Source: a virus
Direction: 5' to 3' (one strand)
Virus record (IMG/VR): IMGVR_UViG_3300013131_000153
Location: 1 to 31,540 of that record
Length of the DNA stretch: 31,540 bases
Below are positions 1 through 31,540 of this stretch, in pieces; the stretch's first letter is position 1; every line of letters starts with the position of its first letter. The position numbers and the translations under genes are program-made. A model generated the notes under the pieces. The model was given only the letters and a program-made list of their open reading frames with translations, had not been told where the DNA came from and made no database searches.

Positions 1-1
1 A

Positions 2-748
2 GGCCATCGCGAAGAGGCGCGCATGGTTGCGGACCTGCGCATGGCGGGAATCCATGTGCAGGAATACGACCCCGATACTGGCAAGCAATGGGAGGTCGAA
101 AGCTGTGGGGGGCATGTGCGCGGCCACATGGACGGCAAGGTGCATGGCCTGCCGGAAGCGCCCGCTACGCCGCATATCCTTGAATGCAAAACGCACAACG
201 AAAAGTCGTTCAAGGAACTGGTGGCAAAAGGCGTCAAGGCCGCCAAGCCCGGCCACTACAGGCAGATGATGGCCTATATGCACTTCTCCGGCGCATCGCG
301 TGCGCTGTACCTTGCACACAATAAAAACACCGATGAATTGCACGCCGAGCGCGTGCCCTATGATCCAAAAGATGGCGTGCAAATTACCCTGCGCATGGAG
401 AAGATCGTGCGCGCCGAGCAGCCGCCGGCGAAGCTGCACGAGAACCCTAACGCGAAAATGGCGTTCGAGTGCGGCTATTGCCGCCATGCGGGCGCCTGCC
501 ATCGCGGGGAATGGGCGCGACGGAATTGCCGAACCTGCCTGCACTCAACACCAAACATTGAAACAGGCGCATGGGACTGCTCGCTATTGCAATGCGAGTT
601 GTCGCATGAATTGCAGCAACAGGGCTGCATGTCGCACCTGTTCATTCCCGGCCTTGTGCCGGGCGAGCAGATCGACGCCGACGCAGAGGCGAACACTGTG
701 ACGTACCGGCTGGCGAGCGGCGGCGTCTGGACGGATGGAGTAGCGTAA
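2..748 (+). CDS. PD-(D/E)XK phage nuclease (5' partial)
   Basis: This is a probable phage exonuclease or recombination nuclease of the PD-(D/E)XK superfamily. The reading frame is open from base 2 and the residues before the first ATG (base 23) read GHREEAR, as expected for the inside of this family, so the gene starts upstream of the window. The core is visible as HMDGKVHG, then HILECKT about 25 residues later (the D...ExK catalytic set), then HYRQMMAYM, the usual downstream Q motif. The C-terminal third holds many cysteines (CGYC, CH, CRTC and later single Cys), which suggests a zinc or Fe-S binding tail as in Cas4/AddB-like nucleases; this part is inference. It ends at TAA one base before the ATG of the next gene, so it heads or belongs to the replication operon. 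It could act in recombination, end processing or host DNA degradation. Confidence 0.8.
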   Translation, partial: GHREEARMVADLRMAGIHVQEYDPDTGKQWEVESCGGHVRGHMDGKVHGLPEAPATPHILECKTHNEKSFKELVAKGVKAAKPGHYRQMMAYMHFSGASRALYLAHNKNTDELHAERVPYDPKDGVQITLRMEKIVRAEQPPAKLHENPNAKMAFECGYCRHAGACHRGEWARRNCRTCLHSTPNIETGAWDCSLLQCELSHELQQQGCMSHLFIPGLVPGEQIDADAEANTVTYRLASGGVWTDGVA

Positions 749-749
749 G

Positions 750-1322
750 ATGCTGGCAATCTCACCGGATGAAATTGGCAACCCATTTGCAAAGTTGCAG
801 GCATGGCGCGAGCGCCGGCGCGAAGAGCGCGACGCAATCGCACGCATCTCCACCGCACGGATGCGCGCCGCCGCAGCGCCAGCCCCAAAGCTGCCGCCGC
901 CGCCAAAAACGCATCGGCACGCGCGGTATATCTATCTGGAGCCTATCCGTGTCGAGCGGCCAGGCAGGCGCATCTACGCATTTCCAATAGGGCCGGTTCT
1001 GGTTGAAGAAGCGCGCCGGATACTGGCGAGAGACATCATGGGTTTTGTCTCGTGGCACACGGGTATTCCGTTGGACGACATCCTGCAATCTTCGCGCGCG
1101 GTCCCGCTGACGATTGCGCGATTCAAGGCCGCTTATTTGCTCAAGCGCGAACGCAAACCAAGCCTGCCGCAAATCGGCAGGATGCTCGGCGGCAGGGACC
1201 ACACGACGGTCCTGCACGGAATACGCCGCGCCGAAGAAATGATCGCATCGGGCGAGTGGACGCCGCCAACGCGCGAGGAACTGGAATTCTGGATTGTCGA
1301 GCAGAGGGCGAAGCATGTTTGA
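750..1322 (+). CDS. Stand-alone DnaA domain-IV-like DNA-binding protein
   Basis: This 190-residue protein lacks the AAA+ ATPase of DnaA but carries a clear domain IV, the helix-turn-helix that reads DnaA boxes, at about residues 85-160. The signature GGRDHTTVL is intact, with R149, D150, H151, T152 and T153 at the positions that contact DNA in bacterial DnaA. The N-terminal 60 residues are rich in Arg, Ala and Pro and look disordered. A TGGAG Shine-Dalgarno-like sequence precedes the ATG, which lies one base after the upstream TAA; the 3' end overlaps the helicase start by 8 bases. It may bind phage or host DnaA boxes to start phage replication or block host initiation. Which of these it does cannot be read from sequence. 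Confidence 0.8.
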   Translation: MLAISPDEIGNPFAKLQAWRERRREERDAIARISTARMRAAAAPAPKLPPPPKTHRHARYIYLEPIRVERPGRRIYAFPIGPVLVEEARRILARDIMGFVSWHTGIPLDDILQSSRAVPLTIARFKAAYLLKRERKPSLPQIGRMLGGRDHTTVLHGIRRAEEMIASGEWTPPTREELEFWIVEQRAKHV

Positions 1323-2952
1323 GGCGCGCTATTACCAGAGCGAAGCGATCGACTCGATCTTCAAGTATTGGGAGAGATGCCCTGGGGACAACATCCTCGC
1401 AGAAATGGCGACTGGCACGGGCAAAGCCTTTGTCATCGCACAACTGATCCGCGAGATATTCCAGATCGCGCCGCGCGCGCGCATTATAATGCTCGTCCAC
1501 GTCCGCGAGCTTGTACGCCAGAACTTCGAGGAATTGTTGCGCTATTGGCCGGGCGCTCCTGTCGGTATCAATTCCGCCGGGCTTGGCCGCCGCGACACGC
1601 GCCCGCCGATCCTGTGCGCGTCCATTCAATCGGTCTTTCGCAAGCCCGAATTACTCGGCCCGCGCGATCTTGTGATCGTCGATGAAGCGCATCTTGTGCC
1701 CCAGGCCGGGGATGGCATGTATCGCAAGATGATCGAAGGATTGCGGGCGCTCGGCCCTATGCGCGTTGTCGGCTTTACCGCGACGCCGTTCCGCCTCGAC
1801 AGCGGACGGCTGGATCGCGGCAAGGATCGTCTCTTCGACCAAATCGTTTATCGCTATGGCATAGCTGAAGGGGTGCGCGATGGCTTTCTTTCTCCTTTGG
1901 TATCCAAAAGCGGGGCGACAGAAATTGACGTTTCAGGAGTTGCGCGCCGCGGCGGAGAATTTATCGCAGGCGCTCTCGAAAGCACCGCCGACGTGGACGC
2001 CATTACAAAGGCTGCAGTGGGCGAAATCATCGGGCATGGAAGCAATCGGCGGTCGTGGCTTGTGTTTTGTGCGGGCGTCAAGCACGCGCATCACGTCTGC
2101 GATGAATTCCGCCGGCAAGGAATATCCTGCGCCACAGTGACGGGCGAGACGCCGGCGCATGAACGAGACAGGATACTCGCTGATTTCAAGGCCGGGCGCA
2201 TTCGCTGCCTCACCAATATGTCGGTGCTGACGACGGGCTTCAATGCGCCGGGCGTCGATCTTGTCGCGATGCTGCGGCCGACGCTCTCGACCGGGCTATA
2301 TGTCCAGATGCTCGGCCGGGGAACCCGCATTGCGCCGAACAAGGCGAACTGTCTGGTCCTCGATTTCAGCGGCAACGTTCGCCGGCATGGGGCCGTGGAT
2401 GATCTGGAGATCGCAGAATCGTCCGAGAATGGAGGCGTGGAGAAGGTTGGCGCGGTTGCGATAACGGACATCAAGATGATCGCCTGCCCGCATTGCCGCG
2501 CCTACATTTCGCCGCGCGTGTCCGTCTGTCCTGAATGCAATGAGGTCGTGCGCGAGAAGCCGCCGCATGATCCGCACGCTGACGTTGTGGAGGTCATGTC
2601 GCACATCATGAAGGCAGACGGCTTTCGCACTGTTGACGCCATGACCTTCGCGATAAATGCCAGCAGCTTCGACAAGCCGAAAACGTTGCGCGTTGAGTAC
2701 CATTCCGGCCGGAAGGTGTTCAAGGAGTGGGTGTGCTTCGACCATCCCGAAAACTCGTTCCCGCGGCGCAAGGCGTCAACGTGGTGGATGGAAAGCGGTG
2801 GTCAAATGCCGCCGCCGGCATCGGTGGCGGAGGCTGTCAAGCGCACGGGAGAGCTGCGAACGGTCATCGGAATCAAAACACGCGATGAAAACGGCTTCGA
2901 GAAGGTATCGGCCCGCCGCTTCGATCCGCGTAGGAATGAGAGGGCGGCATGA
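1315..2952 (+). CDS. DEAD/DEAH-box SF2 DNA helicase
   Basis: This is a 545-residue superfamily 2 helicase. Motif I is MATGTGKAF, motif II VDEAH, motif III GFTATPFR, and motif VI QMLGRGTR, followed by a zinc-ribbon-like CPHC...CPEC pair near residue 390-405. The ATG at 1315 is preferred over an upstream TTG because AGAGGGCGAAGC places a good ribosome binding site in front of it and the family begins with a short xRxYQ motif (here ARYYQ). Motif I carries Ala where Ser or Thr normally follows the Walker Lys, which is unusual because that hydroxyl helps hold Mg-ATP. The gene overlaps its upstream neighbour by 8 bases and the methyltransferase by ATGA. It likely unwinds DNA or branched structures during phage replication or recombination. 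Confidence 0.9.
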   Translation: MFEARYYQSEAIDSIFKYWERCPGDNILAEMATGTGKAFVIAQLIREIFQIAPRARIIMLVHVRELVRQNFEELLRYWPGAPVGINSAGLGRRDTRPPILCASIQSVFRKPELLGPRDLVIVDEAHLVPQAGDGMYRKMIEGLRALGPMRVVGFTATPFRLDSGRLDRGKDRLFDQIVYRYGIAEGVRDGFLSPLVSKSGATEIDVSGVARRGGEFIAGALESTADVDAITKAAVGEIIGHGSNRRSWLVFCAGVKHAHHVCDEFRRQGISCATVTGETPAHERDRILADFKAGRIRCLTNMSVLTTGFNAPGVDLVAMLRPTLSTGLYVQMLGRGTRIAPNKANCLVLDFSGNVRRHGAVDDLEIAESSENGGVEKVGAVAITDIKMIACPHCRAYISPRVSVCPECNEVVREKPPHDPHADVVEVMSHIMKADGFRTVDAMTFAINASSFDKPKTLRVEYHSGRKVFKEWVCFDHPENSFPRRKASTWWMESGGQMPPPASVAEAVKRTGELRTVIGIKTRDENGFEKVSARRFDPRRNERAA

Positions 2953-4313
2953 CGGCGTTCTACAACGAAATTGAACCCTATGCCGCTGCGTGGCTGCGCA
3001 ACCTGATTGACACCGGACACATCGCGCCGGGGATCGTGGACGAAAGGGATATCCGTGACATACGACCAGATGAGCTTGCTAGATTTACCCAATGTCACTT
3101 CTTCGCCGGTATCGGCGTCTGGTCCTACGCTCTGCGACAAGCCGGATGGCCAGACGACCGCCCAATCTGGACCGGCTCCTGCCCGTGCCAGCCTTTCAGC
3201 GCGGCAGGCCGAGGCGATGGGGCTGCTGACGAGCGGCACCTATGGCCGCACTGGCACCATCTCATTGCAGAGTGCCGCCCTCCAATCGTCCTTGGCGAAC
3301 AAGTTGAAGCAGCGATCCGCCACGGATGGCTCGACCTTGTTCAAACTGACATGGAAGGAAGCGGTTACGCCTGCGGGGCGGTCGCTGCCCCTGCTGCGGG
3401 CTTCGGCGCTCCGCACATCCGAGCACGCCTGTACTTTGCCGCTCAACGGTTGGTCCAGCCCGGGAGCGCGAGACTGGAAGGACACAATCGGGATGGCGTC
3501 AACCGGCGTCAACCCGGATGGAACGGAAAGGTCGCGGCTGGATCAACTCGGCCGGCAGGTGGGACTGACAGCGTGGCCGGAGATTGGCGGCGAGTCGCCT
3601 TTGCTGCCGAGTGCGACCCTGACGGGGATGGGTGGTGTCAACTCCGAAACATCGACCCCGCAGAATGCGACTGCATCGGACCGACCGAAGATGGTGTTGA
3701 ATACCGCAAACTGGCCGGCGTCTTGTATGGGCGCAGGCTGGCCGACCCCACAGACGCAGGATGCGAGCGGGGGCGGTCAAGCCAAGCGTGCGATGGGAGA
3801 GGCTCGGCATGGGTCGAACCTGAACGACTTTGCGATGCTGGCTGGCTGGCCCTCCCCAACAGTCGGGAACGCGACGGGATCGCAGGCGGCGAAGGATGCG
3901 AGCGCAACGGGCAAGCGCCCGGACGGCAGCAAGGCGACTGTGAGTCTCAATGCAGTGGCGAAGATCGCGGGCTGGCCGACGCCGATGGCAGGAACGCCAG
4001 CGCGAAACGGCAACAGCGAAGCGGGGAACACGGACGCAAGCCGCAAGACGGTGGCGTTGTGCGGAGCGGAGATAGCGGGGCACGGCTTGACGTTGCCGCC
4101 GGATTGGGCCGGCCCGGCCCGGTTAACGGCTTCTGGCGAGATGCTGACTGGCTTTACTGCCGGGATGACAAATGGCGGCCAGTTGAACCCGGCATTGAGC
4201 CGCTGGCTCATGGGGCTCCCGCCCGAGTGGGACGCCTGCGCGCCTACGGCAATGCGATCTGCGCGCCGCAAGCAACAGCCTTCGTCGAGGCCGTGATGGA
4301 GTGCGCGGCATGA
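2949..4313 (+). CDS. dcm: C5-cytosine DNA methyltransferase
   Basis: This 454-residue protein is a cytosine-5 methyltransferase, transferring methyl from S-adenosylmethionine to C in DNA. Motif I is FFAGIG (residues 51-56), motif [11 protein letters not shown] with catalytic C80, motif VI is GEQV with E117, motif VIII resembles [11 protein letters not shown], and motif X is AYGNAI (about 432-437). Between motifs VIII and X lies a 230-residue region rich in Gly, Arg, Asp and Gln with LADP/LADA motifs. Its codon use is poorer than in the flanks and it coincides with the second reading frame described at 3055. ATG overlaps the helicase stop as ATGA, and its own stop overlaps the next ATG. It may protect phage DNA from restriction; no partner restriction enzyme is present in the window. 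Confidence 0.9.
3055..4296 (+). CDS. Overlapping +1-frame phage protein with WPTP repeats, function unknown
   Basis: A 413-residue frame lies entirely inside the methyltransferase gene, shifted by +1. I recognise the protein style as a recurring phage hypothetical family found with phage dcm genes: an N-terminal [11 protein letters not shown] region, [26 protein letters not shown], spaced AGWPTP or AGWPSP motifs (Trp at 229, 265, 307), and a C-terminal [18 protein letters not shown]. This recognition is memory, not a search result. The GTG at 3055 is chosen because AAAGGG lies six bases upstream; ATG 3070 and a TTG at 3007 are alternatives. In the central part this frame has the codon use typical of the phage (many CTG, GCG, ACG, CCG), better than the dcm frame there. 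Function is unknown. If it is not translated, the ORF is a by-product of the methyltransferase sequence. Confidence 0.65.
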
Positions 4314-4678
4314 GCGCATTTACAAACAGCTTCAACACATCGTTCGCGATCTGCGGCGTCTGCGGTGGCGAGCATGACAACGGCTTCGGCTACGCGCCGA
4401 ACGACAAGTCCCGCATACTCTGGGCCTGTAATGAATGCCTTGCCGAAGCCCCGCACGTTTACGGAGTTGCCATGAAAGATGTGAGCACACGACGCCGATA
4501 TGAATTGCAAGCCCGCACGGATGCGCTTGCCGCCCTTGGCGAATATCTGCTTGCGCTGGGCAAGACCGACTTCATGGATCTTGAAGAGAAAGAGGCTGGC
4601 GAGGCGTTCGACGTATCGCTGAAAGCCTATCGCGACTCGCTGCGCAAAGCATTGGTCGAACATGCCCCGCCGTTCTAA
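4310..4678 (+). CDS. Small Cys-rich phage protein (possibly DUF6511-like)
   Basis: This 122-residue protein begins with a zinc-knuckle-like pair, CGVCGGEHDNGFGY then ACNEC, in the first 45 residues. The rest is helical, with a LGEYLLALGKTDFMDLEEKE stretch and a C-terminal SLRKAL helix. The general layout (CxxC, FGY, CxxC, then a GKTD helix) resembles the phage DUF6511 family as I remember it. The ATG at 4310 forms an ATGA overlap with the methyltransferase stop, so it is translationally coupled; an in-frame GTG at 4301 is less likely. Its function is unknown. Its place between methyltransferase and primase suggests an accessory role in DNA metabolism. Confidence 0.75.
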   Translation: MSAFTNSFNTSFAICGVCGGEHDNGFGYAPNDKSRILWACNECLAEAPHVYGVAMKDVSTRRRYELQARTDALAALGEYLLALGKTDFMDLEEKEAGEAFDVSLKAYRDSLRKALVEHAPPF

Positions 4679-4715
4679 CGCGCGGTAATAATAAAAAACA
4701 GGCTGGGCAATCAAT

Positions 4716-7028
4716 ATGGCTGACGCAATGACAGCAACAAAACAACCATCCCCATTCGCGCAGGCCGCGCCCGCTATCATCGCTGCTGGCTATACCGTAT
4801 TGCCGCTCATGCCGCGCGACAAAGCGCCTGGGCAGTACATTTCCGGTCGCTGGCAGCTCATGCAGGGCTGGAACAGGTTCCGCGACCAGAAGCCCGAACC
4901 GTTCCTGCAAAAACTGTGGGCGCAGCACGAGGGCGGTAATATCGGCGTCGTCTGCGGCACGCCCTGCGGGCCGGAGATGGAATTGGTCGCGATCGATTTC
5001 GACACCGACGATCACGACATTCTCGCCCAGCTCGAAAGCGCCATTCCGCCCTCGCCTGTGCGCAAGCGCGGCGCCCGCGGTCATACCGCCTTCTATCGCG
5101 CGCCGGCGGGAACGAAGGGCATGAAGTTTCGCAAGGGGCAGGCGACCATCTGCGAAATCCTTTCGGGCAATGCCGTGCGGCAGACGGTGCTGCCGCCGTC
5201 GATCCACCCTAGCGGCGCGAAATATGTCTGGCTGGGCGATCGCACGCTTGAAAACACCCGCCCGGAAGAGCTGCCGGCCCTGCTGCCTGACCAGATCGAA
5301 AAATTCACCGACACACTGGAGCATATCTGCGGGCCGTCGGAGCCCATGGCGAAGCCCTCGCGCCAGCATGACAGCGACGATTCCGATCCGTTCCACGCGC
5401 TCAATCAGGCGGCGCTCGATCGGCTTGACGAATGGGTGCCGCTGCTCAACCTGCCAAAGCTCAAGAACAAGGGCGGGCGATATTCCGCCGTCGCGTTCTG
5501 GCGGCCATCGTCGTCGGGCCGGCCGCTGGAAGTGCGCAATCCCAACCTCTCCATTCACCGCGACGGGATCAAGGATTTCGGGACGGACCAGACCTATTCG
5601 GCGCTGGACCTGTTGATGGCCTCGCAGGGGTGGCCGCTGGATACCGCCTTCCAGTGGCTTTCCGAGCAGTTGGGCATGTTTCAGGACACTTGGGGCGATG
5701 TGGCTTTGCCGCAGGCGATCGTCGTCAGCGAAGCAGAAGTCGATGAGCCGGAAGAGGACGACGACGATGCACCGCCACGCGAGGAAGAGCCGCCGATATA
5801 TGACGCCTCCAGCGAACCAGTGCCGGGGCTGCTGGGCGAAATCGCGCACTGGATACTTGAGACTTCCCGCCGGCCTAACCCCGTGCTTGCCATGGGCGCG
5901 GCAACCGCGGTGCTAGGAACGCTCATAGGCCAGCGATTTTCAGGACCAACGCTCTCGGGCACGCATCTCTACATCATCGGGCTGGCGGGCTCTGGCACGG
6001 GCAAGGACCATCCCCTGCAACAGATCGCACCGCTGCTCGACGCCGCCAATGCCGGGCACTTGCTGGGGCCTGGCAAGTTTATGTCGGAAACCGCCATGGT
6101 CAACATGCTGGAGCGCCAGACTGTTAGCGTTTGCCCGATGGATGAATTCGGATCATTTTTGGCCAAGATGAACAATCGCAGGGCCAGCACCCATGAGGCC
6201 GGCATGTCGGCATTTTTACGCGAGGCCTGGGGCCGGTCATTCAAGACCATGATTACCCCGGAATGGGGCGGGCGACCATCGAAGGCGATTCACGCGCCGG
6301 CCATGTCGATATTCGGCGTCTCGACGCCCGAAGAATTTTACGAGGCATTGACCGGCCGGGATGTGGTCAACGGATTCCTCAACCGATTCCTGATGCTGGA
6401 CGGCGACACCCGCATTGCCGATCGCGACCCGCCGCTTGATCCGTTGCAGGTACCTGACGAGCTGGCGCATGAGCTTGTAAGCTTCTATCTGCGCGTGCGC
6501 CAGAACACCGCGGAAGAGCTTCGCGCCCCGTTCAACGGGGTAAAGCCCGCTATCATCATGGCGTGGTCAGCGGAGGCGCGGAAGGCATGGGAGGCGGCCA
6601 AGGCTGAAATTGAGAACCGGGCGGAAGATCCGGACATCGGACCTTTCTGGCGTCGGACAATCGAAATAGCGATCCGGTTGGCGACGATCCGCGCGGCGGG
6701 CTGCTATCAGGCGGAGATTGACCGCGCATCGTTCGAGTGGGGGTTATCGATCGCCAGCGCGTCGGCCCAGCGGATGTATATCACGGCGCAGGAGCACATG
6801 GCTGCGAATGAAAGATCGGCGCTGCGGAACAGAATACTACGCATGATGCGCAGGCGAGGCGAGGCGTCATTGCGCGAGGTACAGCAATTCATCCGATCGG
6901 AAGTCGATAGCCGCACGCTCAAGGATGTGTTGCTGCAAATGGTCGAGGCAGGGGCGCTTAAATGCAAAATGCCGGCGCGCAAGTCAAAGAGCGGCCGCCC
7001 GCCGGCGGTGATTTATGTGGCGGATTGA
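4716..7028 (+). CDS. Bifunctional primase-polymerase / DUF3987 helicase
   Basis: This 770-residue protein would prime and unwind DNA at the phage fork. The first 210 residues form a PrimPol (archaeo-eukaryotic primase type) domain: the metal-binding AIDFD with D94 and D96, then VLPPSIHPSG and KYVW. A middle segment near 245-310 (SIHRDGIKDFG) resembles inserts of phage primases. A highly acidic linker follows at about 335-350. The C-terminal half is a DUF3987-type P-loop helicase with Walker A GLAGSGTGKD (K430) and Walker B CPMDEFG (D476, E477). The extreme C-terminus is a winged-helix-like Arg/Lys-rich tail. The ATG is 38 bases after the previous stop. It is the last gene before the AT-rich gap, a usual position for a replication gene next to its origin. 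Confidence 0.9.
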   Translation: MADAMTATKQPSPFAQAAPAIIAAGYTVLPLMPRDKAPGQYISGRWQLMQGWNRFRDQKPEPFLQKLWAQHEGGNIGVVCGTPCGPEMELVAIDFDTDDHDILAQLESAIPPSPVRKRGARGHTAFYRAPAGTKGMKFRKGQATICEILSGNAVRQTVLPPSIHPSGAKYVWLGDRTLENTRPEELPALLPDQIEKFTDTLEHICGPSEPMAKPSRQHDSDDSDPFHALNQAALDRLDEWVPLLNLPKLKNKGGRYSAVAFWRPSSSGRPLEVRNPNLSIHRDGIKDFGTDQTYSALDLLMASQGWPLDTAFQWLSEQLGMFQDTWGDVALPQAIVVSEAEVDEPEEDDDDAPPREEEPPIYDASSEPVPGLLGEIAHWILETSRRPNPVLAMGAATAVLGTLIGQRFSGPTLSGTHLYIIGLAGSGTGKDHPLQQIAPLLDAANAGHLLGPGKFMSETAMVNMLERQTVSVCPMDEFGSFLAKMNNRRASTHEAGMSAFLREAWGRSFKTMITPEWGGRPSKAIHAPAMSIFGVSTPEEFYEALTGRDVVNGFLNRFLMLDGDTRIADRDPPLDPLQVPDELAHELVSFYLRVRQNTAEELRAPFNGVKPAIIMAWSAEARKAWEAAKAEIENRAEDPDIGPFWRRTIEIAIRLATIRAAGCYQAEIDRASFEWGLSIASASAQRMYITAQEHMAANERSALRNRILRMMRRRGEASLREVQQFIRSEVDSRTLKDVLLQMVEAGALKCKMPARKSKSGRPPAVIYVAD

Positions 7029-7057
7029 CGGCCATCATTATGTGAATTTCCGAGTGC

Positions 7058-7143
7058 ATTTCGTATGACACACGAAACTCAAACAAGCTTAACCATTCGG
7101 GATTTTGAATGCCATCCGGTATGAGACAGAAAACATACGAAAT
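7058..7143. repeat. 10-base inverted repeat ATTTCGTATG / CATACGAAAT
   Basis: ATTTCGTATG at 7058-7067 is the exact reverse complement of CATACGAAAT at 7134-7143. Between them a related direct repeat occurs: TATGACACACGAAAC at 7064-7078 and TATGAGACAGAAAAC at 7120-7134. A smaller inverted pair, TTTCGT and ACGAAA, lies at 7059-7077. Such nested repeats are typical of operator or iteron sites. Which protein binds here is unknown; the two DnaA-like proteins are obvious candidates. Confidence 0.6.
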
Positions 7144-7335
7144 CGAGGCTAAAAATGATTAGAAATCAATAATATATATATTATATATGTAATGTATGTA
7201 ATAGATAGGTATATCTCTATATGAATGCTTAAGCTAGAGGTGGGTTTAGGGGGTCTATATAGGAAAGCACATGCAATCCCACAAAACTCATTTTCCGCCC
7301 TCTCACGCCCGGCTTCGGCTTGACCATTCGCGGCG

Positions 7336-7344
7336 CTATCCACA
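7336..7344 (+). promoter_or_regulatory. Near-consensus DnaA box
   Basis: CTATCCACA matches the bacterial DnaA box TTATNCACA except for its first base. It lies about 75 bases after the AT-rich core and about 100 bases before the second DnaA domain-IV gene. A single 8/9 match could occur by chance, so its value rests on the context. Confidence 0.4.
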
Positions 7345-7444
7345 GGCCTGCAATCTTGACCTCATGCCGGCAATCGCGCATAAGGGGAGGGCACACGTTG
7401 GAACCTGATTTGAAGGGCGGGCGGTCTCGAAGCTGGGGCGGCCC

Positions 7445-8035
7445 ATGTTGTGTTTGCAGCTAGACCTTATCGATCGCCTGCCACTTGTCTTTGCCGGGTG
7501 GGCGATGCCGCCAGAGCGGCGCAGGCTGCCGCCAAGGCCGCGCGAGGCCGCCACCCATCTCCCGTCGCTCTTCGACGCTCCACGGCGCTCTCTGGTTCGG
7601 CAGCAGTCATCGCAGACGCTTCCTGCCGCCCAGCGGTTCACGCCAGCGCCGCGGGCTGTGATGTTTTTGCCGGGGGCGTCCGATGAGACTCGCCGCAAGG
7701 TCGCTGCCCGCTACGCGATGCAACCTGCCGGCGCCGTTCCCGCCCCGCTCGCCAAGTCTGCTCATGTCCGCACGATCCAGCGCGAAGTGGCGCTTGCCTA
7801 TGGCTTGACCGTTGAGGAATTGTGGTCGCCGTCGCAATCGATCGATGCCGTCCTGCCGCGTCACGAGGTTTTCTATCGAGTGCGCGCGGAAACCGGGATG
7901 AGCTTTCCGCAGATCGCCCGGCGATGCGGGGGCTACGACATGACGACGGTGTTTTATGCCGTCAAGAAAACGCGCCAGCGGCTTGCGGGAGGCTGGCGGA
8001 TGCGAACCCGTCCAGATGTGGGGGCCGCGCCGTGA
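7445..8035 (+). CDS. Second, diverged DnaA domain-IV-like protein
   Basis: The C-terminal part of this 196-residue protein (about residues 100-185) has the layout of DnaA domain IV: HVRTIQREVALAYGLTVEEL, a PRHEVFYRVRAETGMSFPQI recognition region and GGYDMTTVFYAV. The box-reading signature is changed: Y164, D165, M166, T167, T168 replace the standard R-D-H-T-T, so it probably reads a different sequence. The N-terminal 90 residues are basic, Pro/Ala-rich and likely disordered. The start is uncertain: ATG 7445 is given, but ATG 7505 gives a more ordinary N-terminus, and neither has a well-spaced ribosome binding site. The stop overlaps the next gene as GTGA. It may control initiation or transcription at the adjacent AT-rich gap. 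Confidence 0.7.
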   Translation: MLCLQLDLIDRLPLVFAGWAMPPERRRLPPRPREAATHLPSLFDAPRRSLVRQQSSQTLPAAQRFTPAPRAVMFLPGASDETRRKVAARYAMQPAGAVPAPLAKSAHVRTIQREVALAYGLTVEELWSPSQSIDAVLPRHEVFYRVRAETGMSFPQIARRCGGYDMTTVFYAVKKTRQRLAGGWRMRTRPDVGAAP

Positions 8036-8241
8036 TCCGCCTCGACGACGCCCATAAGCCGTATCTCGACGCGCTATGCCGCGACGGCGCCCGGCCGGTC
8101 GAATGGGATGGTTCCAAGCCGGACCGCACATTGCCCGAAAAGGTCGCCAGGCGGCTTGAGCAGTCAGGCTTTATCGAGCGGCGCGGGCAAGACTACGTGC
8201 CAACACAAGCGGGCCTGCGGGCCGTAGGGAGGGTGGTTTGA
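8032..8241 (+). CDS. Small winged-helix-like protein
   Basis: This 69-residue protein starts with GTG in a GTGA overlap with the upstream stop. Longer upstream starts in the same frame would run deep into the previous gene and are rejected. The segment LPEKVARRLEQSGFIERR followed by QDYVPTQAGLRAVG has the helix-turn-strand pattern of a minimal winged-helix domain. A DNA-binding accessory or regulatory role is possible but is inference. The next ATG overlaps its stop as TGATG. Confidence 0.65.
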   Translation: MIRLDDAHKPYLDALCRDGARPVEWDGSKPDRTLPEKVARRLEQSGFIERRGQDYVPTQAGLRAVGRVV

Positions 8242-8501
8242 TGGCTGGAATTTATGGAAAGGGAACGCCAAACCCTCTAGCGGTTGCCGATCTTGCTCAA
8301 CCGTTCATCCGGAACCTTTACCCGCCGGTACGAACCAGCGACGATGAAGACCGCCGCAAACCGGATGACAGCCGCGACGAATCCAGCGGGGCTGGGGGTT
8401 TCGTTGTGAGCGCGGCAGTCGGCTATCCAGTCTCGGAATCTGCCGCGGCGGTCGCTGGGTCGATCATGAGCTCGTCATTTGGTGGCGGCAGTGATGACTA
8501 A
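8241..8501 (+). CDS. Hypothetical small Gly/Ser-rich phage protein
   Basis: This protein of 86 residues is not assigned to a family. The N-terminal half is polar with an acidic-basic stretch (TSDDEDRRKPDDSRDES). The C-terminal half, GAGGFVVSAAVGYPVSES and onward, is small-residue rich and may form a short hydrophobic or amyloid-like segment ending in FGGGSDD. A GGGAGGGTGG sequence just before the ATG gives a strong ribosome binding site. It overlaps the neighbours on both sides, so it is translated as part of the operon. Confidence 0.6.
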   Translation: MAGIYGKGTPNPLAVADLAQPFIRNLYPPVRTSDDEDRRKPDDSRDESSGAGGFVVSAAVGYPVSESAAAVAGSIMSSSFGGGSDD

Positions 8502-8739
8502 CGCCTGCCAGCGATGCGGTGGCGAGCCGCGGCCAAACGGCAAATACTGCGGGCCGTGCGCCGATGATGCCATGCTCGAACACAAGCGGGTGTGGATGGC
8601 CGGCCACCGGGCGAAGGCCAAGCGGGCGACGTGTCCATGCGGCAATGAGGCGACGGGGCCGCGCGCAAGGTTCTGCGCGCCATGCCGCTCAATCGTGATC
8701 GGGAACGCCAGCAGGGCGAGGGCGGTGGCGTCACCATGA
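8494..8739 (+). CDS. Small double zinc-knuckle protein
   Basis: This 81-residue protein has two cysteine clusters: CQRCGG...CGPC at the N-terminus and CPCGNEA...FCAPC in the middle, with a basic KRVWMAGHRAKAKRA helix between them. It probably binds zinc and perhaps nucleic acid. ATG 8494 is preferred; GTG 8491 and a TTG at 8479 are alternatives. It overlaps the previous stop by 8 bases and the terminase small-subunit start by ATGA. Its position just before the terminase suggests an accessory packaging or DNA-binding role, but no function is known. Confidence 0.65.
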   Translation: MTNACQRCGGEPRPNGKYCGPCADDAMLEHKRVWMAGHRAKAKRATCPCGNEATGPRARFCAPCRSIVIGNASRARAVASP

Positions 8740-9224
8740 CCAACGGCCGCCACGTCCGCCCGCGTAATCCGCACTTTCCGAAGCCGGAAGGGCGGACGCA
8801 ATACATGCCCGAATATGCCGAGGCAATCCGGCAGGAGATGGCTAAAGGCTATTCCTTCACGGCCGCCTGCGGTGTTTTTGGGCTGCGGCCGGACAATGTG
8901 CGGCGTTGGCAGGGGAGGTTTGAAGACCTCGACGACGCCGTGGAGATTGGCAAAGCGCAGCGCGTCCTGCATTGGGAAAAGCAGCTCATGACCGCGCCAG
9001 ACGGCCCAACGGTCTCGAAGTCTCTCGCGGCCCTGCGTGCGGCCGCACCAGACGAATGGCGGGAGAAAACAGAAATCACAGGCCCGAACGGCGGGCCCGT
9101 CCAGCTCGAAGCGATCGACACTCTTGAAGCCGCCCGCCGGATTGCCTTTGCGCTGGAGATCGGCCGCCGGGCCGCCCCGCCCGTTATCGAGCATGAGCCT
9201 TTGAAATCCGACGCCGCGGAATAG
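8736..9224 (+). CDS. Probable terminase small subunit
   Basis: This 162-residue protein would recognise the packaging start on phage DNA and pass it to the large terminase. Residues about 25-60 (AIRQEMAKGYSFTAACGVFGLRPDNVRRWQ) form a typical helix-turn-helix of phage small terminases. A helical middle (VLHWEKQLM) and the sequence PDEWREKTEITGPNGGPVQ are common in this family, where a WxxKxE segment precedes a GGP turn. ATG 8736 is in an ATGA overlap with the upstream gene; an ATG at 8682 is in frame but would run further into it. The large subunit follows after two small genes. Confidence 0.8.
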   Translation: MTNGRHVRPRNPHFPKPEGRTQYMPEYAEAIRQEMAKGYSFTAACGVFGLRPDNVRRWQGRFEDLDDAVEIGKAQRVLHWEKQLMTAPDGPTVSKSLAALRAAAPDEWREKTEITGPNGGPVQLEAIDTLEAARRIAFALEIGRRAAPPVIEHEPLKSDAAE

Positions 9225-9273
9225 TGCGGCGCGCGTTACTGGCTGGCACAAGAGCGGGCGAAAGGACCGCTCT

Positions 9274-9642
9274 ATGGCCGAAGTCGATTACGCAGGAACG
9301 CCGAACGTCTCCGTTAACTCCAAGCGTTATGGGTGGTCGGCTCTCGCCAATGGCGACACCGGCACGGTGCTGACGCCGGAACTGTTCGCAGACTATCGCG
9401 AGATTTCCGTGCAGGTGCTTGGCACATTCGGGACCGGCGGTTCGGTCTCCTTGCAGGGCAGCAATGACGGCGGCACGACTTGGGCCAATCTGCTCGATCC
9501 CGCCGGCAATGCGTTGACGTTCACGGCGGCGGGCATCAAGACGTTGGGCGTCGTGGCTGAACGCATCCGGCCCAGCGTCACGGCCGGCGACGGGACGACC
9601 GAGCTTGATGTTATGCTCTTCATGCGCGGCCCGTTCCGCTAG
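9274..9642 (+). CDS. Hypothetical phage protein, probably virion-associated
   Basis: This 122-residue protein has the alternating Gly/Ser/Thr and hydrophobic pattern of a beta-rich phage structural protein: FGTGGSVSLQGSNDGGTTW, then IRPSVTAGDGTTELDVMLF. The FGxGGxVxLQGSND stretch resembles a family I recall between terminase genes in related phages, described only as hypothetical. GAAAGGA stands 8 bases before the ATG. It could be a head decoration or accessory protein. No signal peptide or membrane segment is present. Confidence 0.65.
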   Translation: MAEVDYAGTPNVSVNSKRYGWSALANGDTGTVLTPELFADYREISVQVLGTFGTGGSVSLQGSNDGGTTWANLLDPAGNALTFTAAGIKTLGVVAERIRPSVTAGDGTTELDVMLFMRGPFR

Positions 9643-9643
9643 G

Positions 9644-9651
9644 CTTTGAAA
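9644..9651 (+). promoter_or_regulatory. CTTTGAAA element after the first inter-terminase gene
   Basis: This copy reads AGGCTTTGAAACAGGCCGCC, two bases after the stop at 9642 and about 100 bases before the next ATG. It shares AGGCTTTGAAA and the following GC-rich part with the copy at 14451. The rest of this 109-base gap holds a CCCC-ATT-GGGG hairpin (9709-9719) and a GGAGG ribosome binding site. Confidence 0.3.
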
Positions 9652-9751
9652 CAGGCCGCCACAACACCTTCCTCACGCAATCCACTCCATGCGACAAGAG
9701 CCGCGCGCCCCCATTGGGGATGAAGCGCATCACTCCATTGGAGGCTAACTC

Positions 9752-10207
9752 ATGTCTGGAACCAACTACACGAATTTCAACGGCCGCCGCGCTGGACAGG
9801 ACAACATCACTGGCCGACTTTTTGCCGAGGGCGAGCCGTACACTGTTGCAATGGAGGCTGCGGACGGCGGGTTGAATATCACCGAAGTCACGATGACCGT
9901 GCAGGATTATTTCGGCAAGACGCTTGCCGGGGTGTTCAATATGGAAATCTGGCTTTCAGATGCGACTACCGGCGCCGGCCTGACCGCAACGACTGCTTCG
10001 GGCGCTGTTGCGGCCAAGACTTCGAGCGGCGCTGATCTGGCTGTCCTGACCACCAAGAAGGCGTTGCTCGTGCAGACGCTTGCGACTGGCCTTTATACGC
10101 TCTCCATCACCGACACGGCGAAGACCGCATTCAAGGTCTGCGCGCGGGTTCCTGGCAAAGCCGCAACCGTCGTCGGTATAACCCTTGCCAGTGGCGATTA
10201 CGGATAA
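9752..10207 (+). CDS. Hypothetical beta-rich phage protein
   Basis: This protein has 151 residues, with a strong GGAGG ribosome binding site before the ATG. The first part (ITGRLFAEGEPYTVAMEAADGG) and the C-terminus (CARVPGKAATVVGITLASGDYG) look like strands of an Ig-like or jelly-roll phage structural protein. The middle is Thr/Ala-rich. It lies between the two terminase genes, with its stop two bases before the large terminase start. It is probably a virion or head-associated protein; there is no family match that I can defend. Confidence 0.65.
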   Translation: MSGTNYTNFNGRRAGQDNITGRLFAEGEPYTVAMEAADGGLNITEVTMTVQDYFGKTLAGVFNMEIWLSDATTGAGLTATTASGAVAAKTSSGADLAVLTTKKALLVQTLATGLYTLSITDTAKTAFKVCARVPGKAATVVGITLASGDYG

Positions 10208-10209
10208 AC

Positions 10210-11838
10210 GTGGCTTCAACACTTGACGAATTGCTGGCGGCGTTCAAGGCGCTGCCGGCCGAAAAGCAGGCGGAGGCGGCAGAGGATGCCGCTTCCGTCG
10301 TTTCGCATTTCAAGTGGATGCCAAACCCCGGCCCGCAGACGGATGCTTATTTTTCGCAAGCAAACGTGTTGCTGTATGGAGGGCAAGGTGGTGGCGGCAA
10401 GTCCGATCTTGGGTTGGGGCTCGCTTTCACGGCGCACGAGCGCAGCCTTGTCCTGCGGCGCGAATACACCAATCTCGGGGCGTTGATCGATCGCACGCTC
10501 GCCATCAACGGCAGCCGGAGCGGGTTCAACGGATCCCCGCCGCCGCGTCTGACATTCGCGCGCGAAAGCCGCCAGTGCATCATCGACTTCGGCGCGAACC
10601 AGCATTTGGGCGACGAGCAAAAATGGCAGGGCCAGCCATACGACCTGAAATATTTCGACGAGGCGACGCAGTTCCTTGAATTGCAGGTGCGGTTTCATCT
10701 TGGATGGCTGCGCAACGCGACTTCGCCCGGCCAGCGCGTGCGGGCGGTGCTGGGGACCAACCCGCCGGTTAATTCCGATGGCGACTGGATTATTGGCATG
10801 TTCCGGCCGTGGCTGGACTTGACGCATCCGAAGCCGGCGGCGCATGGCGAATTGCGGTGGTTTGTGACGGACGATGCGGGCAACGATCTCGAAGTTCCCG
10901 AAAGCGATCTAAATTTTGATGGCGTGAAGCGGCGGCACAAGACATTGACCGCGCCGGATGGCCGGCCGCTTGAGGCATTGTCGCGCACGTTTATCCCCGC
11001 GAAGCTGTCCGATAATCCGTATCTCATCAATACCGATTACCAGGCGCAGTTGGACGCATTGCCTGAGCCGGTGCGGTCTGCGGTGCGCGACGGCAATTTC
11101 ATGGCGATGCGGGCGGATAGCGACCGGCAGGTTATTCCAACGCAATGGATTATCGAGGCGCAAGCGCGCTGGACGTCGCGGCCGCCTGAAGGCGAGGCGA
11201 TGGTTGCGGTCGCGGCGGACATCGCGCAGGGCGGCGCGGACAATACCGTGATCTCGTATCGCCATAAGGGCTGGTTCGGGCCGCAGGTGGTGAAGCCCGG
11301 CAGTGATACGCCGGATGGCGCGAGCGTGGTGGCGCTACTCATGAGCGTGCGCCGCGACGGGGCCGAAGTGGTGCTGGACATGGGTGGCGGCTATGGCGGC
11401 GCGACAAGCGAGCGGCTGAATGACAACGGCATCCCGCATATCAGGTTCAACGGCGCGGGGGCTTCCACGCGGCGGACAAAGGACGGGGCGCTGGGGTTCG
11501 TGAACCGGCGGGCGGAAGCCTATTGGATGATGCGGGAAGAACTGGATCCCGAACAGGAAGGCGGCTCGCCAATTGCATTGCCGCCCGATCCCGAATTGCG
11601 CTCGCAGCTGGCGGCGGCGACGTACAAGGTGACGACGCGCGGCATTCAGGTCGAGGCGAAGGACGACATCAAAAAGCGGCTGGGATCATCGCCCGACAAG
11701 GCGGATTCGGCGGTGATGTGCCTTGCGGAGGGCAAGCGCAGCGAGGTCCGCATGAAGCGCCGGGCAGGGTTCGAGATGCAGCGGCAGACGACGGCGAATG
11801 TTGGGCATAGCGGCGTCAAGGGCTATTATCGGCGGTGA
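10210..11838 (+). CDS. terL: Terminase large subunit
   Basis: This is the 542-residue motor that cuts concatemeric DNA and pumps it into the prohead. The N-terminal ATPase has Walker A GGQGGGGKSD (K64, S65) and Walker B YFDEA (D150, E151). The C-terminal RNase H-like nuclease shows the three acidic sites: AADIAQGG (D337), VVLDMGGG (D390) and DKADSAV (D496/D499). Length and domain order are normal. The start is GTG at 10210, two bases after the previous stop, with only a weak GGAT ribosome binding site, so translation may depend on coupling. It is followed by the long structured gap at 11839-12400 and then the portal cassette. Confidence 0.95.
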   Translation: MASTLDELLAAFKALPAEKQAEAAEDAASVVSHFKWMPNPGPQTDAYFSQANVLLYGGQGGGGKSDLGLGLAFTAHERSLVLRREYTNLGALIDRTLAINGSRSGFNGSPPPRLTFARESRQCIIDFGANQHLGDEQKWQGQPYDLKYFDEATQFLELQVRFHLGWLRNATSPGQRVRAVLGTNPPVNSDGDWIIGMFRPWLDLTHPKPAAHGELRWFVTDDAGNDLEVPESDLNFDGVKRRHKTLTAPDGRPLEALSRTFIPAKLSDNPYLINTDYQAQLDALPEPVRSAVRDGNFMAMRADSDRQVIPTQWIIEAQARWTSRPPEGEAMVAVAADIAQGGADNTVISYRHKGWFGPQVVKPGSDTPDGASVVALLMSVRRDGAEVVLDMGGGYGGATSERLNDNGIPHIRFNGAGASTRRTKDGALGFVNRRAEAYWMMREELDPEQEGGSPIALPPDPELRSQLAAATYKVTTRGIQVEAKDDIKKRLGSSPDKADSAVMCLAEGKRSEVRMKRRAGFEMQRQTTANVGHSGVKGYYRR

Positions 11839-11848
11839 TGGTGTGGTA

Positions 11849-11854
11849 GATAAT
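11849..11854 (+). promoter_or_regulatory. Promoter-like -10 element before the structured region
   Basis: GATAAT differs from the sigma-70 -10 consensus by one base. A weak -35 (TTATCG, 11826-11831) lies 17 bases upstream, inside the end of the large terminase gene. The expected transcription start, about 11861, falls at the beginning of the cloverleaf-like domain. The weak -35 keeps confidence low. Confidence 0.3.
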
Positions 11855-11857
11855 GAT

Positions 11858-11953
11858 GGCAACCTGCCATTAGCTCAGTTGAGAGCGCCGCCACGGAGCG
11901 GAGGTCGCCGCAAGGCATGGGGTACTCTGGTTTCTAGAGCCAGTCAGGTTGCC
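11858..11953 (+). ncRNA. tRNA-like cloverleaf domain (degenerate tRNA or ncRNA domain)
   Basis: A 9-base-pair closing stem, GGCAACCTG (11858-11866) with CAGGTTGCC (11945-11953), encloses a D-arm-like TAGCTCAGTTGAGAGC with GCTC/GAGC paired, an anticodon-arm-like CCGC-6-GCGG hairpin (11888-11901), AGGTC as in a variable loop, an extra GCC-GCAA-GGC hairpin (11907-11916), and a T-arm-like CTGGT-TTCTAGA-GCCAG (11927-11943). It is not a normal tRNA: the closing stem is too long, the D loop lacks GG, the anticodon arm is three bases short, there is an insertion before the T arm, and no CCA follows. It could be a decayed tRNA or a deliberate tRNA mimic. Confidence 0.35.
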
Positions 11954-12287
11954 GCGATTTCGCCCGTAATGGGCAACGAGTTCTGGTGTTGTCGAGCGTA
12001 GAATGCATCGGCGTGACCGGGAGCCGTGCGATACGGCTAGACTTAAATCGGGTCGCTCCCGAGCGCCAGAAACAGTTCAGTGCGGCGGCGTGGATGGACA
12101 CGCAGCGATTGCGGAGTAAGTAGGCTTACGTGAGCAACTGCGGAAAATCGCAGTGGAATTGGATTTACGGTCCAAGTACGGCATCCGACAACAAGCCGGA
12201 TTAGCTCATAGCCAGCCGGTATCAAGCCCGGCCCGCACTGAAACAATTGGCTGTGGCTGGAATGTGAACCATGGCCTCAGTCATAAG

Positions 12288-12319
12288 CCCCGTCAGCTTA
12301 GGTTGGCGGGGTTTTTCTT
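12288..12319 (+). terminator. Rho-independent terminator
   Basis: CCCCGTCA (12288-12295) pairs with TGGCGGGG (12304-12311), with one G-T pair and an 8-base loop, followed directly by TTTTTCTTT. It closes the structured region and separates terminase-side transcription from the portal cassette. Confidence 0.85.
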
Positions 12320-12400
12320 TCAAAGCCATTCGCATTCCCTGCATTGCGCCCGCGCCATGGCGACGGCACAAAGCATCCACAACGCAGGGAAATCGCGCAC

Positions 12401-12622
12401 ATGTCAGCTTTGTTCTCACGCCCGCAACCGGCCGCTATCCAGGCGGCGGCTCCCATGCCGGACGCCAACTCGCCCGCCGTGCTCGAAGCGCAGCGAAAGG
12501 CGGCGGCGGAAGCGGCGGCCCGCGCCGGGCGGGCGTCAACCATTATGACCGATTCCAAGGGGCCGGCGGCCAATCGCGGCAACACTGATTCGTATGGCGG
12601 CAAGACGCTGGGCGGCAGTTAA
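12401..12622 (+). CDS. Small head-tail accessory protein in T7 gp7.3 position
   Basis: This protein of 73 residues begins MSALFSRPQPAAIQ and is followed by an Ala/Glu/Arg-rich helix (VLEAQRKAAAEAAARAGR) and a Gly/Ser-rich tail ending YGGKTLGGS. Small proteins with a basic helix and a Gly/Ser tail directly before the portal are common in podoviruses; T7 gp7.3 has a comparable tail and place. That comparison is positional and compositional, not proven homology. AGGGAA precedes the ATG. The portal start follows 21 bases after its stop. Confidence 0.6.
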   Translation: MSALFSRPQPAAIQAAAPMPDANSPAVLEAQRKAAAEAAARAGRASTIMTDSKGPAANRGNTDSYGGKTLGGS

Positions 12623-12643
12623 GCCGGGAAAGGCTTTGCGCCA

Positions 12644-14446
12644 ATGAAGCAGCGCGTCAAGGATTTGATCGACCGGGGAAGCCGTCTGTTTAGCGACAGG
12701 CGGCCATTGCTGTCCACATGGCAGGACATGGCGATGAATTTCTACCCGGAGCGCGCGGACTTCACCGTGCAGCGCTCGATCGGTATTGAATTCGCATCGC
12801 ACTTGATGACAGGTGAGCCGGTCATGGCCCGCCGCGATATGGCGAATACACTCTCCGCCATGCTCCGCCCACGCGGCCAGCCATGGTTCATGGCGATCAC
12901 GAATGACGAGGCGATCAACAAAGACCCGGACGCAAAGAAGTGGCTGGAATGGGCTTCCGAGATCATGCGGAAGTTCATGTACGAGAACAACGCCAAGTTC
13001 ATCCGCTCGACCAAGGAAGCCGACAACGACTTTGTGACCTTCGGGCAATGCGTGATCGAGGCGCGGGAGAACAAGGCGCGCGATGGGTTGATTTATCTCT
13101 GCTACCACTTGCGCGATGTGGTCTGGAACGAAGACGAGGAATTGAACGTCAACCAGGTGCATCGCGACGGAAAGCTACGCGCCTCGCAGATGATTTCGCT
13201 CTTCGACAAGAAGGGCATGGGCTATTTCGGCATTCACCCGAAGGTGACGGAAGCGCAGGAGAAAGACCCGGAAAAGAAATTCGGCACACGGCACATCATC
13301 ATGCCGCGCGATGAATACGACCTGAAGGACGCGCCGGACGAAAAGCGCCGCTATGGGCAGCGGTTGCCGTGGGTGTCCATCCATGTCGATGTCGAGAACG
13401 AACATATTCTCGAAGAGTGCGGGCGCCCGACGATGGATTACATCATCCCGCGCTGGCAGACGGTTTCCGGCACGCAATACGCGCACAGCCCCGCAACCGT
13501 GGTGGCGATTTCAAACTCCCGCATGTTACAGCAGATCACGCTGACCCTGATGGAGGCTGGGCAGAAGTCGGTTGACCCGCCGTTGATCGCGACGGCCGAG
13601 ATGATTCAGGGCGGCATCAACACCTATGCAGGCGGGATCACTTGGGTCGATGCGGAATATGACGAAAAACTTGGCGAAGTGCTGCGGCCGTTGTCGGTTG
13701 AGCGCAGCGGGCTGCAATGGGGTGATGCGCTGCAGGAGCGCATATCGAATCTCATCAAGGAGGCGTTCTACCTCAACCAGATTTCCATGCCTGACACGAC
13801 CGGCGAGATGACCGCCTATGAAGTGCAGAAGCGGTTCGAGGAATATATCAGGCGGGCGCTGCCCTTGTTCGAGCCGATGGAGACCGAATACAACGGCGCG
13901 ATCTGCGACCGGACCTTCGAGATTTTGCTGCGCAATGGCGCTTTCGGCAATGCCGACATGATGCCGGACATTCTGCGCGGGCAGGAGGTGAAGTTTTCGT
14001 TTTCCTCGCCGCTGCAAAAGGCGCAGAACCGCGCCAATTCGCAGGCGTTCATGGAAAGCGCCAACCTGCTCAAGATCGCTCTCGAACTGGACCCGAGCGT
14101 TCGGCATATCGTGGACGTGGAGACCGCCGCCCGCGATGCGCTGGAAGGCGCGCAGGCCCCGGCGACGTGGTTCAATTCCAAGGAGGACGTGGCGCAGATT
14201 CGTCAGCAGGAGGCGCAACAGGCGCAGGAACAGCAAATGGCCGCGCAAATGCAGCAGGGCGCGGAAATCGCCGGGCAGGCCGGGGACGCCATGCAAAAGA
14301 TGCGGGCGGCATTGCAGGCCCAGCCCGACCAGGGGCAGGAGGATTTGTCTCTCCAGACAGGCGCGGGCAAGAAGTCGTCAGCCGGCGGCGAACCGCTCCA
14401 GACCGGCAACCCGCTGGCCGAATTGCAGGCGGCATTCGGCGGCTGA
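12644..14446 (+). CDS. Portal protein (T7 gp8-like head-to-tail connector)
   Basis: This protein has 600 residues, the size of podovirus connectors. It forms the dodecameric portal through which DNA enters and leaves the head. The N-terminus (RRPLLSTWQDMAMNFYPERADF) and RRDMANTLSAMLRPRGQPWF are typical of the head-tail connector family, as are the helical centre and GEMTAYEVQKRFEEYIRRA, where E-V-x-x-R sits in the conserved wing/stem region. The C-terminal 100 residues are Gln/Ala-rich (QQEAQQAQEQQMAAQ) and probably form the coiled crown. GGGAAAGG provides a ribosome binding site. Two small genes and the scaffold follow. Confidence 0.92.
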   Translation: MKQRVKDLIDRGSRLFSDRRPLLSTWQDMAMNFYPERADFTVQRSIGIEFASHLMTGEPVMARRDMANTLSAMLRPRGQPWFMAITNDEAINKDPDAKKWLEWASEIMRKFMYENNAKFIRSTKEADNDFVTFGQCVIEARENKARDGLIYLCYHLRDVVWNEDEELNVNQVHRDGKLRASQMISLFDKKGMGYFGIHPKVTEAQEKDPEKKFGTRHIIMPRDEYDLKDAPDEKRRYGQRLPWVSIHVDVENEHILEECGRPTMDYIIPRWQTVSGTQYAHSPATVVAISNSRMLQQITLTLMEAGQKSVDPPLIATAEMIQGGINTYAGGITWVDAEYDEKLGEVLRPLSVERSGLQWGDALQERISNLIKEAFYLNQISMPDTTGEMTAYEVQKRFEEYIRRALPLFEPMETEYNGAICDRTFEILLRNGAFGNADMMPDILRGQEVKFSFSSPLQKAQNRANSQAFMESANLLKIALELDPSVRHIVDVETAARDALEGAQAPATWFNSKEDVAQIRQQEAQQAQEQQMAAQMQQGAEIAGQAGDAMQKMRAALQAQPDQGQEDLSLQTGAGKKSSAGGEPLQTGNPLAELQAAFGG

Positions 14447-14450
14447 CAGG

Positions 14451-14458
14451 CTTTGAAA
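14451..14458 (+). promoter_or_regulatory. CTTTGAAA element directly after the portal stop codon
   Basis: One of several CTTTGAAA or TTTTGAAAA copies that follow stop codons of structural genes (also 9644, 16300 and 31337). Here it reads AGGCTTTGAAAACCCGCC five bases after the portal stop, 77 bases before the next ATG. TTGAAA could be a -35 element, but no shared -10 is found at the right distance. Confidence 0.3.
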
Positions 14459-14534
14459 ACCCGCCACGGGCATTATCGCAAACTCATTCGCTATCTGGTC
14501 ATGGTCAGGCGTCCAAAGCCGCAAGGACGACGCC

Positions 14535-14978
14535 ATGCCGCAATTCGCAGACCGCAAACACGTTGTCTCCGCCATCAAGTTTGATGGCTCGGATGCTTCC
14601 GCGCTCGCCATCGTCAAGGAATTCGGCAGCGGCGTCGCCATGTCTGCAAATGACGGTAAAATAACGATCACGCTTTCGCGCAAGCGGCAAGTCCAGCCGG
14701 GGCAATTCGTCTTTCGCAAGGGCGATCTTGTGACGGCGCTGGACGAAGGCAGATTCTTCGAGCGGTTTGTGCCGCTATCTATGCCGTCACCGTATGTTTT
14801 CACGCCGCTGTCCCCAGCCGACACGCTTGGCGAATATTCGGTTGGCGGCCTCGTTGTCGAAATCGACGGCGACCATTCCGACGAAATGGAAATTCTTGAA
14901 ATTGCGGACGGCTATCTCGTTTGCGACAGCGCCTATGGCGAAAAGCGCCTGAAGCCGGAACAGGTGCGCCATGCCTAA
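14535..14978 (+). CDS. Hypothetical phage protein
   Basis: This protein has 147 residues; no assigned function. It shows a beta-rich pattern and the segment QVQPGQFVFRKGDLVTALDEGRFFERFVP, which resembles small phage proteins in which a PGD/PGQ turn is followed by FxxxF and a P (an SH3-like small barrel is one guess). The C-terminal half again looks like a small barrel (VGGLVVEIDGDHSDEMEILE). AAGGACG precedes the ATG. The stop overlaps the next gene by 8 bases. The 88-base gap upstream contains one of the CTTTGAAA elements. Confidence 0.65.
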   Translation: MPQFADRKHVVSAIKFDGSDASALAIVKEFGSGVAMSANDGKITITLSRKRQVQPGQFVFRKGDLVTALDEGRFFERFVPLSMPSPYVFTPLSPADTLGEYSVGGLVVEIDGDHSDEMEILEIADGYLVCDSAYGEKRLKPEQVRHA

Positions 14979-15309
14979 GCCCAATCCGCGCTCGCCTGAT
15001 AGACGGCCGTGGCACCCCGCAAAATACAGCGTCGATATTGTCTATGCGGTGCAGAAACTTGCACGGGGGCAGGCGAGCGAAGTCCAGCAGAAGATGGCGC
15101 TCGACTTCATCATTCACGGGCTCTGCGGAACCTATGACGCCACTTATTTCAGCGATTCACCGCGCGACTCCGATTTCGCGCAGGCCAAACGCCATGTCGG
15201 CTTGCAGCTCGTGAAGCTCGTCAACATGCCGGCCGCCGCGATCGATCTTCTCGACAAGAATTCGCAAGGCCGCAATCGCGAGCCAAAACCCGAAGGGGAT
15301 GACGAATGA
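14971..15309 (+). CDS. Small phage protein, possibly Bbp19-like
   Basis: This protein of 112 residues is mostly helical. The core ALDFIIHGLCGTYDATYF, then DSDFAQAKRHVGLQLVKLVN, has the pattern 'helix, short loop with Tyr/Phe, FxxGxRxVxLxL-like helix' of Bbp19-like proteins that sit between portal and scaffold in many podoviruses. The family link is from memory and moderate. It overlaps the gene before it by 8 bases and the scaffold gene by ATGA, so all three are coupled. A head-assembly accessory role is likely from position. Confidence 0.65.
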   Translation: MPKPNPRSPDRRPWHPAKYSVDIVYAVQKLARGQASEVQQKMALDFIIHGLCGTYDATYFSDSPRDSDFAQAKRHVGLQLVKLVNMPAAAIDLLDKNSQGRNREPKPEGDDE

Positions 15310-16289
15310 ACGACGGATTGCTTGCAGATGGGGGTGTGGGTGGCAACGATCAGGCCGGCGCCGGCAGCGGCGCGGGCGCCGGTGCTCCGCCAGCATCCCC
15401 GCCCGCCGGTGGGAACCAGCCGTCAAGCCCTCCCGCGGCTCCACCGGCGGGCACTCTTCTAGAAGGAAATGTACCAGAGCGCCCGGCCGCGCCGCCGACA
15501 TGGCCCGATGACTGGCGGCAGAAACTTGCCGGCGACGACAAGGCCTATCTAAAGACGCTTGAGCGGTTTTCGGATCCGACGGCGCTGGCGAAGTCCTATC
15601 GCGAAATGCAGGCGAAACAATCGCAGATGCGCGCGCCGCCGCCGGGCGAGGGCGCTTCACCGGAAGAGGTCGCCACCTGGCGCAAGGAAAACGGCCTGCC
15701 GGAAGCCCCGCAGGGCTATCTCGACCAATTGTCGCTGCCGAACGGCATGGTGATTGGCGAAGCCGACAAGCCGGTTGTGGCGCAATTTGCCGAACAGGCG
15801 CACGCCGACAATATCGACCCGAAGGCGTTCAACGGTCTGGTCGCCAAATATTACGCCATGCAGGATGCACAAGCGCAGCAGCGCATGGAGGCCGATACGC
15901 AGTTCAAGATGACGGCGACCGACGATCTCAACAAGGAATGGGGCGGCGAGTTCCGGGCGCACATCAATGGCATCTCGAATCTTATGGCTAGTGCTGGCGA
16001 CGATGTTAAAGATGCGCTGTTTAACGGTCGCACGGCGGATGGTCACATTATTGGCAACGATCCTCGCATTCTGCGCTGGCTTGCGGGCATGGCGAAGGAA
16101 ATGAACCCGATGGGGGCGTTGATGCCGGCCGGAACGTCAAACGCTCTTGCCGCCGGTCATAGCCGCATAGCAGAAATCGAAAAGATGATGCGTGACCAGT
16201 CTTCCGGCTACTGGAAAGACGCCAAGGTGCAGGCGGAATATCGCGATCTGGTTTCGGCGCGCGACACCATGAAGGCCCGCGGCCAATAG
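15306..16289 (+). CDS. Capsid scaffolding (head assembly) protein
   Basis: This 327-residue protein directs prohead assembly and leaves before DNA fills the head. Residues 1-65 are Gly, Ala, Pro and Ser only, clearly disordered. WPDDWRQKLAGDDKAYLKTLERFSDPTALAKSYREMQAK is the standard scaffold N-core of podoviruses, followed by PEEVATWRKENGLPEAPQGY, and the C-terminal helices end with SGYWKDAKVQAEYRDLVSARD, the coat-binding-like tail. It starts in an ATGA overlap and lies just before the capsid gene. A terminator follows 27 bases after its stop. Confidence 0.9.
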   Translation: MNDGLLADGGVGGNDQAGAGSGAGAGAPPASPPAGGNQPSSPPAAPPAGTLLEGNVPERPAAPPTWPDDWRQKLAGDDKAYLKTLERFSDPTALAKSYREMQAKQSQMRAPPPGEGASPEEVATWRKENGLPEAPQGYLDQLSLPNGMVIGEADKPVVAQFAEQAHADNIDPKAFNGLVAKYYAMQDAQAQQRMEADTQFKMTATDDLNKEWGGEFRAHINGISNLMASAGDDVKDALFNGRTADGHIIGNDPRILRWLAGMAKEMNPMGALMPAGTSNALAAGHSRIAEIEKMMRDQSSGYWKDAKVQAEYRDLVSARDTMKARGQ

Positions 16290-16315
16290 CCTTCGCATCC
16301 TTTGAAAACCGCGAG

Positions 16316-16350
16316 CGCGCCGCCTTAACACAGCGGCGCGTTTTCTCTTT
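16316..16350 (+). terminator. Rho-independent terminator between scaffold and capsid
   Basis: CGCGCCGC (16316-16323) pairs perfectly with GCGGCGCG (16333-16340); the 9-base loop is CTTAACACA and the stem is followed by TTTTCTCTTT. GAAAAC upstream and GTTTTC downstream can lengthen the stem. It implies that capsid transcription starts from its own promoter downstream, or that the terminator is partial so that scaffold and capsid are made in different amounts. Confidence 0.8.
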
Positions 16351-16484
16351 CCTGCGCACAAGACCGAAGTGAAGCCCCTTGCGGCGTCGGACAGCCCCGG
16401 ACGGCAAGCGACCGGACAACCTGCCACCGATGCGCGGAAGGACAACCGGAACGGAGGTGGTTAACCCAACCCGCAGGAACGATC
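16351..16484 (+). promoter_or_regulatory. Leader region of the capsid gene
   Basis: These 134 bases after the terminator must hold any separate capsid promoter. Two copies of GGACAACC occur at 16414-16421 and 16440-16447. GCAGGAACG gives the ribosome binding site before ATG 16485. No clear sigma-70 -35/-10 pair is visible; a phage-specific promoter is possible. Confidence 0.3.
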
Positions 16485-17321
16485 ATGTCCAATACCGCCT
16501 TTCAGGTACAATACCGCCAGGAATTCATCGCAGGCTTCGAGCTTGGCAAGTCGCTGCTCAGCACTTGTTGCATTAACGAAGCTGTCATCAACGCGCAGCA
16601 GGCGACGTTCCTTGTCGCTGACTCGGGCAGCGCCGCCGCCGTCACCCGTGGCGTCAACGGCCTCATCCCGGCGCGCGCTGACAATCTCAACCAGTACACG
16701 GCGACACTGACCGAGTGGCACGACAAACCCCGGCGCACGAAGTTCAACATCTTCGCTTCGCAGGGCGACGGCCGCCGCATCATGCAGCAGACCACCATCA
16801 AGGTGCTCAACCGCAAGATCGACTCCGACATCCTGACGGCTCTTGCCGATACGACCACGACGGCCAATGCCGCCGGCGAAGTCGCGTCGCTCCAGCTTGT
16901 CATGAAGGCGAAGGCGAAACTCGCGAACAACGAAGTCGATGTCGAGGAAGAGGACAATATGTTCTTTGTCGCCTCGGCCGCCTTCGAGGCGTACCTGATG
17001 CAGATCAAGGAATTCGCCAACTCCGAATATGTGGACATGAAGCCGCTTGTCGGCCCTGCCCGCAAGATGCGCCGTTGGGCCGGGTTCAACTGGATTTTCC
17101 ACCCGCGGATCAGCGGCAAGCAGACCTCTTCGGAGCTTTGCTACGCTTTCCATCGCAACGGTATCGGCCACGCGGTCAACACTGGCGAGATGGAAGTGGA
17201 CGCCGATTACAACCGCGAAGACGCCTACTACTGGGCGCGCGCATCGATCTTCATGGGGTCGAAGCTGCTCCAGACCAACGGCGTCGTGAAGGTTTACCAC
17301 GACGGCTCCGCCTTCGCCTGA
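16485..17321 (+). CDS. Major capsid protein
   Basis: This 278-residue protein follows the scaffold and is the coat protein, expected to have the HK97 fold. Typical parts are the N-terminal MSNTAFQVQYRQEFIAGF, the FNIFASQGDGRRIMQQ segment, DSDILTALADTTTTANAAG (spine-like helix), MKAKAKLANNEVDVEEEDN, and the C-terminal strand AYYWARASIFMGSKLLQ. The length is at the short end for podovirus coats. It is isolated by a terminator before it and a UUCG hairpin after it. Ribosome binding site GCAGGAACG. Confidence 0.88.
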   Translation: MSNTAFQVQYRQEFIAGFELGKSLLSTCCINEAVINAQQATFLVADSGSAAAVTRGVNGLIPARADNLNQYTATLTEWHDKPRRTKFNIFASQGDGRRIMQQTTIKVLNRKIDSDILTALADTTTTANAAGEVASLQLVMKAKAKLANNEVDVEEEDNMFFVASAAFEAYLMQIKEFANSEYVDMKPLVGPARKMRRWAGFNWIFHPRISGKQTSSELCYAFHRNGIGHAVNTGEMEVDADYNREDAYYWARASIFMGSKLLQTNGVVKVYHDGSAFA

Positions 17322-17329
17322 TGAATAGC

Positions 17330-17347
17330 GCCGGGCTTCGGCCCGGC
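17330..17347 (+). other. Strong UUCG-loop hairpin after the capsid gene
   Basis: GCCGGGC and GCCCGGC pair perfectly around a TTCG tetraloop, eight bases after the capsid stop codon. No T run follows, so it is not a standard terminator. It may protect the 3' end of capsid mRNA or pause polymerase. Confidence 0.7.
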
Positions 17348-17378
17348 TGCGCCCGCAACTCAATCCGAAGAGGATAAA

Positions 17379-17651
17379 ATGGCTTACACGACTGCAACCC
17401 TGAACAAGGTCAGCCATGGCAACATGGACAATTCCGCCCCCGGCAACCGCTGGCTCTACACGCACGCATCTGACTCCGATGCGACCGTGAAGGCCTCTGG
17501 TTACTTCTCCGATGCCTACGACAAGGGCGTGCGCGCCGGCGACATCATCGACTTTGTTCTGATCGGCACGGGGCTCTATACCCATGTCGTTCTGACCTGC
17601 ACGTCGGCGCCGGCCTGTACGGTCACGCAAACGCCTTCCACGTCCACTTGA
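17379..17651 (+). CDS. Small head-associated protein, possible decoration protein
   Basis: This protein has 90 residues and follows the capsid. The sequence is beta-rich: RWLYTHASDSDATVKASGYF, then RAGDIIDFVLIGTGLYTHVVLTC. Small proteins of this shape with a 'GYFxxA...GDxIxV' core follow the coat gene in many phages and often decorate the capsid or form short head spikes. That role is inferred from place and shape. GAAGAGGAT gives a strong ribosome binding site. A stable hairpin follows 20 bases after its stop. Confidence 0.65.
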   Translation: MAYTTATLNKVSHGNMDNSAPGNRWLYTHASDSDATVKASGYFSDAYDKGVRAGDIIDFVLIGTGLYTHVVLTCTSAPACTVTQTPSTST

Positions 17652-17671
17652 TCGGGCGCCACGCTGAATAT

Positions 17672-17714
17672 CCGGGGGCCGAACGGCCCTCGGAAACCCT
17701 CTAGCCGCAAGAGG
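17672..17714 (+). other. Two adjacent hairpins, one covering a ribosome binding site
   Basis: CCGGGGGCC (17672-17680) pairs with GGCCCTCGG (17685-17693) around a GAAC loop, with one G-T pair. Next, CCTCT (17698-17702) pairs with AGAGG (17710-17714). AGAGG is the probable Shine-Dalgarno sequence of the gene starting at 17720, so the second hairpin could hide it and lower translation of that gene. Confidence 0.5.
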
Positions 17715-17719
17715 CAAGT

Positions 17720-18193
17720 ATGTCGAATATCGAGAAGAAAGACGCCAAAGACGCAAAGAAGCTGGAATTCCGGCAGGCGCTTCCGTCGCAATTTGTGTCC
17801 GGGGAATTCGCGCGCAATCTCTGGAACCATGTGCCCGAATACGGCACGACGCGCGAAAATCTCATGCAGCCGGAATATTGGGCGATCCTCGCGCCGCAAA
17901 TGCGCATAGCCGATCGCGTCGAGGTCATGAGCGAAGACGGCTCCTGGTACGCCGAATTGCTTGTCCGCAACGTCTCGCAGGGCGCGGTGTCCGTCGGACT
18001 GCTCAACTATCGCGAATTCGAGGTCATCGCGGAAAACGAGCTGGAGCTTGAAGGAATGCGCATCGCCTTCCGCGGCCGCAGCCGCATGTGGATCGTGCAG
18101 CGCATCTCCGACAATCACGTCTTGCGCGAGGGCCTCAAGGACCGCGGCGAGGCTCTGCATTTCGCCACCATGCAAAAGCGGGTCGCCGCCTGA
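17720..18193 (+). CDS. Hypothetical head-tail region protein
   Basis: This protein has 157 residues and lies between the small head protein and tail tubular protein A. The N-terminus is Lys/Asp-rich, followed by LPSQFVSGEFARNLWNHVPEYG, a beta-rich centre (MRIADRVEVMSEDGSWYAELLVRNV) and a C-terminal domain with FRGRSRMWIVQRISDNHVLREGLKDRGEA, a pattern I recall from uncharacterised phage head proteins. Its function is unknown; a head-completion or adaptor protein fits the position. Its translation may be damped by the hairpin over its ribosome binding site. Confidence 0.65.
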   Translation: MSNIEKKDAKDAKKLEFRQALPSQFVSGEFARNLWNHVPEYGTTRENLMQPEYWAILAPQMRIADRVEVMSEDGSWYAELLVRNVSQGAVSVGLLNYREFEVIAENELELEGMRIAFRGRSRMWIVQRISDNHVLREGLKDRGEALHFATMQKRVAA

Positions 18194-18204
18194 AAGGGTG
18201 AGAC

Positions 18205-18837
18205 GTGACGATTACCCAGCTCGGTCTTTATAACGAGGCGCTCAGCGTTCACATTGGCGAGCGCACGCTCGCCAGCCTGACTGAAAACCGCGAGCCGCGC
18301 CGGGTGCTCGATAGCGTCTATGCAGATGTGCTGGATGATTGCATTGAGGCGGGATACTGGAAGCACGCCCGGCGCACGGTCGAATTGACCGCCAACACCG
18401 GGCTGTCGCCTGATTTCGGCTACGAATACGCTTTCGACATCCCGTCCGACTGCCTGCAATTCTACATCATCGGCGTGACGGAGGATCTGCGACCGCCGCT
18501 TAACGATTACGTCAACGAGAACGGCTATCTGCGCACGCGGTTCGATACGATCTACATGACGTATATCTCGAACGACGCGACTTATGGCCTGTCGATGGCG
18601 AAATGGGCGCCGTCTTTCCGCCGGTGGGTGGCGGCGGAATTGGCCGCCCGCGTGGCGATGCGGATCACGCAAAGCGTCGAAACGACGGCGATGATCGAAA
18701 AGCGCGCCGGCAAGCTGAAGCGCATTGCCCTCTCGAAGGACGCGCTTGACGGGCCGAACCCGGAAAAGATGACCGGCTCATGGGTGCAGGCCCGCCGCCG
18801 TGGCGGCATGTACGACCCTGATACGCGGATTGTCTGA
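18205..18837 (+). CDS. Tail tubular protein A (T7 gp11-like adaptor)
   Basis: This 210-residue protein is the adaptor ring between portal and nozzle in short-tailed phages. The family start TQLGLYNEALSVHIGERTLASLTEN...EPRRVLDSVYADVLDDCIEAGYW is clear, as are YAFDIPSDCLQFYII and the C-terminal WAPSFRRWVAAELAARVAMRIT helix. The length is usual. It starts with GTG behind GAAAGGGTGAGAC. The stop overlaps the next ATG as TGATG. Confidence 0.9.
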   Translation: MTITQLGLYNEALSVHIGERTLASLTENREPRRVLDSVYADVLDDCIEAGYWKHARRTVELTANTGLSPDFGYEYAFDIPSDCLQFYIIGVTEDLRPPLNDYVNENGYLRTRFDTIYMTYISNDATYGLSMAKWAPSFRRWVAAELAARVAMRITQSVETTAMIEKRAGKLKRIALSKDALDGPNPEKMTGSWVQARRRGGMYDPDTRIV

Positions 18838-21587
18838 TGCCCAGCGCGACAACGCCGCTCTACGCTCTAAATCGCGGCGAGGTGTCGGACCTTGCGCTTG
18901 CCCGCGTCGATATAGAGCGGCTGCGGCTGTCTGCGGCGCGGCAAGCCAATTACATGCCGCGCACACTCGGGCCGATGATGCTGCGGCCGGGGACGGAATA
19001 TATCGCGGAAGTTGACGGCTCGAATCCGTGCATCGGCGTTCCTTTCATATTCAGCTCGACCGACACGGCGATCCTTGAATTCACGGCGTCGAAACTGCGC
19101 ATCCTGGTCAACGAAACGCCGATCACGCGCGTCGCGGTTTCAACGACAATCGCGGCCTTCGCATCATGGACTAGCGTTGAATCCGAAACGGCGGTGGTCT
19201 CGCTCGGGGCGACGATCGACTTCGAACACAATCTAAAAGGCCTGTCATCGACGGCGACGGTCTCCCTGTCCGTGAGCGTCGGGGATCAGGCGAAGGAACA
19301 TGCCCTGCGGATTGTCGTCGATTACGGGCCGGTGAAATTCAGGGTCGGCACGACTTCAGGCGGCAGCGACGTGTTCAACACGACATCGCTGGACGCGGGC
19401 GAGCATTCTCTTGCCTTCACGCCGGGGGCGGCGACGATCTACGTGCAGTTTGAAAGCAGCGCCTTCGCATTGCGACGAATCAGCGAGGTATCCATCGAAT
19501 CCGCCGGGATCATGGAACTGCCGACGCCCTACACCTATGATCTCCTGTCTTCCCTGCGCTTCGAGGCGTCTGGCGATACGCTGTTCATCGCCGGCGGTGA
19601 GTTGCAGCAGCGCAAGATAGAGCGGCGCGGGGCAAGCTCGTATTCCATCGGGGTGTTCAAATCCGACGACGGGCCGTTTGAGAAGTTTTCGGACGACAGT
19701 TCCACATTGCTTACGATTTCCGACCTGATCGGCAATCAGACGATAACCGCGTCGAAGGCTGCATTTTCGAGCGATCATGTCGGTTCGTTAATAAGGCTGT
19801 TCCACAACGGCCAATGCACGATCGATGAGCTGGCGACGGACGACACGTTTTCGGAAACCATTCGTGTCGCCGGCGTGTCGAAAGTCACGCCCGCAGGCGG
19901 CGGCGCTTCGACATCGACACCGGACCGGACGTTCACCATCGCCATATCGGGGACATTCACCGGGACGCTGACGTTGCAGCGGTCCATTGAAAGCGCGACG
20001 GCTGGCTTTACCGATTTTGCCACATACACTGTGACTGGGGCCAATACGATCACCGACAATATGGACAATGTTGTTGTCTGGTACAGGATCGGCTTCAAGA
20101 GCGGCGACTATACGTCGGGGTCGGCGCAGGTCGCATTTGCCTATGGCGGCGGCGGCGGCGCTGGCATTGCCAGAATTACCGGCTTCACGAGCGCAACCGA
20201 AGTCGATGTCGAGGTCATCAAGCCGTTCCTCAACTATTCCGCCACATCCGATTGGAGGCTTGGGGAATGGTCGGACTATAACGGGTATCCCGGCGCGGTG
20301 GCGCTTTTCGAGGGGCGGCTGTGGTTTGCCGGAAATACGAAAATATGGGGATCTATCTCGGACGCCTATACGAGTTTCGACATCGACAAGACAGGCGATT
20401 CCGGGCTTATCAGCCGGACGATCGGGCAGGGCGCGATTCAGGACATCAAGTGGTTGATGGCGATGCAGCGCCTTGTCATCGGCGGCGATACGTCGGTTCT
20501 GACGGCGCGCTCCAATTCGTTCGACGAGCCTTTGACGCCCACGGTGTTCTCGATCAAGGATTCGCTCACCTTCGCGGCGAGCGCGTTGCGCGCAGTTCGC
20601 ATCGACTCTTCGGCGTTTTTCGTCCCGCGCTCCGGCCGGAAATTCATCGAGATGTTCTACGACATTCAGAAGACGGATTATTCCGCCCGCGACCTGACGC
20701 GGCTCAATCCCGACATCGGGCTGGAATCGTTCGTCGATATTGCCGTGCAGCGCGAGCCAGATACAAATGTTTGGGTGGTGCGCGGTGATGGCGTCGCGGC
20801 CGTGTTCCTGTACGACAAGAACGATGAAGTCGAGGCGTGGTGGCGCTTCGAGACGGATGGCGAAGTCGAAAACGTGCTTGTGCTTCCCGGCACACTCGAA
20901 GACCGCGTTTTCATGGTCGTGAAGCGTACCATCAACGGCGTGACAAAACGCTATTGGGAGAAGCTGGCGCGCATCGACGAATGCCAGGGCGGCACGCTCA
21001 ACAAGCAGGCCGATTGCTTCGCGACCTATTCCGGGGTGTCTACGACGACGATTACAGGGCTGGGCCATCTCGAAGGCGAGGCGGTCATTGTGTGGGGCAA
21101 CGGGGCGGAAATCGGTTTCAGCGACGCCAACCCGACGGACCCGGCGACTTACACGGTGTCCGGTGGATCCATTACCATCCCCACGGCGGTGACGAGCGCC
21201 ATCATTGGCCTGCCCTACACGGCGCAATTCAGGTCGGCCAAGCTGGCCTATGCGGCGGCGCAGGGGACGGCGCTCAACCAGATCAAGCAGGTTGACCACG
21301 TTGGTCTGGTCATGACGAACACCCATATCCTCGGCGTGAAGCATGGGACGGATTTCGACAATCTGGACGACATGCCTCTGGTCGAGGATGGCGGCGTCAT
21401 CACATCGACGGCGGCGGCGGTTTCCGACGGCTCCGCCGTGACGAACAGGGTGTTCGACCAGTACGATTTCGACATGATGGAATTCAACGGCCTGCACAAG
21501 ACGGACGCCCGCCTGTGTCTGGAATCGCAGGCGCCTCGGCCGTGCACGATCAATGCCGTGACGATCAAACTCAAGACAAATGGCTGA
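18837..21587 (+). CDS. Tail tubular protein B (T7 gp12-like nozzle)
   Basis: This 916-residue protein is the expected tail nozzle. The N-terminus LYALNRGEVSDLALARVDIERLRLSAARQ and MLRPGTEYI is the family signature; the middle has YPGAVALFEGRLWFAGNTKIWGSISDAYTSFD, the repeated phage nozzle motif, and the last part carries beta-rich repeats. It overlaps tail tubular A by one base and the GNAT-like gene by 8 bases. A long antisense frame over it is a composition shadow. Nozzle proteins are often 700-900 residues, so the length is at the upper end. Confidence 0.9.
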   Translation: MPSATTPLYALNRGEVSDLALARVDIERLRLSAARQANYMPRTLGPMMLRPGTEYIAEVDGSNPCIGVPFIFSSTDTAILEFTASKLRILVNETPITRVAVSTTIAAFASWTSVESETAVVSLGATIDFEHNLKGLSSTATVSLSVSVGDQAKEHALRIVVDYGPVKFRVGTTSGGSDVFNTTSLDAGEHSLAFTPGAATIYVQFESSAFALRRISEVSIESAGIMELPTPYTYDLLSSLRFEASGDTLFIAGGELQQRKIERRGASSYSIGVFKSDDGPFEKFSDDSSTLLTISDLIGNQTITASKAAFSSDHVGSLIRLFHNGQCTIDELATDDTFSETIRVAGVSKVTPAGGGASTSTPDRTFTIAISGTFTGTLTLQRSIESATAGFTDFATYTVTGANTITDNMDNVVVWYRIGFKSGDYTSGSAQVAFAYGGGGGAGIARITGFTSATEVDVEVIKPFLNYSATSDWRLGEWSDYNGYPGAVALFEGRLWFAGNTKIWGSISDAYTSFDIDKTGDSGLISRTIGQGAIQDIKWLMAMQRLVIGGDTSVLTARSNSFDEPLTPTVFSIKDSLTFAASALRAVRIDSSAFFVPRSGRKFIEMFYDIQKTDYSARDLTRLNPDIGLESFVDIAVQREPDTNVWVVRGDGVAAVFLYDKNDEVEAWWRFETDGEVENVLVLPGTLEDRVFMVVKRTINGVTKRYWEKLARIDECQGGTLNKQADCFATYSGVSTTTITGLGHLEGEAVIVWGNGAEIGFSDANPTDPATYTVSGGSITIPTAVTSAIIGLPYTAQFRSAKLAYAAAQGTALNQIKQVDHVGLVMTNTHILGVKHGTDFDNLDDMPLVEDGGVITSTAAAVSDGSAVTNRVFDQYDFDMMEFNGLHKTDARLCLESQAPRPCTINAVTIKLKTNG

Positions 21588-21966
21588 ACCCGTCATTGCA
21601 CCGGCGACCGGCCGGGATTTTATCGAATATGCCGGCCAGCTTCCGCCCTATCGGGTGAAGGCGTGGACCGCCAAACTGGACGGCCGCGTGATCGGCGTTG
21701 GCGGCCTGCTTCTGATGCCGGGCGGCGAGCGGTACGCTTTCATGGACGTATCTGAGGAAGCACGCAGGTTTCCAAAGCTGATGCACAAAACCGGATTGGC
21801 TTTCATTCGCGAAGCTGTTGAAACAGGTTCGGGGCCGATTGTCGCTACGACGATGACCGATGTCCCAAGGGCCGGGGAATGGCTCAAGCGGCTTGGATTT
21901 GTCGAGCACGAAGTCAAGGGGATGAAGGTTTACGTTCATGCTGGCAAGGATCAAGCTGAATCCTGA
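21580..21966 (+). CDS. GNAT-like acetyltransferase protein in T7 gp13 position
   Basis: This 128-residue protein has the GNAT outline: WTAKLDGRVIGVGGLLLMPGGERYAFMDVS for strands 2-4 and AGEWLKRLGFVEHE for the last helix-strand with the usual LGF. The glycine loop that binds acetyl-CoA is not obvious (KLMHKTGLAFI is at its place), so enzymatic activity is doubtful. In T7-like phages the gene after gp12 is gp13, reported as GNAT-like in some comparisons; this supports a structural or ejection role. ATG overlaps the previous gene by 8 bases and the next by 29. Confidence 0.7.
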   Translation: MAEPVIAPATGRDFIEYAGQLPPYRVKAWTAKLDGRVIGVGGLLLMPGGERYAFMDVSEEARRFPKLMHKTGLAFIREAVETGSGPIVATTMTDVPRAGEWLKRLGFVEHEVKGMKVYVHAGKDQAES

Positions 21967-22555
21967 TTACGGTCTCGCGGCGCATGGCGTGTGCTTCGAT
22001 CCGATTACGGCGACGATTGGCGCGATCGGTTCTCTGGCCGCCGGTTCGTCCGGCACGCTCTCGACCATCGGCACGATTGCCGGGCTTGTCGGCACAGGGG
22101 TGACGGCGCTGGGAACGATCTCTGCCGGGAACGCGGCCAACGCGGCAGCCAAGAGCGAGGCCGCGCAGTTGGAGCAGCAGGCGACACAGGCCCGCGCCTC
22201 CTACCAGCGCAAGGCCATGCAGCACCAGCGCCAGACCGAGCTTACCATGTCGCAATTGCAGGCGCGCGCGGCGGCCAGCGGCGCGGGTGCCGACGACCCG
22301 ACCGTCATCAAACTTGGGGAGGAGATTTCCGGGCGCGGCGAAGAGCAGGCGTTGATGGACCTCTACAACGGTGAGAACACGGCGCGCGGGCTGGAGGATC
22401 GTGCTGTAGCCCGTCGCGCATCCGGCCGGGCGGCGCGCACCGGCTCAATCTATTCGGCGGCCGGCACGATCGCCTCCGGCGTCGGCACGGGCTTCCAGCG
22501 GTTTGCAGGCGTCTCGACGCGGCTGCCAGACGCCAATAGCACGAGGTATGGATAA
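21938..22555 (+). CDS. Internal virion protein, T7 gp14-like
   Basis: This protein has 205 residues. After a short start, residues 20-60 are a Gly/Ala/Ile-rich hydrophobic stretch (IGAIGSLAAGSSGTLSTIG and onward), followed by a long Gln/Ala-rich helix (QLEQQATQARASYQRKAMQ) and another small hydrophobic patch near the C-terminus. This is the usual build of gp14-like ejection proteins, which form the channel in the outer membrane. It sits between the gp13-position gene and the lysozyme protein. ATG 21938 is used; AAGG lies ahead of it. Confidence 0.75.
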   Translation: MLARIKLNPDYGLAAHGVCFDPITATIGAIGSLAAGSSGTLSTIGTIAGLVGTGVTALGTISAGNAANAAAKSEAAQLEQQATQARASYQRKAMQHQRQTELTMSQLQARAAASGAGADDPTVIKLGEEISGRGEEQALMDLYNGENTARGLEDRAVARRASGRAARTGSIYSAAGTIASGVGTGFQRFAGVSTRLPDANSTRYG

Positions 22556-24825
22556 TGGCGCGACTGCCAAGCGGCGCTTCACTTGGCGGAATGCCGGACG
22601 CGCAATATTCGCGCCCGATCGCAAGTGTCGATACAACTGCGCTGACGAACGGCGTTAAGGAACTTGGGCGCGGCGTCAGCAATCTCGGAACCGGCCTCTA
22701 CAATGCCGGGAAGGAAATGGATCGCAAGGCAGCTTCGCTCGATGAGGCGCGCGCGACTTCCGCCTACATCACCGGCCGCGTCAAGAACGATGCCGAACTA
22801 CCAAACCTGACCGAGCAGGAGGCCATCGAGAAGCACAAGCAGCTTTACAACGAAAACCTGACTGCGGCGGCAGGGTTCATCAAAGACCCTGCGGCGCGTG
22901 AAAAATTCATGTTGCGCTACCAGCCCGATGTGGCGCGAGCGCATGTGTCGGCTGACGGGCGCTGGAAAACTGTTGACCGCGACCGCACGCTAGCGACGGC
23001 GAATGCGACCTATGAAGACCTTATATCTTCGGCCCCAAAGGCCAGCCCCGAATTGCGTTCGGCAGCGTTGAGCACCATAGGCGATACGATTACCGGCATG
23101 GTGCAGGGCGGTTATATTACCGAAGTGCAGGCGCAGGGATTGCGCAAGAAGATGGCGGAAAAATATGGCGAGGCGGTGCTGACATCGTTGCCGGCCGCGC
23201 AGCGCGTTGTGGCGCTATCCATGCCGCAGGGCATGGCCGGCACTGATATGGACCAGGCAAAGGCGCTTTTGCGCGCGCGCGAAGGCTTCAAGGGCACGAC
23301 ATATTGGGACGTGAACGCGCATCGCCTCGGTTATGGCTCAGACACGATCACGGATGTCAATGGCAATGTCCGGCGCGTGAAACAGGGCGATGCGGTCACG
23401 CGCGAGGATGCAGAGCGCGACCTTGCGCGCCGCACGCGGGATTCCATGTTGCAAGTGAAGGCGGCAATCGGGGATGAGGCGTTTGCAAAATTGACGCCAG
23501 GCGCACGGGCGGCGCTTGCTTCCGTGACGTACAATTATGGAAGCCCGCCATCGCGGATCATCGGCGCGGCAAAAACTGGCGACTCGAATGCTGTTGCTGA
23601 TGCGATCGAGCGGCTGCAGGGCGACAATAACGGCGTGAACCGGCAGAGGCGCTTGATCGAGGCGGCCATTGCCCGCGGCGGCAACGTGCCCGGCGCGAAT
23701 ATGGCCCCCGTCATATCGGAAGATCGCCGCAGGGACTTAATCGCCGGCGCGCAGCGCGAGCTGAATCTGAAATCGCAAGAGGACAGGATTGCAGAAGCGA
23801 ATGAACGCGCCAGCGTCAAGCAATTGATGGATGACGATCATGCGTCGATCCTCACGACCGGCCAGCCGATAGGCGATCTGACGCCGGAGCGCGTGGGGCA
23901 GGTCTATGGCCCGGTCGCGCAGGAGCAATTCCTGCAGCAGCGCGAGCAGGCGCAAAAATACCATGATGCCACCCACGATTGGGACCATGTGCCAGTCAGT
24001 GAGATTGCCGACCGTGTTGAATTGCTGAAGCCGACGCCCGGTGCGAAAGGCTTTGCGTCGCAGCAAAAATATTACCAGCAGGCCCAAAAGGCGGCGGCGG
24101 CCATCGCCAAGCAGCGCGAGGCTGACCCGGCTGCGGCGGCTGATAAATTCGATGACGTGGCGGCGGCGCGCAAGGCCGTGAATATCAGCGACCCGCAGAG
24201 CGTGGCGGCGCTCGCCAAGGCCAGATTGAAGGCGCAGGAAGTGCTTGGCATTCCTGAATCGGCGCGGATGCCGGTAACGAAACAGGAAGCGGCGGCAATC
24301 GGCAAACCGATATTCGACGCCACGGAAGGCGCTGGCACATTGCAGGCCATCCGCACGATCCTGCCGTTTCTCGATAAGGCTTACGGCAAGGATGCGGATA
24401 AGGTGCTGGAATTCGCGTTGACGCAGGCAGGGCTTGACGACAAGGTTGCAAAACAGGCGCACGCGATGATGCGCAGGTTGCAACGGGGCGAGCCGCTGAC
24501 GCCGCAGGATGCGGCGGCGCTGCGCACGCAGGAAACGAACGCCGCGCAGGCGCAGGCGGCCGGAGCGCCGCGCCAGCCCGTGCCGTATCGCGCGCCTGGG
24601 CAATTCCTGACCTACCCGGACACGACGCGCCAGCCGCCACCGTCGCAGCCAGAACAAAGCGCACCAAAGCAGACGCGCACGATTCCGGCGGCGGCGATCG
24701 CGGAATTGCGGCGCAACCCGCAGATGGTTGATGCTTTCATGAAAAAATACGGCACGGACGATTACGGCAAGGGCTACGCAGCCAAGGCCGCCGAGGCGCT
24801 CGGGATCAAGGTTCGCAAGGAATGA
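22555..24825 (+). CDS. Internal virion protein with lysozyme-like domain
   Basis: This 756-residue protein lies in the T7 gp15 position. Its centre carries a GH24 lysozyme-like domain: AREGFKGTTYWDVNAHRLGYG with E243 and D252, nine residues apart as in T4 lysozyme, then SVTYNYG and an R/N-rich helix. The third T4 residue (Thr26) is not conserved; Arg or Leu falls there, with a one-residue shorter loop. It would cut peptidoglycan during DNA entry. In T7 the corresponding muralytic domain is at the start of gp16, so it has been placed in another gene here. The rest is helical, rich in Ala, Gln and Lys. Start and stop overlap both neighbours. Confidence 0.8.
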   Translation: MARLPSGASLGGMPDAQYSRPIASVDTTALTNGVKELGRGVSNLGTGLYNAGKEMDRKAASLDEARATSAYITGRVKNDAELPNLTEQEAIEKHKQLYNENLTAAAGFIKDPAAREKFMLRYQPDVARAHVSADGRWKTVDRDRTLATANATYEDLISSAPKASPELRSAALSTIGDTITGMVQGGYITEVQAQGLRKKMAEKYGEAVLTSLPAAQRVVALSMPQGMAGTDMDQAKALLRAREGFKGTTYWDVNAHRLGYGSDTITDVNGNVRRVKQGDAVTREDAERDLARRTRDSMLQVKAAIGDEAFAKLTPGARAALASVTYNYGSPPSRIIGAAKTGDSNAVADAIERLQGDNNGVNRQRRLIEAAIARGGNVPGANMAPVISEDRRRDLIAGAQRELNLKSQEDRIAEANERASVKQLMDDDHASILTTGQPIGDLTPERVGQVYGPVAQEQFLQQREQAQKYHDATHDWDHVPVSEIADRVELLKPTPGAKGFASQQKYYQQAQKAAAAIAKQREADPAAAADKFDDVAAARKAVNISDPQSVAALAKARLKAQEVLGIPESARMPVTKQEAAAIGKPIFDATEGAGTLQAIRTILPFLDKAYGKDADKVLEFALTQAGLDDKVAKQAHAMMRRLQRGEPLTPQDAAALRTQETNAAQAQAAGAPRQPVPYRAPGQFLTYPDTTRQPPPSQPEQSAPKQTRTIPAAAIAELRRNPQMVDAFMKKYGTDDYGKGYAAKAAEALGIKVRKE

Positions 24826-27800
24826 CAGAGATCGCACCGGCGCCCGCCGAACAGAACCCGTTCGATCAATTCGACGCCGAGGAAACCCCTGCCGAGCGCC
24901 CGTCTTTTGGCGAGCGCATTGGCGCGAATGTGACTGAAGGCTTTTACCGCGGCACGCTGGCCGGCGCGGCCGGCAATCTGGCGCGGTCATCCCTGACGCC
25001 GGAGCAATTGGACGCTTCGCAGCGCGAGGCCGAATCCTACCGCAACACCGACCCGACGCCGATGGAAGGCGAGACGCCATTGCAGGCGCAGGTTCGCGCG
25101 AAGGCGGCGCGGCGGCGCGCGGCACGCGGCGTCACGGTCGAGAGTGTTGGCGAGACGCAGGGCCGTATCCGCGAGGAACTGGCGCGCTATGAGGCCATGC
25201 CGGCAGCCGAAGGACTGCTTGAGAATTTCACGGCGCTGCTCGGACAATTGGGCGGCGGCGTCATGTCGCCCGAAAGTCTGGTCAATCGCGTGCCTGGCGT
25301 CGCCAAACTGGTCGAGACGTTTGGCCCCAAGGTGATGGGCACGCTGGGCAAGGAAATCGCGACATCGGCGGTTTCGCAGGGCATCGTCAACACCGTGACT
25401 GATCCATTCGTGCAGGCGATGTCGGTCAAAGCTGGCGTGCAGAATGAATTCGACTGGACGCGCACGGCGGTGGCGCTGCCCGCTGGCATGTTGCTGGGCG
25501 GCGGGATGCACGCGGCTGGCGCCGCCGTAGGTAATTTTGCGCAGCGCACGGCAGCGGCGTTTCATGAACACCGGCTGCGGCTGGCGCTCGATGACCCGTC
25601 TTTCCGTGCGGCGGGCGAAGCGCCGGACGAAGCGCCGGACATCAAACTGCCGAAAGCGCCTGAAATCGAAGCCGAGCCTGTTGGCGAAGGTGCGATTGTG
25701 CGCGCGACCGACCCGCAGGGCGGCGAGACGACCTATCACATCGCCAAGACCGACGAAGGATTTATCGTTGATCGGGCGCGCACATCGCCGGAGGGCGAAC
25801 CTGTCGAGGGTATGAATGGGCGGCTGGATGAAAATGGAAATGTGGTTCGCGTACCGGAAGATGGCGCTGAGCCGCAACGCCCCGCGATATTCGCCACAAA
25901 AGAGGAGGCGGAAGGTTTCGTTCGGGGGCAGGAAGGCGTCGAGACGCCGGAGCCTGTAGCGCCGCAAGAGGCCGCGCCCGATCTGGAAAGCATTGCCAAC
26001 GAGGTTGGCGATGCGCTCGGTGTTCCACGTGAAACGCCGCCTGTTGAGCCGCCGAGGCTTGAAACGCCCGCGGATCCGCAAAATGTTGTCGAGGCGCGTG
26101 AGTTCGCCGCCTCTATCGCCCATTTGCCGCCGCAAGAAACAAAGTCGATCCAGCCAAATTTCGAGACCGCTCGCATCGCCGTCACTATCCCGATGCGGGA
26201 ATTGCCGCTTGTAACACCTGCCGCCATTTCCAGCGCGCCGAAGCGGGCGGAACTCGCGCCTGTAGGGCCGTTCGTGTTCGAGGCGTCGAAGCTCAAGGTT
26301 GATGCTGCCTCAATGCAATACAAGGGCGGCGGCGATGAATTTGGAGACGTAGGAAAGTTTAAGGGCGTCACCAAATGGGACATCGCAGCAGCCGGGCAGA
26401 TCATGGTTTACCAGCGCCAGAACGGCGACATGATCGTGGCGAACGGCCATCAACGCACATCGCTCGCGCGCCGCCTCATCGCGACCGGCTATGCCGACGA
26501 AACGCCAGTCACCGGCCTTGTCTATCGTGAGGCTGACGGCTTCACGCCTTCCGACATGCGCGCCATTGCTGCAGCTGAAAATATAAAAAATGAGACCGGC
26601 ACGCCTTTGGACGCCGCGCGTATTATGCGCGAGCGCCCGGAAATAATTGATGGGTCATTCTCGTTTACGGGGTGGTTTGCGCAGCAGGCGCTTGGTCTGG
26701 CGCGGCTGTCCGATGAAGCATTCGCCATGGTCAACAATGGCGTCATCCCAGAACACTTCGGCGCTGTTGTCGGCAATCTTCTGCCAAACGATCCTGCCCG
26801 GCAAAAGGCGGCTATCGAGGCCATTGTCCGCTTTCATCCCGCCAGTGTCGATCAGGTGGCCATTCTCGTGCGGCGCGTTGCCGAGGCCGAACTGGTCAAG
26901 CGCGAGGCTGGTGCACAGGGGTCCATGTTCGATGACCTGATGTCGGCTGAAAGTACGGCCGGCGAGGAAATGAAAATCGTCGATCGCGCCATCAAAACGC
27001 TTCGCAAGGACAAGGCGCTGTTTCAGCGTGTTGTCGCCAATGCGGAGCGGATTGAGGAAACGGGATCGCAGATCGAGCGCGCGGCCGCGCAGTCCGTGGC
27101 TGGCGACGCAGACACTTTTGTGTCAGTATTGACCCACAACGCCTATACGGCCGGCCCGGTGCGGGACGCGCTTGTAAAGGCCGCACGCGAGCTGAAAAAT
27201 GGACAAGTCAGCACAGAGCAAGCGACTCGGGAAATTCTCTCTGCCCTCCGGCGATCGGCTGAAACTGATGTGGAGGCTCGGGGAGGCGGCGCACAAGGCG
27301 CAGGCGATGGGCGTCCAGGTGAGCCCGCCGTTTCTGCAGAAGCCGGGCGAGCGGAGCCCGGCCCCGCTATACAAGAACGGCAAATTCCCGACGCCGCAGC
27401 GGTAGAGCCCGGCGCGGAGGGTCTCCCGCAAACTCTCATTCCCGGCGTTGAGCCCGTCACGGATCGCCAGCGGCTTGAGTTGCAGGCTGGCAAGCCGATG
27501 CAGGGCGGCAATGTCGGCCCGGCGGCGGGCGGGTTGTTCGACACGGAAGCCGGAAAGCAGGACGTTCTATTCCGCCTGAAAGACGCGCCAAAGCCGCCGA
27601 TGGAGCCGCCCGTCGAGGCCGCTGTCGCTGGTGGCACGCCGGAAGCGCAGGCCGCCGTGCGCAGCTTGCAGCAACAGACATTTGCGCTGGCCGACACGCT
27701 GGAAATGCCATTGCGGCAGGGCAGGCTGATGAACGCGCAGGCAGCCGCGCAATACAATAATCGCTATGGCGTTGCGCGCGTGCGCGAGATTTCAGATTTC

Positions 27801-30800
27801 TTTTCCGTCGCGCATGAAGGCGGCCACCATCTGGAAGTGGACCGTGATATTGGCGGCGCGCTGAAAAGGCTGGTCGAGACGCATTCAAACGAACTTGACC
27901 GGATGGATTATGACCCGATGCGCGGCGACCCGCACGAAGGCTTTTCCGAATTCTTCGCCTTGATGCTGACAAACCCTGCCGCTGCGCAAAAGAACGCCCC
28001 GACGTTCTGGCAGGCGTTTCGCGGCTTCATGGGCGACCGCAAACCTGAATTACTCAAGGCTCTTGACGACGCGGCAATGGGCTATCGCGCCTATGAGGCC
28101 GCCCCATCGGGCGAAAAGGTTGGCGCGCAAGTCGTCAAGATGGAAGGCCGCGAAGGCTATACCAGCGAGATCATGAAGGCGTATAAGGATGAAGGGCTCG
28201 CGCCGACGATTGGCCGTGTCTTTGCCGATATGTACACCGTCATGTTCGACGATAAAGCGCCGATCACGCGCGCCGTGCGGCAACTCTCCCGATTGATCCG
28301 CAATTCATCTGGCAGCGCGCTTGTCGAAATCAAGGCTGCGGAAAACCCCGATGTGCTGCTGCGCCTGTGGGGCCGCTCGCAGCAAGGGGCGATGCACCAA
28401 TTGCGCTATGGCGTCGTGCCGTACAAGGAAGTGAAAGCGCAGGGACCGTCGCTGCATGACGCGATGGCGCTGGCGACGGGACAGCCGAATTTCCTTGGAA
28501 AATTCGACCCGAAGAAGTCGGATGAATTTTCTACCTATCTGGTGGCAAAACGCGCCGATGTGCTTTGGGATCGCTACTATGCGGGCGATCTTGAGAGGCC
28601 GCCTGTTGGGTTTTCGCAAGCCGATGCGCGCGCGACAATGGCGGAACTGGCAAAAGCTAATGCGTCTTTCGAGCCAGCCGCGCGTATGGTCCATGAATTC
28701 ACCCGCAACCTGTTGCGCAAGCAATATGACGCCGGGCTGATTACCAAAGACTTTTACGCGAGGATGCTGGACCAGCCTTTCTATGTCCCGCTCTATCGCG
28801 ACGTTGACGACAAGCCGCTGGCGCATGGTGGCGCTGGCGGCGGCAACCGTTCGGAGGGGCCTGGCGTCGTCGATACGGTCAAGCGGCTACGCGGTTCGAC
28901 ACGCGACATCACGGACCCTATTCAGGGCATCATGATGCAGACGTTCCTTGTGGAGCGCACTATTCGCCACAATGACATTCTGCGCGCTTTCAAGGGGCTT
29001 GCGGATCGCGCGGGGCCGGGGGCAGGGGCTATCGTCGAGCCGGTGCCTGCGAGGGAATTGAAGGGCATTCCGTTCGACCTGTCCGACAATATCAAGCGTG
29101 TCGCCCATGACCGTGGGCTGGATTCCGATGACACGGAATTGCTCATGAACGCCGTGACGAACGCTTTCGGCAAAGACCCGATCATGGGCACGATGTTCCG
29201 CATGGACCTCGCCAGCAAAAAGGGCGAGCCGATCCTGTTCTATAAGGAAAACGGCGAATTGCAGGCGCTTCGTTTGCAGGCAGGGCGCGAAGGCGATGAA
29301 CTCTATGAAGTGCTGACGGCTCTGCCTGACACGATTTCCGACATTTGGTCCGCGACAATGGGGCTGGCGGCGGCAACTCTGCGCACGGGCATCACAACAG
29401 AACCCACATTCGCCGTGGCCAATTTCATTCGGGATCAATTGGCCGTTGGCATTTTGCGCAACGACTATATACCCTTCTTTTCCGGCGTGCGCGGCGTGTG
29501 GGATGAATTGAAACAAAATGAAGCCGCGCAACTGTATTCGTTCCTCGGCGGCGTATCGCCCGGCGCGGCTGCCGCTGGAACGCACAAGGCTGCCGCTGGC
29601 GTTGTCGATGAACTTGGCCGCAAAAGCTACCTGTCGAACAGATTGACCAGCTTTCACGGCGTTCTTGAATTACCTGCGTTGACCGAAGCTGGGACGCGAA
29701 ATTCAGTGTTCGCCAAGGTGTTCGAGCAAAAGAAAACGCAAGGTCTTTCGCCATACGAAGCGGCAATCGAGGCGGCCTATCAGGCGACAGACGTTCTCGA
29801 TTTCGGGCGGCACGGTTCCAAGACGTTTATGATGCGCCGTCTGGTCCCATTCTATAACGCCACCATGCAGGGATTGGATAAGGCTCGCCGCGTCATGCTC
29901 GAACCGCTATCGCGTGCCGCCCGTGGCGACATTATCACAACGGCGGATAAAGACGCGCTGACAAATGCTGGCTGGGCATTGTTCAAATTTGCCGGGCTCG
30001 GCTCTGCGCTTGGCGCGGTCTATGCCGCGATCAATTGGGAGCGCGAGGAATATCGTGACGCCAATGCGCAGATGAAGGGCACGCATTTGATCGTGCCATG
30101 GGGTAAGAAAATCCTGACGATCCCGAAGCCGTTTGAATTGGGTCTCGGATTTACGGCGGGCGAATATGCGTTCGCAAAACTGGCAAAGAGCGACCCGCGT
30201 GCGGCGGGATACTTTATGGAAGCCGTGGCTGACACGCTGTTCCCGCCAAACGTAATTTTTGGCAACCCGCTTATCAAAACGACATTCGAGCTTTCTACGA
30301 ATCGGTCCATTTTCACCGGGCGCGACATCGTGCCGGAGCGTATTCGCAACTATGAAACCGGCCTGCAATACACAAACAAGACATCAACGCTGTCAAAATG
30401 GCTTGGCGAGGCCAGCCGCGACATTCACAAGGCGCTGCCAATCGTTCCCGAACTTTCCCCGATGAAACTGGATTACGCCATCGGCTCGCTTTTCGGCATG
30501 TGGGGGAAGGACGTTCAATCCGCGTCGAACTGGTTTGCCGGTGAAGACGACAAGCCTGCGTCCATGTTCGAGGATTATGTGTTTCTGCGGCGCTTCCTGA
30601 AAGACCCGAACAGATCGTCCGAAGCGACCAAGCAATTCTTCAAACTGGCGGCGCAGCGCGGAGGGGAATATGCGCAGGCTGCGGAAACATTCGCCACGCA
30701 ATTCGCCGGGAAATTTCAGGACCGGCAGGCGCTCAATTTCCTGCGCACGCTGCCGGATGAAAAGAAAGCCTATGCCATTCTGCAAGTTGGCGCATCGCCT

Positions 30801-31334
30801 GACGACCCGTACAAAAAGGCGTTCGAGGCTGGCGATCGACGACTGCACCCGATCACGCGCGCCCAGGCCGCCAACCAGGCGCTTAACAAGATCGCCGTGG
30901 ACCTGTCCTTCAATTCGCAGATCGACGTGAGCACCGGCCAGCGGATCGCCATGACATCGGTGCAACGGCGCGACACGATTGAAGCCCTGCACCAACTCGG
31001 CGCACAGGAAATGCGCAACGCCCTCGTACTCCTGAAAGAGCCGGGCTGGGATGGGCGCCCCCTGCTGGACGTGACCAAGCAATTCGAGGTTTTGCGCGCC
31101 ATTTCGCCTGAAATCGCTGCGCAGGTCCAGACGGCCTATGCGACCGCCAAAGTCCTACCGACGGCCGCCGTCCAGAAGGCATGGCCGGAAGTCAAAAAGC
31201 TGCTTCTCCGCGACGGTTCCAGCGCGGACCTTTCCGAACTGCGCGCCGAAGCGGAAGGCGACGGGTACGAATTTGGCGGCGAGCGTGGCAAGCGCCGGCG
31301 CAGGCGTAGCACGGCGGTCCCGGCAAGCCCCTGA
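24822..31334 (+). CDS. Giant polyvalent internal virion protein (T7 gp16 position)
   Basis: At 2170 residues this is the largest gene. Recognisable parts in order: an N-terminal helical region; a ParB/sulfiredoxin-like domain around 490-600 with ANGHQRTSLARR (G542-R545) and AAENIKNETGTPLDAARIM; a low-complexity Pro/Glu/Gly linker around 815-900; a zincin-like domain with SVAHEGGHHLEVD (H998, E999, H1002) and a likely third ligand in HEGFSEFFALM (E1039 or E1043); a long helical region; and an LPD38-like part near 1840-1900 (YTNKTSTLSKW...LSPMKLDYAIGSLFG). Proteins of this type are ejected with the DNA and act in the host. It overlaps the previous gene by ATGA. Domain names rest on motif reading, not searches. 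Confidence 0.85.
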   Translation: MTEIAPAPAEQNPFDQFDAEETPAERPSFGERIGANVTEGFYRGTLAGAAGNLARSSLTPEQLDASQREAESYRNTDPTPMEGETPLQAQVRAKAARRRAARGVTVESVGETQGRIREELARYEAMPAAEGLLENFTALLGQLGGGVMSPESLVNRVPGVAKLVETFGPKVMGTLGKEIATSAVSQGIVNTVTDPFVQAMSVKAGVQNEFDWTRTAVALPAGMLLGGGMHAAGAAVGNFAQRTAAAFHEHRLRLALDDPSFRAAGEAPDEAPDIKLPKAPEIEAEPVGEGAIVRATDPQGGETTYHIAKTDEGFIVDRARTSPEGEPVEGMNGRLDENGNVVRVPEDGAEPQRPAIFATKEEAEGFVRGQEGVETPEPVAPQEAAPDLESIANEVGDALGVPRETPPVEPPRLETPADPQNVVEAREFAASIAHLPPQETKSIQPNFETARIAVTIPMRELPLVTPAAISSAPKRAELAPVGPFVFEASKLKVDAASMQYKGGGDEFGDVGKFKGVTKWDIAAAGQIMVYQRQNGDMIVANGHQRTSLARRLIATGYADETPVTGLVYREADGFTPSDMRAIAAAENIKNETGTPLDAARIMRERPEIIDGSFSFTGWFAQQALGLARLSDEAFAMVNNGVIPEHFGAVVGNLLPNDPARQKAAIEAIVRFHPASVDQVAILVRRVAEAELVKREAGAQGSMFDDLMSAESTAGEEMKIVDRAIKTLRKDKALFQRVVANAERIEETGSQIERAAAQSVAGDADTFVSVLTHNAYTAGPVRDALVKAARELKNGQVSTEQATREILSALRRSAETDVEARGGGAQGAGDGRPGEPAVSAEAGRAEPGPAIQERQIPDAAAVEPGAEGLPQTLIPGVEPVTDRQRLELQAGKPMQGGNVGPAAGGLFDTEAGKQDVLFRLKDAPKPPMEPPVEAAVAGGTPEAQAAVRSLQQQTFALADTLEMPLRQGRLMNAQAAAQYNNRYGVARVREISDFFSVAHEGGHHLEVDRDIGGALKRLVETHSNELDRMDYDPMRGDPHEGFSEFFALMLTNPAAAQKNAPTFWQAFRGFMGDRKPELLKALDDAAMGYRAYEAAPSGEKVGAQVVKMEGREGYTSEIMKAYKDEGLAPTIGRVFADMYTVMFDDKAPITRAVRQLSRLIRNSSGSALVEIKAAENPDVLLRLWGRSQQGAMHQLRYGVVPYKEVKAQGPSLHDAMALATGQPNFLGKFDPKKSDEFSTYLVAKRADVLWDRYYAGDLERPPVGFSQADARATMAELAKANASFEPAARMVHEFTRNLLRKQYDAGLITKDFYARMLDQPFYVPLYRDVDDKPLAHGGAGGGNRSEGPGVVDTVKRLRGSTRDITDPIQGIMMQTFLVERTIRHNDILRAFKGLADRAGPGAGAIVEPVPARELKGIPFDLSDNIKRVAHDRGLDSDDTELLMNAVTNAFGKDPIMGTMFRMDLASKKGEPILFYKENGELQALRLQAGREGDELYEVLTALPDTISDIWSATMGLAAATLRTGITTEPTFAVANFIRDQLAVGILRNDYIPFFSGVRGVWDELKQNEAAQLYSFLGGVSPGAAAAGTHKAAAGVVDELGRKSYLSNRLTSFHGVLELPALTEAGTRNSVFAKVFEQKKTQGLSPYEAAIEAAYQATDVLDFGRHGSKTFMMRRLVPFYNATMQGLDKARRVMLEPLSRAARGDIITTADKDALTNAGWALFKFAGLGSALGAVYAAINWEREEYRDANAQMKGTHLIVPWGKKILTIPKPFELGLGFTAGEYAFAKLAKSDPRAAGYFMEAVADTLFPPNVIFGNPLIKTTFELSTNRSIFTGRDIVPERIRNYETGLQYTNKTSTLSKWLGEASRDIHKALPIVPELSPMKLDYAIGSLFGMWGKDVQSASNWFAGEDDKPASMFEDYVFLRRFLKDPNRSSEATKQFFKLAAQRGGEYAQAAETFATQFAGKFQDRQALNFLRTLPDEKKAYAILQVGASPDDPYKKAFEAGDRRLHPITRAQAANQALNKIAVDLSFNSQIDVSTGQRIAMTSVQRRDTIEALHQLGAQEMRNALVLLKEPGWDGRPLLDVTKQFEVLRAISPEIAAQVQTAYATAKVLPTAAVQKAWPEVKKLLLRDGSSADLSELRAEAEGDGYEFGGERGKRRRRRSTAVPASP

Positions 31335-31378
31335 CGTTTTGAAAAGCGGCCCCGCGTTACATTGTTCGCGGCCGCCCC

Positions 31379-31540
31379 ATGCCCGAAGACATGGGTATGA
31401 GCACCGGCATGACAGATGTTCTCGGCGGCAGCACGATCGCCGGGCTTTCCCCCACCGACCTCCAGCAGGGGTTGCTTTCGTCTGTCATCTACAAGACGCC
31501 GTGCGCCGTCGCCACGACCGCCAACCATGCGCTTTCCGGC
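31379..31540 (+). CDS. Probable tail fibre or baseplate protein (3' partial)
   Basis: An open frame of 54 codons runs from ATG 31379 to the window end. KTPCAVATTANHALSG resembles the TTAN-x-x-LSG segment near the start of many phage tail fibre and tail-associated proteins, where it leads to a DRVLVKNQT-like repeat. That downstream part lies outside the window. Other in-frame ATGs at 31391, 31397 and 31409 are possible starts, and no good ribosome binding site is seen for any. The place after the gp16-like gene equals T7 gp17, the tail fibre. Confidence 0.6.
   Translation, partial: MPEDMGMSTGMTDVLGGSTIAGLSPTDLQQGLLSSVIYKTPCAVATTANHALSG

Follow-up and report, generated by a model that had tools for sequence, protein, structure and literature searches.

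The small gene of M.EcoHK31I was reportedly found by Lee, Kam and Shaw in 1995 to lie inside the large one, in a different reading frame. M.EcoHK31I (YGGCCR) is a two-polypeptide C5-methyltransferase in which the large chain carries motifs I to VIII and X and the small chain carries motif IX, and its predicted target-recognition domain (TRD) was placed in the large chain, alpha (PMC3404938). In another split C5-methyltransferase, M.AquI, motifs I to VIII are found on one chain and the rest of the variable region, with motif IX, on the other (PMC3404938). In characterised C5-methyltransferases, motif IX and the target-recognition region both lie between motifs VIII and X (PMC3404938). A second frame within a phage methylase has been described for the ShiLan domain, an out-of-frame HNH gene that represents insertion of a mobile endonuclease (PMC11855218).

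We analysed a stretch of 31,540 nucleotides from an IMG/VR virus record (IMGVR_UViG_3300013131_000153; hereafter the window), in which a gene pair on the plus strand has a phage DNA helicase gene upstream and a phage primase gene downstream. As an earlier note on this DNA had stated, two frames are open together over 1.24 kb: the dcm frame (positions 2949 to 4313), which encodes the 454-amino-acid (aa) protein alpha, and a +1 frame (open reading frame [ORF] 3007/3055 to 4296), whose 413-aa product, beta, runs from GTG 3055 to 4296. We estimate a probability of about 0.8 that this locus encodes, in the same DNA, the two subunits of a single phage-encoded orphan cytosine-5 DNA methyltransferase, with alpha as the catalytic chain and beta as the predicted target-recognition/motif IX subunit.

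The phage pair resembles M.EcoHK31I in having motif IX on the smaller polypeptide and the remaining motifs on the larger one, and the nesting of a small gene in another frame matches that reported for M.EcoHK31I. The phage enzyme differs in being an orphan, with no adjacent restriction gene seen; in its beta chain of 413 aa, which has tandem WPTP modules and in which the TRD is predicted; and in its alpha chain, which has a long disordered linker and a motif II/III segment ahead of motif I. Since the TRD of M.EcoHK31I is predicted in alpha, a TRD in phage beta is an extrapolation. Motif X is on the small chain of M.AquI, whereas in the phage pair it is in alpha. The ShiLan domain likewise occupies a second frame in a phage methylase but is an endonuclease insertion and no methylase subunit. 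A single-chain counterpart is gp70 of Mycobacterium phage ShiLan, which shares the motif series and the PTP repeats and has its motif IX (LAPAFSEWMMGWPAGW) directly ahead of motif X; unlike the phage pair, it is encoded in one frame as one chain and has no N-terminal LTWK-type domain. The same nesting is already annotated as two overlapping methylase coding sequences in K1G (gp34/gp35), PhiXhv-28, and Leyra (gp61/gp62). Our literature search, outside which most subscription journals lay, found no explanation of these annotated nested sequences as a two-subunit enzyme, and a search among plasmids for a named M.EcoHK31I-like enzyme returned generic annotation only. Two-polypeptide C5-methyltransferases are known; what is new here is the breadth of the nested arrangement, the predicted TRD location, and the frame-displacement series described below.

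Catalytic motifs and predicted linker of alpha

The dcm product matched PF00145 (8.8e-12) and phrog_363 (2.7e-83), and a profile match to M.HhaI was obtained (1e-16); its structural model matched M.HaeIII and M.HhaI in Foldseek (3e-8). Motifs I, IV (PCQ), VI, VIII, and X, which place alpha among the C5-methyltransferases, are all present. Motif I (3093 to 3122) is near-invariant in the alignment of dcm homologues, as is motif IV, PCQPFS (3183 to 3200), which contains the catalytic Cys80 and aligns with the PCQ of M.HhaI. Residues E117-Q118-V119 of motif VI, GEQV (3294 to 3305), are invariant, as are R158 and R160 of motif VIII, HIRARLYF (3414 to 3437), which also aligns with M.HhaI. Motif X (4224 to 4259) is near-invariant and gave a weak hhalign match to motif X of ShiLan gp70 (E value of 0.014). 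The PF00145 match and the near-invariant motif residues bear out the claim that the main C5-methyltransferase motifs lie at the two ends of dcm, and from the structural model we are confident that the catalytic part of alpha has the C5-methyltransferase fold.

A motif II/III-like segment (...VDERDIRDI; 2955 to 3062) is located ahead of motif I. The resulting order II-III-I-IV (2955 to 3122) departs from the usual C5-methyltransferase motif order by a local permutation; when dcm was aligned to ShiLan gp70 with hhalign, the II/III-like segment was aligned and motif I was left over as an insertion.

The middle of dcm had been taken for the target-recognition region of the methyltransferase. Residues 183 to 399 are predicted to be disordered (pLDDT of ~35) and are little conserved, and neither structure prediction nor conservation revealed motif IX or a folded domain between motifs VIII and X of alpha. 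Single-chain C5-methyltransferases normally have both between those motifs, and the known two-chain members are without part of them. A folded target-recognition domain is therefore unlikely in the middle of dcm. On the structural model, the dcm middle looks like a linker; the predicted disordered linker, which is stop-free and contains LADA-type repeats, was mapped to residues 183 to 391 (3495 to 4121).

Retention of the overlap in related loci

Viral contigs were scanned twice, once with each protein, and 158 loci were obtained in addition to the window, falling into 115 clusters at 90% identity; the dcm-based scan involved no selection for a second frame. The two genes were in the +1 relation in 159/159 loci, including the window, and overlapped by a median of 348 codons. 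All 145 pairs from further loci, drawn from bacteria (one genome per species), extra viral contigs, and named phages, were also in +1. Neither beta without alpha nor alpha without beta was found among the 304 loci, and un-nested relatives were confined to the more distant single-chain and split enzymes. The laboratory phages N15 (gene 58) and K1G carry the nested pair, and phages HdK5, SAP012, and KLEP18-1 carry a distant, minimal pair in which the overlap is kept and beta has ~200 to 240 residues. When the HdK5 beta was used for a scan, no relatives turned up, and Ruegeria phage DSS3-P1 (L312) matched neither the alpha nor the beta profile. The record of Salmonella phage SAP012 (L306, 2501 to 3289) annotates neither gene, although each frame is open and matches its profile.

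The beta frame is open for hundreds of codons throughout the 304 loci, with the exception of two damaged copies. A TAG lies within beta in L041. In L112 (2926 to 4185), a mid-gene frameshift links the N-terminal half of dcm to the C-terminal frame of beta, and this joined frame is either a real fusion or an assembly error. L108, a candidate broken beta, was dropped because its stops precede the conserved core. EBPR siphovirus 2 (L303, 2501 to 4993; JF412297) has a dcm homologue with an intein, identified by Hint and LAGLIDADG matches, at the catalytic Cys motif (SCP-CFPAG...HN-CQPFS). The intein splits beta codons upstream of the core, which is itself open and has a possible new ATG (3720) within the intein.

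Both frames are coding and under selection

A spurious +1 ORF, open by chance through high G+C content and dcm amino-acid usage, was weighed against these data. For the window by itself, the probability that the +1 frame is open, given the dcm protein and its codon use, was 0.06, which is mildly surprising and leaves such an explanation some room. Across 114 nonredundant loci, the median probability, conditioned at each locus on its own dcm protein and codon use, was 0.008, and stops in the overlap numbered 0 per locus in +1, compared to 15.6 in +2 and 5 to 9 in the antisense frames. Third positions of dcm codons in the overlap are second positions of +1 codons; their entropy fell from 1.85 bits upstream of the beta start to 1.15 bits in the N-terminal overlap and 0.53 bits in the C-terminal overlap. 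Pro111 (CCT in 111/113 homologues) and Val119 (GTT in 111/112) are examples of near-invariant dcm codons. When dcm was synonymously resampled, the observed beta identity exceeded expectation in both the N-terminal overlap (0.52 versus 0.32; z = 111) and the C-terminal overlap (0.69 versus 0.34; z = 130); these z-scores ignore shared ancestry, and the internal control is the entropy drop relative to the nonoverlapping start of the same genes. The low median probability, together with the near-frozen silent sites, refutes a chance ORF, to which we assign a negligible probability, and the same nesting is found at 41 to 55% G+C in other phage groups.

The reverse test, in which beta was synonymously resampled, gave 0 dcm-frame stops in the middle versus 501 expected (113 loci); the alignment of the loci had both frames open, which means that the test gauges chance openness and not the frequency of loss. 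The lack of dcm-frame stops indicates that alpha is selected to remain free of stops between motifs VIII and X despite poor conservation. The earlier note had proposed that an overprinted pair is maintained and had pointed to homologues of both proteins and to synonymous-site constraint as the way to find out. The +1 overlap persisted in every one of the two sets of loci, dcm homologues had no frequent stops in the +1 frame, and the constraint on that frame exceeded that imposed by dcm. These data show that both frames are coding and under selection.

Initiation of beta

The +1 frame is open already from TTG 3007. The start with AAAGGG that had been ascribed to it corresponds to the 413-residue form, which begins at GTG 3055 and is shortly preceded by the Shine-Dalgarno-like AAAGGG (3043 to 3048). 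This sequence is formed by the Glu32-Arg33 codons of dcm. Arg33 is encoded by the rare codon AGG in 45/108 homologues, compared to 0/107 for Arg17 and 8.4% for all dcm Arg codons. With AGG at Arg33, the beta start is preceded by AGGAG or AGGG, which is what independent initiation would predict, and a candidate beta start codon is found 103 to 109 bases past the dcm start in 90/113 loci. On these sequence features, beta would be expected to initiate independently of dcm.

Programmed ribosomal frameshifting near motif VIII would instead produce a fused chain of motifs I to VIII, TRD, and motif IX, with no separate beta. Such a mechanism is consistent with the constant +1 relation, with the existence of single-chain and split relatives, and with the frameshift between the two frames in L112. 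We nevertheless consider it very unlikely: the protein-constrained, best-folded N-terminal domain of beta lies over alpha motifs VI to VIII and precedes any such shift, a Shine-Dalgarno sequence is embedded in Arg33, and the fused product would be without motif X. The EBPR siphovirus 2 intein also argues against frameshifting, as it breaks the upstream beta codons and the core resumes with a possible start of its own.

Beta as the predicted target-recognition subunit

Beta had no match in Pfam or NCBIfam but matched phrog_31772 (3.7e-44) and phrog_1008 (1e-28), both of which are labelled DNA methyltransferase. The AlphaFold2 model of the whole protein was of low confidence (pLDDT of 57, pTM of 0.29), and neither sequence-based nor fold-based searches of solved structures with beta returned a credible match. 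Residues 71 to 118 are confidently predicted to form a helix and two strands, with pLDDT values of 83 to 92 over residues 71 to 120, and the remainder is weakly structured. The predicted N-terminal domain (...LRASALRTS; 3256 to 3420), delimited by pLDDT and by the constraint in the N-terminal overlap, lies over alpha motifs VI to VIII.

The WPTP-module region (3442 to 4104) is predicted to contain target-recognition modules. Profiles of this mid-region matched the PTP repeats of Upyo gp53, Leyra gp62, and ShiLan gp70, a match that is repeat-biased. The number of WPTP modules per beta varies from 0 to 7 across loci, which suggests that recognition may be modular. Three GGCTGGCC-type copies, whose spacing by multiples of three had been noticed before, are present in the window at 3732 to 3749 (GWPTP in beta, LADP in alpha), 3840 to 3857 (GWPSP in beta), and 3966 to 3983 (GWPTP in beta, LADA in alpha), spaced by 108 and 126 nucleotides.

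A C-terminal, motif IX-like segment of 23 residues (4177 to 4245) aligned with residues 333 to 355 of ShiLan gp70 (hhalign E value of 2.5e-7, probability of 93%), which constitute motif IX, directly upstream of motif X, in that enzyme. Profile-profile alignment of beta to single-chain enzymes was significant only over this segment; profiles of the middle and C terminus of beta picked up single-chain methylases above shuffled and antisense controls. Since the beta C terminus aligns to motif IX, beta would represent the part between motifs VIII and X. The parts of alpha and beta follow the same DNA order as those of single-chain enzymes, and the frame alone differs. As the PTP modules and motif IX are at the target-recognition position of single-chain enzymes, target recognition is probably carried by beta rather than by the dcm middle. 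The proposal that the specificity region of the methyltransferase gave rise to the second gene, or was shaped by it, therefore has to be restated: the target-recognition/motif IX homologue is in beta itself, and the middle of dcm looks like a linker.

For the greater part of beta there is neither a solved fold nor a named Pfam domain, as might be expected if it were a regulatory or anti-restriction protein in its own right, sharing DNA with dcm without being a methyltransferase subunit. We regard this as unlikely given that the C terminus of beta shows homology to the motif IX of single-chain methylases, that alpha is without motif IX or a folded VIII-to-X domain, and that none of the 304 loci had beta without alpha.

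In the two-subunit enzyme that we favour, ribosomes starting at 2949 would produce alpha, with AdoMet binding, the catalytic PCQ, C-terminal motif X, and a floppy linker, and a second, independent initiation at GTG 3055 would produce beta from the +1 frame. Beta would supply the VIII-to-X part of single-chain relatives, which consists of motif IX preceded by (W/L)PTP modules in tandem, and its docking on alpha would complete the small domain and confer DNA specificity. From these comparisons we infer that the two chains associate physically, that the pair methylates DNA, and that the PTP modules recognize the target. The neighbouring genes examined included no restriction gene, and shielding of phage DNA from host restriction would therefore be the likely role.

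Single-chain, split, and nested relatives

Related loci fall into several architectures. ShiLan gp70 contains, in one chain, motifs I to VIII, LLPTP..D..GG repeats, LAPAFSEWMMGWPAGW, and motif X; 19 loci related to it are single-chain by the criterion used. In split, actinophage-type loci, motifs I to VIII are in one ORF and PTP repeats, IX, and X are in another, nearly always in +1. Gordonia phage Upyo (L315, 2306 to 3575) has motifs I to VIII in gp54 and PTP repeats, IX, and X in gp53 (+1), an M.AquI-like arrangement.

Nested pairs of Paenibacillus phage Leyra and its relatives are in +1 in 45/45 cases, at 41 to 69% G+C, with a median probability of openness of 0/300. A third nested group, from freshwater and marine phages (L365 to L390), comprises 26 loci in +1; beta has ~246 residues within an alpha of 252 to 297 residues, so that ~90% of the gene is dual-coding, and 0 stops were seen versus ~4.5 to 8 expected. 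Four loci of this group (L382 and L392 to L394) scored +2, with overlaps of just 32 to 47 codons that are apparently fragmentary. A few single-chain genes show weak +1 similarity to the LTWK domain of beta, which, judged from sequence, may be a shadow of the conserved motifs of alpha.

On the simplest account, the nested form could have originated by a frameshift that moved the recognition part of a single-chain gene to +1, a second shift that put motif X back in frame 0, and overprinting of the LTWK domain of beta on alpha motifs VI to VIII, an order of events that comes from an unrooted comparison. More broadly, and at slightly less than even odds, nested dual coding may be old and common in phage C5-methyltransferases, arising via frame displacement of the recognition part by compensating frameshifts and later overprinting of an N-terminal docking domain of beta on the catalytic motifs, with exchangeable WPTP recognition units whose number sets specificity. 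The single-chain, split, and nested forms would provide a natural series for the origin of overlapping genes by these two steps combined. To our knowledge, a same-strand overlap of ~400 codons in hundreds of phage and prophage loci, across several bacterial phyla, is among the longest and most widespread of prokaryotic dual-coding genes. Most annotations of nested loci list one gene of the two. If the two-subunit reading is true, the descriptions of many annotated phage cytosine methyltransferases cover just half of the enzyme, and clones of dcm only might therefore seem inactive.

One locus has an insertion in the dual-coding gene (L028, 3163 to 3800), with the dcm frame open as well. The insertion had no Pfam match; in the beta frame it is zinc-ribbon/HNH-like (CSDCG..CKVC..CEATGISFD..PSLDQMQANSGY) and recalls the out-of-frame HNH of the ShiLan domain.
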